A stretch of 52,896 nt of DNA, taken from Acidimicrobiales bacterium. Lineage in GTDB: Bacteria > Actinomycetota > Acidimicrobiia > Acidimicrobiales > GCA-2861595. The notes below the pieces were generated by a model. That model was not told where the DNA came from. It searched no databases and saw nothing but the letters and a program-made list of their open reading frames with translations. The translations under genes were made by a program, and so were the position numbers. The stretch is from contig JAUJNQ010000002.1 of assembly GCA_030448025.1 (NCBI GenBank), positions 304,952-357,847 of the forward strand. Direction: 5' to 3'. Shown piece by piece: positions 1 through 52,896 of the stretch (position 1 is the stretch's first letter; each line of letters begins with the position of its first letter).

Positions 1-62
1 AGTACGCCGACGAGCTCACCCTGGGCCGGGCGCTGCAGGGTCGCCGCGACGTCGAGGCCTGA
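1..62 (+). CDS. C-terminal end of an unidentified protein (5' truncated)
   Basis: The frame starting at base 3 is open from the window edge to a TGA at 60-62 and encodes 19 residues (YADELTLGRALQGRRDVEA). Most of the gene lies upstream of the window. The tail is too short to assign to a family, so no function is proposed. It runs toward the broken DUF222 gene on the opposite strand. Confidence 0.45.
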   Translation, partial: YADELTLGRALQGRRDVEA

Positions 63-225
63 GTACCACCCAACGCTCGGTAAGAACGCATCCACGCCTG
101 CTCTCCCTTGGTGCGGATCGAGGTTCGAGCGCCCGCCCCACATGGCAAGTGCTCACGCGAGGCACGGTCCACTCGTAGGATTCGACGAACTTCGCAGCGC
201 CGCCGCCTTCGACTGAAGGCGGCGG

Positions 226-1375
226 CTACGGTCGTCGATGGCGGTTGCGGTTATGGAAGGCACACGCCACCCGTCCGTTGGCGGCCACCGTCGGCCTCCG
301 GCGGCCCAGGGCTGGACATGGTCGATCTGGCATTGCTCGGCGGGAAGCTCGCAGTACTCGTGGAAGCACTGGCGGTCGCGCACCTCCACGGCTCTACGCG
401 TGGCGCCGCTGAAGAGCCGGGCAGCCACGCCCACGTCCATCACCCGGGAGGCGCCGTCGAAGACCACCCGCTCCACCCACGCCTCGCCCAGCCAGTCCAC
501 CAGCGACCCTGGGCTCACCACCGTTCCGTTGGCCAGCTCGCAGACGCGCCCGGCCAAGGTCTCATAGCCCACCAACACGGTGAACAAGGGCTCGGGACGC
601 CGGCCGTCAGCGGGGGCGGTGCCCGCACGCCTGGCCATCTCGGCCAGGGCGTCGGCCCGGCGCTGGGAAGGCGTGCGGGCCAGATCGGCGACACCGGCGC
701 CATCGCCCAGGCGGGACCGGGCCTCGGCCCAGTCGGCTTCGAACAGCTCGTCTTCGATGCGCCTCAGCGCCTTGTACACGATGGAACCGGCGATGGGGTC
801 GAGCACGAAGTCACCGAACCACATGCCCTCGAAGCTCTGCGACAGGTGCAGTCGCCGTCGCCGTCGCTGGCGCTGGTCGGTGGCTGTCTCCTCGGTTCCG
901 TCGGGATCAGCGTGTTGGTGCCAGTAGGCAAGCACGCGGGTGAAGGAGGAAAGGGGGAGATTGGCGGCGTCGGAGACGAGCATGTCCTCGTCTCGGTCCA
1001 TGGCCTCCTCGGTGGCCGGCGTCCGGGCACGGGCCAGAGCGCCCACCTGGGCCTCGCCGATGTCGCCCCCCAGCCAGGCCTGCTCGGCAACCGGCAGGTG
1101 GCGGAGCTCCCGTCCGAGGCGAACACGGCGCCGGGCGCTGGAGTGGGGGACGTGGCAAGTGGCCGCCAGCCACCCCGCCGCCGAGCGGGCCCCGTCTGCC
1201 TCCCACTCCCGGCGGCGTCGAACGCGGCCGTGGCCCGGGTAGTCACCGCCTCCAGGCGGGCCAGGCAGCGGTGCAGCGATTCGATGCTCGCACCATCGGC
1301 CAGGGCCGCGGGCTCGGCTTCGCAGAGCTTGTCCAACACCGTGTCGAGCTCCTCCAGCACCCCACCATCGTACAT
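226..1375 (-). pseudogene. DUF222/HNH endonuclease-type gene, broken by two frameshifts
   Basis: Three consecutive frames spell one DUF222-HNH protein. The front (from the ATG at 1375) gives the typical leucine-rich start with LHRCLARLEAVTTRATAAFDAAG. Near 1208 one G appears missing from a G run, and the middle continues as EWEADGARSAAGWLAAT through to the HNH region CQIDHVQPWAAGG. Near 294 one C appears missing, and the true end is TVAANGRVACAFHNRNRHRRP before a TAG at 226-228. The HNH histidines and the final His-Asn are present once the frames are joined. These genes are multicopy and mobile-like in actinobacteria, and their role is not settled. An upstream in-frame ATG at 1462 is possible. 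Both breaks are single-base losses in homopolymers, so sequencing error cannot be excluded for this gene alone. Confidence 0.8.
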
Positions 1376-1504
1376 GTGTTCGCTGAACCGAACCAAGCAA
1401 TTTCCCTTGTGGCACAAGGATTTCTTGCTCTCATCGTCTGAGAGGAGCTTCGCCTTCACCACCGAGCGATTGGACTGACGTAGCCAACGTGGAGCTGACC
1501 GTTC

Positions 1505-1983
1505 TCAGCTCGCGGAGTCGCCCGGCGGTGTACAACGCGCCCTCGTATCCGGCAGACGTGCCACTGGGGCCCTCGGGGCGGTCCCCGGTCGCCATCGAGA
1601 TGGACTGCAGGCCCGACTCCCGGTGGCAAACCACGTAGTCGAGGACGAAGCGGTCGTCGCGCTCGAGCACCGACGGGGACCAGGTGAAACCCTTGCCGCC
1701 CACGGAGGACCTCGGCCAGAGCGTTGCCCAGGTGGTCCCACTGGACGAGGTCGGGCGAGGACATCACCAGGGCGTCGACGCCTCCCGCCTGCGTGGCCTA
1801 GGCGTAGTACCTCTCCGCGGTCCGGAGGACGAAGGCGTCGGCGAAGTCCAGGGAGTGGACTGGGCCAGCGGGGGCCCCGGTGCGCTTGTATATGGCCAGG
1901 CAAGCACCCAGCCAGTGGCGGGTGAGATCACGGATGGCGGGCGAGCGGGGCAGAATGCCGAGTATGGATCGCGAGAGCAACAA
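1505..1983 (-). pseudogene. Remnant of a glycoside hydrolase family 43-like gene
   Basis: Reverse-strand frames carry a degraded five-bladed-propeller glycosidase front. TGAPAGPVHSLDFADAFVLRTAERYYA is followed by an in-frame TAG where a tyrosine codon is expected, and the same frame resumes with ATQAGGVDALVMSSPDLVQW. Around 1700 the frame shifts to GFTWSPSVLERDDRFVL and SISMATGDRPEGP, after which similarity fades near 1530. In intact GH43-like enzymes these segments hold the substrate-facing Asp and Trp motifs, and the whole second half is missing here. With at least one stop, one shift and a lost 3' half, this is a genuine pseudogene. Family assignment rests on motif recognition alone. Confidence 0.6.
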
Positions 1984-2368
1984 GCACAGCCCGAGGGTCG
2001 ACGAGGCTCTGGCTCACGACGTGGACTCCCTGCTCCACGGCTCGCCGGAGGAGTCGAGGGCCCAGGAGGGACGCCTCCAGGAGGACCCGGAGGTGGGACC
2101 GGGGAGGCGGTTCGACGAGGCCCTCCCCGGGATGGAGCTCACCGACGCCGACGTGGCGGAGCGAGCGGAGCTGTCCCGCCACCTCGCCGCAGCCCGCTTC
2201 CCAGCCCATCGCGACGAGCTGATCACCGTGGCCCGGCAAGACCACGCTCCGGACGACGTGATGCAGGCGCTGGACCAACTCCCTGCCGACCAGGCCTTCC
2301 AGAACGTCCAGGCCGTCTGGCGGGCACTGGGCGGTCACGTGGAGCCACCCCACACCCATCCGGAGTGA
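1964..2368 (+). CDS. DUF2795 domain protein
   Basis: This is a 134-residue protein. The N-terminal 60 residues are polar and acidic, and the C-terminal part (from about residue 67, ELSRHLAAARFPAHRDELI through to FQNVQAVWRALGG) matches the small helical DUF2795 domain common in actinobacteria. No catalytic residues are evident and the function is unknown. The ATG at 1964 was chosen over upstream in-frame starts because the residues before it look non-coding and run into the GH43 remnant on the other strand. The gene lies 13 bases before the exonuclease gene and may be cotranscribed with it. Confidence 0.75.
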   Translation: MDRESNKHSPRVDEALAHDVDSLLHGSPEESRAQEGRLQEDPEVGPGRRFDEALPGMELTDADVAERAELSRHLAAARFPAHRDELITVARQDHAPDDVMQALDQLPADQAFQNVQAVWRALGGHVEPPHTHPE

Positions 2369-2381
2369 CCGCCGGCCCACC

Positions 2382-3284
2382 ATGACGGGCCCTGCGGTGC
2401 GGGTGCACCTGGTGGACGGCACTTACGAGTTGTTCCGTCACCATTACGGGGTGCCTGCGGCGGCCCGCGCCAAGGGTTCCGGCTCGGCGGCCACCAGGGG
2501 CGTGCTCGGCTTCGTGCTCGCGCTGCTCGAGTCGGGCGCCGCCCACGTCGGGGTGGCCACCGACCACGTCATCGAGTCGTTCCGAAACCGCCTCTGGCCC
2601 GGGTACAAGGACGGCAGCGGCATGCCCGAGGACCTGCTCGGCCAGTTCCCGCTCGTCGAGGAGGCACTCGGGGCCATGGGCGTGGTCGTGTGGCCCATGG
2701 TCGAGCTGGAGGCCGACGATGCCCTCGCCTCGGCCGCGACCGTGGCCACGGAGGACGGCGCCGTCGGGCAGGTCGTCATCCACACTCCGGACAAGGACCT
2801 GGCTCAGTGCGTGGTGGGAGACCGGGTGGTCCAACACGACCAGCGCAAGGGCGTGACCACCGACGAGGCCGGCGTGGTCGCCCGCTTCGGGGTGACGCCA
2901 CCGTCGGTCCCCGACTGGCTGGCGCTGGTAGGGGACTCGGCAGACGGCTTCCCCGGGCTCAAGGGCTGGGGCAAAGCCGCGGCGTCGGCCGTCCTCGGCC
3001 GGTACCACCACCTGGAGGACGTCCCCCGCCTGGGCGAGCGCTGGCAGGTGGACGTGCGAGGCGCCCGCTCGCTGGCCAACACCCTTCGCGAGCAATGGGA
3101 GTCGGCTCTGCTGTTCCGTGACCTGGCCACCCTGCGGGTGGACCGCTCGTTGCTGGCGACGGTGGAGGACCTGCGCTGGCAGGGGCCGACCGAAGCCTTG
3201 GCCGAGGTCTGTGACCGCCTGCGGGCTCCCCACCTGGTCGAGCGGGCTCAGTCGCTCGCCGCCGAACGCTTCTCGGGGACATAG
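2382..3284 (+). CDS. 5'-3' exonuclease, FEN/PolI N-terminal domain type
   Basis: This 300-residue stand-alone protein is related to the 5'-nuclease domain of DNA polymerase I. It opens with VHLVDGTYELFRHH, carries ELEADDALASAA and TPDKDLAQ acidic motifs, and has GDSADGFPGLKGWG, the helix-hairpin-helix region that follows the metal-binding aspartates. The family cleaves 5' flaps and RNA primers using two metal ions, so a role in replication or repair is expected. No polymerase domain follows. Its 3' end overlaps the convergent aat gene by 37 bases, so the two transcripts are antisense at their ends. Confidence 0.85.
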   Translation: MTGPAVRVHLVDGTYELFRHHYGVPAAARAKGSGSAATRGVLGFVLALLESGAAHVGVATDHVIESFRNRLWPGYKDGSGMPEDLLGQFPLVEEALGAMGVVVWPMVELEADDALASAATVATEDGAVGQVVIHTPDKDLAQCVVGDRVVQHDQRKGVTTDEAGVVARFGVTPPSVPDWLALVGDSADGFPGLKGWGKAAASAVLGRYHHLEDVPRLGERWQVDVRGARSLANTLREQWESALLFRDLATLRVDRSLLATVEDLRWQGPTEALAEVCDRLRAPHLVERAQSLAAERFSGT

Positions 3285-4000
3285 CCCGTCGATTCCCCGG
3301 CCCATGTCCCCGAGAAGGCCGGAGGTAAGGGGCGGGCCAGGGCCTCGGCCAGCAGCTCCAGGTACTGACGTCGGCTGACCTCGACCGCTCCCAGGCTGGC
3401 CAGGTGGGGCGTGGACCACTGCACGTCGAGGAGGCGCGCACCCCCACTTTGCAACAGGTCCACCAGGCCGACGAGGGCCACCTTGGAGGCGTCGTTCCGC
3501 CGGTGGAACATGGACTCGCCGGCGAACAAACCGCCGATGGCCACGCCGTAGAGCCCGCCACCGAGCGAACCGTCGTCCCCGGACCAAGCCTCCACGCTGT
3601 GCGCCCAGCCCAAGCGGTGGAGCGCCACATAGGCCTCACGGATCTCCGGAGAGATCCATCCGTGGGTCCGGCCGGGGTCGGCGCATGCGTCGACGACCTG
3701 CTCGAAGGCGGTGTTCACGCGTACCTCGAAGTGCCCGCAGGACTTGCGCAGCGAACGGCTCACGCGCAACCCGTCGAGCGGCAGGATGCCGCGGGGATCG
3801 GGTGACCACCACGCGGCCACGCCTCTGGTCTGCGCACCCGCGAGGGGCATCGGGAACAGCCCGGACCGGTAGGCGGTGAGGATGGTGCCGGCGTCGAGGG
3901 CGGCGCCGACGGCCACCAGCTCGTCACTCGCCAGAGTGGGATCGGGGAAGGCCCACGAGGTGGGTGGCGGCTCAATGGGTCCGGTGGACGGCTCGAGCAC
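3248..4000 (-). CDS. aat: Leucyl/phenylalanyl-tRNA-protein transferase
   Basis: This 250-residue enzyme attaches Leu or Phe from charged tRNA to N-terminal Lys/Arg of proteins, marking them for ClpS/ClpAP degradation. The signature SGLFPMPL, WWSPDPRGILPLDGLRVSRSLRK, WISPEIREAYVALHRLGWAHSVE and GGLYGVAIGGLFAGESMFHRR are all present in the usual order and the length is normal. The GTG at 4000 is preferred: the protein begins just before the conserved region, and a TATCGT promoter hexamer ends 6 bases upstream, implying a leaderless message. The same frame stays open far upstream, but that part is antisense to the carboxyltransferase gene. Confidence 0.9.
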   Translation of the reverse strand: MLEPSTGPIEPPPTSWAFPDPTLASDELVAVGAALDAGTILTAYRSGLFPMPLAGAQTRGVAAWWSPDPRGILPLDGLRVSRSLRKSCGHFEVRVNTAFEQVVDACADPGRTHGWISPEIREAYVALHRLGWAHSVEAWSGDDGSLGGGLYGVAIGGLFAGESMFHRRNDASKVALVGLVDLLQSGGARLLDVQWSTPHLASLGAVEVSRRQYLELLAEALARPLPPAFSGTWAGESTGYVPEKRSAASD

Positions 4001-4006
4001 GGACCG

Positions 4007-4012
4007 ACGATA
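4007..4012 (-). promoter_or_regulatory. -10 element of aat (leaderless)
   Basis: TATCGT read on the reverse strand ends 6 bases before the GTG of aat, so transcription would begin at or next to the start codon. This is one of eleven cases of the same arrangement in the window. Confidence 0.5.
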
Positions 4013-4059
4013 GGCAGCATGGCAACGAGGCGACACCGGGTGCCCGGTGGGCGAAGAAC

Positions 4060-4065
4060 TAGCCT
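4060..4065 (+). promoter_or_regulatory. -10 element of the carboxyltransferase gene (leaderless)
   Basis: TAGCCT lies 7 bases before the GTG at 4073. This spacing supports 4073 as the start, rather than the ATG at 4019, which lies upstream of this hexamer and only 18 bases from the aat start. Confidence 0.45.
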
Positions 4066-4072
4066 CCTGGGG

Positions 4073-5644
4073 GTGGTGGACCACGCGATGACCCCGCACC
4101 GCGAAGGGTTGGCCAGGCGCAAGGACGACGCCCTCCACGCCGGGTCGGAGCGGGCAGTCGAACGCCAGCACGCCCGGGGCAAGATGACGGCTCGGGAGAG
4201 GATCGACTACCTGCTCGACGACGGGTCGTTCCGTGAGCTGGACATGCTGGCTCGCCACCGGTCCCAAGCCATGGGGCTCGACGACCACCGGCCCTACACC
4301 GACGGCGTGGTCACGGGGTTCGGCACCGTCGACGGCCGCAGCGTGTGCGTCTTCAGTCAGGACTTCACGGTCTACGGCGGCTCCTTGGGCGAGGTCTTCG
4401 CCGAGAAGGTGCTCAAGGCCATGGACCTGGCGGTGTCCGCCGGTGTTCCCATGATCGGCATCAACGACGGTGCCGGCGCCCGCATCCAGGAGGGTGTGGT
4501 CTCGCTCGACATGTACGGCAAGATCTTCCGGCGCAACGTGGCCGCCTCGGGCGTGATCCCCCAGATCAGCGTGATACTCGGCCCCTGCGCCGGGGGGGCC
4601 GTCTACAGCCCCGCCATGACCGACTTCATCTTCATGGTCCAGGGCATCTCCCACATGTTCATCACCGGCCCCGACGTCGTCCGGGCGGTGACCGGTGAGG
4701 ACGTGACTCCCGAAGAGCTGGGCGGGGCCACCCCTCACTCCACCCGATCGGGGCTGTGCACCTTCGTCAGCCCAGACGAGAGGAGTTGCCTGACCGACGT
4801 GCGACGTCTTCTGGCGTACCTCCCGTCGAGCTGCGGGGATGACCCGCCCCACTACCCGCTCCCGGCGACGGCGCCCGGGCAGGGGAACGGTCCCCTGAGC
4901 GAGCTGGTAGAGCTCCTCCCGCCCGGTCCCAGCGACCCCTATGACGTGAGGACGGTCATCCGAGCCGTCGTCGACGGTGGCGAGCTGCTCGAGTGCTTCG
5001 CCGACTGGGCCCCCAACATCGTGTGCACCTTCGCCCGCCTCGACGGCCACCCGGTGGGCATCGTGGCCAACCAGCCCGGTGTCCTGGCCGGGGTGCTCGA
5101 CGTGGACGCCTCGGAGAAGGCGGCCCGGTTCGTGCGCACGTGCGATGCGTTCCGGCTCCCGCTGGTGACGCTGGTGGACGTGCCCGGCTTCCTGCCCGGC
5201 ACCGACCAGGAGCACGGTGGCGTCATCCGCCACGGCGCCAAGCTGCTGTACGCCTTCTGCGAGGCCACCGTCCCCCGTATCCAGGTGATCACCCGGAAGG
5301 CCTACGGGGGCGCCTACGTGGTGATGAACGCCAAGGCCATCGGAGCCGACCTCGCCTATGCCTGGCCCGCGGCCGAGGTGGCGGTCATGAGACCCCAGGC
5401 GGCGGTGGAGGTCCTGCATCGCCGAGAGCTGGCCGAGGCTGTGGATCACGCCGCTCGAAGAGCCGAGCTGGCCAAGGAGTACGCCGAGGTGCACGTGAAC
5501 CCGTACCTCGCTGCCGAGCGCGGCTACGTCGACGACGTCATCGATCCGGCGGACACTCGCGACGTCCTGGTTCGCGGTTTGGCCCTGCTCCGGTCCAAGC
5601 GGGCGGAGGCCTCGTCGAGGAAGCATGGCAACGTCCCCCTCTGA
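4073..5644 (+). CDS. Acyl-CoA (acetyl/propionyl-CoA) carboxylase, carboxyltransferase subunit
   Basis: This 523-residue protein is the beta subunit that transfers carboxyl from carboxybiotin to an acyl-CoA, making malonyl- or methylmalonyl-CoA. Family hallmarks are HAGSERAVERQHARGKMTARERI at the front, the oxyanion-hole glycines in GINDGAGARIQEG and GPCAGGAVYSPA in the N-domain, and VDVPGFLPGTDQEHGGVIRHGAKLL with RKAYGGAYVVMNAK in the C-domain. Length is normal for PccB/AccD types. Substrate preference cannot be read from sequence alone. The GTG at 4073 leaves about 12 residues before the conserved region, as in relatives. The gene overlaps the epsilon subunit by 20 bases. No biotin-carboxylase alpha subunit is in the window. 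Confidence 0.9.
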   Translation: MVDHAMTPHREGLARRKDDALHAGSERAVERQHARGKMTARERIDYLLDDGSFRELDMLARHRSQAMGLDDHRPYTDGVVTGFGTVDGRSVCVFSQDFTVYGGSLGEVFAEKVLKAMDLAVSAGVPMIGINDGAGARIQEGVVSLDMYGKIFRRNVAASGVIPQISVILGPCAGGAVYSPAMTDFIFMVQGISHMFITGPDVVRAVTGEDVTPEELGGATPHSTRSGLCTFVSPDERSCLTDVRRLLAYLPSSCGDDPPHYPLPATAPGQGNGPLSELVELLPPGPSDPYDVRTVIRAVVDGGELLECFADWAPNIVCTFARLDGHPVGIVANQPGVLAGVLDVDASEKAARFVRTCDAFRLPLVTLVDVPGFLPGTDQEHGGVIRHGAKLLYAFCEATVPRIQVITRKAYGGAYVVMNAKAIGADLAYAWPAAEVAVMRPQAAVEVLHRRELAEAVDHAARRAELAKEYAEVHVNPYLAAERGYVDDVIDPADTRDVLVRGLALLRSKRAEASSRKHGNVPL

Positions 5645-5870
5645 ATCGCCCCCCTCCGGGCCGGTGGTGTCCGAGGTCAGCCCGACGGCTTCGCCCCAGG
5701 TGGCGGCGGCCATCGTGGCCGCCGTCGACGCCCTGTGGCTCGGCCCGTCGGCGACCCGCCCGGGCGAGACGCCCGCCGCCTCGCGGTCTTCCTGGCGCTT
5801 CTCGGGCCGGTGGTGGAGCCGGCGGAAGGCACCGAGCGCTTCGGGGACAAGCTCCCGGCGGCCGTGGTGA
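5625..5870 (+). CDS. Acyl-CoA carboxylase epsilon subunit
   Basis: This 81-residue small subunit is found with actinobacterial acyl-CoA carboxylases, where it stabilises and stimulates the alpha-beta complex. A variable Ser/Pro-rich front leads to the helix PQVAAAIVAAVDALW and the diagnostic tail WRFSGRWWSRRK. Its ATG sits inside the last codons of the carboxyltransferase gene in another frame, implying translational coupling. The residues after the WW motif (APSASGTSSRRPW) are not conserved in relatives, to my knowledge. Confidence 0.8.
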   Translation: MATSPSESPPSGPVVSEVSPTASPQVAAAIVAAVDALWLGPSATRPGETPAASRSSWRFSGRWWSRRKAPSASGTSSRRPW

Positions 5871-5910
5871 GCTCGCTGCCGCGAGCCAGACCGTTGCCGC
5901 AATGACACCA

Positions 5911-5975
5911 TTGCCGTTATCCCCGCTTGTGGAAAACCTTGGGGAGAACTCGGGGAACACAGTGGGTATCCACTG
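5911..5975. other. Cluster of DnaA-box-like 9-mers (oriC-like patch)
   Basis: Four sequences resemble the DnaA box TTATCCACA or its complement: TTATCCCCG at 5917-5925 (7/9), TGTGGAAAA at 5928-5936 (8/9), TGGGGAGAA at 5940-5948 (7/9) and GTATCCACT at 5966-5974 (7/9). The stretch is visibly richer in A/T than its surroundings. It resembles sequence found near dnaA in actinobacterial origins, but neither dnaA nor dnaN follows. It sits between the epsilon subunit gene and a methyltransferase lacking its front half, so it may mark a rearrangement junction or an origin fragment. Origin function is not shown. Confidence 0.35.
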
Positions 5976-6039
5976 GAAGGAGTGGTCTCATCTCGGTGAT
6001 CGACGGTGTCGTCGGCACCCGCCGAGGGGGATCCACCAG

Positions 6040-6462
6040 GTGGAAGCGTCCGAGGGCCGGGTCCTGGCTATGGCACCCGAAGGCGGGGCCGACCTCGACG
6101 CCGCGGAGGCCGGCTCAGTGGACACCGTCGTGTCCACCTTCGCCCTGTGCCGGGTGGCCGACCTCCAGGGAACCCTCACCCGAGTCCGCCGGGCCCTGGC
6201 ACCCGAGGGGGTGCTGCTGTTCCTCGAGCACGTCGGCGCCCCGGGTTGGCGCCAAGGCTTCCAGCGGGCGGTGACGCCGGCGTGGCAGCGGCTGGCGCCG
6301 GGCTGTCACCTCGATCGTGACGTCCCCGCCGCCATCCGGGCCGCCGGCATGGCCATCACCGACATCGAACGCTTCCCGCTGCCGTGGGGTGGGCCGCTGA
6401 TGGTCAAGGGTGTCCGGGGCGCGGCCCGCCTCCGTGCCCGGCGGGAGCCGAACGATGCCTGA
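6040..6462 (+). pseudogene. Class I SAM-dependent methyltransferase, 5'-truncated
   Basis: The frame encodes the back half of a UbiE-like methyltransferase: SVDTVVSTFALCRVADLQGTL, then RRALAPEGVLLFLEHV, a CHLDRDVPAAIRAAGM segment and LPWGGPLMVKGVRG. The glycine-rich SAM-binding motif I and about 80-90 residues that should precede it are absent, and the bases upstream are the DnaA-box-like patch. The first plausible start is the GTG at 6040, with an ATG at 6070. Without motif I it should not bind SAM, so it is called a pseudogene. Its stop overlaps the start of the S51 peptidase gene by 8 bases, so it may still act as the translated leader of that gene. Confidence 0.65.
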
Positions 6463-7138
6463 CACTGGGACTGAGACCGGGACGCTGGCCCTCGTGGGTG
6501 GGGCCGAGTGGCAGGAGGGGTGCACCTTCGACGCCGAGCTGCTGGAGGCCAGCGGCGGAGGCGAGGTCCTGGTCCTTCCCACCGCCGCCGCCTACGAGCG
6601 TCCGGAGCGGGCGGTGGAGGCAGCGACGCGCTGGTTCGAGGGGTTGGGCGCCGTCGTGAGGGGCCTCGACGTCCTCCATCGCGGCGACGCCGAGGACGAG
6701 GCCAAGGCCGCCGCCGTGCGGGGCGCCAGCTTCGTCTACCTGAGTGGGGGTTCGCCGCTCCACCTGCGGTCGGTGCTCAAGGACTCCGCTGTCTGGGACG
6801 CCCTGGTGACGGCGTGGCAGCACGGGGCGGTGGTGGCCGGCTCGTCGGCAGGGGCCATGGTGCTCACCGATCCCATGGTGGATCCGCGCGGCGGGGCCTT
6901 CACCGTGGGACTCGGGCTGGTGTCCCAGGTGGCCATCGTCCCCAACCACGACTCCTGGTCGCCGGAGAAGGCGCACCGCACCCTGGAGCTCGCCCCCGAT
7001 GGGCTCCCGGTGGTGGGGATCGACGAGCGCACGGCCGTGATCCGGGCCACCGACGGCAGCTGGCGCTCGGCGGGAGTGGGTGAGGTGACGGTGTTCGTGA
7101 ACGGCCGGGAAGCGAGCCTCGACGCCCTTCCCGGGTAG
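6455..7138 (+). CDS. Type 1 glutamine amidotransferase-like / peptidase S51 family protein
   Basis: This 227-residue protein has the S51 (dipeptidase E/cyanophycinase-like) fold. LALVGGAEWQEG opens the first strand, FVYLSGGSPLHLRSVL is the conserved glycine turn, and AGSSAGAMVL holds the nucleophile serine in a G-x-S-A-G-A elbow. The PNHDSW segment is a likely source of the catalytic histidine. Family members hydrolyse aspartyl dipeptides or cyanophycin, and the substrate here is unknown. The ATG at 6455 was chosen because it overlaps the methyltransferase stop. An upstream in-frame ATG at 6410 would add 15 non-conserved residues. Confidence 0.8.
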   Translation: MPDTGTETGTLALVGGAEWQEGCTFDAELLEASGGGEVLVLPTAAAYERPERAVEAATRWFEGLGAVVRGLDVLHRGDAEDEAKAAAVRGASFVYLSGGSPLHLRSVLKDSAVWDALVTAWQHGAVVAGSSAGAMVLTDPMVDPRGGAFTVGLGLVSQVAIVPNHDSWSPEKAHRTLELAPDGLPVVGIDERTAVIRATDGSWRSAGVGEVTVFVNGREASLDALPG

Positions 7139-7149
7139 CCGACCGAACA

Positions 7150-7734
7150 GTGAGCTTCGATGCGCCCGGAGCTCTGCTGCTCACGCCCGGCGCTGGCAGC
7201 GATCGCAACCATGCTTCGCTGATCGCCATCGAGGCGGCCGTGGCGCCCATGCCGGCGGCGCGCGTCGACTTCCCCTATCGCCGAGCCGGTCGCAGGGCGC
7301 CCGACCGGGCACCGCGGCTGGTGGCCTGCGTCGTCGAGGAAGCCGCAGCGCTGGCCGGCCGGGCCTGCGTGTCGCCTCAGCGGGTCGCCCTGGGTGGGCG
7401 CTCGATGGGTGGGCGCATCTGCTCGATGGCCGTGGCCGAGGGGTTGGCGGCAAGCGGGCTGGTTCTGATCTCCTACCCGCTCCACCCGCCGGGCCACCCC
7501 GAGCGTCTGCGCACGGAGCATTTCCCGGCCATCGAGGTGCCGTGCCTGTTCGTGTCGGGGACGCGTGACCCTTTCGCCACCCCCGGCGAGCTGGAAGCCG
7601 CCTCAGCCCACGTCGCCGGCCCGGTGACCCACGTATGGATCGAGGCGGCGGGACACGACCTCAAAGGCGCCGACGCCATGTTGGCTGCGTCGGTGGCGGC
7701 GTGGGTGAGCGGAGGCGCAGCTCACACTGAATGA
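7150..7734 (+). CDS. Alpha/beta hydrolase, KANL3/Tex30-like
   Basis: This 194-residue small hydrolase begins at a GTG 11 bases after the S51 gene. It has the early GALLLTPGAGSDRNH loop, the nucleophile elbow GGRSMGGR, the acid in FVSGTRDPF and the histidine in AAGHDLKG, which make a complete Ser-Asp-His triad. This layout matches the dienelactone-hydrolase-related KANL3/Tex30 group, whose bacterial members are uncharacterised. Proximity to the S51 gene suggests one transcript. Confidence 0.8.
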   Translation: MSFDAPGALLLTPGAGSDRNHASLIAIEAAVAPMPAARVDFPYRRAGRRAPDRAPRLVACVVEEAAALAGRACVSPQRVALGGRSMGGRICSMAVAEGLAASGLVLISYPLHPPGHPERLRTEHFPAIEVPCLFVSGTRDPFATPGELEAASAHVAGPVTHVWIEAAGHDLKGADAMLAASVAAWVSGGAAHTE

Positions 7735-7761
7735 CGTCCCGTACGGGTACCGAACCTCCCC

Positions 7762-8046
7762 TCAGCCTCCTGCCCCGAGGCCGAGCCCGATGCCACCCAC
7801 ACGGCGCTTCTCGAAGCGGCCGCAGTCTCGAGGGCAGCCTCCGGCGACGTCAGCGCCCACGGCACAGCGGGTGAGGACCAGGCCGTCAACGGTTTCTCTC
7901 GTCGAGGCGTGTTCGCAGTCGGCCCGAACGGTCACGTCGGCGAGCAACTGATCCAGGTTGGCGTCGGTGATGACAGGGATCGGCTGTTCGGCTTCGGCTC
8001 GGGCCTGGCGGTTCGCACGCTGGCGCTTGCGCTTGGCGCTGGTCAC
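7762..8046 (-). CDS. Small hypothetical protein with conserved cysteines
   Basis: This 94-residue protein has a basic front (SAKRKRQRANRQARAEAE), a central helical part and a cysteine-bearing tail (RADCEH, LTRCAV, GGCPRDCGRFEKRR). Four cysteines, two in C-x-x-x-C spacing, suggest a metal site or disulfides. The GTG at 8046 was preferred to an in-frame ATG at 8202 because the intervening 52 residues are Ser/Pro/Thr-rich and unlike the rest. I do not recognise a named family. It is convergent with the hydrolase gene and divergent from arsR. Confidence 0.5.
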   Translation of the reverse strand: MTSAKRKRQRANRQARAEAEQPIPVITDANLDQLLADVTVRADCEHASTRETVDGLVLTRCAVGADVAGGCPRDCGRFEKRRVGGIGLGLGAGG

Positions 8047-8236
8047 GGGAACAGGCGGGCCCTGCCCCGTGGACGGGTGGGTCGAGTCGCTTCCGGAGCT
8101 CGTCGGCCAGTTGACGGGGCTTCGAAGCACGCCCCTTGCTCCGGAACCATGGCGTTGCTCATTGCTCTCCATTGTGGTCGAGGGTTCGAAGTGCGTGCCC
8201 ACCGTCGTGCCCGTCAGCTCCGACTTGCTCCATAGC

Positions 8237-8260
8237 CTAGCTATATGGCTAGATAGCTAG
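8237..8260. promoter_or_regulatory. Palindromic operator abutting the ArsR-type gene
   Basis: CTAGCTAT (8237-8244) and ATAGCTAG (8253-8260) form a perfect 8-bp inverted repeat with an 8-bp spacer, in a short A/T-rich stretch. The right arm ends at the base before the ATG. This is a good candidate for self-repression by the ArsR protein. No ribosome-binding site fits between palindrome and start, so the message is probably leaderless. Confidence 0.7.
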
Positions 8261-8581
8261 ATGGCCGACGACGATGCCGGGGTGTTCCGGGCCCTCGCCG
8301 ACGCCACCCGCCGCCAGATCCTCAAGGACCTGGGTGAGGGCGAGTTGGCGGCAGGAGAGATCGCCGCTCGCTTTCCCATCAGCGGCCCGTCGGTGTCCCG
8401 GCACCTGACCGTGCTCAAAGGAGCTGGGCTCATTCGAGAGAGACGAGAGGCCAACCGGATCTACTACTCACTCGTCGAGGAGCGCCTCGCCGCCTGCGTG
8501 GGCAGCTTCCTCTCCCTGGTGTGCCCCGAGCAGATCGTCCTCCGGCATCGCCGCCGGTCCCGCCGAACGAAGGAAACCTGA
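8261..8581 (+). CDS. ArsR-family winged-helix transcriptional regulator
   Basis: This 106-residue regulator begins FRALADATRRQILKDL, followed by GELAAGEIAARFPISGPSVSRHLTVLKGAGLIRERREANRIYYSL, the complete helix-turn-helix and wing of the ArsR/SmtB fold. No metal-binding CxC motif is seen in the recognition helix, so a non-metal signal is likely. The TGA overlaps the next ATG by one base (TGATG), preceded by AAGGAAA, which indicates a two-gene unit. The palindrome directly upstream is its probable operator. Confidence 0.9.
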   Translation: MADDDAGVFRALADATRRQILKDLGEGELAAGEIAARFPISGPSVSRHLTVLKGAGLIRERREANRIYYSLVEERLAACVGSFLSLVCPEQIVLRHRRRSRRTKET

Positions 8582-9387
8582 TGCCACTTCCCACCATGGT
8601 GGGCATGATCGAACGCCGGTTGTTGATCAACTACCGGGTGGAGCCCGATGTCCTGGCTCGGTTACTGCCCGAGCCCTTCCGGCCGGTGCTTGTCGGCGCT
8701 CTGGGCGTGGCCGGCATCTGCCTCATCCGCCTCGGCGACCTGCGCCCCGCCGGGCTGCCCTCCATCGCCGGAGTGACCAGCGAGAACGCCGCTCACCGGG
8801 TGGCCGTCGAGTGGGACGGCCCCCACGGCCCCCTCACTGGCGTCTACATCCCCCGCCGAGACTCCTCGTCTCGTCTGACGGCGGTGGTGGGCGGTCGCTT
8901 GTTCCCCGGTGCGCACCGCCGCGCCCGATTCTCGGCGGAGGAAGGCGGCGGGCAGTATGCCGTCGGCTTCGAGAGCCTGGACGGGACGGGCTGCGTCGAG
9001 GTGAGAGCCGAGATCGCCACCGACATGCCGGCCGACTCGATCTTCGCCTCCGTCTCCGAGGCATCGGCGTTCTTCGAGGACGCACCGCTCGGGTACTCGG
9101 CGACCAGGCGGCCGGGGGAGTTCGATGGAGTCGAGCTTGCCTGTAACGGCTGGCGGGTAGGACCGCTCGTGGTGAGCCACGTCCGGTCGAGCTTCTTCGA
9201 GGACGTCACGCTGTTCCCGCCGGGGACGGCCGAGTTGGACTCGGGGCTGCTCATGAGCGGCATTGCCGCCGCCTGGACGGCTCACCCGAGGCTCAGGGCG
9301 AGGGCAACCGCACCGGCCGGAGCAGAACGGCAACGATCGCCATCCCCTCCGGTTCCTCATCCGGTCAGGGCTGGATCCTCAGCGTGA
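8581..9387 (+). CDS. DUF2071 family protein
   Basis: This 268-residue protein starts at ATG 8581, which shares one base with the arsR stop. Features typical of DUF2071 are MIERRLLINYRVEPDVLARLLPEPFRP, GICLIRLGDLRP, SENAAHRVAVEWD, GVYIPRRDSSSRL and GGRLFPGAH. The fold resembles acetoacetate decarboxylase, and the activity of this family is not established. The last 35 residues are Pro/Arg/Ala-rich and probably unstructured. Translational coupling implies that ArsR controls this gene. Confidence 0.8.
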   Translation: MPLPTMVGMIERRLLINYRVEPDVLARLLPEPFRPVLVGALGVAGICLIRLGDLRPAGLPSIAGVTSENAAHRVAVEWDGPHGPLTGVYIPRRDSSSRLTAVVGGRLFPGAHRRARFSAEEGGGQYAVGFESLDGTGCVEVRAEIATDMPADSIFASVSEASAFFEDAPLGYSATRRPGEFDGVELACNGWRVGPLVVSHVRSSFFEDVTLFPPGTAELDSGLLMSGIAAAWTAHPRLRARATAPAGAERQRSPSPPVPHPVRAGSSA

Positions 9388-9483
9388 AGGTGGCCCTTGC
9401 ACGCCCGGAACGCCACGGGCAGCAGTGAGTCGTCTCACAGGATCATCGTACCGGCGAGCTCCCGGTCAACGAGCACTCAAGGC

Positions 9484-10224
9484 TCAGGACTCGGTGATGG
9501 TCACCTTCAGCATCTTGTGCACGACCCTGGGAGGGTTGGGGTCGGCGCTGCCGTCGGCCTCGATCTTCTTCACCACGTCGAGGCCCTCGGTGACCATGCC
9601 GAAGCGGCTGTACGTGGGCGGAAGGGCCATGCCCTCCGGCCCGGTGATGATGAAGAACTGGCTGCCACCGCTGTTGGGCTTGCTGGTGTTGGCCATGGCC
9701 AGTGCTCCCTCCGGGTAGGGGCCCGAGGGGGGGAGCTCGTCGGGGATTGTGTACCCGGGACCCCCCGTCCCGTCGCCCTTCTCGCCGTCGCCGCCCTGCA
9801 CCACGAAGCCGGGGATCACCCGGTGGAAGGGAACGCAGTCGTAGAACTGGTTCCGGGCCAGGAAGACGAAGTTGTTGACCGTCTTCGGGGCCTTGTCGTC
9901 GTCGAGGTCCACGCTGAAGGTGCCTACGTCGGTCTCCACCGTGGCCCGGTATGACTTGGCTGTGTCGATGGTGTCCGGCGGGGGGGTGGGGTAGGTGGAC
10001 TTGCCGGCAACGGGCGAACACTCCGGCTTCTTCGCTGCTGCCTCTGGCTCCGGGTCCCGCTCACCGGCGCTGGCGAAGGCGCCCACCACCAGTCCCATGA
10101 TCAACAGGAGGGCCACGCCCGCCAGCGCCTTGCGCCGCTGCTGGGCGCGCCGCTGCTGGGCCTGGAGGTAGGCGCGCCGCGCTTGCTGAGCCTGCTTCTG
10201 CCGCTGCCGCTTGTTGGTGGCCAA
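9484..10224 (-). CDS. Membrane-anchored cyclophilin-type peptidyl-prolyl isomerase
   Basis: This protein of about 246 residues has a basic Gln/Arg-rich cytoplasmic front, one membrane segment (ALAGVALLLIMGLVVGAFASA) and an extracytoplasmic cyclophilin domain with FVFLARNQFYDCVPFHRVIPGFVVQGGD and GGSQFFIITG, including the catalytic arginine region. It should catalyse proline isomerisation during folding of exported proteins. The TTG at 10224 is favoured over the TTG at 10233 because TAGCTT ends 7 bases before it. The gene is divergent from lysC with a short shared promoter region. Confidence 0.88.
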   Translation of the reverse strand: MATNKRQRQKQAQQARRAYLQAQQRRAQQRRKALAGVALLLIMGLVVGAFASAGERDPEPEAAAKKPECSPVAGKSTYPTPPPDTIDTAKSYRATVETDVGTFSVDLDDDKAPKTVNNFVFLARNQFYDCVPFHRVIPGFVVQGGDGEKGDGTGGPGYTIPDELPPSGPYPEGALAMANTSKPNSGGSQFFIITGPEGMALPPTYSRFGMVTEGLDVVKKIEADGSADPNPPRVVHKMLKVTITES

Positions 10225-10231
10225 GCCGGCC

Positions 10232-10237
10232 AAGCTA
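10232..10237 (-). promoter_or_regulatory. -10 element of the cyclophilin gene (leaderless)
   Basis: TAGCTT on the reverse strand lies 7 bases before the TTG at 10224, inside the longer possible reading frame. It therefore decides between the two candidate starts. Confidence 0.4.
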
Positions 10238-10291
10238 GCGGGCCAACGAAACTCACCGCGTCGCGTGCATCGGCTCGGCTGAGCCCACCGC

Positions 10292-10297
10292 TACGCT
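10292..10297 (+). promoter_or_regulatory. -10 element of lysC (leaderless)
   Basis: TACGCT within CCGCTACGCTCG ends 6 bases before the GTG of lysC. No ribosome-binding site can be placed upstream of that GTG within such a short message. Confidence 0.55.
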
Positions 10298-10303
10298 CGC
10301 TTC

Positions 10304-11539
10304 GTGTCCCTGGTGGTTCAGAAGTTCGGCGGCACGTCACTTGCCGACGCCGATCGCATCCGCTCCGTCGCCGACCACGTGGCCCGCACCCGCCGCCAGG
10401 GCAGTGACGTGGTGGTGGTGGTCAGCGCCATGGGCAAGGAGACCGACGAGCTACTTCACCTGGCCCGTCAGGTCTCGGGCGTCCAGCCGGGGCGGGAGCT
10501 GGACATGCTCATCACCGCCGGCGAACGCAAGTCCATGGCTCTGCTGTGCATGGCCCTGGCCGAGTTGGACTGTCCTTCGGCGTCCTTCACCGGCAGCCAG
10601 GCCGGCCTCATCACCGACACCGTGCACACCCGAGCCAAGATCGTCGAGGTTCGCGGCGATCGTCTACGCCACGCGCTGGAGTCGGGTCAGGTCCCGGTGG
10701 TGGGCGGCGCCCAAGGCGTGTCCAACGACCGTGACGTCACCTTCCTCGGCCGCGGCGGTTCCGACACCACGGCCGTGGCCCTGGCCCACGCCCTCGGTGC
10801 CGAAGTGTGTGAGCTGTACACCGACGTCTCGGGGGTCTTCACCGCCGACCCGCGGATCGAGCCCTCGGCCCGCCGCCTGCGACAGGTGTCGTTCGAGGAG
10901 ATGCTGGAGATGTCGGCCAGCGGCTGCCCCAAGCCCGAGACCCGCTCGGTGGAGTTCGCCCGCAACCACGGCGTCTCGCTCCACGTTCGGTCCAGCTTCA
11001 CGTGGGAACCAGGAACGTGGGTGGTCTCCGCCGAGGAGGCGGAGAAGAGGAGAGCGGAGGAGTCGTCCATGGAGCAAGCGATCATCTCGGCGGTGGTGCA
11101 CGACACCTCGGAGGCCAAGGTGACGGTCACCCACGTCCCAGACCGGCCGGGCATCGCCGCCCGCCTCTTCCGGTCCTTGGCCGACGAGCACGTGAACGTC
11201 GGGATGATCGAGCAGAACGTGTCCATCGGGGGCACCACTGACATCTCCTTCACCGTGCCCAAGGCCTTCTTGGACGTGAGCCTTCGGATCTGCCGGGCCC
11301 ACGCCGACGAGATCGGGGCCAATGACGTCCTGGCCGACCCCGACATCGCCAATGTGTCCTTGATCGGTGCGGGCATGAAGACCCATCCGGGCATCGCCGC
11401 AACCATGTTCGAGACCCTGGCCCATGAGGGCGTCAACATCGAGATGATCTCGACGTCGCCCATCCGCATCTCTTGTGTCGTGCACAGCGACAACGTCGAA
11501 CGAGCGGTTCAGGGCCTCCATGCCGCCTTCGGCCTGTGA
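10304..11539 (+). CDS. lysC: Aspartate kinase
   Basis: This 411-residue enzyme phosphorylates aspartate, the first step toward lysine/diaminopimelate, threonine and methionine. The kinase domain begins [20 protein letters not shown] and includes [13 protein letters not shown] and [18 protein letters not shown]. Two ACT domains follow, with [21 protein letters not shown] and the closing [14 protein letters not shown], the effector site for lysine/threonine feedback. The GTG start fits the conserved front and the adjacent promoter. Residue 256 is a probable second start (see separate entry), as in the alpha2beta2 enzymes of corynebacteria. asd lies 4.7 kb downstream rather than adjacent. Confidence 0.95.
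11069..11539 (+). other. lysC: Probable internal start for the aspartate kinase beta subunit
   Basis: An in-frame ATG at 11069 (residue 256, [12 protein letters not shown]) is preceded by a strong GGAGGAG ribosome-binding site within AGCGGAGGAGTCGTCC. Translation from here gives a 156-residue protein of just the two ACT domains, matching the regulatory beta subunit made from the same frame in corynebacterial and Bacillus aspartokinases. Confidence 0.65.
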
Positions 11540-11561
11540 CATTGGCCCTGTGACATCGGCC
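11534..11561 (+). repeat. Two tandem 14-bp direct repeats at the lysC stop
   Basis: CTGTGACATTGGCC (11534-11547) is followed at once by CTGTGACATCGGCC (11548-11561), with one mismatch. The first copy contains the lysC stop codon, so the second looks like a small tandem duplication of the gene end. Confidence 0.6.
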
Positions 11562-11613
11562 CGAGCATGGGCGCGGGCCCTCCGCTGACATCAGCGCGGC
11601 CATCGGCGCGGCC

Positions 11614-13383
11614 ATGAGCGCCACCGCGCCTGCCCTGACCCCGAGGAAGGGATGGCGCCGCGTGCTCAGGCCCGCCACCTTGGTGCTGGTAGCCCTGGCG
11701 GTGTGGCTCGTCGTCGTGGCCCTGGTCCTGCTCTGGGCTCGCAACGACGCCACCGAGGGCTTGGCCATGGTGGAGGCGGCCCAAGACCGATCCTCGCCCG
11801 AAGACCTACTGGAGGGGCGGGCCACGGAGCCGTTGGTCAAGGCCAGGACCTCGTTCCAGAGCTCGAGCCGCCTGATGGGAAGCCCGGTCCTGGCGCCGCT
11901 TCGGGTGTTGCCCGTCGTGGGCCGCCAGCTTCGTTCGGGAAGGGCGCTCACCCAGGCGGCCGCCGAGATCAGCGGCATCGGCGTGGACGTCGTGGGCGAG
12001 GCCAAGCAGTCGTTGTCAAAGCCGCACGCCAGCGGGCCGGAGCGGATCGTGCTCATGCGCGACCTGTCGCGGTTGTCCGCCGGAGCGGAGGCCCGGCTCC
12101 GGTCCGTGGAGCTCGGACCCGAGCGGGCGCTGGTGGGCCCCCTCGCCTCCAAGCGGCGAGAGCTGGAGGAGAAGCTCACAGACGCCCGCACCGGTCTCCG
12201 GGACAGCGGCACGGCCCTGGAGGGCCTGGCCGGCCTCCTGGAAGGGCCTCGCCGCTACCTCGTGCTGGCGGCCAACAATTCCGAGATGCGCTCGGGCTCC
12301 GGAATGTTCCTCAGCGCCGGGGAGCTGCAGACAGCGAACGGAGATCTGTCGCTGAGCGAGTTCCGCCCGACCGGTGAGCTCACGGTGCCTCCCGAGGTGG
12401 CGCCCCCGATCGAGGATGGCGACCTGGCTGCCCGGTGGGGGAGCCTCATACCCAACCGCGAGTGGCGCAACCTCGGCCTTACGGCCCGGTTCCCGGCTAA
12501 CGCCGCGCTGGCGTCTCGGATGTGGACGGCGGTCGGTGGACGACCGGTGGACGGCGTGCTGGCCCTCGACCCCATCACGCTTCGAGGCGTGCTGCGGGCC
12601 ACGGGGCCGGTGAGGGTGGACGACAAGACGGTGTCGGCCGAGAACGTGGACGACCTCCTTCTCCACGACCAGTACGCCGGGATCGAGAGCGTGACCGACG
12701 TCCAGACTGGCCGGCGCGAGCAGCTCGGGGAAATCGCCAAGAGTGCCCTCGAGGCGCTTCAGCAACGGGACTGGGACCTGGGCGGCCTGGCTGCAGGGCT
12801 GGCCGACGCGGCCCGGGGCCGACACCTCCTGGCCTGGTCTTCCCGGCCGGCCGAGCAGCGGGCTTGGTCCGCGGCCAAGGTCGACGGCACCCTCGGCGCC
12901 AACTCCTTGGTCGTGTCGGTGCTCAACAGGGGTGGCAACAAGCTCGACCGGTTCCTCGACGTGGAGGCCAAGCTGCGGTTCGAGCGCAAGGAGGACACCA
13001 ACAGCGCAACCCTCGAGGTGCTCCTCCAGAACACGACGCCCGACGGCGAACCTGGCTACGTGGCCGGGCCTTATCCCGGGACCGGGGTCGGCGCCGGTGA
13101 CTACGTGGGGCTGCTGAGCGTGAACGTCCCGGCCAAGGCCGATGCGGTGACGGTGGAGGGTAGGGAGACGTTCGCCGCCGCCGGTCCCGACGGCCCCACC
13201 AAGGTCGTGGCCGTACCGGTGACCGTCAGGAAGGGGTCGGCTCAATCCGTCGTCGTCAGGTTCCGCCTCCCCCCCGACCACCCGGCGCTTCGAGTGGAGC
13301 CGTCAGCGCGCGTCCCCGCCACCCGCTGGACCACCCCCGGGGCGTCGTTCGACTCGGAGGCGGTGCGAGAGATTGAGCTCTGA
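11614..13383 (+). CDS. DUF4012 domain membrane-anchored protein
   Basis: This 589-residue protein has a short basic cytoplasmic tail, one membrane anchor at about residues 23-43 (TLVLVALAVWLVVVALVLLW) and a large extracytoplasmic region. The segment YLVLAANNSEMRSGSGMFLSAGEL is the hallmark of DUF4012. It is followed by the conserved LTARFPANAALASRMW and VDGVLALDPITLRGVLRATGPV. DUF4012 proteins are frequent in actinobacterial surface-polysaccharide loci, and their biochemical role is unknown. Here the gene opens such a locus. No strong ribosome-binding site precedes the ATG. Confidence 0.8.
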   Translation: MSATAPALTPRKGWRRVLRPATLVLVALAVWLVVVALVLLWARNDATEGLAMVEAAQDRSSPEDLLEGRATEPLVKARTSFQSSSRLMGSPVLAPLRVLPVVGRQLRSGRALTQAAAEISGIGVDVVGEAKQSLSKPHASGPERIVLMRDLSRLSAGAEARLRSVELGPERALVGPLASKRRELEEKLTDARTGLRDSGTALEGLAGLLEGPRRYLVLAANNSEMRSGSGMFLSAGELQTANGDLSLSEFRPTGELTVPPEVAPPIEDGDLAARWGSLIPNREWRNLGLTARFPANAALASRMWTAVGGRPVDGVLALDPITLRGVLRATGPVRVDDKTVSAENVDDLLLHDQYAGIESVTDVQTGRREQLGEIAKSALEALQQRDWDLGGLAAGLADAARGRHLLAWSSRPAEQRAWSAAKVDGTLGANSLVVSVLNRGGNKLDRFLDVEAKLRFERKEDTNSATLEVLLQNTTPDGEPGYVAGPYPGTGVGAGDYVGLLSVNVPAKADAVTVEGRETFAAAGPDGPTKVVAVPVTVRKGSAQSVVVRFRLPPDHPALRVEPSARVPATRWTTPGASFDSEAVREIEL

Positions 13384-13408
13384 TGGCTGAGGTACCGGCG
13401 CCGGCCCC

Positions 13409-14968
13409 TCAGGCTCGCCAGCAGTCCCAGCCGGCACCCAGCGCAGGATCGCAGAGCCAGAGGGGTGCCACCCGCTCGGCGCGCGGCACCTGCGAGAGGT
13501 CTGTCTGGAGGCGGCCTCCGGCCTCTTGCCGGGAGACATGGGACACCCCGTGGTGCATCCAGCAGAGGGCCGCCAGCGGGCCCACGGCATGAGGCGGGAT
13601 GCCAAGCGTGACCACCATCCTGCGGGTCCACGCGAAGAGCAGGGCTGAGGACGCGAGCTCGCCCCGGTAGAGCCGAGGCACGTACCGATCCCATTCCGCC
13701 TCTCCCGCCCCGTCGATCAGGGACAGGGCATCGGTGAGGAAGTAGAAGAGGTCCCAGAGTGGGAACCCGTGGGCCAACGCGGACTCCCAGTCGATCACTC
13801 GGAAGTCCCCCTTGCTCACCACCATGTTCCAGCATCCGAGATCGTTGTGCTGCAGCACGGCAGGCACGTCGGCCACGTCTGCCGCCAGATCGGAGGTCAA
13901 ACCCCATTGGGGGAGCACCTTCTCGTTCAGCCGCCGCCGCTCGTCGACGAGAAGGGCGCTCCTCGCCCTGCTGCTCCGGGCCATGTCGAGGATCCAGGTC
14001 GCGATCTTGTCCACCACGGCCAACTTGGCCTGGCGTGGCTCGGACGAACGGAGGAATTGGTCGAGGGGCCGGCCCACGGCGGCCGTCTCCACGGAGGCGT
14101 GATAGCCGTCGACCTCGAAGCGTCCGAGCAGGCGGGGCGCCCGGCTTGCCGCCGTACCACCGGCGCGGGCTATGAGGCCGAGCCCGCGTTCGTCGTTGAC
14201 GAAGGGTCGGTCGTGCCCGCGCACACGGGAGAACTTGAGGACCCAGGCGGGGGATCGAGAGCCCTTCGGGAAGATCTGAAAGGCGCACCGGCTCAAGATG
14301 TCGGCCCCGCCCAGGTTGACCAGGAACGGGGCGTCCGGCGGGACACCGAGATCTCGAGCCGCAGCTAGCAGGAAGGGCGGAGCCTGGCTCCGTAACCCGA
14401 CGGTGACAGTCCTGCGGGCCACGCCCGGTGCACCATGGCCGAGGAGGGTCGCAGCGGCGCGGTTGCGGGCTCGCTTCCAGGCCCGGTCGGACGCGGCCCA
14501 GGAGCTCACCGCGTAGCGCGCCACGTCGGGCTGTCCGATTGGCACCAAGGCGCGCGGAGCCTCCAGGGACGGGAATGGCATCCAGCGACTCGTGCTGTAG
14601 CCGGCAGCTTCCAAGGCCCGCCAGCCGCGGGTCCCCTCGAGCACGATCATCTTTGCTCCCGCGCCGGCAGCTTCCGACTCTGCGCCGGCGGGCGCCATCA
14701 CCAGGTCGGGCAGCTCACCGTAAGTGGTGGCTCGCGCCCCCTCGTAGCTCATTGCCTCACTCCACCCCTCGGCGCCGGGGAGGACGACCATGGTGCGGGG
14801 CGACGCGGGAAGGAGGAACCGCGCGTCGGCGCGCCGCAGCGAACGGTTGTCGACACCGATGCCCGTCTGGGCTGCCCCGCTGGGCCGCTCCCCGGCATAG
14901 GCGAGAGGATTGGCGACGGCGTGGGGCGCCTCGGCGACCGATGTTTCAGCTGTTGGTGCAAGATCCAT
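13409..14968 (-). CDS. Two-part protein with a C-terminal aminoglycoside phosphotransferase-like kinase domain
   Basis: This protein is 519 residues long. The back half has the APH/choline-kinase fold: LQHNDLGCWNM provides the catalytic Asp and metal-binding Asn (near residue 375), VIDWESALAHGFPLWDLFYF supplies the second metal ligand, and WVLKFSR holds a likely ATP-binding lysine. The first 170 residues (RRADARFLLPASPRTMVVLPG onward) look like a separate domain that I cannot name. The setting points to phosphorylation of a sugar or glycan precursor, but antibiotic inactivation or small-molecule kinase activity is also possible. The ATG at 14968 has an exceptionally strong Shine-Dalgarno sequence. 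The gene faces DUF4012 tail to tail with 25 bases between them. Confidence 0.7.
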   Translation of the reverse strand: MDLAPTAETSVAEAPHAVANPLAYAGERPSGAAQTGIGVDNRSLRRADARFLLPASPRTMVVLPGAEGWSEAMSYEGARATTYGELPDLVMAPAGAESEAAGAGAKMIVLEGTRGWRALEAAGYSTSRWMPFPSLEAPRALVPIGQPDVARYAVSSWAASDRAWKRARNRAAATLLGHGAPGVARRTVTVGLRSQAPPFLLAAARDLGVPPDAPFLVNLGGADILSRCAFQIFPKGSRSPAWVLKFSRVRGHDRPFVNDERGLGLIARAGGTAASRAPRLLGRFEVDGYHASVETAAVGRPLDQFLRSSEPRQAKLAVVDKIATWILDMARSSRARSALLVDERRRLNEKVLPQWGLTSDLAADVADVPAVLQHNDLGCWNMVVSKGDFRVIDWESALAHGFPLWDLFYFLTDALSLIDGAGEAEWDRYVPRLYRGELASSALLFAWTRRMVVTLGIPPHAVGPLAALCWMHHGVSHVSRQEAGGRLQTDLSQVPRAERVAPLWLCDPALGAGWDCWRA

Positions 14969-14972
14969 CTTT

Positions 14973-14983
14973 GGTCACCTCCC
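14973..14983 (-). promoter_or_regulatory. Near-perfect Shine-Dalgarno sequence of the phosphotransferase gene
   Basis: The reverse strand reads GGGAGGTGACC, a long match to the 16S rRNA anti-SD, ending 4 bases before the ATG at 14968. It contrasts with the many leaderless starts nearby and fixes this start with confidence. Confidence 0.75.
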
Positions 14984-15072
14984 TTCACGGGCTCGTCGTC
15001 AGCACTCTCCGTGGTTTTCTTCGACACAACCGAGTAAGACCTGAGCTGGAGCCGCCGGCTCCTCCCGCTCGC

Positions 15073-15078
15073 TACCCT
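15073..15078 (+). promoter_or_regulatory. -10 element of the GT4 gene at 15086 (leaderless)
   Basis: TACCCT in TCGCTACCCTCG ends 7 bases before the GTG. The same core recurs before the genes at 27089 and 17352. Confidence 0.55.
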
Positions 15079-15085
15079 CGCCGGG

Positions 15086-16198
15086 GTGACCAGGGGGCCG
15101 CGAAGCGAGCCTTCGCTGTCGGTCCTCCACGTGGCCCAGCCCGGCGAGTACGGGGTGGTGACCGTCCTCGAGGGCCTGGTGGAGGACCAGGTCAGGCGGG
15201 GATGGCGGGTGGGGGTGGCCGGGCCGGTGCCGATCGGCCCCGCTCGTCACCTGCCTTGGACGGCCGGCCGTGCGCCCGGACCGGCCGTCGTCGGCGAGGT
15301 CCGCCGGCTGTCGGCGCTCGTGCGCCACTTCGAGCCCGACGTCGTGCACCTGCACTCCTCCAAGGCCGGTTTGGCCGGTCGGCTGGCGATCCGGGGTCGG
15401 CTGCCCACGATCCTCCAGCCCCACGCCTGGTCGTTCCTGGCCCTCTCCGGACCGTTGGCGGCGGCGTCGCTGTGGTGGGAGCGGATGGCCGTGCGGTGGG
15501 CCGACACCGTCCTCTGCTGCAGCGAGGCCGAGCGGCGGCGGGGCGTCGCCGCCGGCATCCGCGGCTCGTGGTGCGTGGTGGCGAACCCCGTCGACCTCGA
15601 TCGCTATCCCGCCGGGAGCGACGCCGATCGGCAGGCCGCCCGCCGAGAGCTCGGGCTCGGAGCCGCTCCCCTGGCGGTCTGCGTGGGCCGGCTCAGCGCC
15701 CAGAAGGGCCAGGACCTCCTCCTCCGTGCCTGGCCGCGGGTTCGCCACGAGGTTCCGGCTGCCGAGCTCGTGTTGGTGGGAGACGGCCCGGCGAGGGGCG
15801 AGCTCGAAGGCCGGAAGCCCCCCGGCGTGCGCTTCGTGGGCCGTCAGCAGAGGGTGATTGCCTGGTTGCACGCGGCCGACGTGGTGGTTCAGCCCTCCCG
15901 GTACGAAGGTCTCTCGATGTCGGTCCTGGAGGCCATGGCGTCGGCGAGGAGCATCGTGGCCTCGGACGTGGAGGGCATGGCAGAGGCCATAGGAGAGGAC
16001 GCCGGCGCCATCGTGGCCGTGGAGGACGCCGTCACCCTGGCCCGAGAGGTGTCCCGGCGCCTGGCGGACCCGTCACGAGCTTCCCGCGAAGGACTGGCGG
16101 GCCGGGCCCGGGCGGAGCAGAACCACGACCTTCGCAGGTGGGGGGAGGCGGTCGCCGGGCTCACCGCCGGCGTGAGACGGGCGCACGTCGGCGGTTAG
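15086..16198 (+). CDS. Glycosyltransferase family 4
   Basis: This 370-residue GT-B enzyme moves a sugar from a nucleotide donor onto a glycan or lipid acceptor at the inner membrane face. The N-domain opens LSVLHVAQPGEYGVVTVLEGL, with EPDVVHLHSSKAG. The donor-binding C-domain has AVCVGRLSAQKGQDLLLRAW, LVLVGDGPARGELEG and PSRYEGLSMSVLEAMASARSIVASDVEGMAEA, the E-x7-E type motif of family 4. Donor and acceptor are unknown. It lies between the phosphotransferase (divergent) and asd. Confidence 0.88.
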   Translation: MTRGPRSEPSLSVLHVAQPGEYGVVTVLEGLVEDQVRRGWRVGVAGPVPIGPARHLPWTAGRAPGPAVVGEVRRLSALVRHFEPDVVHLHSSKAGLAGRLAIRGRLPTILQPHAWSFLALSGPLAAASLWWERMAVRWADTVLCCSEAERRRGVAAGIRGSWCVVANPVDLDRYPAGSDADRQAARRELGLGAAPLAVCVGRLSAQKGQDLLLRAWPRVRHEVPAAELVLVGDGPARGELEGRKPPGVRFVGRQQRVIAWLHAADVVVQPSRYEGLSMSVLEAMASARSIVASDVEGMAEAIGEDAGAIVAVEDAVTLAREVSRRLADPSRASREGLAGRARAEQNHDLRRWGEAVAGLTAGVRRAHVGG

Positions 16199-17230
<1,032 letters not shown>

Positions 17231-17270
17231 GCGAGCAGGGAGACCCGACCACCCGGTTCTGTGGCTTCGC

Positions 17271-17276
17271 TACCCT
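17271..17276 (+). promoter_or_regulatory. -10 element upstream of the flippase gene
   Basis: TACCCT in TCGCTACCCTGG matches the leaderless promoters elsewhere in the window, but here the start codon is 75 bases downstream, giving a leader of about 70 nucleotides. Confidence 0.35.
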
Positions 17277-17351
17277 GGGCCCACCGGGCGAGTGGGCCAG
17301 CGGTTGCATCGGTGGGGCGGCGGCGGTTGCCCCCAGACGGTCGGGACAGCG

Positions 17352-18869
17352 ATGAAACCAACCAGCCAGACCGACGACGCGCCGGACGCGGAGGCCAAAG
17401 CCGAGGGCGGCGGCTCGCGCCTGCGCCGCGACGTGGCCTCCGGCGTCCGATGGGGGACGTTCGACCGCACGGTGCAAACGGTGTTGCGCATGGTCACGAC
17501 CATCCTGCTCGCCCGGCTGGTGGCACCGGAGGACTTCGGTCTCATCGCCATCGCCCTCGTGGTGGTGAACCTCGCCGCCCTGCTCTCGGGCCTCGGTCTG
17601 GGGCCGGCGCTGGTCCAGCGGGGGGACTTGCGCCCCGAGCACGTTGGCGTGGCCTTTACCTTGAGCGCGGGCTTCGGCGCGTTGCTGGCGGTACTGACCG
17701 CCCTGAGCGCCTTCCCGGCTGCCGCCTTCTTCGACCAACCGGCGCTCCGCAGCATCCTCCCGGTCCTGGCAGTGATCTTCCTCTTCAAGGGAGTCGAGCT
17801 GACGCCCAACGACATGCTCATCCGCGAGATGCGGTTCCGTGGTTACTACCTGACCTCGACCATGGCGGTCACGGTGGCGAGCGCGGTCGGAGTGGCCCTG
17901 GCCGCCGCCGGTTGGGGGATCTGGGCTCTGGTCTCCCTCTCGCTGGTGGAAGCGGCGCTTGCTTCGGTCCTCGCCTGGGTGGTCGCCGTGCGAGCGGGGG
18001 TGTGGTCGCCGTCGGTCTCCATGGACCGCGCCGCCCTGCGCGACCTCCTTCCCTACAGCTCCTACGTGACCGTCAGCCTGCTGGTGGGATACGGGCAGAG
18101 CAACGGCGACAACCTGCTGATCGGCAAGATCCTCGGCGCCCGGCCCCTCGGCTATTACAGCCTGGCCTACCGGGCCTTCCTCCTGCCGCTCCAGCGGTTC
18201 GGCGAGGTGATCAGCGACTCGGTCTTCCCCGCCCTCTCGGCGGTGAAGGACGATCTGCCACGCCTGCGGGCCGGGTTCCTCCGCTCGAGCCAGTACGTTG
18301 CCCTGGTGTTCTTCCCCCTGACCGTGGGGATGTCCATCACCGCTCCCGAAGCGGTCCCCGTGGCGTTCGGCCGCCAGTGGACCCCGGCCGTCCACACCCT
18401 TCAGGTGTTGGCGCTGACCGGGCCTCTGGCCAGCATGAGCCGACTCAGGGGCGCCCTGCTGATGGCCGTCGGCCGGCCCAACTGGGACTTCTGGCTCAAC
18501 GTCTTCGGCGTCGCCCTGTACGTCCCCGCCTTCCTCATCGGGGTCCAGCACGGCATCCTGGGCGTCGCCATCAGCTATGCGGTGGCCACCGCCCTCGAGG
18601 CGCCGGTGGTCGTCGTCGTCACCGGCCGGGCGATCGGCACTGGTCCTGGAGCCGTCCTCCGCCCACTGGTCCCAGTGGCGCTGGCAACATTGGTGATGGC
18701 CGCCGGGACCGCCGGCGTGGGCCGGCTCATGGGGGGTTCTGTGGCTCAGCCCTTGCAGTTGGTGGGAATGGTCGTCACCGGCGCCGCACTGTATCTTTGT
18801 GCCTTGCGGGTTCTCGCCCGCGAACTGCTGGATGGCATGGTTCGAGACCTCTTCCGACGGGGACAGTAG
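17352..18869 (+). CDS. Wzx-type polysaccharide flippase (first of two)
   Basis: This 505-residue integral membrane protein has about 12-14 hydrophobic segments and belongs to the MATE/MOP-like polysaccharide exporters that flip lipid-linked glycans. Conserved pieces include RLVAPEDFGLIAIALVVVNL, GYGQSNGDNLLIGKILG and LGYYSLAYRAFLLP. It is clearly paralogous to the protein at 21667-23172 on the other strand. The ATG at 17352 was chosen because upstream in-frame residues have no similarity to the paralogue. It is followed after 6 bases by the coiled-coil gene. Confidence 0.88.
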   Translation: MKPTSQTDDAPDAEAKAEGGGSRLRRDVASGVRWGTFDRTVQTVLRMVTTILLARLVAPEDFGLIAIALVVVNLAALLSGLGLGPALVQRGDLRPEHVGVAFTLSAGFGALLAVLTALSAFPAAAFFDQPALRSILPVLAVIFLFKGVELTPNDMLIREMRFRGYYLTSTMAVTVASAVGVALAAAGWGIWALVSLSLVEAALASVLAWVVAVRAGVWSPSVSMDRAALRDLLPYSSYVTVSLLVGYGQSNGDNLLIGKILGARPLGYYSLAYRAFLLPLQRFGEVISDSVFPALSAVKDDLPRLRAGFLRSSQYVALVFFPLTVGMSITAPEAVPVAFGRQWTPAVHTLQVLALTGPLASMSRLRGALLMAVGRPNWDFWLNVFGVALYVPAFLIGVQHGILGVAISYAVATALEAPVVVVVTGRAIGTGPGAVLRPLVPVALATLVMAAGTAGVGRLMGGSVAQPLQLVGMVVTGAALYLCALRVLARELLDGMVRDLFRRGQ

Positions 18870-18875
18870 GGCCGG

Positions 18876-20405
18876 ATGACGAACCAAACGCCGAGGAGCG
18901 AAGACAAGCCCAGGCCTCCGAGCCCCTCCGCGGCTCGGAGCGAAGAGGACGTACTGTCGGAGCTGGAGCTCCTCTGGGAGGACATGCAGAAGGAGCTCGG
19001 CGCGGAGCGTAACCGGCTCAGGCGGGAGCTCCACGACGGCATCGAAGTCGAGCGGGGAATACTCCTGGACGAGGCTCGCAAGGACTCGCTCACCATGCGG
19101 GAGCGGCTGCTCGCCGACCTGCGGAAGGAGGTCGGCGCCGAGCAGAGCCGATTGGAGGAGCTGGCCCGACGTCGTGGCCAGCTCGAGGACGCCTCGATCG
19201 AGCGCGAGCAGGCCCTGGCTCGCCTGCGAGAGGAGGTAGCCGACCAGCGCGAACGGCTCCTGTCCGACGTGTTGGACGAAGCCGCCGCCGAGCGCGAGCA
19301 ACTGCTGCAGAAGGTACGGGAGGAGGCCGCCGCCGAGCAGTCCAGCTTGGCCGAGGTGGCAGATCTGAAGCGGAACGAGCTGGATCAGCTCGACCAGGAC
19401 CTCAGGGGGCGCCGCAACCAGCTCGAGGACGCGTCAGCGGATCTCGATCGTCTTCGGGATGAGGGTCGCGAGGAGGTCACCGCCGAGCGCGAGCGCTTGC
19501 TGGACGAGGCCAGAGACGAGGTTGCCGTCGAGCAACGTCGGCTGGACGAGGCCGTGGCCGCCTCCACACTCCGGCTGGAGGAGCTGAGCGAAGAGGTGGC
19601 CCGGCGTCAGCTCGAGTTCGAGGAGTCGTCCCTGGACCAGGAGAGGCGGCTCAGCCAGATGCGGGACGAGGTTGCCTTCGAACAGGGACAGCTCGACCGG
19701 CTCACCGCCGATCGTTCCCGGGCGCAGGAGGAATCGGTCCAGGAGCTCGCTCGCCACGAGCGGGAGCTCGAGGAGCACCGGGCGCTGGTCGCCTCGAGGA
19801 AGGAGGAGCTGCTGGAGCAGGTTCGCTACGAGGTGGCTGCCGAGCGCGAGCTCCTTCTCCGGACCACGGAGACCGAGGCGGAGCAGACCAGGCTGGCCAG
19901 GCTCGAGGAAACTCGTGCCCACGTTCGAGGACTCGTGCAGGAGGCGGCCGACGACGTTGCCAAGATGCGGGCCCAGAGCGACAGGGAGCTGACCGAGGCT
20001 CGCGACGAGGTCGAGCAGGCTCGGAAGGCGCTGCGCTCCGAGCGCATGCTTCTCCGCCAGCAACTCACCCATCTACTGGAGCACGCCCGCCGGCTGGAGA
20101 TGGATGCAGGCGTCCCCGGGCTGGGTGCCGGAGACTGGAGCCAGGCTCCTCTGGAGATCACACCGGTCACGCCGGAGACCAACGAGGGGCGGGGACGGCT
20201 CGAGCAGTTGGCGACGAGTGGGCCAACGAAGGTCATCGGACGCCTCCTTCCTCCCGTCGCCAGTCCGGTGAACGGGGCCGATGGTGGACCGGTCGATGAA
20301 CCGATCGAGAGGCGCGTCGAGGGAGAGATGCAGGACAGGGCGGAGGCGTTGGACGAGACCGTCGACCAGGACGAGCCAGACCAAGCCGCCGAAGCCGACA
20401 CCTGA
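18876..20405 (+). CDS. Long coiled-coil protein with internal repeats
   Basis: This 509-residue acidic protein has no signal peptide or membrane segment. Residues about 21-410 are almost unbroken heptad-rich coiled coil (Leu, Glu, Arg, Gln, Ala). A motif of the form (D/E)-E-(V/A)-x-x-E-(R/Q) recurs at residues 84, 119, 134, 149, 199, 214, 264 and 318. Spacings of 15 and 50 mean that 84/149/214 and 134/199/264 are each offset by 65 residues, and RRxQLEDAS appears at 99 and 179. The last 100 residues are disordered and Pro/Glu-rich. No enzymatic motif is visible. It lies 6 bases after the flippase and before a glycosyltransferase, so a scaffold or polar-assembly role in polysaccharide export is the leading inference. 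Confidence 0.85.
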   Translation: MTNQTPRSEDKPRPPSPSAARSEEDVLSELELLWEDMQKELGAERNRLRRELHDGIEVERGILLDEARKDSLTMRERLLADLRKEVGAEQSRLEELARRRGQLEDASIEREQALARLREEVADQRERLLSDVLDEAAAEREQLLQKVREEAAAEQSSLAEVADLKRNELDQLDQDLRGRRNQLEDASADLDRLRDEGREEVTAERERLLDEARDEVAVEQRRLDEAVAASTLRLEELSEEVARRQLEFEESSLDQERRLSQMRDEVAFEQGQLDRLTADRSRAQEESVQELARHERELEEHRALVASRKEELLEQVRYEVAAERELLLRTTETEAEQTRLARLEETRAHVRGLVQEAADDVAKMRAQSDRELTEARDEVEQARKALRSERMLLRQQLTHLLEHARRLEMDAGVPGLGAGDWSQAPLEITPVTPETNEGRGRLEQLATSGPTKVIGRLLPPVASPVNGADGGPVDEPIERRVEGEMQDRAEALDETVDQDEPDQAAEADT

Positions 20406-20447
20406 GCGCGGCAGACCCCCCTGCCTCTTCTCTGACTCGACGCTGAC

Positions 20448-21686
20448 GTGCGCATCCTCTGCCTATCCGACACCTATCCCTGGCCGGCCACGGACGGTTA
20501 CCGCCAGCGCCTCTCGCAGCTGCTGCGGGGCCTGTGTGAGGCGGGCGCGGTCGACCTGTTCGCCGTGGAGAGCGGTCGCGACGACGTGGAGCCCGGACCA
20601 TCGCCGGCACCGGGTCTGCGCCGAGCCTTCGTCAGCCCCCGGCCCCCGTTCGGGCGCGACGCCCGCAAGGTGCTTCGCTGGTTGGCGAGCCCCCTTCCCC
20701 GCGCCGTGCTCTGGCACGAGTGGGACCGCGCCCGCCGGGAGCTGCGGGCATGGGCGGAACCTTCCTATGACGTGGTCTGGTACAGCCACCTGGACTGTTA
20801 CCTGGCGCTCGGCAAGACCGTCCCCGGGGCGGAGGTCGTCGACCTCGACAACCTGGAGGACGAGAAGCTGCGGGCCCTGCGCCAGGTCCGCCGGGCCGGG
20901 CAAGCGGGTCGCCCCTCCATGGACGCCCTCGTCGGCCAGGGCTTCGATCTGGTGGACGAGCGGCGGTGGGCTCGGCGGCAGCGAGCGGCAGCGGCCTCGG
21001 CCAGACGGGTCGTGGTGTGCTCCGAGCTCGACCGCCGAAGGCTGACTTCGCCGACCACCACCGTGGTGCCGAACGGGTACGAGCGGGTGGGGCCGCCGGT
21101 GGGAGGGGGACCAGCGGCGGCTTCGGGACCGGTCTTCACCATGGTGGGCCTCATGACCTACCCACCGAACCTCGACGCCGTCGAGCACTTCGCCCGGGAC
21201 GTCCTCCCGATCGTTCGCCGCCAAGAGCCGGGGGCAGAGTTCCGCATCGTGGGACGAGGGAGCCTGGGCGGAAATCCCGTCGCTTCCCTGCCCGGAGTCG
21301 TGGTTCGAGGCGAGGTGGACGACATCCGAGACGAGCTGGCCCGGACCGACGTGGCCGTGGTCCCGATCCGCTTCGGCGGAGGCACACGGATCAAGGTGCT
21401 CGAGGCCTTCGCCCACCGGATCCCGGTGGTGGCCACCAGGACCGGGGCCGAGGGGATCGAGGCCACCGACGGCGAGCACCTGTTGTTGGCCGATGACGGT
21501 GACGCCGAGGGCCTGGCCCGCGCCTGCCTTCGTCTGGTCCAAGACGACGCCTTCCGCGGTCTACTCGTGGACGCGGCAGAGAGGCGTTACCAGGAGCGCT
21601 ACCGCTGGGAGGTGATCCGCCCCCAGGTCGCCGCACTGGCGCGTGCCGTCGCAGGAGGCAAGAGCCTCAAGACGACCGACGTATGA
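20448..21686 (+). CDS. Glycosyltransferase family 4
   Basis: This 412-residue GT-B protein starts at a GTG (MRILCLSDTYPWPATDGYRQRL). It has VVVCSELDRRRL at the domain junction, then FTMVGLMTYPPNLDAVEHFARDVLPIV and VPIRFGGGTRIKVLEAFAHRIPVVATRTGAEGIEA, a donor-binding layout typical of GT4 enzymes in sugar-nucleotide-dependent polysaccharide synthesis. The frame ends 20 bases inside the 3' end of the convergent second flippase gene. Substrate unknown. Confidence 0.87.
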   Translation: MRILCLSDTYPWPATDGYRQRLSQLLRGLCEAGAVDLFAVESGRDDVEPGPSPAPGLRRAFVSPRPPFGRDARKVLRWLASPLPRAVLWHEWDRARRELRAWAEPSYDVVWYSHLDCYLALGKTVPGAEVVDLDNLEDEKLRALRQVRRAGQAGRPSMDALVGQGFDLVDERRWARRQRAAAASARRVVVCSELDRRRLTSPTTTVVPNGYERVGPPVGGGPAAASGPVFTMVGLMTYPPNLDAVEHFARDVLPIVRRQEPGAEFRIVGRGSLGGNPVASLPGVVVRGEVDDIRDELARTDVAVVPIRFGGGTRIKVLEAFAHRIPVVATRTGAEGIEATDGEHLLLADDGDAEGLARACLRLVQDDAFRGLLVDAAERRYQERYRWEVIRPQVAALARAVAGGKSLKTTDV

Positions 21687-23172
21687 GGTCGCGCAGCGCC
21701 TCGGCGAGAAGGGCAGGGGCCAGCAAGCGGATGGTGAGGCTGTAGGCCGCTGCACCTGCGCCGATCATCGCCGCCAGGGTCGCCACGTCGGGCATGGACG
21801 CCGGCAAGAGGCGCTGGATCGCCGTCGCCGCCAGCGCCATGACAACCGTCGCCAGCACCAGCGGGACGAAGGGGCTCACCTGGGAGACCAGATCGCTCTG
21901 GAGCACCCTGGCCCGCACGGCGAAGATGAGAGGGAGGGTGGCGTAGCCGCTCACGAGGAAGCCAACGGCGACACCCTCGATGCCGAACTGCACTCCGACG
22001 AGGAAGGCAGGGATGTACAGAGCCAGCTCGACCAGGGCCAGCCGTAAGCCGAACCGTGTCTTGCCCACCCCTTCGTAGAGCGTGTTGTCGAGGCTGGTGA
22101 TGCTGATGAAAGGGCCGGCGAGGGCCAAGAGCTGAACGACGCGCACCGCCGGTCTCCATTGCTCGCCGAAGGCGACCGGAACCACAAGCGGCGCCGTCAC
22201 CGCCAGCCCCACGGTCACCGGGAAGCAAATCAGCGCCACGTAGCGGTTGGCCCGGGCGAAGATGGTCCTGAGGCGCGGCAGGTCGTGCTGGACGGCAGCC
22301 AAGGCGGGGAACGCCGTCGATCCGATCACCCTGGCGACCTTTGAGATCGGCAGGAGCATGGTGCGGTATGCCAGTGCGTAGTAGCCCAGAGCTGCCGGCC
22401 CGAGCACCTTGCCGACGATGAGGTTGTCGCCATTGCTCTGGCCGTAGGCGATCACCCGCGCTGCCGTCAGGTTGGCGCCGTAGCCGATCAGCTCCCGGAA
22501 GGCAGCCACGTTCGTTGACACCGCCGGCCGCCACACTCCTGCGCCAAGAGCGAACACCCAGGCCAGCGCTCCGGCGACGAGGGCCTCGGCGATGGCCATC
22601 CATACCAGCGCCCAGATCCCCTGGCCCAGCACTGCCAGAACGATGCCCACCACGGCCCCGGCGACGGCGGCGGCCGTAGACGACAGGTAGAACTCCCGGA
22701 AGCGGAAGTTGCGGAGGAGCATGTCGTTCGGAGTGCGCTCCAAACCGGACACCAGGAACACGACGCTCATGGCCAGCAGGAGGGACACGAGCCGAGGCTG
22801 ACCGAACAGGTGGCTGATCGGTCGGGCCGCGGCAACCGTCAGCCCGGCGAGCAGAACTCCGGTGAGGGCGCTGGCGGTGAAGGCCACCGCCGCGTGCTCG
22901 CGTCGCAGCTCGGCGCGCTGCACGAGGGCCTCACCCAAGCCCAGGCCGGTCAGCAGGGACAACAGGTTGACGACGACCCAGACCATTCCCATCAGCCCGA
23001 AGTCTCGAGGCGCGATCAGCCGGCTGAGCGCGACCATCACGCCCAGACGGACGACGGCCTGGACAGCCTGGTCCAGACCGCCCCACCGCACACCTAAGGC
23101 GACACGCGTCTGGAGGGGCGGCTCCTCGGCACCGGCCCCGTCCGACAAAGTCACCAGAGGCTCTCCGGTCAT
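21667..23172 (-). CDS. Wzx-type polysaccharide flippase (second of two)
   Basis: This 501-residue polytopic protein aligns by eye along its whole length with the flippase at 17352-18869: RLIAPRDFGLMGMVWVVVNL, YGQSNGDNLIVGKVLG, LGYYALAYRTMLLPI and TAPLVVPVAFGEQWRPAVRVVQL correspond segment for segment. It should also move a lipid-linked glycan across the membrane. Its ATG overlaps the stop of the GT2 gene by four bases (ATGA), so it is cotranscribed with the upstream reverse-strand genes. Two flippases beside one polymerase suggest two distinct glycans, or specialisation after duplication. Confidence 0.87.
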   Translation of the reverse strand: MTGEPLVTLSDGAGAEEPPLQTRVALGVRWGGLDQAVQAVVRLGVMVALSRLIAPRDFGLMGMVWVVVNLLSLLTGLGLGEALVQRAELRREHAAVAFTASALTGVLLAGLTVAAARPISHLFGQPRLVSLLLAMSVVFLVSGLERTPNDMLLRNFRFREFYLSSTAAAVAGAVVGIVLAVLGQGIWALVWMAIAEALVAGALAWVFALGAGVWRPAVSTNVAAFRELIGYGANLTAARVIAYGQSNGDNLIVGKVLGPAALGYYALAYRTMLLPISKVARVIGSTAFPALAAVQHDLPRLRTIFARANRYVALICFPVTVGLAVTAPLVVPVAFGEQWRPAVRVVQLLALAGPFISITSLDNTLYEGVGKTRFGLRLALVELALYIPAFLVGVQFGIEGVAVGFLVSGYATLPLIFAVRARVLQSDLVSQVSPFVPLVLATVVMALAATAIQRLLPASMPDVATLAAMIGAGAAAYSLTIRLLAPALLAEALRDLIRRSS

Positions 23173-24182
23173 CGTCGAGGGATTCCCGCGTCTCCGACGG
23201 TGAGGAACTGGCCCTCGCGCTCCTTACGCAGCCGGCGGGCCAGAGCCGTTGGGGCTGCGACCGTGGCCATGGCCTTGAGGCGGGTCTGGACCGGGTGCGC
23301 GCCCGACGCCACGACGCCAAGCGCCAGCCTGCGCGCGTCGGCGCGGCCCTCGAGCAGGGCGTCCTTCAGGTCCTCGCGCGCCAAGCGAGCACGCTCGGCT
23401 CGCAATGACTGGTTCAGCACAGCGGCTTCGTCCGGGCGGAGATCGGCCCGGGCGGCAGCCTTGGTGAGCGTCATGACCCGTCCGCGCGACATCGCTGCCC
23501 GCTTGGCGCTCATGCTCGCGTCGTGCATGCGGTACTCGGCCAGAGGCTCGAGGACGGCTCCCGCCTTGGACCCGTCGAGGATCAGCCGGATCCAAAGGTC
23601 CCAGTCCGTCGTATAGGGGATGGTGGGGTCGTAGCCGCCGACGGCAAGGAATCGGCGCCGGCGGACCGCCGCCAACCCGAGGATGAAGTTGCGACGGAGG
23701 ATCTCCGTCCGCTGGTTGTCGACCTCGAAGGTGTGCCCTTCGTGGTAGCAGCGCCCGAGGACGTCCTCACCGGCGGTGAGCAGCGCGTCCGTCGTGAGCA
23801 CGTCAAGGTCGGGTCTGCTCGCGGCCAGGCGACCCATGGCCTCCAGCCGTCCGGGGAGGAACACGTCGTCGGCGTCGAGCACGGCGACGAAGTCTCCACG
23901 GGCCTCGGAGGCGGCGGCGTTCTTCGCCGCCGCCTCACCTCCGTGCTCGATCCTGATCAGCCGGACGCCGTCCCCGAAGGGCCGAACGGCTGCGGCCAGG
24001 TCGTCGGTCGAGCCGTCGTCGCACACGACGACCTCCAGAGGCGGCGGATCCTGGTCGAGGGCGGAGCGCAAGGCATCGTGTATGAAGCCGGCAGCCTGCC
24101 AGGCGGCGACGATGACGGAGAAGGTTGGTACCGGCCCGGCCCGGGCGTCGCCGTCGGGTTTGGGCACGGCCACGTTGTCCAT
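23169..24182 (-). CDS. Glycosyltransferase family 2
   Basis: This 337-residue GT-A enzyme has the diagnostic FSVIVAAWQAAGFIHDALRSAL start, VVVCDDGSTDDLAA nucleotide-binding Asp-Asp, and VAVLDADDVFLPGRLEAM with the DxD metal motif. WDLWIRLILDGSKAGAVLEPLAEYRMHD in the back half resembles rhamnosyl/galactosyl-type GT2 proteins. The ATG at 24182 is preferred over one at 24218 because TACCCT ends 8 bases before it and the extra residues are not family-like. Acceptor unknown. Confidence 0.88.
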   Translation of the reverse strand: MDNVAVPKPDGDARAGPVPTFSVIVAAWQAAGFIHDALRSALDQDPPPLEVVVCDDGSTDDLAAAVRPFGDGVRLIRIEHGGEAAAKNAAASEARGDFVAVLDADDVFLPGRLEAMGRLAASRPDLDVLTTDALLTAGEDVLGRCYHEGHTFEVDNQRTEILRRNFILGLAAVRRRRFLAVGGYDPTIPYTTDWDLWIRLILDGSKAGAVLEPLAEYRMHDASMSAKRAAMSRGRVMTLTKAAARADLRPDEAAVLNQSLRAERARLAREDLKDALLEGRADARRLALGVVASGAHPVQTRLKAMATVAAPTALARRLRKEREGQFLTVGDAGIPRR

Positions 24183-24190
24183 CGTCAAGC

Positions 24191-24196
24191 AGGGTA
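24191..24196 (-). promoter_or_regulatory. -10 element of the GT2 gene (leaderless)
   Basis: TACCCT on the reverse strand lies 8 bases before the ATG at 24182. It gives GT2 and the flippase behind it a promoter separate from the deacetylase unit. Confidence 0.5.
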
Positions 24197-24234
24197 CGTG
24201 GGTTGACGGGCTCCGCAAGCTGGCCGAAGCTGTC

Positions 24235-25158
24235 CTAGGCGGCCGCCCAGTCGCGCAGCTGTTGCTCGAGCTGGTCGGCGGTCCAGTCGTAGACCATGAA
24301 GCGGGGCAGGCGGAAGCGGTCCGAGAAGCGACCCACGATTCCCGGCGTGTTGACCAGGGCCCTGGAAAAGCCGGCCTCTCGCAGAGCCCGGACCGTCTGG
24401 GACGTCATGGAGGTGGCGGTGCCGTAGGGGTAGGCGAACGTCCGCACCGGCCGCCCGGTCGCCTGCTCCAACGCCTGCCGCGCCCCGCTCACCTCGACCT
24501 TCTCCTCGGCGCCGACGGCGCTCAGCATGGTGTGGGTCATCCCGTGGCACGCCACCTCGAACAAGTCGCCGTCAGAGAGCTGGCCCAACTCTTGACGAGT
24601 GAGGAGCCGGTGGGAATCACACGAGGCCGAGGCTCTCGAACCGACCTGGGCGGTGACCGACTCCAGCGACGCGGCGATGTCTGCGGCGGGCAACACCCGA
24701 AGGCGGCGATTGAGCACCTTGAGGGCCCGAGCGCGTCCCTCCTGGGTGCGGATGTCGATGCGCACGCCACGTCCGGCGATCTCTACGACGAGCGTTTCGG
24801 GGAAGGCCGTCGCCTCAGTGTCGTCGAGCAGTTGGTGCTCGAGGCGATCCCACCAAAACTCACGAGGGTCCTCCAGTATGCGGGCGACGACGGAGAATGT
24901 GGCTGGGAGGCCTGCGTCCCGAAGGATGGGGGCCGCGACGTGGCAGTTGTCGGCGTAGCCGTCATCGAAGGTGACTGCCACCCGGAGCCCCCGTCCCCGG
25001 CGAGTGATGTCGCTGAGGGGGACCACCTCGGCCATGGTGGCCAACCGCCTCATCTGCTCGGCGAACCGTTCGGGTTGGACGCACTGCAGGTACGGGTCAC
25101 GACCGTCGGCTACGCGGTGGTAGGTGAGGACGAGCGACGCCGACGGAAAGCCGGTCAT
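24235..25158 (-). CDS. Polysaccharide deacetylase (NodB homology domain)
   Basis: This 307-residue carbohydrate esterase family 4 protein should remove N-acetyl groups from a glycan. LVLTYHRVADGRDPYLQCV begins the domain, VAVTFDDGYADN carries the catalytic base Asp and metal-binding Asp, ACHGMTHTMLS supplies the H-x3-H metal ligands, and TFAYPYGTATSMT is motif 3. No signal peptide is visible, so it may act on the cytoplasmic lipid-linked precursor. The ATG overlaps the methyltransferase stop by four bases. A longer open frame upstream is antisense-like and was not used. Confidence 0.88.
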   Translation of the reverse strand: MTGFPSASLVLTYHRVADGRDPYLQCVQPERFAEQMRRLATMAEVVPLSDITRRGRGLRVAVTFDDGYADNCHVAAPILRDAGLPATFSVVARILEDPREFWWDRLEHQLLDDTEATAFPETLVVEIAGRGVRIDIRTQEGRARALKVLNRRLRVLPAADIAASLESVTAQVGSRASASCDSHRLLTRQELGQLSDGDLFEVACHGMTHTMLSAVGAEEKVEVSGARQALEQATGRPVRTFAYPYGTATSMTSQTVRALREAGFSRALVNTPGIVGRFSDRFRLPRFMVYDWTADQLEQQLRDWAAA

Positions 25159-25922
25159 CGCGAGGGCTTCGTGGCCATGGCGCACGCCAGGATGGCATGG
25201 CTCGAGTCGACTGTCTCCAGCTCGGTCCGGCGAAGCTCCTCGGCGGCCACACCATGCAGGAAGGCGGTGGCCGCCAGGAGGTTGCCGAACGTCACGACGT
25301 CCACGTGAGCGGCCGGACCACAGGCCTGTGCCAGAAGCTGACCAAGACCACTGGGAAGCCATCGCCACCGGTCGGCTTCCCCGGCGTCGGAATCCACGCG
25401 GGAAAGGCAAGGGACGGTCACGATGAGGGCGCCCCCCGGCACCAGGCTCTGCCAGAGATTGGCGAGCGTCGCTCGAGGGTCGTCCACGAACTGCAGGGTC
25501 TGGGGGAGGATGGCGCAGTCGAAGCTCTCCAGGGGCAGCGAGCCGGCGTCCCCGAGATCGGCGACGATGGTGGCCTCGTCGTTCCGGGGGTCGATGTCGA
25601 CCAGCTCCACCGAGGTCACGTCGTGACCGAAGCGGCTCGTATATGCCGGGTCCCGGACCTCCAGCACCCGGCCCCGGATCACCGGCGCGGCGAACGAGAA
25701 GAAGCGGTCCAGGTAGAAGCGGTCGACCGGTGTACCCCGATCGAAGCCCCACCGGGCGCTGACCGGTTCCAAACGGCGGAGTGTCCCCCACCGGACGGGG
25801 CGAACCAGGCGCTTGAGGCGGCGGCTGGCGAGCGGTCTGCTTAGGGCGCGGCGGGCGAGCGTCTTGACCGGGCCGGGAAGAGTGCGGGTGAAGCGCTTGA
25901 CCCGCTGCCTGACGGCGGCCAT
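25155..25922 (-). CDS. SAM-dependent methyltransferase of polysaccharide loci
   Basis: This 255-residue protein has a basic front followed by a class I methyltransferase core: RGRVLEVRDPAYTSRFG takes the place of motif I, VELVDIDPRNDEATIVADLGD carries the acidic ribose-binding residue, then FDCAILPQTLQFVDDPRATLANLWQ and LVPGGALIVTVPCLSRVD. The motif I variant (LEVRDPAYT rather than LDLGCGTG) recurs in proteins from glycan clusters. It probably O-methylates a sugar. It abuts the GT4 gene on its 5' side and overlaps the deacetylase by four bases, forming a three-gene unit. Confidence 0.8.
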   Translation of the reverse strand: MAAVRQRVKRFTRTLPGPVKTLARRALSRPLASRRLKRLVRPVRWGTLRRLEPVSARWGFDRGTPVDRFYLDRFFSFAAPVIRGRVLEVRDPAYTSRFGHDVTSVELVDIDPRNDEATIVADLGDAGSLPLESFDCAILPQTLQFVDDPRATLANLWQSLVPGGALIVTVPCLSRVDSDAGEADRWRWLPSGLGQLLAQACGPAAHVDVVTFGNLLAATAFLHGVAAEELRRTELETVDSSHAILACAMATKPSR

Positions 25923-27041
25923 TCAGCCTTCGCCTCCACCTTCGGCGTGGGCAGCCTCGAGCACCTCTGCCAACTGCCGGGTGGTGACCCGGACGTCGAA
26001 GCGCTCCAGCACCCGGGCCCGGCCCGCTTCACCCATCCGCCGACCGAGCGCGGGATCGTCCAGCAGGCCACGTACGGCTCCGGCGAACCCTCGATCGTCG
26101 CCGGGCTCGACGATCACACCCGTGACGCCGTCCTCGACGATCTCGGGAACGGCGGCGTGGCGGACGGCGACCACCGGGACCCCCGCCGCCATGGCCTCGA
26201 TCATGGAGTAGCCGAACGGGTCGATGGGGCTCGGGAAGGCATACACCGCGGTGTCGGCCAGCAGTTCGAAGACCCGTCCGTCCCCTGGACGGACGTCGCT
26301 CACACACTCAACCCCCGGCTCCCCCGGGACGTGCTCGGGGGTCACCAGCGTGAGGGTGCTCACGTCGCTCAGGTACTTCCGCCACATGTCGAGGAGCCAA
26401 TGCCCTCCCTTGCGCTCCATGGACCTCCCGATGAAGGTGATGCGGCGGCTGGCCCCTTCGGCGGTCGGCGAGGGCGGACGTGGAGGCGGGATGCCGATGC
26501 CGAACGGAATCACCCGGATCCGAGCTTGTTCCACCCCGTAGTCCTCGACCAGTGAGGCCTCGGCCCAAAGCGAATGGGCGATCACGAATGTCGCGGCGCG
26601 GTAGACGCGTCGCTCCAGGGGCTTGGTGACGGCGACCGTGAGGGGTGTGAACCGCGTCGGGTAGCGCTGCGGCAGCCGGTAGCCGTTCTGCGCGTTGGTG
26701 GCGTCGAGCGACACCACGGTGGGCTGGCGTCCTATGTGACCGACGCTCAGCAGGCCCACGTTGTGGGTGTAGACGTGGAGCACGTCCATTGGCTGGGTGA
26801 GACCTGCCAGGTGCCGGCGGACCACGGCGCTGCGCGCCAGCTGGTCCCGCAGCGGATGGAAGTCAAGGTCCAGCCGAGCCAGGCCCGGAACGGGCGCAGC
26901 GAGGAGCTTGCGTCCCAGACCGGCCGGAGGAACCTCGAAGAGGGTGGCGTCGATGTCCGGGTGCGCCTGGAGGGCCCGGTGAAGGTGCAGGTGGAGCGTG
27001 GCATGCCCGCCGACGTTCTCGCTGACGAAGTGGACCCGCAC
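25923..27041 (-). CDS. Glycosyltransferase family 4
   Basis: This 372-residue GT-B enzyme starts VHFVSENVGGHATLHLHLHRAL at a GTG. The C-domain has ITFIGRSMERKGGHWLLDMW and FPSPIDPFGYSMIEAMAAGVPVVAVRHAAVPEIVEDGVTG, the classic acidic donor-binding motif. It is first in a reverse-strand unit with the methyltransferase and deacetylase. TACCGT lies 6 bases upstream, implying a leaderless message. Donor and acceptor are unknown. Confidence 0.88.
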   Translation of the reverse strand: MRVHFVSENVGGHATLHLHLHRALQAHPDIDATLFEVPPAGLGRKLLAAPVPGLARLDLDFHPLRDQLARSAVVRRHLAGLTQPMDVLHVYTHNVGLLSVGHIGRQPTVVSLDATNAQNGYRLPQRYPTRFTPLTVAVTKPLERRVYRAATFVIAHSLWAEASLVEDYGVEQARIRVIPFGIGIPPPRPPSPTAEGASRRITFIGRSMERKGGHWLLDMWRKYLSDVSTLTLVTPEHVPGEPGVECVSDVRPGDGRVFELLADTAVYAFPSPIDPFGYSMIEAMAAGVPVVAVRHAAVPEIVEDGVTGVIVEPGDDRGFAGAVRGLLDDPALGRRMGEAGRARVLERFDVRVTTRQLAEVLEAAHAEGGGEG

Positions 27042-27047
27042 ACGGCG

Positions 27048-27053
27048 ACGGTA
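27048..27053 (-). promoter_or_regulatory. -10 element of the reverse-strand GT4 gene (leaderless)
   Basis: TACCGT on the reverse strand ends 6 bases before the GTG at 27041. It is one half of a back-to-back promoter pair in a 47-base gap. Confidence 0.5.
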
Positions 27054-27074
27054 TTCGGACCCGCTCGCGGCCGC

Positions 27075-27080
27075 TACCCT
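27075..27080 (+). promoter_or_regulatory. -10 element of the forward GT4 gene (leaderless)
   Basis: TACCCT within CCGCTACCCTCG lies 8 bases before the GTG at 27089. Together with 27048-27053 it makes two outward leaderless promoters within 35 bases. Confidence 0.5.
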
Positions 27081-27088
27081 CGCCTCCG

Positions 27089-28249
27089 GTGCGGGTCCTG
27101 TTCGTGTCGAGCCTCTGGCCGCCCGTCGTCAGGGGCGGCGCCGAGATGTACGCCGGCAGGCTGGCCGCCGAGCTCGGTCTCGCCGGCCACCAGACGGGGG
27201 CGTTCACCCTCGGCATCGGCGGTGAGGACGTGGTGGGACGCTCGCCGGCGTGGCCCTACCGGTTGCACGAGTCGGAGGCGCAGCCAGGGTGGAAGCGGGC
27301 GGCCTTTCACGTCCGCGATCAGTTCGATCCGGTGGCTTCCTACCAGCTGCGCCAGGCGATCGACCGCTTCGGTCCCGACGTGGTGCACTCCCACTCCATA
27401 GCCGGACTTTCGGCCGCAGCGCTCACCACTCCCTCGGCTCGGGGCATAGCCCACGTCCACACCCTCCACGACTACTGGTTGCTCTGCCAGCGCACCAGCC
27501 TGGTCAACCGGGAAGGAGTGGCCTGCGAGGTCCGCTGCTCGGGTTGCCGGGTGGTGTCGGGGGTACGCCGGGCGGTCAGCGTCCGACACTTCCCCCCGGT
27601 GCTGATCGCCGTCTCCGAGGCCGTCGCCGAGGAGCACCGCCGCGGGGGTGTCCCCGCTCACCGGCTTCGGGTCATCCACAATCCGGTCGAGCCCTCCCGG
27701 GTTGCAGCCACCGTGAAGGGAGGGATGCGCCGATCCGGGCCAACCCGGCTCGGCTTCCTGGGCCAGCTCGTGGCCATCAAGGGGCTGCCCCTGCTACTCG
27801 AGGCGTTGCGCACCCTCGATGACGTGGAGCTGTTGGTGGCTGGTGACGGTCCTCTCCTCTCCGAGGTGCGGGCGACCCCGCAGGCACGAGCCCTCGGTTG
27901 GGTGGACGACGACGGCAGGGACCGCTTCTTCGCCGAGATCGACTGCCTCGTCGTGCCCTCGGCGTGGAAGGACCCGGCCCCGCTCGTGGTCAACGAGGCT
28001 CGCAGCCGTGGCCTACCGGTGATCGCCGCCCGTATCGGTGGTCTTCCCGAGCTGGTCCCCGAAAGCTGCCGACCGCTGCTCTTCGAGCCCCTGGACGCCG
28101 CCGATCTGGCCGCCAAGGTCCGGATGTTCATGGATGAACCCGACCGATTCGCACCGGGCCCCGAGCCCACAGTGGCCGGTTGGGCGGAGCACGTGGCGGA
28201 GATCCTCGAGGCCTACAGGGACGCCGGCGCCCCAGCGGCACACCCGTGA
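27089..28249 (+). CDS. Glycosyltransferase family 4 with a four-cysteine insert
   Basis: This 386-residue GT-B protein begins VLFVSSLWPPVVRGGAEMYAGRLAAEL. The N-domain holds a cysteine group (LCQRTSLVNREGVACEVRCSGC), a possible structural zinc site. The C-domain has LGFLGQLVAIKGLPLLLEAL, LLVAGDGPLLSEV and PSAWKDPAPLVVNEARSRGLPVIAARIGGLPEL. The GTG start is set by the promoter just upstream. Its stop overlaps the next gene's GTG by four bases (GTGA), so the two are co-translated. Confidence 0.87.
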   Translation: MRVLFVSSLWPPVVRGGAEMYAGRLAAELGLAGHQTGAFTLGIGGEDVVGRSPAWPYRLHESEAQPGWKRAAFHVRDQFDPVASYQLRQAIDRFGPDVVHSHSIAGLSAAALTTPSARGIAHVHTLHDYWLLCQRTSLVNREGVACEVRCSGCRVVSGVRRAVSVRHFPPVLIAVSEAVAEEHRRGGVPAHRLRVIHNPVEPSRVAATVKGGMRRSGPTRLGFLGQLVAIKGLPLLLEALRTLDDVELLVAGDGPLLSEVRATPQARALGWVDDDGRDRFFAEIDCLVVPSAWKDPAPLVVNEARSRGLPVIAARIGGLPELVPESCRPLLFEPLDAADLAAKVRMFMDEPDRFAPGPEPTVAGWAEHVAEILEAYRDAGAPAAHP

Positions 28250-29316
28250 GCGAGCCGCCGGTCGTCGCCGTCAATGCCCGGTTCGTGACCCAGGACGTGA
28301 CCGGGGTCCAGCGCTACGCACATGAGCTGGTGAGCCGCCTTGCGACGACCGACGGGCTACGGGTGCTCCTCCTGGTGCCTCCGGACGAGGTCATCGAGCT
28401 GGGGCCTGGGGAGCAGACGCCTCTTCTCCCCGACGAGCGTTGGTGGGGCATGGGTGGGCACCGCTGGGAGCAGACCGCCCTGCGTTCGCTCTTCCGCCGC
28501 ACCGGTGCGCCGGTCCTGCTGAGCCCGGCCGGCTGGGGACCGATCACCGTCCGCGGACAGCTGCCTGTGATCCACGACATCCATCCCATCCTCCACGCCG
28601 AGTTCTTCGCCCGGAACTACGCCCGCTGGTCCAAGCTGGCCACGCCGTTGCTGGTACACGTGTCTCGGCGGGTGGCGGCGACCAGCGGGAGGGTTCGTGA
28701 CCAGCTCGTCGAGCACCTGAGGGTGGATCCCGCTCGGATCGACCTCGTGTCCCCCGCCGTCGGCCCGCCCTTCACCGATCACCCCCTGGACGACATCGAT
28801 GCCCGCCCGGGCGGCCACTGCCTCTTCGTCGGCGGGGACAAGACCCAGAAGAACCTGACCTTTTTGACCGCCTTCTGGCCCGACGTCCACCGCGAGCTCG
28901 GACTCGAGCTGTGGGTCACCGAGCGCGCCGTCCCCAGCCGGGTGATGGCCGACCTCGGCGAGGTTCGCGGTGTGGTGCGGCTGCGCGACCCCTCCGACGA
29001 GGAGTTGGTCGAGGCCTACGCCGGAGCCCTGTGCCTGCTCTGGCCCAGCATCGCCGAGGGCTTCGGGATCCCGTTGTTGGAGGCCATGGCGGTCGGTACC
29101 CCCTTCATCTCCGCCGATGTCGGCGCCGCCCGGGACCTGGCGCTCACACCCGAGCAGGTGCTGCCACTGGACCCGGAGCTGTGGGTCGCCAGGCTCCGGG
29201 AGTGGCGCTCCCGGGACCTGGGCGGCCTTCGGCACCGGAGCGCGGAGCAGGCTCGCCTGGCGACCTGGGACCGCAGCGCCGACGCCCTGCGGTCGGCCCT
29301 GCAGCCGCTTCTCTGA
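28246..29316 (+). CDS. Glycosyltransferase family 4
   Basis: This 356-residue protein starts at a GTG that overlaps the previous stop. VAVNARFVTQDVTGVQRYAHELVSRL is typical of mannosyl/rhamnosyl GT4 enzymes, PVIHDIHPILHAEFF lies in the N-domain, and CLFVGGDKTQKNLTFLTAFW with WPSIAEGFGIPLLEAMAVGTPFISADVGAARDLAL forms the donor site. It ends 16 bases before the convergent tyrosine-kinase gene. Acceptor unknown. Confidence 0.87.
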   Translation: MSEPPVVAVNARFVTQDVTGVQRYAHELVSRLATTDGLRVLLLVPPDEVIELGPGEQTPLLPDERWWGMGGHRWEQTALRSLFRRTGAPVLLSPAGWGPITVRGQLPVIHDIHPILHAEFFARNYARWSKLATPLLVHVSRRVAATSGRVRDQLVEHLRVDPARIDLVSPAVGPPFTDHPLDDIDARPGGHCLFVGGDKTQKNLTFLTAFWPDVHRELGLELWVTERAVPSRVMADLGEVRGVVRLRDPSDEELVEAYAGALCLLWPSIAEGFGIPLLEAMAVGTPFISADVGAARDLALTPEQVLPLDPELWVARLREWRSRDLGGLRHRSAEQARLATWDRSADALRSALQPLL

Positions 29317-29332
29317 GCCAGGTCCGCCGGCC

Positions 29333-30781
29333 TCAGCGGACCAGCGAGACCTCCGCTTCCTGGGTGGAGCGGTAATAGGACTGCAGGTTGGGGGGCGCGG
29401 TGCGGTTGACCACGACGCCCAGGAGGTTCACGCCGGACTGTCGGAGGTTGTCGGTGACCCGGCGCAGCTGACGGCGCCGGGCTCTGCGCGAGTCGACCAC
29501 CAAGATGACGGCGTCGCACCGGAGGCCGATGGCCACGGCGTCGGCGAAGGGTCCGCTGGGCGGCGTGTCGATGACCACGGTCTCGGCCCATGACAACGAC
29601 TCGAAGAAGGTCTTGAACTCGTTGCTGACGAGCAGGCGGGCGGGGTCGGGGCTGGGGCCACCAGCCGGCAGCACCTGGAGCGAGGGAACGTCGGGCACTA
29701 GACGGGCGCTCACGTCCTTGCCATCGAGCATCTCCTTGAGCCCCGGCGATCGGGTGGTGCCGAGGCGTTCGTGCACGGCCGGTCGGCGCAGGTCTCCGTC
29801 GACGAGTACCACGGGAACCTCGAGGCGTCCGATGCTCTTGGCCAGGTTCACGGCGACGAAGGTCTTGCCCACGCCGCTCTCGCCTCCCACCACGGCCACC
29901 GAACGAAGGCGTTCGGGCTGCATGAACATGAGATTCGTCCGCAGCGAGTTGAAGGCTTCGAGCATCTGCTCGTCGTCGCCCTGAGGGACCTCGGCGAGGA
30001 CGGGTAGTCCGATCTCGGTGCTGATGGCCCCGGCCACGTCCGCCTCTCCGAAGCGGTCCCCGAGTCGCAGCAGGAACACGGCCAGCTCACTGTTCAGGAT
30101 CAGCGCCACCAGCAAGGCCATCAAGGCGTCCCGCTTCGGACGGGGCGAGACGGGCACGCTGGCCGCGTGGGCCGGGGCGACGACGGATAGCCGATCCACC
30201 GGCCGGAGGCGGGTCTCGGCCGCGTTCTGAACCAGGGCCTCGTACTGGAGCCGTAGGGTCTCCCGGCGCTGGTCGCTCGGTGACAGGTCGTTGAGCCGGG
30301 CCTCCAGCTCGGCGATCTGCGCCTGGACGGGCTGGAGGAGGACCGTCGTCTGCTGGCTCTGGCGGGTGGCGACCGTGCTGATGAGTGCCTGGCTGAGACC
30401 GTCGGCCAGTCGGATGGCGGCCTCCGGAGTTGGCCCCGTGACCTTGACGTCGATGTAGCCGGCCCGCTCCGACGACGCCGTGGCTCGTTCCTCGACGGCG
30501 GGGAGGTCGAGAGGCGGCTGCATCGTGGCGCCTGCGCGGGCCAGGACCGGCCGGGTGGTGGCCAGCTCGGCGTAGCTCTTGCTGGCGAAGAGTGCCTCCT
30601 CCTCGCTCACGGTGTCGCCCTGCTGGCCCCGGCTGGGGAGGACGTCGATGAGGGAGGTGGCAGCCCAGGTCTTGGGTTGGGTCGTCCGCCATCCGAACAC
30701 GACAAGGGCGACCGCCAGCGATGCGCCGAGAACGATCCATTTCCGCTGGTAGATCAGGCGAAGGTGTTCGGTTAGATCCAT
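29333..30781 (-). CDS. Wzz-type chain-length protein fused to a BY-type tyrosine autokinase
   Basis: This 482-residue co-polymerase/kinase sits in the membrane and controls chain length of exported polysaccharide. A Wzz domain is flanked by membrane helices at about 14-34 and 219-238, with the extracytoplasmic loop between them. The kinase domain has Walker A GGESGVGKT (299-307), Walker A' VLVDGDLRRP (325-334) and Walker B VVIDTPPSGP. The C-terminal tail has only a short tyrosine pair (QSYYRST) rather than a long cluster. No partner phosphatase gene is in the window. The ATG has a GAAAGG ribosome-binding site. The gene is divergent from the Wzy-like gene. Confidence 0.9.
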   Translation of the reverse strand: MDLTEHLRLIYQRKWIVLGASLAVALVVFGWRTTQPKTWAATSLIDVLPSRGQQGDTVSEEEALFASKSYAELATTRPVLARAGATMQPPLDLPAVEERATASSERAGYIDVKVTGPTPEAAIRLADGLSQALISTVATRQSQQTTVLLQPVQAQIAELEARLNDLSPSDQRRETLRLQYEALVQNAAETRLRPVDRLSVVAPAHAASVPVSPRPKRDALMALLVALILNSELAVFLLRLGDRFGEADVAGAISTEIGLPVLAEVPQGDDEQMLEAFNSLRTNLMFMQPERLRSVAVVGGESGVGKTFVAVNLAKSIGRLEVPVVLVDGDLRRPAVHERLGTTRSPGLKEMLDGKDVSARLVPDVPSLQVLPAGGPSPDPARLLVSNEFKTFFESLSWAETVVIDTPPSGPFADAVAIGLRCDAVILVVDSRRARRRQLRRVTDNLRQSGVNLLGVVVNRTAPPNLQSYYRSTQEAEVSLVR

Positions 30782-30846
30782 TGGCCCTTTCCGGCGCCCT
30801 ACCCGGACAGCTTGGCCCTGTTCGGGCTCTCTGCCATGGTAGGGGA

Positions 30847-32262
30847 ATGCCAGCTCAGGTAAGGGAACGGCGTTCCCTTGGGGCCAAACCCTTGGTCCGG
30901 GAGGTTGCGCTCGTTGTCGGTGCCAACGCCGTCCTGCTGCTGGCGGCGCTGGCGGGCGCCGGACCGGTGCTCGGCGGCGTCTGTCTGGCGATCCCCCTCA
31001 CGTTCGCCGTTTCTCAGCGGCCGCAGCGAGGCCTGCTCGCTCTGATCGCCCTGACGCCGTTCGACGGCCTCCTCGAGGTCGTTCCCCATCCCCCGGCGCT
31101 GGTGGCCTGGAAGGAAGTGCTGCTGGTCGCCGTGGTGGCCGCCACCTTCGTCGCCCCTGCCGAGGCGCGAGGCGCCCCTGGGCGGCGCCTTCCCCCCTGG
31201 GCCGCGGGCATCGCCGCTCTGTTCGGGCTGGGGGTGGTGTCCGCAGTGTTGGTCGGCGGCATCCAGGGGCTGGTCGGTGTGAAGATCGTGTTCTTCTACG
31301 TCCTCGCTGCCGTCGCGGTTTGGCGGTGCCCCTTCGACCGGGGCGACCGCGATCAGCTGATCACCGTGCTCATGGTGGTGGGCTTCGTGACCTCGGTCAT
31401 CGGGATCGTCCAACAGTTCATGGGGCCGGAGCGGCTCAACGCCCTCGGCTACCAGTACAACTCCACCATCCGCTTCAGCGGAAGCTTCATGCGGTCGTTC
31501 TCCACCTTCATCCAGCCCTTCGGCTTCGGGTTCTTCGTCATGACGGTCCTGCTCCTGGCCGTGCCCGTGGCCTTCGAGGACCTGTCCCGGCGCCGGAACC
31601 GCTTGTTCGCCCTGGCCACTCCGGTGCTCGGGCTGGCCGTGCTGTCCACCATCGTCCGGGGGGCCTGGCTGGGACTGGCCGTGGGGGTGGTGTACCTGGG
31701 CGTCCGACGGTACCGGGCGCTCCTCCTCCTCATCCCCCTCGCTGCGGTGGCCGTACTCGCCCTGCCGCCCGAGGCTGCCTCCTCGGCGCTGTCATCCACG
31801 AGCTCGGTCGAGCGGACGACCGGCTGGAGGACGAACCTCTCCCAGATCAGCCAGAACCCCTTCGGGGTCGGGATCGGGGCCACCGGTGGCGCTGCTGTGA
31901 AGGCGGCCGAGTTCACCGGGCAGGAAGAGATCTACCAACCCGACAACTACTACATGAAGATGGCGCTCGAGCTCGGCGTCCTCGGCCTCTGGCTCTTCGT
32001 GCTGGTTCTGGTCTCCACCTTCACCCTCGCCCACCGCCAAGCGTCGATCGGTCCTCCGGAGGACCGCGCCTTCGCCACCGGTCTGAGCGCCGTGGTGCTG
32101 GCTTCGGCGGTCGCCTCGGTGGTCGCCACCTACTTCGAGATCTTCCCGATGGACCTGTTGTTCTGGGTGCTGGCCGGCACCGGCGCCACCATGGCCAGCG
32201 AGAGTCCACCGGCGGAGACAGGCCGATCCGAGGACGCCAGGCCTCAGGGCCTTCTCTGGTGA
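30847..32262 (+). CDS. O-antigen ligase / polysaccharide polymerase (WaaL/Wzy-like)
   Basis: This 471-residue polytopic membrane protein has about 11-12 hydrophobic segments and a large extracytoplasmic loop between late helices. The loop region TTGWRTNLSQISQNPFGVGIGATGG with YQPDNYYMKMALELGVLGLWLF matches the Wzy_C/O-antigen ligase signature. It should join glycan repeats or ligate them to a carrier on the outer face. The divergent kinase is its expected partner in chain-length control. The ATG at 30847 was chosen over an upstream in-frame ATG because the upstream frame overlaps the kinase promoter and start. Confidence 0.85.
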   Translation: MPAQVRERRSLGAKPLVREVALVVGANAVLLLAALAGAGPVLGGVCLAIPLTFAVSQRPQRGLLALIALTPFDGLLEVVPHPPALVAWKEVLLVAVVAATFVAPAEARGAPGRRLPPWAAGIAALFGLGVVSAVLVGGIQGLVGVKIVFFYVLAAVAVWRCPFDRGDRDQLITVLMVVGFVTSVIGIVQQFMGPERLNALGYQYNSTIRFSGSFMRSFSTFIQPFGFGFFVMTVLLLAVPVAFEDLSRRRNRLFALATPVLGLAVLSTIVRGAWLGLAVGVVYLGVRRYRALLLLIPLAAVAVLALPPEAASSALSSTSSVERTTGWRTNLSQISQNPFGVGIGATGGAAVKAAEFTGQEEIYQPDNYYMKMALELGVLGLWLFVLVLVSTFTLAHRQASIGPPEDRAFATGLSAVVLASAVASVVATYFEIFPMDLLFWVLAGTGATMASESPPAETGRSEDARPQGLLW

Positions 32263-32275
32263 CCGCCTCTGGCGG
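32263..32275 (+). terminator. GC-rich hairpin directly after the Wzy-like gene
   Basis: CCGCC-TCT-GGCGG forms a 5-bp stem starting at the base after the stop codon. No U tract follows, so termination activity is uncertain. Confidence 0.35.
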
Positions 32276-32547
32276 CCGGTACTCGTCCTAACCCTGGGCT
32301 TCAACTATGACTTCTAGTTTCCGGTGCTTCCCAGTCACTGCACGGTCGGGCAGCCGCTGGATCGTACGCGCCGAACGTTAATGGGCGCTCCACGTGCACA
32401 ACTTCGCCGGAATGGGGCGCTCCCCGACTCGCGGAAGCAAGCCGGTCCGGGAGCGACAGACCAGGCACCGATCACCGATTCTGAGCGAGGCGAGGGGTAC
32501 CAGTGTGAGGAGTACTGAATCCTTCCGGAGCGCTCCAGCGGGTGCTG
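32276..32547. other. Non-coding stretch at the left edge of the accessory island
   Basis: No convincing gene is seen on either strand. Base composition drops relative to the polysaccharide genes and codon-like periodicity is lost, which marks the left boundary of the island. Confidence 0.4.
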
Positions 32548-33093
32548 CTACCGCTCCAGGCGGATATCGACCTCGCGCTCAACGAAGCCCCATTCGTCTG
32601 TCGCTCGCAGCATGGCGACCAGTTCGTCGAACCCAGCCTCGTCGACCGGCGCGAACTCGAACCACGTCAGGAAATCGAACGGCTCGCCGAGGTCCCGGCT
32701 GTGGTGCAGGCGGCGCGCCACTGCCGGAAGGTATTTCAGGCTGGTCGCGATGTGCCGGGACCGCTCCTCGAAGATCGCCCGCCGCTCTTCCTGCGGGAGC
32801 GCCCACCACGCCTCCGACTTCCTGATCGGGATCAGCGCCGCCCTCGCCGCCTCGGGCCGCCCGAGGCTGGGCGAACGGGCAGCTAGTTCCTTGTGCTCCC
32901 TCGCCTCGACGTACCGTTCGTGGCCGACGACCCCGAGAAGTGCCCAGGTGGCGCCCGGAGGAGCGGCGCGCGCCCCTTCGAGAACCGCCAAGCGCTCGGC
33001 CGTGGGAAGGGGCGCGCCCACGACCGCCGAAATGCTCCGAACGCGCCAGGGGCCTTCGTCTCCTCCTGCGAACGCGACCGGGAGAATCGGCAT
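32548..33093 (-). CDS. Chlorite dismutase family heme protein
   Basis: This 181-residue protein has EERRAIFEERSRHIATSLKYLP followed by RRLHHSRDLGEPFDFLTWFEFAP and LRATDEWGFVEREVDIRLER, the core of the Cld fold with a histidine positioned as heme ligand. The family includes chlorite dismutases and the HemQ/ChdC decarboxylases. Its short length and divergent front suggest one of the small uncharacterised clades, so chlorite activity is not implied. The ATG at 33093 was chosen because TACCGT ends 7 bases before it; the upstream in-frame GTG at 33102 overlaps that hexamer. Confidence 0.7.
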   Translation of the reverse strand: MPILPVAFAGGDEGPWRVRSISAVVGAPLPTAERLAVLEGARAAPPGATWALLGVVGHERYVEAREHKELAARSPSLGRPEAARAALIPIRKSEAWWALPQEERRAIFEERSRHIATSLKYLPAVARRLHHSRDLGEPFDFLTWFEFAPVDEAGFDELVAMLRATDEWGFVEREVDIRLER

Positions 33094-33100
33094 ACTCCTC

Positions 33101-33106
33101 ACGGTA
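33101..33106 (-). promoter_or_regulatory. -10 element of the chlorite-dismutase-family gene
   Basis: TACCGT lies 7 bases before the ATG at 33093. The intervening GAGGAGT could also act as a ribosome-binding site on a longer transcript. Confidence 0.4.
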
Positions 33107-33514
33107 TCTTGCGCTCGTCTTCACGCACAGTCCCGGAAAGGAGGCCGACAGCGGGCGCCGTCGGCCAACGGGGAAGAGAACGAGCAACCGATACGGGGCG
33201 CGTAACGACGGCTCTGGGGCTGGTCGCCACACCGCTCCTGAGCATCCGACTGGCCCGACTTCGGCGGCCTCCTTGCGAAAGCCCAGGGGATCGATCCGCT
33301 CGGGGCGGCCTACTGTTCCTTCCTCTCATGGAGTTGATCCGCCCTTCGACTTGCTTCGGACCGAAAGCTCGGGGCGTTGGTCACGCTCAAGCGCGATGGT
33401 CGTCCACAGGTGTCGAACGTCATGTACGCGGTCCGGGAGGGGCTCGTGCGCATCTCCGTCACCGATGGCAGGGCCAAGACGGCGAACCTGCGTCGTGACC
33501 CCCGCCTCGCTTTA

Positions 33515-33522
33515 CGTGAGTC
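33515..33522. repeat. Left target-site duplication (8 bp)
   Basis: CGTGAGTC here is repeated exactly at 34030-34037 on the other side of the element. Eight bases is the usual duplication length for IS256-family elements. Confidence 0.75.
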
Positions 33523-33548
33523 AGTCAAGTCGGCTGAAGTGGTGTAAC
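33523..33548 (+). repeat. Left terminal inverted repeat of the IS256-type element
   Basis: It pairs with 34004-34029 on the opposite strand, with 20 of 26 positions matching. Confidence 0.7.
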
Positions 33549-33562
33549 TGCTCGTCGGCACT

Positions 33563-33910
33563 TCACGCAGCTTCGAGCTCGGCCACCTCCTTCCCGTCCT
33601 CGACCTGGTCGGTGAGGACGAGGACCAGGGACTCGGCCGACAGGTAGCGACGTCCGACCAGCCATTCGTCGTTCTGCTCCAGGTCGATGTCTCCGACCCG
33701 GGTCTCCCAGGGCCGGGACCGATAGCCGTTGCGGTGCGTGGCCCGCTGCGAGCTCCGCTCGCCGTGGTTGGCACCGATGTCGGAGCTGATCTCTGCTTCC
33801 ATCAGCTCGCGAGCCACCAGCGCCACTGCTTCGCGCAGGAAGTCGCCGTGCTCTTCGATGAGGGTCTTGGCGACGACCTCCGCGGTCGTCATGCTTTGCC
33901 TTGCGGTCAT
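33563..33910 (-). pseudogene. IS256-family (mutator-type) transposase, internally deleted
   Basis: The frame encodes 115 residues, where a full transposase has about 400. It starts with the family N-terminus (LREAVALVARELMEAEISSDIGA, then RATHRNGYRSRPWETRVGDIDLE) and passes directly into the family C-terminus (QNDEWLVGRRYLSAESLVLVL). The DDE catalytic centre is gone, and the join lies at a shared Leu-Glu, suggesting deletion between short homologies. The ATG at 33910 follows an AAAGGAACACC ribosome-binding site. The short protein might still bind the inverted repeats and act as an inhibitor, but that is speculation. Confidence 0.75.
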
Positions 33911-34003
33911 CGTGGTGTTCCTTTCGTCGATCGAGGTGGTTCTCAACCGACGAGTCTGGAGCCTGCGATGGCCGCTCTGGCTCTGGCGACCATCGCTGGG
34001 CTC

Positions 34004-34029
34004 GTTACACCACTTCTACCAACACGACC
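34004..34029 (-). repeat. Right terminal inverted repeat of the IS256-type element
   Basis: Read on the reverse strand it begins GGTCGTGTTGGTA and continues into the GAAGTGGTGTAAC core shared with the left end. Confidence 0.7.
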
Positions 34030-34037
34030 CGTGAGTC
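34030..34037. repeat. Right target-site duplication (8 bp)
   Basis: CGTGAGTC is an exact copy of 33515-33522 and immediately precedes the resumed PPOX coding sequence (VSRPDGW). Confidence 0.75.
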
Positions 34038-34261
34038 GACCGGACGGCTGGGCCTACCTCGTCCTCGAAGGCGACGCCGAGCTGACGGGAGTGGCCGAGG
34101 CTGTTGACGACGCGGTTGTCGACGAGCTGGTGGAGCTGTACCGGTCCCTTCAGGGAGAGCATCCCGATTGGGACGAGTACCGCCGAGCCATGGTGGCCGA
34201 CTGCCGCCTGATCGTTCGCCTCGGCCCGAAGCACGCCTTCGGGATGTGGCCCGAAGGCTGA

Positions 34262-34639
34262 GCCGAACCGGGGTCTACGGATCTCCCAGGGTTGCGAGCC
34301 AGCCAACGGCGGTTACCAGCGCCACGCGAGCGGTACGCAGCATTCCGGTGGCGGTGCACATACGGGCCTTCCCCATTCACGCCCTGCGGCAAACCGTGCC
34401 GCTCAGCCGGCATTTGGTGGATGTTCTACTGACGGGTCCCGCAAGCACGAGCGATAGGTGCCGCCCGCTGTGGTGGGCAACCGTTATGGCCGTCGAGGCG
34501 TCCACGACGCTGACTACGACGGCGAGGGACGTTCGTGTTGGCCTCAAGTGGAGGCGAAAAGCGGGCGGCAAGCTCTCAGACGACCAGCTCCGTCGGTGAC
34601 CGCGGCGACCGGCCGCCCTTCCGGGCGCGATCATGTCGT
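34262..34639. other. Gene-free stretch inside the accessory island
   Basis: Open frames exist on both strands, but none shows a recognisable domain, a convincing start or normal codon bias. Nothing resembling a tRNA, a repeat array or an insertion-sequence end was seen. Confidence 0.4.
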
Positions 34640-35088
34640 GTGGTCGCCATCCGCACGCAAGTCGTCTTCGACGCCGCTGAACCCCACGCGCTGGCGGCCT
34701 TCTGGGCCGACGCCCTCCATTACGAGCACGAGGACATCGACGCCTTCGTCAGCGGCTTGGTGAATGCCGGCCACGTGCCGGTCGAGTACACCGTCGAGAT
34801 TGACGGCAAGCGACGTTGGCGGTCCGTCGCTTCCCTGCGCCATCCCGACGACCCGGTCGACGAGCGCGGGTCGAGCATGGGCCGGCGCATCCTCTTCCAG
34901 GCGGTCCCCGAGCCCAAGACGGTGAAGAACCGCGTCCATCTCGACCTCCTCGTCGGACCCGAGCACCACGATTCCGAGGTCGGACGCCTCCAGGCCTGGG
35001 CGCGACCGTCGTCGGTGTCCATGACGGCGACGAGGGCCGATGGACGCTGCTGGTCGACCCGGAAGGCAACGAGTTCGACGTCTCGTGA
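34640..35088 (+). pseudogene. VOC/glyoxalase-family protein with a frameshift
   Basis: The front frame (GTG 34640) gives TQVVFDAAEPHALAAFWADALHYE, MGRRILFQAVPEPKTVKNRVHLDLLV and HHDSEVGRLQA. Near 35001 one C appears missing from a CCC run, and the rest continues in another frame as LGATVVGVHDGDEGRWTLLVDPEGNEFDVS before TGA 35086-35088. Joined, this is a full-length vicinal-oxygen-chelate protein of the type seen in actinobacterial accessory genes, with metal-ligand His and Glu in the expected places. Substrate unknown. A single homopolymer loss could be a sequencing error, in which case the gene is intact. Confidence 0.7.
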
Positions 35089-35379
35089 GGCTACGGCGGG
35101 GCCGGCGTGCTCGATCCTGACGTCCGCGACCTGGAGCCGACGCGTCCCGAGCTGTTTCGGACGTCCGGCCACTCGCCTCCCGGCTTACAGCGCCGGAGGC
35201 GCGATATCGGCACGCTTTGCAGCGCTCGGTATTCACTACCCGAGGGCGCCGGTCGGCGGTGAGGTCGCACTTGAGTTGGGACACATGTAGCCAAGGCGAC
35301 GCCCGTCGACCGGGCTCCCGAGGACAGACGAGGAGCCGTACGGGAGGCGCTGAGCGCCAGAGGATGCAACGCTGGTGTC
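35089..35379. other. Intergenic stretch before the DUF1643-nuclease gene
   Basis: No gene, RNA or repeat is recognisable. It must hold the promoter of the following gene, but none of the TANNNT-type elements seen elsewhere sits directly before its GTG. Confidence 0.35.
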
Positions 35380-36231
35380 GTGCAACGAGAAGCACTGCTC
35401 AGCCAGTGCGGCCGGTATCGCTACTCGTTGGGCCGCCGGTGGAGCTCTGGTCTAACAGCGGTGTGGGTAATGACCTATCCCTCGGTTGCCGACGCCGTCG
35501 TTGACGACCCCACCGTCAAGCGGGTGGTTGCCTTCTCGCAGCGCGATTGCATGGGAGGTGCACAGATCGTGAACCTCTTCGGGTACCGCACGCCATACCC
35601 TACGGATCTTCTGCACGCCGACGACCCCGTCGGTCCGGAGACCGACACACATCTCGCTGAAGCTCTCGGATCCGGCGATCTCCTCGTCGCTGCGTGGGGT
35701 GACTCCGTTGTGCTTCACACACCGCTTGGACAAGAGCGTCTGCGCGTCCTGCGCTCGCTGCTCAGTGACGTGCCCATGGTCTGTTTGGGCACCACGAAGT
35801 CCGGGCACCCTCGGCATCCGGCTCGGTTGGCCGCGTCAACCCCGTTCGTTCCATGGGAGTGGCCAGCACCATCCACCCCACAGGTGTCTAACGACGAGGA
35901 CCAGGTCGTGCAGTACTTCGAGCTCTGGCTCCTCGAGAAGGGCTGGACCATCAAGCGTGGGCAAGGATGGCCAGACGTGGTCGCAGAGCGTGATGGCCGC
36001 CTTCTGGTCGCCGAGGCGAAGGGTGCAACGGGCCAAATGGGTCTTGACGTCGATACTGGCTACGGTCAGCTGCTCCGTCGGATGGAGCACCGTGACGTTC
36101 CCTTGACCTACGGGCTTGTTGTGCCCACCGCGCTGCGGGACTTTGCTCTCCGCGTGTCCGATGAGGTGCGAGCCGCGCTTGGCATCACCGTGTATGTGGT
36201 TGACGCAAACGGCGAAGTCGCAGTGGTGTGA
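35380..36231 (+). CDS. DUF1643 domain fused to a PD-(D/E)XK nuclease-like domain
   Basis: This protein is 283 residues long. Residues about 5-160 match DUF1643: a RYRYSLGRRW front, the SVADAVVDDPTVKRVVAFSQR segment, GGAQIVNLFGYR, DDPVGPETDTHL, VAAWGDSV and CLGTTKSGHPRHPARL. The usual asparagine-rich LNPSTAD start is MTYPSVAD here. Residues about 172-283 form a restriction-endonuclease-like fold: a helix with Glu173, then GWPDVVAERDGRLLVAEAKG with Asp199, Glu212 and Lys214 as the PD-x12-ExK centre, and GQLLRRM (Gln230) as a Mrr/McrBC-like motif. DUF1643 has no established function. The nuclease half and the mobile setting suggest a defence or nucleic-acid-processing role, which is an inference. 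Base composition is visibly lower in GC than neighbours, suggesting transfer. Confidence 0.75.
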   Translation: MQREALLSQCGRYRYSLGRRWSSGLTAVWVMTYPSVADAVVDDPTVKRVVAFSQRDCMGGAQIVNLFGYRTPYPTDLLHADDPVGPETDTHLAEALGSGDLLVAAWGDSVVLHTPLGQERLRVLRSLLSDVPMVCLGTTKSGHPRHPARLAASTPFVPWEWPAPSTPQVSNDEDQVVQYFELWLLEKGWTIKRGQGWPDVVAERDGRLLVAEAKGATGQMGLDVDTGYGQLLRRMEHRDVPLTYGLVVPTALRDFALRVSDEVRAALGITVYVVDANGEVAVV

Positions 36232-36423
36232 ACTCCCGCCAGCGCCGCGGCTCGGGTTGAAGTGGGTAACCGCCCGAGTACGGCACCGATGCAGCGCGAG
36301 GTAACGATCGCTGCCGTCCGGCAGCGCGAGCAGCACGATTGGTGGGCTCATCTGCCTCGCCTCGCCGGTTGGCAGGCGGGTGCCGACGCGGCCTCCCAAC
36401 CGGCGTCGTGGCAGGTGATCGAT

Positions 36424-36681
36424 TCAGCTGACGTTGAGGTAGCGGCGGAGGGCTTCTCGGACAACGTCTGATGCGGTGGTGCTTTCGGCAGCCGCTCGCT
36501 CGTCGAGCGCCTTGCGTAGTTCGCGGTCGAGGCGAACGGGGAACGACCCCGCTGGACCGGAGCCCATCGCCGGTCGTCCGGGGCGGCGGCGTAGCCCGGG
36601 CCCCGGCGCCGGTCCGAAGCGGTTCCCGGTGCCGCCTCGTCTCCAATGTGGGGCTCGAGTACAACGCGACGACACCTTCAC
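36424..36681 (-). CDS. Ribbon-helix-helix (CopG-like) DNA-binding protein
   Basis: The 85-residue frame from a GTG at 36681 ends in a clear RHH domain: GRPAMGSGPAGSFPVRLDRELRKALDERAAAE, then TTASDVVREALRRYL. The first strand (FPVRLD) and two helices are complete, so it should dimerise and bind operator DNA. The first 35 residues are low-complexity and may not be translated; an ATG at 36567 would give 47 residues. Such proteins are often antitoxins, but no toxin-like gene adjoins on either side. It could instead be a stand-alone regulator. Confidence 0.6.
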   Translation of the reverse strand: MKVSSRCTRAPHWRRGGTGNRFGPAPGPGLRRRPGRPAMGSGPAGSFPVRLDRELRKALDERAAAESTTASDVVREALRRYLNVS

Positions 36682-36686
36682 CGGCG

Positions 36687-38960
36687 TCAGGTTTCGAGCG
36701 CCAGGCGGTACACCTCGGAGGTGGCCTCAACCATTGAGCGGAGGGAGTAATGAGAGCGCACCCGCTCGTGGGCTGCCCGGCCTAGCGCCTGCCTCTGGGC
36801 GGGCGACCGGATCAGGCGGTCGAGGGCCTGTGTGAGGGCCATGACGTCGTCGGGGGGCACGATGAGGCCGGCTTCGCCCAGGGCCTCGGCCATGTCGCCG
36901 ACGGCGGTGGCCACGCAGGGAGCTCCCGACATCATCGCTTCGAGGAGAGCGAAGGGAAGTCCTTCCCAACGCGAAGGGAGGCAGATGACATCAGCGTTGG
37001 AGAGGAAGGCGGCCATGTCGTCCACGAAGCCGACGAAGCGCACGGGCAGGCCCGCCGCCAGGCGTTCGAGCTGAGCCAGCTCGGGACCCTCGCCGGCGAT
37101 CACTACTTCCACGGACCGGCCAAGGCGGACCAGCTCGCCGACCGCTTCGAGCATGAGGTCGAACCCCTTCTGCTCCGTCAGCCGGCCGATGGCTGCCACA
37201 CGGACCGCCGCGGTGCTGCTGTGTGATCTCTCGACCATCTGCCCCGCAGGGATGCCGTTGGCGACGGTGCACACCCTCGGCCTCGGCACACCGAGTCCGT
37301 CGCGAAGATGACCAGCGATCTCGTCCGACACGGCGATGGCCAACCGGAGACGCCGGAACAGGAAACGGAGCGCGTTTCCCTGAAGGCCGGGCAGTAACGA
37401 TGTCGTCGTGTGAAGGGTCGCCACCGCAGGCCGGCCCAGGAGATGGGCGGCGCCGAGCGCGTAGCGATGGTTGGCGGTATCTGCCATGTTGACGTGCACC
37501 AGATGTGGTGCCGCCGACCGCAGGGCCCGTATCAGCGTCAGCTGCCCCAGAAGGTCGAACTTCTTGTCCACCCGGGGCACCAGCACGAGCTCGGCCCCTC
37601 GAGCCCGCGCCGCTTCCGCCAGTTGGCGAGGGACGGGCTCGGTGGCGAGCAGGGTGCACAGGTAGGTGTCGGGAAGGTGCTCGAGCAGGTGGGAGACGTA
37701 GGCCTCGGCTCCTCCGTATGCCCGAGCGTCGACGGTGAGCACGAGCCGGATGGTCGAGGCCTTTGTGGCAGCCGGTCGGGGTGAGGGCGGGCTGCCTGCG
37801 TCGGCACTGTTCGAACGGCCGAACGGTCGGAGACGACCCCTTAGGGGACGCAGCTCGGGCGGGGGAGGCATGTGAGGAGAGCAGGGGATGGACCCATGTG
37901 GTGTGGCCGTCTTGCGGTAGGACTTGAGCCACTCGACCAGCTGCGGGCCAAGCACGCTGGACGCCACCAGCCTCCAGGCTTGCACCTCTTTCAGCACTCC
38001 CCGGTCCACTCTGGCCAGCTGGCGAAAGGTCCGAACGGTTGGTCCGAACTCCCGCTGCGGGACTGTGGTGTTCCGCATGAGCTGGACGAGCTCTCGTCGC
38101 AACCCGGCGTCTGCCCTTCGGTGGAGGCCCGCCACATCATCGAGCCTTTCGCCGTGGAGGTCGAGGAAGCGCTTCTTCAGCGCCTTCACACCCGTGAGGG
38201 TGGCCACGCTGTGGTTGTAGGTGTCGCCCGCGGACTCGTCGAAGCTGGCCGAATGGCTCGCGGCGTGGACTCGGAAATCGGCCAGGGGTCGTCGAAGGTA
38301 GGCGACGTCCCAGTCGAGGGCGATCCGTAGCCACATGCCGAAGTCGATGGCCGGGAACTCTTCTTGCACATAGAGATCCGGGTGGATGGCGTCGGCACGC
38401 ATCAAGGCGGTCGAGGGGCAGACCCGGCAGGACCAATACATCGACTGCCGGATGAACTCCGAACCCGTCTCCATGGTGTCGGCGGTGAGCCCGTAGGTCC
38501 AGTCGACCCCGTTGCTGAGCGGCTGGCCGCTGGTTCCGATGACGTCGAAGGCGCTGTGAACGAAACCGACCGGCGGGTTGGAGTCGAGAACGGCGACGGT
38601 CGACTTCAGGTGGTCGGGGTGCAGGAGGTCGTCGTCGGGAAGGATGAGGGCGTAATCGGTGTCCACACTGCGCAGGCAGGAGTTGTGGTTCTCCAGGAGG
38701 CCCACGTTCTGGGGATGGCGCCGGTAGCAGATCCGTTCGTCGGAGAACGACCTCACGACTTGGGTCGTGTCGTCTGTGGACGCATTGTCCGACACCACCA
38801 GCCGAAAGTCCGCATAGGTCTGGGACAGGACGGTTTCGATGGTCTGGCGCAGCCACTGCGCCCGGTTGTAGGTCGGCACGAAGACTGTGACCCGAGGCGA
38901 GCTTGTGGGCGTCCGCGTGCGGCTGACTCGGTCCACGACTTCACCCGCTCCTTCCATCAT
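36687..38960 (-). CDS. Bifunctional glycosyltransferase, GT2-GT4 fusion
   Basis: This protein is 757 residues long. Residues about 22-240 are a GT2 (GT-A) domain with RVTVFVPTYNRAQWLRQTIETVL, VSDNASTDDTTQ and ALILPDDDLLHPDH. A helical and Pro-rich linker spans about 270-405. Residues about 405-757 are a GT4 (GT-B) domain with VDARAYGGAEAYVSHLLEHL, VAAIGRLTEQKGFDLMLEAV, VVIAGEGPELAQLERL and PSRWEGLPFALLEAMMSGAPCVATAVGDMAEAL. One polypeptide could add two successive sugars. The whole frame is unbroken, so this is a true fusion and not an annotation artefact. It lies 46 bases downstream of another GT4 gene on the same strand. Confidence 0.88.
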   Translation of the reverse strand: MMEGAGEVVDRVSRTRTPTSSPRVTVFVPTYNRAQWLRQTIETVLSQTYADFRLVVSDNASTDDTTQVVRSFSDERICYRRHPQNVGLLENHNSCLRSVDTDYALILPDDDLLHPDHLKSTVAVLDSNPPVGFVHSAFDVIGTSGQPLSNGVDWTYGLTADTMETGSEFIRQSMYWSCRVCPSTALMRADAIHPDLYVQEEFPAIDFGMWLRIALDWDVAYLRRPLADFRVHAASHSASFDESAGDTYNHSVATLTGVKALKKRFLDLHGERLDDVAGLHRRADAGLRRELVQLMRNTTVPQREFGPTVRTFRQLARVDRGVLKEVQAWRLVASSVLGPQLVEWLKSYRKTATPHGSIPCSPHMPPPPELRPLRGRLRPFGRSNSADAGSPPSPRPAATKASTIRLVLTVDARAYGGAEAYVSHLLEHLPDTYLCTLLATEPVPRQLAEAARARGAELVLVPRVDKKFDLLGQLTLIRALRSAAPHLVHVNMADTANHRYALGAAHLLGRPAVATLHTTTSLLPGLQGNALRFLFRRLRLAIAVSDEIAGHLRDGLGVPRPRVCTVANGIPAGQMVERSHSSTAAVRVAAIGRLTEQKGFDLMLEAVGELVRLGRSVEVVIAGEGPELAQLERLAAGLPVRFVGFVDDMAAFLSNADVICLPSRWEGLPFALLEAMMSGAPCVATAVGDMAEALGEAGLIVPPDDVMALTQALDRLIRSPAQRQALGRAAHERVRSHYSLRSMVEATSEVYRLALET

Positions 38961-39006
38961 CTCCAGGGTGCCACGCCATAGACGAGGATCCCCATGACAT
39001 CTGGCC

Positions 39007-40242
39007 TCAGGCCGAGGCAGCCGCGGCGCGGGTGCTCCGGGCCCGAGCGTGATGTTTCTCGACCGCCTTCTCGTAGGCGGCCTGGCGGCGGCGGGCGATC
39101 ACCTCGGGGTCGAGCTCGCGCCGGACGGCCGTCCGGCCACGCTCGCCCACCTCGGCGGCCCACTCGGGGGAGGCGAGGAAGGGCGCCAGGGGGGCGACCG
39201 GGTCGTCAGGCGGCACCACCGTTCCCGCGCCCCACCGCTCGACCAGTGGGGCGATGCCCCCGGTGGCTGAGCAAACGACAGGGCGTCCGCAGGCCATGGC
39301 CTCGACCGCCACCGTGGAGAAGTTCTCGTACCGACTGGGAACGGCTACCACCCTGCTACGGCCGTAGAGGTCGGCCATGGCGTCGCGCCGTACCGGGCCC
39401 AGGAACCTGCAGGGCGCTCCTACTGCGTCGGCTCGGTCGCTGAGCCATTCCTGGTAAGGCCGACCGCCCACCAGTCCTGAGGAAGCACCGGCGAACAGAC
39501 CCTCCACGCCTTCGATCCCGACGAGTCTCGGGAGTGCCTCGACAATCACGTCCCCGCCCTTTCTCCACTCCTGGCGCCCGGCCACCAACACGACGGGATC
39601 GGTGGGCAGAGCCGAAGAAACCTCGGCCCATGGCCCCGCAGGCGCCGGGGGGGGAATGATCTCCGGGACCTCCCCTTCGAGCCAGCCGAACCGCCGAAGA
39701 GTGTCCACCAGCAGCTGCGACGGCGAGGTCAAGACGTCTGCTCGGTCCGACGAGAGGCGGTCGATGCGGTCGGCGAGACGTCCTCGCCACGACAGAGGTC
39801 GGCCCATCAACCACACGTCGAGCATCGTAGGGGTGTGCAGGTAGATCACCAACGGAACGGAGTGGCGCAAAGCGAAGAACAGGCCGCGGGTTTCGCCGTC
39901 CTGAGTCTCCACGACGTCGGGACGCAGATGGAGCAGCCGCATCCACAAGGCGTACGACGCGGCCAGGCTGGCCCGGATCGACAGAGAGTCCCTGGGACTG
40001 TGAGCACCGATCACCAACCGCCGGAACGGTCCCAACAGCTTGGTCACGGGGATGGTCAGCGCCGGGCGGCGGTGCACGGAGACTCCGCCGTCCACGGTGT
40101 CCGACCAGCGGCGCCCCTCGCACGCCACGACGTGGACGTCGTGTCCGAGCTCGGCGAGGGCGTGAGCCGCGGCATGGGTGTACGTGCCGGCTCCGTCCCA
40201 CACGACCGGAGGGTACTGATCACACAGGAAGACGATCCTCAT
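39007..40242 (-). CDS. Glycosyltransferase family 4
   Basis: This 411-residue GT-B enzyme begins MRIVFLCDQYPPVVWDGAGTYTHAAAHALAELGHDVHVVAC. The donor domain has VVLVAGRQEWRKGGDVIVEAL and PSRYENFSTVAVEAMACGRPVVCSATGGIAPLVERWGAG. The ATG at 40242 was chosen for its GGAAG ribosome-binding site and because the protein then starts exactly at the first beta strand; in-frame starts further upstream add unrelated residues. It is divergent from the C-methyltransferase gene and probably cotranscribed with the GT2-GT4 fusion. Confidence 0.87.
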   Translation of the reverse strand: MRIVFLCDQYPPVVWDGAGTYTHAAAHALAELGHDVHVVACEGRRWSDTVDGGVSVHRRPALTIPVTKLLGPFRRLVIGAHSPRDSLSIRASLAASYALWMRLLHLRPDVVETQDGETRGLFFALRHSVPLVIYLHTPTMLDVWLMGRPLSWRGRLADRIDRLSSDRADVLTSPSQLLVDTLRRFGWLEGEVPEIIPPPAPAGPWAEVSSALPTDPVVLVAGRQEWRKGGDVIVEALPRLVGIEGVEGLFAGASSGLVGGRPYQEWLSDRADAVGAPCRFLGPVRRDAMADLYGRSRVVAVPSRYENFSTVAVEAMACGRPVVCSATGGIAPLVERWGAGTVVPPDDPVAPLAPFLASPEWAAEVGERGRTAVRRELDPEVIARRRQAAYEKAVEKHHARARSTRAAAASA

Positions 40243-40330
40243 TCGGCTTCCATCGGCGTAGTCACCATGAGCATTCATCTCAACCTTGCCGCCGATGCTT
40301 CCAGAGTCCTCGCTGTACATCGGTATCCGG

Positions 40331-40336
40331 TACCTT
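40331..40336 (+). promoter_or_regulatory. -10 element of the C-methyltransferase gene (leaderless)
   Basis: TACCTT ends 7 bases before the ATG at 40344, so the message of the deoxysugar unit probably begins at or beside its start codon. Confidence 0.5.
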
Positions 40337-40343
40337 CGTCTTA

Positions 40344-41564
40344 ATGAGGTCGTGCAGAGGCTGCGGGCGCGCCGGCGTGGAGATGGTGCTCTCGCTTGGT
40401 GAGCAGCCACTGGCCAACGCCCTCGTCGAAGAGGCTCGAGTGGACGGTCCCGAGCCGCGCTACCCGCTCGAGCTGGCGTTCTGCTCGGGCTGCGCGCTGG
40501 CGCAGATCACCGTCTCCATCCCGCCGGTGGAGCTCTTCAGCGACTATCCCTACTTCTCCTCCTACGCCGACGCTGTCACCTCCAACGCCGAGATCCTGGC
40601 CCACCGAGTCATGGGCCTTCGTGGGCTCGGCCCGGACAGCCTGGTCATGGAGGTGGCCAGCAACGACGGCTACCTGCTCAAGCACTACGTGGAGGCGGGC
40701 ATACCCGTGCTCGGCATCGATCCGGCCCGGAACATGGTGGCCGACGCCAAGGCATCCGGCGTGCCCACGCTCACCGCCTTCTTCGGGCAGGAGGTGGCCG
40801 AGCATCTGCGACGTGAGGGCCTGCGGGCCGACGTTCTCCATGCCAACAACGTCCTCGCCCACGTCCCGGACGTCAACGGCGTCATCGGAGGGATCAGCCG
40901 GGTCCTGGCCGACGACGGCGTGGCCATCGTGGAGACGCCCTACGTGAGAGACCTGGTGGACAAGCTGGAGTTCGACACCATCTACCACGAGCACCTCTTC
41001 TACTACTCGCTCACCTCCTTCCGCTCGCTGCTGAACCGCCACGGCCTGGAGGTCGTCGACGTGGAGCGGATCCCCATCCACGGGGGCTCGCTCCGGGTGT
41101 ACGCGTCACGCTCGGAGGCAGCCCTCGTCGCTCCCGCCGTGCAGCATCTCTTGGCCGAGGAGCGCGAGCTCGGGATGAGCCACATCGGCTACTTCGAGGG
41201 CTTCGCGGCGCGGGTGAAGGACCTGTGCGCCAAGCTCGTCTCGCTCCTTGATCGGCTCTCGGCGGACGGCGCCCGAGTCGCGGCGTACGGAGCGGCGGCC
41301 AAGGGCACGGTCTTGTTGAACGCGGCAGGGATCGACGCCCGCAGCATCGAGTTCGTGGCCGACAAGAACCCTCACAAGCAGGGGCACTACATGCCCGGAG
41401 TGCACGTACCCGTCGTGGCACCGGATGCCATCACCGACCGGATGCCGGACTACCTGCTCCTGTTGGCGTGGAACTTCGCCGATGAGGTGATGAGGCAGCA
41501 GTCCGAGTACGCCGCTCGGGGTGGGCGGTTCATCGTGCCCGTCCCCGAGCCCACCATCGTGTGA
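40344..41564 (+). CDS. NDP-hexose C-methyltransferase (TylC3/CloU-like)
   Basis: This 406-residue enzyme has three parts. An N-terminal zinc knuckle comprises CRGCG and FCSGCALAQ. A SAM domain has LVMEVASNDGYLLKHYVEAGIPVLGIDPA and VLHANNVLAHVPDVNGV. A C-terminal Rossmann-like domain has RVAAYGAAAKGTVLLNAAGI and FVADKNPHKQGHYMPG. This is the layout of C-3/C-5 methyltransferases acting on nucleotide-bound 4-keto sugars, with the conserved YHEHLFYYSLTSF histidine-rich loop. It should introduce a branch methyl into a deoxysugar. It is followed after 9 bases by the SDR gene with a GAGGGGATGAC ribosome-binding site between. Confidence 0.9.
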   Translation: MRSCRGCGRAGVEMVLSLGEQPLANALVEEARVDGPEPRYPLELAFCSGCALAQITVSIPPVELFSDYPYFSSYADAVTSNAEILAHRVMGLRGLGPDSLVMEVASNDGYLLKHYVEAGIPVLGIDPARNMVADAKASGVPTLTAFFGQEVAEHLRREGLRADVLHANNVLAHVPDVNGVIGGISRVLADDGVAIVETPYVRDLVDKLEFDTIYHEHLFYYSLTSFRSLLNRHGLEVVDVERIPIHGGSLRVYASRSEAALVAPAVQHLLAEERELGMSHIGYFEGFAARVKDLCAKLVSLLDRLSADGARVAAYGAAAKGTVLLNAAGIDARSIEFVADKNPHKQGHYMPGVHVPVVAPDAITDRMPDYLLLLAWNFADEVMRQQSEYAARGGRFIVPVPEPTIV

Positions 41565-41573
41565 GGGGATGAC

Positions 41574-42626
41574 ATGAGGATCCTGGTCACCGGTCATGAC
41601 GGCTACATCGGCGCGGTGATGGTGCCCTTGCTCCAGGCCGTCGGCCACCATGTCGTGGGCCTCGACACCCATCTTTACGCTGGATGCGCCCTGGGCCCCG
41701 AGGCCGCCGCCATCCCCGAGCTGGCCATGGACGTGCGCGACGTGCAGGCAGAGCACCTGGAGGGCTTCGACGCCGTCGTGCACCTGGCCGCCATCTCCAA
41801 CGACCCGATGGGCGCCCTGAACCCTGCCTGCACCTACGACGTCAACCACGCGGCCTCGGTTCGGTTGGCCCGCCTTTGCAAGGACGCAGGAGTCGAGCGA
41901 TTCCTCTTCGCTTCGTCGTGCAGCCTCTATGGCGCGGCCAGCGTCGAGGTCGTCCTCGATGAAGCGGCGCCCTTCAACCCGGTGACCCCTTATGGGGAGT
42001 CGAAGGTGATGACCGAACGTGACGTGGCCCTCCTGGCCGACGACGCCTTCAGTCCCACCTTCCTGCGCAACGCCACTGCCTACGGCTGGTCCAGCCGTCT
42101 GCGCGGTGACCTGGTGGTCAACAACCTCGTGGGTTACGCCACCACCACGGGAGACGTCCGGCTGAAGAGCGACGGCTCCCCTTGGCGTCCGCTGGTGCAC
42201 GTGGAGGACATCGCCAGGGCATTTCTCGCCGTCCTGGCCGCTCCCCGCCAGTGCGTGCACAACCAGGCTTTCAACGTTGGCCGTACCGAGGAGAACTACC
42301 AGATCCGGGACGTGGCCCGGATGGTGGAGGAGGTGGTCGAGGGGAGCACGATCGCCTTCGACGAGGGAGCCGGCCCGGACCTGCGCTGCTACCGGGTGAA
42401 CTTCGACCGGTTGCCTGCCGTGCTGCCTGCCTTCGAGCCTCAGTGGAGCGTGCGTCGTGGTGTCGAGGATCTCTACGCCCGCTATCGGAGTCTCGGGCTT
42501 CGACTGGACGACCTGGTGGGCCCCCGGCTGCAGCGAGTGGCCCGGCTCAAGGAGCTGATGGCAGATGGTGCCCTTGACGCCGAGCTGCGCTGGCTGGTGC
42601 AGCCCTCGCCGGCTCGGGTGGGCTGA
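41574..42626 (+). CDS. NAD-dependent sugar epimerase/dehydratase (extended SDR)
   Basis: This 350-residue Rossmann protein has [20 protein letters not shown] (GxxGxxG), [13 protein letters not shown], and the catalytic Ser and Tyr-x3-Lys in SSCSLYGA and [32 protein letters not shown] and [18 protein letters not shown] follow the nucleotide-sugar SDR pattern. It may reduce, epimerise or dehydrate the 4-keto intermediate, and the exact reaction cannot be read here. It forms a tight pair with the C-methyltransferase gene. Confidence 0.87.
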
Positions 42627-42639
42627 GGTCAGGGCTGAC

Positions 42640-43215
42640 TCAGTACTCCGGGCGCAGGTTCGCGAACCACTGGTCGAGCCGTGGCCGCATTTCCGACAGT
42701 GAGGGCGCGCCCCGGTCCCGGTCGGAGAGGATGGGATCGGCCAGCGGCCAGGGGATGGCGATCTCGGGGTCGTCCCACGCCACCGACGCGTCGAGCGAGG
42801 GGTCGTAGAACTGGTCGTGGTGATAGCAGGTGTCGGCCACGTCGGAGAGGGTCTGGAAGCCGTGGGCGCAGCCAGCCGGGATGTGCAGGTGGAGGTGGCG
42901 GACGTCGTCGAGGTGGAACGACTCGAGGCGGGCGAAGGTGGGAAGCGAAGGCCGGAGGTCGACCACGACGTCGAAGATCCGGCCATAGGAGCAGCGAACG
43001 AGCTTGGCCTCTCCGGGTCCGCCACGCAGGTGCAAGCCGCGCAGGGTCCCTCGACGGGACCGCGACTGGTTCTCCTGCACGAAGCGGGCCTGGTCCACTC
43101 CTGCGCGGGCCAACACGTCGGCGGAGAGCGTTCGCACGAAGAACCCTCGCTCGTCCACCTTCGGTTCGGGCTCGAAGACGAGCAGCCCGGGGATCGCCGT
43201 GTGGTGTACGCGCAC
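42640..43215 (-). CDS. rfbC: dTDP-4-dehydrorhamnose 3,5-epimerase family protein
   Basis: This 191-residue cupin epimerase has the KVDERGFFVRTLSADVL start, the RGTLRGLHLRGG loop with the catalytic histidine, FDVVVDLRPSLPTFARLES, IPAGCAHGFQTLSDVADTCYHHDQFYDP and DDPEIAIPWPL. In the standard pathway it epimerises C3 and C5 of the 4-keto sugar. With RfbF nearby it may act on a CDP-sugar instead. The GTG at 43215 is preferred because GAGAGG lies 9 bases upstream; the longer frame from 43266 would overlap the divergent gene's start. Confidence 0.85.
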   Translation of the reverse strand: MRVHHTAIPGLLVFEPEPKVDERGFFVRTLSADVLARAGVDQARFVQENQSRSRRGTLRGLHLRGGPGEAKLVRCSYGRIFDVVVDLRPSLPTFARLESFHLDDVRHLHLHIPAGCAHGFQTLSDVADTCYHHDQFYDPSLDASVAWDDPEIAIPWPLADPILSDRDRGAPSLSEMRPRLDQWFANLRPEY

Positions 43216-43264
43216 GAACGACAGCCTCTCACCGGCCGTCGTACCCGGTAGCGTCCCCGCCGTC

Positions 43265-44554
43265 ATGAGTGTCTGGGGACGTCTGAGGCGGCTCGAGGGC
43301 GAGGGCCGACCGGCGCGGGTGGCGGTCGTGGGGGCCGGTTACGTGGGCCAGGGCCTCGTGCACCGCCTCGAGCGCACGCCGGGCCTGCGGGCCGCCCTGG
43401 TGGTCAACCGGAGCCTGAGGGCGGGCGTGGAGGCGTACGAACGGGTGGGCCATGCCCGCCGCCACATCGTGGTGAGCGACGAACCAGGGGAGCTGGCGGA
43501 GGCCATCGACGGCTTCCGGCCGGCGGTAACCACCGCGGCAGGGATCCTTCCGACCATGACGGAGATCGACGTGGTGGTGGAGGCGACCGGCGCCGTCGAC
43601 CACGGCGCCACCGTCATGCTCTCGTGCCTCGAGGCGGGCAAGAACGTTATCTCCGTCAACGCCGAGGTCGACGCCACCATCGGTCACCTCCTCCACCACG
43701 TGGCCAAGGAGAGCGGCGCGGTCTACACCATCTCCGACGGTGACCAGCCGGGCGGGCTCCTGCGCCAGATCGAGCTCGCCGAGGGCATGGGGTTCGAGGT
43801 GGTGGCCGCCGTCAACTGCAAGCGCCATCTCGACGTCCGCCAGACCCCCGCCACGAGCGCCCCCTACGCCGAGCGGGACGGCACGAGCCTGGCCGTCACC
43901 ACGTCGGCCGGTGACGGGACCAAGATGCAGATCGAGTGCGCCGTCGTGGCCAACGTCGCCGGGCTGCCCCCCGACCGGCGTGGGATGCATGGCGTGCCCA
44001 CCACGCTGGAGCATGCCCTCCACGACGTGCTCGCCGCCGTCTCCCGGCGTGGTGTGGTGGAGCACACCCTAGGTGGCGACTTCGGGGCCGGCGTGTTCGT
44101 GATCGCGAGCGCTCCGGAGCACGAGCTCGTGCGCAGACCGCTGCGATTCTTCAAGATGGGCGACGGCCCCGACTACCTCTTCTTCCGGCCCTACACCCTG
44201 GTGCAGTTCGAGATGCCGATCACCGTCGCCGACGTGGTGCTCGACCGCCAGGCCCTAGGTGTCCCGTCCAGACCGCCGGTGGCCGAGGTGGTGGCCGTCG
44301 CCAAGCGAGACCTCGCCGCCGGCGAGGCGCTCGACGGCATCGGCGGTTTCACCTGTTACGGCCAGGTCGACACCGTCGAGGGGGCCGCAGGCCTGCTGCC
44401 GATCGGTCTGGCCGAGCACACCCGGCTGCGGGCGCCGGTGCGCCAGGATCAGCCGGTCTCCTTGGACGCGGTGGAGCTGGACGAGGAAGCACCGATCGTC
44501 AGCTTTCGCCGCCGCCAGGACCAGCTCCTCGGCTCGGCCCCGGTGAGGGCGTGA
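43265..44554 (+). CDS. NAD(P)-dependent oxidoreductase with C-terminal SAF domain (homoserine-dehydrogenase-like)
   Basis: This 429-residue protein has a Rossmann front (VAVVGAGYVGQGLVHRLERTPG), VVVEATGAVDHGATVMLSCLEAGKNVISVNAEVDATIGHLLHH and a DGDQPGGLLRQIELAEGMGFEVV segment like homoserine dehydrogenases. It ends in a SAF domain (VAVAKRDLAAGEALDGIGGFTCYG). Proteins of this type occur in nucleotide-sugar clusters, where the reaction is not established, and not in aspartate metabolism. Its stop overlaps the DUF4910 gene start (GTGA). TAGCGT at 43249-43254 is a possible promoter with a leader of a few bases. Confidence 0.8.
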   Translation: MSVWGRLRRLEGEGRPARVAVVGAGYVGQGLVHRLERTPGLRAALVVNRSLRAGVEAYERVGHARRHIVVSDEPGELAEAIDGFRPAVTTAAGILPTMTEIDVVVEATGAVDHGATVMLSCLEAGKNVISVNAEVDATIGHLLHHVAKESGAVYTISDGDQPGGLLRQIELAEGMGFEVVAAVNCKRHLDVRQTPATSAPYAERDGTSLAVTTSAGDGTKMQIECAVVANVAGLPPDRRGMHGVPTTLEHALHDVLAAVSRRGVVEHTLGGDFGAGVFVIASAPEHELVRRPLRFFKMGDGPDYLFFRPYTLVQFEMPITVADVVLDRQALGVPSRPPVAEVVAVAKRDLAAGEALDGIGGFTCYGQVDTVEGAAGLLPIGLAEHTRLRAPVRQDQPVSLDAVELDEEAPIVSFRRRQDQLLGSAPVRA

Positions 44555-45879
44555 CGGCGCCGATCATGGGCATCGGTCACAGACCAGGAGCTGTGGCCGC
44601 CTCCGAGCTCGGGCGAGAGATGTACCAGTTCGTAGCCGAGCTGTACCCGATCTGTCGCAGCATCACCGGGGACGGTGTTCGCCGGACGCTCGAGCTGGTC
44701 GGTCGCACCGTTCCCCTCGAGACCTTCGAGGTCCCCTCGGGTACCCAGGTCTTCGACTGGACGGTCCCCAAGGAGTGGAACATCGGCGACGCCTGGGTGA
44801 AGGACGCAAGGGGCGAGCGCGTCGTCGACTTCCGGGAGTCCAACCTGCATGTGGTGAGCTACAGCACACCGGTGAGCAAGACGGTGACCCTGGCCGAGCT
44901 GAGCGAGCACCTCTTCACCCTTCCGGAGCACCCCCACTGGGTCCCGTACCGGACCAGCTACTACCGCGAAGCGTGGGGATTCTGCCTGAGCGAGGAACGT
45001 CGCTCCCGTCTGGCGGACGAGGACTACGAGGTCTGCATCGACGCCTCGCTCGAGGACGGTCACCTCACCTACGCCGAGTGCTTGCTGCCGGGGCGGAGCG
45101 AGAAGGAGTTCCTGATCTCGTGCCACGTGTGCCACCCGTCACTGGCCAACGACAACCTCTCCGGCGTCGCCGTCACGTCCTTTCTGGCCCGCCACCTGAG
45201 CCGGCTCGACCTGCGGTACTCGTACCGGTTCATATTCATCCCCGGGACGATCGGCTCCATCACCTGGCTGGCGCGCAACGAGGCCGCAGCGGCGCGCATC
45301 GTGCACGGGTTGGTGGTGGCCGGCGTCGGCGATGGCGGGCCCTTCACCTACAAGCGCTCCCGCCAGGGCTCAGCCGAGATCGACAGAGGGATGAGTCACG
45401 TCCTGAAGCAGTCGCAGACCTCCCACCAGGTGGTCGACTTCTCGCCCTACGGGTACGACGAGCGCCAGTTCTGCTCTCCGGGCTTCGACCTCCCGGTGGG
45501 TCGGTTCAGCCGCTCACCGCACGGCGAGTACCCGGAGTACCACACGTCGGCCGACGACCTCGACCTGGTGAGGCCGGATCACCTGGCTGAGTCCTTCCTC
45601 CAACTCCTTGCCATCGTCGACCTCGTCGAGCACAACCGCATCTACGTCAACACCAATCCAAAGTGCGAGCCTCAGCTCGGCCGCAGGGGGCTCTACAAGG
45701 TGACGGGCGGGCAGGCCGACCAGGAGGTCATGCAGCTGGCCCTGCTGTGGGTGCTCAACCAGTCGGACGGGTCCCACTCGCTGCTCGACATCGCCGAGCG
45801 TTCGGGTTTGGCCTTTGACGCCGTGCGGCGGGCCGCTGCGGCCCTTCTCGAGCACGGCCTCCTGGAGGAGACGAACTGA
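44551..45879 (+). CDS. DUF4910 aminopeptidase-like protein
   Basis: This 442-residue protein has an M28-type zinc-peptidase fold interrupted by the DUF4910/DUF2172 arrangement. MYQFVAELYPICRSITGDGVRRTL is the standard opening, FLISCHVCHPSLANDNLSGVAVTSFLA provides the first metal His and Asp, and FSRSPHGEYPEYHTSADDLDL the last His. A winged-helix tail follows (HSLLDIAERSGLAFDAVRRAAAALLEHGLLEE). The family often sits in sugar-biosynthesis clusters and its substrate is unknown. The GTG at 44551 is chosen for the 4-base overlap with the preceding gene; an ATG at 44566 is also possible. Confidence 0.82.
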   Translation: MTAPIMGIGHRPGAVAASELGREMYQFVAELYPICRSITGDGVRRTLELVGRTVPLETFEVPSGTQVFDWTVPKEWNIGDAWVKDARGERVVDFRESNLHVVSYSTPVSKTVTLAELSEHLFTLPEHPHWVPYRTSYYREAWGFCLSEERRSRLADEDYEVCIDASLEDGHLTYAECLLPGRSEKEFLISCHVCHPSLANDNLSGVAVTSFLARHLSRLDLRYSYRFIFIPGTIGSITWLARNEAAAARIVHGLVVAGVGDGGPFTYKRSRQGSAEIDRGMSHVLKQSQTSHQVVDFSPYGYDERQFCSPGFDLPVGRFSRSPHGEYPEYHTSADDLDLVRPDHLAESFLQLLAIVDLVEHNRIYVNTNPKCEPQLGRRGLYKVTGGQADQEVMQLALLWVLNQSDGSHSLLDIAERSGLAFDAVRRAAAALLEHGLLEETN

Positions 45880-45892
45880 GCGGTAGAGCACA

Positions 45893-46555
45893 TTGACGGG
45901 CGACCCCGGCCGGGGTCACGACGAGGAGGTGTGGGCCATCATCCTCGCCGCCGGCACCGGCATGCGCTTCGGCGGCGTCAAGCAGTTCACGTCCCTCGAC
46001 GGGCGAAGGCTGGTGGACGTGGTGGTGGACACCGCGGCGTCGGTCTGCGACGAGGTGGTGGTGGTCCTGCCTTCCGGTGTGTCGTGGGACGGCTCGCCGG
46101 TCGCCGCCGTCACCGCGGGCGGGCCCACCCGCGAGGCGTCGGTGCGCTGTGGCTTGGCGGCGGTGCCGTCGACGGTCGGGATCGTCGTCGTCCACGATGC
46201 TGCCCACCCCCTCGCCTCCTCGGCGCTGTTCGAAGCGGTGATAGCGGGGGTCAGCGCCGGCGCCGATGGTGCCGTCCCAGGCTTGCCTCTGGCCGAGACC
46301 CTCAAGCGGATTCACGGCGGGCGCTCCGTGGCCAACGTCGCCCGGCACGACCTGGTGATGGTGCAGACGCCGCACGCGTTCCGCGCCGAGGTCCTTCGAA
46401 CCGCCCATGCCCAAGGCGGCGAGGCCACCGACGACAGTGTTCTCGTGGAAGCGGTGGGCGGCACCGTGGCGGTGGTCCCGGGCGACCCTCGGAACATCCA
46501 CGTCACCACCGTCGAGGAGTTGGAGATGGCCCGCCGGCTGGCCATCTCGGTGTGA
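45893..46555 (+). CDS. IspD-like cytidylyltransferase
   Basis: This protein of up to 220 residues has WAIILAAGTGMRFGGVKQF (CTP-binding loop), VTAGGPTREASVRCGLAAV, VVHDAAHPLASSALF and ATDDSVLVEAVGG with RNIHVTTVEELEMARRL. All match the IspD/TarI fold that makes CDP-methylerythritol or CDP-ribitol. The HDAARP motif of IspD is HDAAHP here. Placement among nucleotide-sugar genes and the absence of ispF suggest a paralogue that activates a polyol or sugar phosphate. The TTG at 45893 is the farthest start; a GTG at 45929 would remove 12 non-conserved residues. Confidence 0.75.
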   Translation: MTGDPGRGHDEEVWAIILAAGTGMRFGGVKQFTSLDGRRLVDVVVDTAASVCDEVVVVLPSGVSWDGSPVAAVTAGGPTREASVRCGLAAVPSTVGIVVVHDAAHPLASSALFEAVIAGVSAGADGAVPGLPLAETLKRIHGGRSVANVARHDLVMVQTPHAFRAEVLRTAHAQGGEATDDSVLVEAVGGTVAVVPGDPRNIHVTTVEELEMARRLAISV

Positions 46556-46586
46556 TCAGCCTCGGAGGGTGGCGCCGGTCACGACT

Positions 46587-47396
46587 CTACGACCAGACCT
46601 TCCACGGGGGTTTCCCGGCGTCCCAGAGCTGGTTGAGCTCGAGGTAGTCCCGGTAGGTGTCCATTCCCTTCCAGAAGCCCTCGTGGGAGAACACCGCCAG
46701 CTGCTTGTGACGGGCCAGGTTGCGCAGCGGGTGGTGCTCGAGCATGAGCTCGGGGTCGTCGTCGAGGTAGTCGAGCACCTCCCTCTGGAACACGAAGAAG
46801 CCGCCGCTGACGAAGCCTTCGGGGCGAGTGGGTTTCTCGTTGAACTCATGGGCCATCATCCCGTCGACGCGCATTTCGCCGTACCGGGACGAGGGATGCA
46901 CGCCGGTGACGGTGCCCACCAGGCCCTGGTCGTAGTGGAAGTCCAGCAGGCGGCCCAGCTCCACGGAGCCGATGCCGTCGCCGTAGGTGAACATGAAGGT
47001 TTCGGTGTCCAGGTACTGGCGCACCCTCCAGAGGCGTGCGCCCGTGCCCGTGAGGAGGCCGGTCTCGGCGCAGGTGACCGTCCACTGCTCCTTGCCCACA
47101 TCGTTCAAGAACCTGGGACCGCCGTCGTCGCCGGGCTGAAGGACCAGGTCGCTCAAGTGCTCACGGTAGGTGAGGAAGTACTCCTTGATGTCCCAGCTCT
47201 TGTAGCCCAGGCACAGGATGAAGCGCCGGGCTCCGTGGTGCTCGTACAGCTTCATGATGTGCCAGAGGATCGGCCGGCCCCCGATGTCCACGAGGGGCTT
47301 CGGAACCCGCTCTGTCTCCTCCCGGAGCCTGGTGCCCTGCCCACCGCAGAGGATCACCACCGGCATCTCGGAAAGACCCAAGCGAGGAGCACTCAC
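46587..47396 (-). CDS. rfbF: Glucose-1-phosphate cytidylyltransferase
   Basis: This 269-residue enzyme makes CDP-glucose from CTP and glucose 1-phosphate, the entry to CDP-deoxysugars. VVILCGGQGTRLREETERVPKPLVDIGGRPILWHIMKLYEHHG is the signature front, FILCLGYKSWDIKEYF follows, and FMFTYGDGIGSVELGRLL carries the metal-binding Asp. EGFVSGGFFVFQREVLDYL and FWKGMDTYRDYLELNQLWDAG complete the fold at normal length. The next pathway enzyme (CDP-glucose 4,6-dehydratase, RfbG) is not identifiable in the window. GTG 47396 was used; an ATG at 47366 would start directly before the first strand. Confidence 0.93.
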   Translation of the reverse strand: MSAPRLGLSEMPVVILCGGQGTRLREETERVPKPLVDIGGRPILWHIMKLYEHHGARRFILCLGYKSWDIKEYFLTYREHLSDLVLQPGDDGGPRFLNDVGKEQWTVTCAETGLLTGTGARLWRVRQYLDTETFMFTYGDGIGSVELGRLLDFHYDQGLVGTVTGVHPSSRYGEMRVDGMMAHEFNEKPTRPEGFVSGGFFVFQREVLDYLDDDPELMLEHHPLRNLARHKQLAVFSHEGFWKGMDTYRDYLELNQLWDAGKPPWKVWS

Positions 47397-47503
47397 CGTA
47401 CCGGTCTAGCCCCGAATGGCTTCGCCTAAACATGGGGTACGACGCTGTTAGCTTCGAAGCACCAACGACGGGGAGAACCAGCACCAGCCATGACCCAACC
47501 AGC

Positions 47504-48688
47504 ATGAGCGTCGACGTCTTCTTGGACGACGACCGTCTTGCGCTGCGCGACGAGGTTGGCCAGGTTGCCGGCGCCTTCAGCGAGCGTGCCGAGGAGAACG
47601 ATCGGCTGGCCCGGTTCCCGGCGGAGAACTTCGCCGACCTGGCTCGCGCCGGCCTCCTCAGCCTTGCGGTGCCCTTGGAGCTGGGCGGCAGGGGCGGTGA
47701 CTACCTGGCGTTCAGCCTGGCGGCTGAGGAGATAGCTCGTGGCGACGCGTCCACCTGCTTGTGCTTCACCATGCACTGCGCCGGCGTGGCCGCCTCTCTG
47801 GCCGGCGATGACGACCAGCGCCGCAGGACCACCGAGCGCCTGGCCGACGGTGCGATCTTCACGGTGGTCTTCACTGAGAGCGGCTCCGGAACCCACTTCA
47901 TGGAACCGCAGATGTCGGCCACACGAGTCGACGGCGGTTACCTCCTGAACGGCAGCAAGAGCTTCGCCACCAGTGCGGGGGCGGCCGAGGTCGTGGTGGT
48001 CAACGCAGTGGTCGACGGAACGCCGGAGGGCGCCTTCACCTTGTTCATGGTCGACCCCAAGGCCAACCCTGGCATCGAGGTGACCGGCCGCTGGGACGCC
48101 ATGGGCATGCGGGCCAACGACAGCCGCTCGCTGGTCTTCACCGATGCCTTCGTGGCTGCAGCCGACCGCATCGGGCCCGAAGGCGGGGGCAAGGACGTGG
48201 TGCTGGGCCGCCCCAACTTCATCGCCCTGGGGTTGGCCGCCACCTCGGTCGGCATCGCCCGGGCGGCCCTTGACATGGCCGTGGAACATGCCACGGCGCG
48301 CGTCATCGAGCCCGCCAACGAACCGATCGCCAGATACCAGTCCATCCAGTTCCTCGTGGCCGAGATGGCCATCGTGACCAACGCCATGCGGCTCATGGTC
48401 ATGAGAGCGGCACTGACCGCCGACCGCGATCCAGAGGCGGCCGGCGCGGTCATGACTGAGGCCAAGGCCTTCTGCAACGAGAACGGCTTCGCCGTCGCCA
48501 ACAAGGCGCTCCAGGTGGTGGGTGGCCGGGGCTACGTGCGGGGCCACACGGCCGAACGGCTGGTGCGCGACGCCCGGGCCGGCGACCTCATGGCCCTCAC
48601 CGCCCAGCAGTGCCGGGAGGTGGTGGGCCGCAGGGTCCTTCGACTCGATGAACCGCCCGAGCCGGCCGAAGGGCCGCTGCCGACCTGA
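47504..48688 (+). CDS. Acyl-CoA dehydrogenase
   Basis: This 394-residue FAD enzyme has ALRDEVGQVAGAFSERAEENDRLARFPAENFADLARAGLLSLAVP at the front, FTVVFTESGSGTHFMEPQMSATRVDGGYLLNG as the FAD-contact region, and the C-terminal helical bundle with FCNENGFAVANKALQVVGGRGYVRGHTAERLVRDAR. The usual catalytic glutamate position before the GGxGY stretch is not obvious, so substrate class is uncertain. It should desaturate an acyl-CoA and pass electrons to ETF. The ATG at 47504 was chosen as the one adjacent to the conserved start. No link to the sugar cluster is evident. Confidence 0.87.
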   Translation: MSVDVFLDDDRLALRDEVGQVAGAFSERAEENDRLARFPAENFADLARAGLLSLAVPLELGGRGGDYLAFSLAAEEIARGDASTCLCFTMHCAGVAASLAGDDDQRRRTTERLADGAIFTVVFTESGSGTHFMEPQMSATRVDGGYLLNGSKSFATSAGAAEVVVVNAVVDGTPEGAFTLFMVDPKANPGIEVTGRWDAMGMRANDSRSLVFTDAFVAAADRIGPEGGGKDVVLGRPNFIALGLAATSVGIARAALDMAVEHATARVIEPANEPIARYQSIQFLVAEMAIVTNAMRLMVMRAALTADRDPEAAGAVMTEAKAFCNENGFAVANKALQVVGGRGYVRGHTAERLVRDARAGDLMALTAQQCREVVGRRVLRLDEPPEPAEGPLPT

Positions 48689-48695
48689 GCCGGGA

Positions 48696-48713
48696 CGGCC
48701 GAAGTGACGGCCG
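48696..48713. terminator. GC-rich hairpin between convergent genes
   Basis: CGGCCG-AAGTGA-CGGCCG forms a 6-bp stem with a 6-base loop between the acyl-CoA dehydrogenase gene and the convergent radical SAM gene. It lacks a U tract on either strand. A bidirectional terminator is plausible. Confidence 0.35.
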
Positions 48714-48745
48714 CATGGTGCGAGGCGGGCGACGGCGCGTGACGC

Positions 48746-50434
48746 TCACACGGCGCAGTTGTAGGCGATGGGCAGGCTTCCGTCGGCTTGGCGGAGGGTG
48801 AGGAAGCGCTCGACCACGAGGCGCTTGGCTTCGGCGAGCGGCACGTCGCCTGCGGCGAGCAGCATGTCGGGACTGGTCTCGATGTCGGCGCCGGCCGGGT
48901 GCCAGTGGACCCCGTCGGTGGTGACGGTCAGCTCGGGCACGGTGTTGGTGTCGTCGATCTCCACCCCGGCGGCGGTGGAGAACCCCCGTCGCACGAGCGG
49001 TCGGACGGCGAAGTCGCGGCCGGAGATGCCCAACGTGGCCAGGAGGGCGCCGAGCTCGGGGACCTCGGAGGCGTTCTCCTCGGTCATGGTCATCCCCACC
49101 CGTATGGGCAGGGCCAGCTCGGCGGCGATGTTGACGCCTTCCATGGCTCGGGCCCAGCTTCCCTTCCCTCGGATGCGGTCGTGGGTCTCGGGGCGGGCGC
49201 CGTCGATCGATGTCTGCACCACGAGGTTCGGTCGACCGGCCAGGCGACCCAGCTCGGTGCGCTGGCGACCCCTGAAGAGCATGGCGTTGGTGAGCAGGAC
49301 GGTGGGCAGGCGTTCGCTGGCGTACTCCACCATGGCCACGATGTCGGGCTCGAGGAAGGGCTCGCCGCCGGTGACGTAGATCTCGGTGAAGCCGTTGTCG
49401 ATTGCCTCGTCGACCAGGCTGGCGAACCGCTCGGGCGACATGGATCGTCGCCGGGCGGTGGGCGACGACGCCACCGAGCAGTAGCCGCAGCGGAGGTTGC
49501 AGTGGAAGTTGGTGTACAGCCACAGCCTGGCCGGGAACAGGGCGGACCCGAACAGGGGCACAACGGGCAGGTCGTCGTCGCCCGGCTCGGGGACGTCGCC
49601 CCAGCTCACCGCCTCGGCGCCGAAGCCGGTGGGGAGGGCGCTGCGGTAGAGCTGGTAACGGCCCCGGGATCGCTCGAGGGGTGGCACCACCTCGAGGCAC
49701 GTCGTCCACCACCCCGTCTCGATGGTCTCGACGAACGCTTCGGGGAGGCCGGCGGCTCGCATGGAAGCGGCCTGGGACTTCCAGTCGTAGGCCAGGGGGA
49801 CCAGCTCGGCCTCGGCGTGTCCGTCGGCGAGGTCGAGCACTGCATACCGGACCTCGGTTCGCCCGTCGTTCGGGGGCCGGCCGATGACGCCCACGTTCAC
49901 GACCAGCTTCTCGTCGAGGCGCTTCTGCCAAGGGAGGCCGGTGTGGGTGCACAGCAGGACGTCGGCGCCGCTGGCGGCCAGGCGCTCGCGCACGTCCTGA
50001 TCGGGCAACGACTCCCAGAAGAAGTCGTTCACCATCAGCGGGGAGCCGTGGACCATGTGGACGTCGACGCCGGCGATGCTCTCGCGGTGCTGGCCGGGCA
50101 GCTGGCGCATCCAGGCCGCGAACGCCGGGGAGGTGTGGGCTCGGGTGTAGTCGTAGATGAGCTGGGCGAACTCGTTGTCGCGTGGGTCGCGGTAGCCGCA
50201 TCCGCAGTCCTCGTCGCCCCGGCCGATGGCGATGTCGTAGTTGCCCGCGATGCACTCGACCCCCCCGTCGACGAGGAGGGGCCACAGGGCGTTCGGCTCG
50301 GCCCCGAAGCCGCCGAGGTCACCAAGGCAGAAGATCCGCTCGCACCCCCTGCTCCGGGCGTCGTCGAGGAGGGCCCGAAGGGCGTACGGGTTCGAGTAGG
50401 GACCCCCGAACACTGCGATGCGGGTTCCGGTCAT
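48746..50434 (-). CDS. Metallophosphoesterase-radical SAM fusion protein
   Basis: This protein is 562 residues long. Residues 1 to about 255 are calcineurin-like: FCLGDLGGFG (39 region), CIAGNYDIAIG, VHMVHGSPL and LLCTHTGLPW match metal-binding motifs II-V. Motif I is degenerate: the expected D-x-H is replaced by GGPYSN at residues 10-15. Residues about 300-560 are radical SAM: C312, C316 and C319 form CxxxCxxC in NFHCNLRCGYCS, with TGGEPFLEP at 355-363, and the chain ends in NCAV with a lone conserved-looking Cys. It should bind a 4Fe-4S cluster and SAM. Its substrate is unknown. The ATG overlaps the ALDH stop by four bases. Confidence 0.85.
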   Translation of the reverse strand: MTGTRIAVFGGPYSNPYALRALLDDARSRGCERIFCLGDLGGFGAEPNALWPLLVDGGVECIAGNYDIAIGRGDEDCGCGYRDPRDNEFAQLIYDYTRAHTSPAFAAWMRQLPGQHRESIAGVDVHMVHGSPLMVNDFFWESLPDQDVRERLAASGADVLLCTHTGLPWQKRLDEKLVVNVGVIGRPPNDGRTEVRYAVLDLADGHAEAELVPLAYDWKSQAASMRAAGLPEAFVETIETGWWTTCLEVVPPLERSRGRYQLYRSALPTGFGAEAVSWGDVPEPGDDDLPVVPLFGSALFPARLWLYTNFHCNLRCGYCSVASSPTARRRSMSPERFASLVDEAIDNGFTEIYVTGGEPFLEPDIVAMVEYASERLPTVLLTNAMLFRGRQRTELGRLAGRPNLVVQTSIDGARPETHDRIRGKGSWARAMEGVNIAAELALPIRVGMTMTEENASEVPELGALLATLGISGRDFAVRPLVRRGFSTAAGVEIDDTNTVPELTVTTDGVHWHPAGADIETSPDMLLAAGDVPLAEAKRLVVERFLTLRQADGSLPIAYNCAV

Positions 50435-51864
50435 GGATCGAACCTGGCCATCACGTGCTTCACGCGGGTGTACTCCTCCATCGAGTAAGCGGACAGATCC
50501 GTCCCGAACCCCGAGCTGCGGGTCCCGCCGTGGGGCATCTCGGCGGCCAGCACGGAATGGCAGTTGATCCACACCGTGCCGGCGTCCAGGCGACGGGCCA
50601 TCCTCTCCGCCCTGGCGTGGTCGCGGGTCCACACGCTCGAGCCGAGGGCGTAGTCGGTGCTGTTGGCCCACGCCACCGCCTCGTCCTCGTCGGAGAAGCG
50701 GGACACCGTGACGACCGGTCCGAACACCTCGGTGCGGGCCAGCTCGTCGCCTGGTTCGACACCGCTGATGACGGTGGGGGGATAGAAGTACCCGGGCCGG
50801 TCGAGAGGCCGCCCGCCCTCCACGACCTCCGCCTTGACTCCCCTGCGGTCGACCAGGCCGCGCACCCGGACGAGCTGGTCGGGGTTGTTGAGCGGACCGT
50901 GGTAGGCGTCGTCGTCGGGCGCTCCCACCGGTGTGGCCGCCGCGGCGATGGACAGGGCTTCGACCAGGTGGTCGTGGACCCGGGGACCGGCGAGGACCCG
51001 TGAGGCCGCCGTGCAGCTCTGGCCGGCGTTGAAGTAGGCGGCGCCGGTGATGCGAGGCACCGCCACGTCGAGGTCGGCGTCGTCGAACACCACCACAGGG
51101 GCGTTGCCGCCGAGCTCCAGGTGCACGCGCTTGGGGCCGGCGGCGGCGTCGGCCATCACGGCCCGACCGGTGGCCACGCTGCCCGTCACCGACACCATTG
51201 ACGGCACGGGATGGGTCACCATTGCCGCCCCAGTAGCCCGATCACCGCACACGACGTTGAAGACGCCGGGCGGCAGGTGCTCCGCCATCAGCTCGGCGAG
51301 CAGCAGCGGCGTGACCGGCGTGGTCTCCGCCGGCTTCAGCACCACGGTGTTGCCGGCGGCCAGCGCCGGGGCCCACTTCCAGGTGGCCATCATGAGCGGG
51401 TAGTTCCAGGGCGTGATCTGGGCCACCACGCCGAGCGACTCCCTGCGCACCGAGGATGTGTGGCCCTGCTGGTACTGGCCGGCCGACCGGCCCTCCAGCA
51501 GGCGGGCCGCGCCGGCGAAGAAGCGGATGACGTCGACGATGTGCGGCATCTCGTCGACCGCCATGCTCCGACGGGGCTTGCCCGTGTTCCGGCACTCCTC
51601 GGCAACGAGCTGGTCGGCGCAGCGCTCCACGGCGTCGGCCACCGAGAGCAGCGCCCGGCTGCGCTGTCCTGGGGTGAGGTCGCCCCACACGGGTGCGGCC
51701 ACCTCGGCGGCGGCGAAGGCGGCGTCCAGGTCGCCCGGCCCCGAGATCGGGGCCTCGGCGTAGGCCTCTTCGGTGGAGGGGTCGAGGATGGGCGTGGTGC
51801 CCAGCGGGTCGCGCGGCTCGGACCACGCACCACCGACGAAGTTGACCATGCGCCGCCGGCTCAT
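50431..51864 (-). CDS. NAD(P)-dependent aldehyde dehydrogenase (aminobutyraldehyde/betaine-aldehyde type)
   Basis: This 477-residue enzyme oxidises an aldehyde to the acid. VAQITPWNYPLMMATWKWAPALAAGNTVVLKPAETTPVT is the cofactor region, HLELGGNAPVVVFDDADLDVA carries the general-base glutamate, and FNAGQSCTAASRVLAG the catalytic cysteine. TEVFGPVVTVSRFSDEDEAVAWAN and GFGTDLSAYSMEEYTRVKHVM resemble the gamma-aminobutyraldehyde dehydrogenase group, though its position between a nucleoside phosphorylase and a radical SAM enzyme suggests another substrate. Four-base overlaps (ATGA) at both ends tie it into one operon. Confidence 0.9.
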   Translation of the reverse strand: MSRRRMVNFVGGAWSEPRDPLGTTPILDPSTEEAYAEAPISGPGDLDAAFAAAEVAAPVWGDLTPGQRSRALLSVADAVERCADQLVAEECRNTGKPRRSMAVDEMPHIVDVIRFFAGAARLLEGRSAGQYQQGHTSSVRRESLGVVAQITPWNYPLMMATWKWAPALAAGNTVVLKPAETTPVTPLLLAELMAEHLPPGVFNVVCGDRATGAAMVTHPVPSMVSVTGSVATGRAVMADAAAGPKRVHLELGGNAPVVVFDDADLDVAVPRITGAAYFNAGQSCTAASRVLAGPRVHDHLVEALSIAAAATPVGAPDDDAYHGPLNNPDQLVRVRGLVDRRGVKAEVVEGGRPLDRPGYFYPPTVISGVEPGDELARTEVFGPVVTVSRFSDEDEAVAWANSTDYALGSSVWTRDHARAERMARRLDAGTVWINCHSVLAAEMPHGGTRSSGFGTDLSAYSMEEYTRVKHVMARFDP

Positions 51865-52733
51865 GGCGCGGTCGAGGTGGAGGCGGTCGAGGTGGAGGCG
51901 CGCAGGGGGGCCAGGTTCAGGGCGACATCCATGAGCACGTCGTTGGCCCGGCTCTGAGCGGCCCGTTCGGCCTCGGTGTATGGGTGCAGGAAGCTGCGGC
52001 CGGCCAGGAGCTCGTCCCACACGAACAGCAGCGACACCGCCTGCATCCCGAAGTAGCGGGCGGCGCTGAACACCGCTGAGGTCTCCATGTCGACGCCGAG
52101 GTAGCCGGCCCCATGCCAGGCCGCCACCCGCTCGGGGGGCTGGGCGAACAGGGCGGAGGTGGTGACGTGGGCGCCGCGGTGGACCCGGAAGCCGCGGGCG
52201 CGGAGGTCGGCCTCGGCGCAGTCGACGAGGGCAGGGGTGGCCGCGGAGGTGTCGAAGCCGCCGTAGTACTGCGATGCGCCCTCGCCGATTGCCGCCGTCT
52301 CGGCGAGCACCACGTCGCCGGTGCGCACCTGGGGCTGTAGCGAACCGCACGAGCCGATCTGCACGACCGTCGGCGTCCCCAGCTGGCCGAAGACGTGGAC
52401 CGGCTCCACCGCTCGCGGCGCGCCGTAGACGCAGGAGTACAGCACGGGCATGGCGTCGGCCTGACGGCAGCCAAGGTGGTACTCGGGGAAGCGCAGCTCA
52501 CGCACGTCATCCAAGGTGGCCAGGCGCTGGGCGGTGCGCTCCCGTTGCCACCACGACCCCTCGAGCACCACCAGGCCGGGTATGTCGGACTCCTCCAGAC
52601 CGAGCGCCTCGCACCAGTCGCCCCTCTGCTCGCCGGCCACGGGCGCTCCCCCTTGCAACGCCCCGTAGCGTACAGTCCAGCCGCCGTTGAAATGGATCGG
52701 GTCATGGCCCGGTCCCCGACCAGAGGTGGACAT
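51861..52733 (-). CDS. Nucleoside phosphorylase (PNP/UDP phosphorylase family)
   Basis: This 290-residue enzyme should split a nucleoside with phosphate. TVVQIGSCGSLQPQVRTGDVVLAETAAIGEGAS is the phosphate and ribose region, and GVDMETSAVFSAARYFGMQAVSLLFVWDEL holds the nucleoside-binding Met-Glu. The base-specificity loop does not clearly match uridine or purine enzymes. The tail has an STASTSTAP repeat. The ATG at 52733 shares the CATG palindrome with the start of the divergent flavoprotein gene. Its stop overlaps the ALDH ATG by four bases. It could recycle 5'-deoxyadenosine or methylthioadenosine, products of radical SAM and SAM chemistry, which is an inference. Confidence 0.85.
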   Translation of the reverse strand: MSTSGRGPGHDPIHFNGGWTVRYGALQGGAPVAGEQRGDWCEALGLEESDIPGLVVLEGSWWQRERTAQRLATLDDVRELRFPEYHLGCRQADAMPVLYSCVYGAPRAVEPVHVFGQLGTPTVVQIGSCGSLQPQVRTGDVVLAETAAIGEGASQYYGGFDTSAATPALVDCAEADLRARGFRVHRGAHVTTSALFAQPPERVAAWHGAGYLGVDMETSAVFSAARYFGMQAVSLLFVWDELLAGRSFLHPYTEAERAAQSRANDVLMDVALNLAPLRASTSTASTSTAP

Positions 52734-52896
52734 GTCCCAAAGCCCTCGTCTCGCCATCCTCGGAGCCGGTCCCACCGGCTTGGAGGCCGCCCTGACCGCC
52801 GCCGATCTGGGCTGGCCATTCACTGTGTATGAGGCCGCCGACCGCCCTGCGGCCCACGTCCGGGCCTGGGGCCACGTCCGCCTGTTCACCCCGTGG
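52732..52896 (+). CDS. FAD/NAD(P)-binding oxidoreductase, 3' truncated by window edge
   Basis: The first 55 residues show a dinucleotide-binding front, RLAILGAGPTGLEAALTAADLGWPFTVYEAA, with the GxGxxG glycines and the ribose-binding glutamate. The segment WGHVRLFTPW follows at the cut edge and is typical of flavin-dependent NAD(P)-binding oxidoreductases. An AGAGGTGG ribosome-binding site precedes the ATG. It is transcribed away from the nucleoside phosphorylase-ALDH-radical SAM unit and may belong to the same pathway. Its reaction cannot be told from this part. Confidence 0.75.
   Translation, partial: MSQSPRLAILGAGPTGLEAALTAADLGWPFTVYEAADRPAAHVRAWGHVRLFTPW

What the first reader, a model, noticed from the sequence alone, without database searches (positions are those of the whole stretch)
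35380..36231. DUF1643 fused to a PD-(D/E)XK nuclease-like domain in an accessory island
The C-terminal part shows Asp199, Glu212-x-Lys214 and a downstream Gln, the restriction-endonuclease-fold pattern, attached to a domain of unknown function. DUF1643 proteins are often encoded in mobile regions. The gene has lower GC than its neighbours and sits beside an insertion element and pseudogenes. A nuclease with an uncharacterised partner domain in such a setting is a reasonable candidate for an undescribed defence or DNA-processing protein.
Basis: partly seen in the sequence, partly recalled or inferred. Interest (0 to 1): 0.66.

Follow-up and report, generated by a model that had tools for sequence, protein, structure and literature searches.

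The report
Nuclease fused to unknown DUF1643 domain
This gene joins a probable DNA-cutting domain to DUF1643, a very common phage and plasmid domain whose function is unknown, and a related bacterium carries the same two parts as neighbouring overlapping genes, which suggests that they work together and gives a way to find out what DUF1643 does.

Summary
The ORF at 35380-36231 is intact (283 aa). Residues 14-147 are DUF1643 (E=3.7e-31). Residues 168-283 form a separate PD-(D/E)XK domain: Glu173, Asp199, Glu212-x-Lys214 and Gln230 are conserved in a family of actinobacterial relatives, the model is confident (pLDDT 93), and XisH is the best structural match (Z 10.4).

No second fusion turned up among about 90 DUF1643 and 25 nuclease loci, but the pairing is not isolated. 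In a Cellulomonas genome the same nuclease overlaps a DUF1643 gene by ATGA. In a genus-mate the nuclease lies beside a uracil-DNA-glycosylase (UDG)-like remnant. Elsewhere the nuclease overlaps a type ISP restriction-modification gene or a GIY-YIG gene, so it is a swappable, restriction-associated cutting module.

DUF1643 resembles the UDG fold (UdgX Z about 6, whole domain), but profile comparison fails, so that link is a lead only. The window copy has lost the otherwise invariant Asn of M-L-N-P-S (59/59 others; here Tyr).

Most likely this is a horizontally acquired nuclease in which DUF1643 selects the DNA target and the C-terminal domain cuts. Defence is plausible but unproven: nothing beside the gene matches a known defence system. 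It is a new variant of a known kind.

The parts
35380..36231 (+). Whole gene: DUF1643 - PD-(D/E)XK fusion protein, 283 aa, GTG start
   Evidence: Open frame; start agrees with homologues; AlphaFold2 pLDDT 93 over the full length
35419..35820 (+). DUF1643 domain (residues 14-147), alpha/beta fold
   Evidence: PF07799 E=3.7e-31; phrog_3230 E=1.3e-43
35473..35478 (+). Thr32-Tyr33 in place of the Leu-Asn of the M-L-N-P-S-T-A-D motif
   Evidence: N in 59 of 59 other DUF1643 sequences, Y here
35815..35820 (+). His146-Pro147, conserved second motif of DUF1643 (kept)
   Evidence: H in 58 of 59 other sequences
35881..36228 (+). C-terminal PD-(D/E)XK nuclease domain (residues 168-283)
   Evidence: Alignment of 10 family members; XisH 2okf Z 10.4, rmsd 3.2, 111 aligned; 2inb Z 10.3
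35896..35898 (+). Glu173, first-helix acidic residue
   Evidence: Nearly invariant
35974..35976 (+). Asp199, motif Asp
   Evidence: Invariant in 10 of 10
36013..36021 (+). Glu212-Ala-Lys214, ExK motif
   Evidence: Glu and Lys invariant in 10 of 10
36067..36069 (+). Gln230 in G-L-D-V-D-T-x-Y-G-Q
   Evidence: Invariant in 10 of 10

Best explanation
A two-domain DNA nuclease, acquired horizontally. The C-terminal PD-(D/E)XK domain cuts the DNA backbone with a metal-dependent Glu/Asp/Glu-x-Lys/Gln site. The N-terminal DUF1643 domain brings it to its target, most likely by recognising a base or DNA state; its alpha/beta fold may be related to uracil-DNA glycosylases. The pair probably acts on foreign or altered DNA, in the manner of a single-chain modification- or damage-dependent restriction enzyme without a partner methyltransferase. 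Shown: the two domains, intact catalytic residues, the confident fold, foreign composition, and a second, separate pairing of the same two families as overlapping genes in Cellulomonas. Inferred: DNA cleavage, DUF1643 as the targeting part, UDG kinship, and a defence role. In this copy the invariant Asn of DUF1643 is replaced by Tyr, so DUF1643 more likely binds its target than carries out any chemistry that needs that Asn.
For: DUF1643 match. Conserved catalytic pattern across ten nuclease relatives. AlphaFold2 pLDDT 93, with matches to XisH, restriction enzymes, EndoMS and Holliday junction resolvases for residues 166-283. In Cellulomonas locus L011 the nuclease gene (4992-5351) overlaps a DUF1643 gene (5348-5908) in an ATGA, with a type III-like helicase gene upstream. 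The two DUF1643 domains are only 38% identical and the window one is closer to phage copies (45%), which suggests separate pairings. The same nuclease family starts inside the stop codon (TGATG) of a type ISP restriction-modification gene (L016/L164) and overlaps a GIY-YIG gene (L017) or is fused to one (L014). Phage DUF1643 genes lie among replication, recombination and DNA-methylation genes. The gene has the lowest GC of the window.
Against: No other fusion of the two domains was found. PADLOC finds nothing in the protein or its neighbours. Most nuclease relatives have no DUF1643 beside them, so the partner is not obligatory. The DUF1643 motif is altered, which could mean decay. Sequence-profile comparison of DUF1643 with UDG is negative, and the fold match is tied with unrelated Rossmann-like proteins.
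Confidence: 0.5

Rival explanations
1. A DNA-repair or mobile-element processing nuclease rather than a defence protein: DUF1643 finds damaged or uracil-containing DNA and the nuclease incises it, serving replication or repair of the host or of the element that brought it.
For: Phage DUF1643 lies among primase, ligase, ThyX, RecT, RusA and methyltransferase genes. In staphylococcal SCC elements a DUF1643 gene follows the SAUGI uracil-DNA-glycosylase inhibitor (PMC10821479). Closest structural match is XisH, an excision-controlling factor. EndoMS, a mismatch repair nuclease, also matches (Z 7.8).
Against: Patchy distribution: about 2% of sampled genomes of the phylum carry either family. Nuclease relatives are coupled to a restriction-modification gene.
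Confidence: 0.22
2. A relic: a horizontally acquired gene whose DUF1643 half is already decaying, with no present function.
For: Invariant Leu-Asn changed to Thr-Tyr, and further consensus positions changed; surrounded by broken genes.
Against: Full-length frame, no stop, all nuclease residues kept, high model confidence in both domains. The genus-mate's copy is itself broken, so no close copy was available for a selection test.
Confidence: 0.18
3. A chance joining in which the two domains work independently, or in which DUF1643 is only a dimerisation or folding domain.
For: Fusion seen once; most relatives of each domain occur without the other.
Against: The overlapping gene pair in Cellulomonas, by an apparently separate event.
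Confidence: 0.1

Closest known systems
XisH (fdxN-element excision controlling factor; PDB 2okf, 2inb)
   Same: Same PD-(D/E)XK-type fold over the whole C-terminal domain (Z 10.4, rmsd 3.2, 111 aligned)
   Different: 19% identity; no DUF1643 domain; no evidence here for an XisI-like partner or a role in excision
DUF1643 (PF07799 / phrog_3230), stand-alone phage and plasmid proteins of about 160 aa
   Same: Residues 14-147 match over the full model; up to 46% identity to phage copies
   Different: Fused to a nuclease; the invariant Asn of M-L-N-P-S is Tyr here
UDG-superfamily defence glycosylases Brig1 and Brig3 (PMC11078745, PMC13160076)
   Same: Possible fold kinship of DUF1643 with the UDG superfamily; both would be DNA-base-directed
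   Different: Kinship not shown by sequence; Brig1 is reported as a glycosylase without a backbone-cutting activity, whereas this protein has a nuclease domain; the putative active-site Asn is lost
Type IV (modification-dependent) restriction enzymes such as McrBC and GmrSD
   Same: Concept of a reader part plus a nuclease part without a protecting methyltransferase; the McrBC nuclease subunit is among the structural matches (Z 7.4)
   Different: No NTPase; DUF1643 is unlike their reader domains; modified-base specificity untested

Membership tests
PD-(D/E)XK nuclease superfamily | Core of alpha-beta-beta-beta-alpha-beta | tested here: met
   H173-186, E190-193, E200-204, E207-213, H220-233, E242-249 in a pLDDT 93 model; the best structural matches are PD-(D/E)XK proteins
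PD-(D/E)XK nuclease superfamily | Conserved Asp and (D/E)-x-K residues in the expected strands | tested here: met
   Asp199 and Glu212-x-Lys214 invariant in 10 of 10 relatives
PD-(D/E)XK nuclease superfamily | Metal-dependent DNA cleavage | not testable with these tools
   Needs protein
DUF1643 (PF07799) | Profile match above the curated cut-off | tested here: met
   108.4 bits against 22.5
DUF1643 (PF07799) | Asn of the M-L-N-P-S motif (invariant in the sampled family) | tested here: not met
   Tyr33 here; Asn in 59 of 59 others. Membership rests on the profile; canonical activity may be lost
Uracil-DNA glycosylase superfamily (for DUF1643) | UDG alpha/beta/alpha fold | tested here: inconclusive
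   UdgX Z 6.0 and family 4 UDG Z 5.8 over residues 6-159; canonical DUF1643 to UdgX Z 6.0, 126 of 159 aligned, but tied with topoisomerase I and DNPH1
Uracil-DNA glycosylase superfamily (for DUF1643) | Detectable sequence homology by profile comparison | tested here: not met
   hhalign probability 0.1-0.2%; no PF03167 hit in 54 DUF1643 members. So it is not filed as a UDG
Uracil-DNA glycosylase superfamily (for DUF1643) | Base excision activity | not testable with these tools
   Needs protein
XisH | XisH sequence family and XisI partner gene | tested here: not met
   No Pfam or NCBIfam hit in the domain; window neighbours examined by Pfam are other families
Known anti-phage defence system | Match to a catalogued defence model or a defence neighbourhood | tested here: not met
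   PADLOC finds nothing in the protein or in four neighbours; relatives elsewhere do adjoin restriction-modification genes

The most novel reading that the evidence does not exclude
DUF1643 is an unrecognised UDG-like base-recognition family, widespread on phages, conjugative plasmids and SCC elements, and this protein is a single-chain base-directed restriction enzyme: a DUF1643 reader that has lost its catalytic Asn, joined to a PD-(D/E)XK cutter.
Probability: 0.22. Interest if true: 0.75.

Novelty: new variant of a known kind. Interest (0 to 1): 0.5.

Why it matters
DUF1643 is found in at least 141 of about 50,700 phage records and 1,147 plasmid records, mostly conjugative, and no function is stated in any paper seen here. 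A fusion to a nuclease, plus an overlapping gene pair, is the first direct clue that I found that it acts on DNA together with a cutting enzyme. It also gives a small test protein for asking what DUF1643 recognises. Separately, the nuclease family, not recognised by Pfam, NCBIfam or PADLOC, appears as a swappable partner of several restriction-type genes in Actinomycetota.

Tried and rejected
Missed stop or frameshift making a false fusion: rejected (intact frame, both domains confidently modelled). Sequence hits to solved structures: none meaningful for either domain. Filing DUF1643 as a UDG by sequence: hhalign with two alignment sets, local and global, gave nothing. Canonical DUF1643 fold search: no Foldseek hit below 0.001, Z at most 6.1, so the fold is not settled. 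Relatives of the nuclease in viral contigs: none. A second fusion: none by tblastn in phages or plasmids (no record covers 80% of the query); a 307-aa Streptomyces plasmid DUF1643 protein carries an unrelated tail. A DUF1643 gene beside the nuclease at ten further loci: none. Known function for DUF1643 in the literature: 13 papers mention it; the passages read in three, and the titles and abstracts of the rest, give no function.

Full report
What is there. The frame 35380-36231 (+) is open from a GTG to a TGA and encodes 283 residues. Its first residues (MQREALLSQCGRYRY) line up with the starts of phage DUF1643 proteins, so the start is credible. Residues 14-147 match DUF1643 (PF07799, 108 bits, E=3.7e-31; phrog_3230, E=1.3e-43). 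Nothing in Pfam, NCBIfam or PADLOC matches the C-terminal 116 residues.

The C-terminal domain. One scan of bacterial and archaeal genomes gave nine loci encoding relatives, all of Actinomycetota; further whole-genome searches added more. In the alignment of ten members, Asp199, Glu212, Lys214 and Gln230 (window numbering) are invariant, Glu173 nearly so, within the signature AEAKGxTxxxGLDVDTxYGQLLRR. AlphaFold2 on a 60-row alignment gave mean pLDDT 93, with the alpha-beta-beta-beta-alpha-beta order expected of PD-(D/E)XK enzymes. The best structural matches for residues 173-283 are the XisH proteins 2okf and 2inb (Z 10.4 and 10.3), followed by repair and restriction nucleases, EndoMS, McrBC and Holliday junction resolvases. 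That this is a PD-(D/E)XK domain with an intact site is well supported. That it cuts DNA is inferred.

Partners of the nuclease. Most relatives are small stand-alone genes, but several are tightly coupled to others. In a Cellulomonas genome (L011) the nuclease stop codon overlaps the start of a DUF1643 gene in an ATGA, and a type III-like helicase gene lies about 240 bp upstream. In Blastococcus saxobsidens (L016/L164) the nuclease starts inside the stop codon of a 1634-aa type ISP restriction-modification enzyme (TGATG). In Modestobacter (L017) it overlaps a GIY-YIG gene by 8 nt, and in Salsipaludibacter (L014) it is fused to a GIY-YIG domain. In the window's own genus, an Actinomycetota metagenome-assembled genome (L003/L018) has a nuclease relative beside a broken gene whose second piece resembles the UDG superfamily (PF03167, E=0.0088, below the cut-off). 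About 2% of sampled genomes of the phylum carry DUF1643 or this nuclease, so finding the two joined once and overlapping once is unlikely to be coincidence, although accessory genes do cluster. The two DUF1643 domains are only 38% identical, and the window one is nearer to phage copies (up to 46%), so the two pairings look separate.

The DUF1643 domain. It is widespread on phages (141 records) and plasmids (1,147 records, mostly conjugative) as a stand-alone protein. In phages it sits among primase, ligase, ThyX, RecT, RusA and methyltransferase genes. A published SCC element has it next to the SAUGI uracil-DNA-glycosylase inhibitor gene (PMC10821479). The conserved residues (beta strand, then x-N-P-S; N-L-F/Y-x-x-R; A-W-G; P-x-H-P) resemble the order of UDG motifs; this resemblance is from memory and is a lead. 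In structure, the window DUF1643 matches UdgX (Z 6.0) and family 4 UDG (Z 5.8) over residues 6-159, and a canonical phage DUF1643 (pLDDT 94) matches UdgX at Z 6.0 over 126 of 159 residues. But topoisomerase I and DNPH1 score the same over shorter stretches, and profile-profile comparison with 32 UDG sequences finds nothing. UDG kinship is therefore possible, not shown.

The altered motif. All 59 other DUF1643 sequences aligned have Asn at the position of window Tyr33, and the Leu before it is Thr here; His146-Pro147 is kept. If the Asn is catalytic, this copy cannot do the canonical chemistry. The nuclease residues are all kept. This fits a change from enzyme to reader, or early decay of the N-terminal half. 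No intact close orthologue was found to tell these apart.

Setting. The gene has the lowest GC of the window (63.4% against 69.5%; GC3 0.70 against 0.80-0.90 for most neighbours). Upstream lie an F420-dependent PPOX oxidoreductase gene split by a truncated Mutator-type insertion element and a glyoxalase-like gene read in two frames. On both sides are surface-polysaccharide genes. No defence gene is adjacent.

Verdict. Most likely this is a horizontally acquired nuclease whose DUF1643 half selects the target. A defence role is plausible but rests on relatives, not on this locus. The finding matters mainly because it ties a very common domain of unknown function to DNA cutting.

Noticed in passing
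33340-34261: A Rv1155-like F420-dependent PPOX oxidoreductase gene (TIGR03618, E=5.3e-17 and 1.5e-9 for the two pieces) is split by a short element carrying a truncated Mutator-family transposase (33563-33946, minus strand), bounded by GTGGTGTAAC / GTTACACCAC inverted ends.
   Followed up: partly
34640-35088: A Glyoxalase_6 domain is read in two frames (model positions 1-77 in one, 78-105 in the other), so the gene looks frameshifted.
   Followed up: partly
L016:97-5001 and L016:5001-5420: Type ISP restriction-modification enzyme overlapping the solo nuclease gene in TGATG in Blastococcus saxobsidens; the small gene could be an accessory part of this restriction system.
   Followed up: partly
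L013:3526-4275 and L170:2520-3161: DUF429 genes lie near the solo nuclease at two unrelated loci (next to it in L013, about 1.8 kb away in L170).
   Followed up: no
L171:327-1262: The nuclease domain is fused at its C-terminal side to about 190 residues that match no Pfam family.
   Followed up: no
L018:44-1169: Genus-mate contig: UDG-superfamily-like remnant in two frames followed by a nuclease relative with a disturbed N-terminus; frameshifts may be real or assembly errors.
   Followed up: partly
L149:4968-5891: A Streptomyces plasmid DUF1643 protein of 307 aa carries an uncharacterised C-terminal tail of about 130 residues.
   Followed up: no
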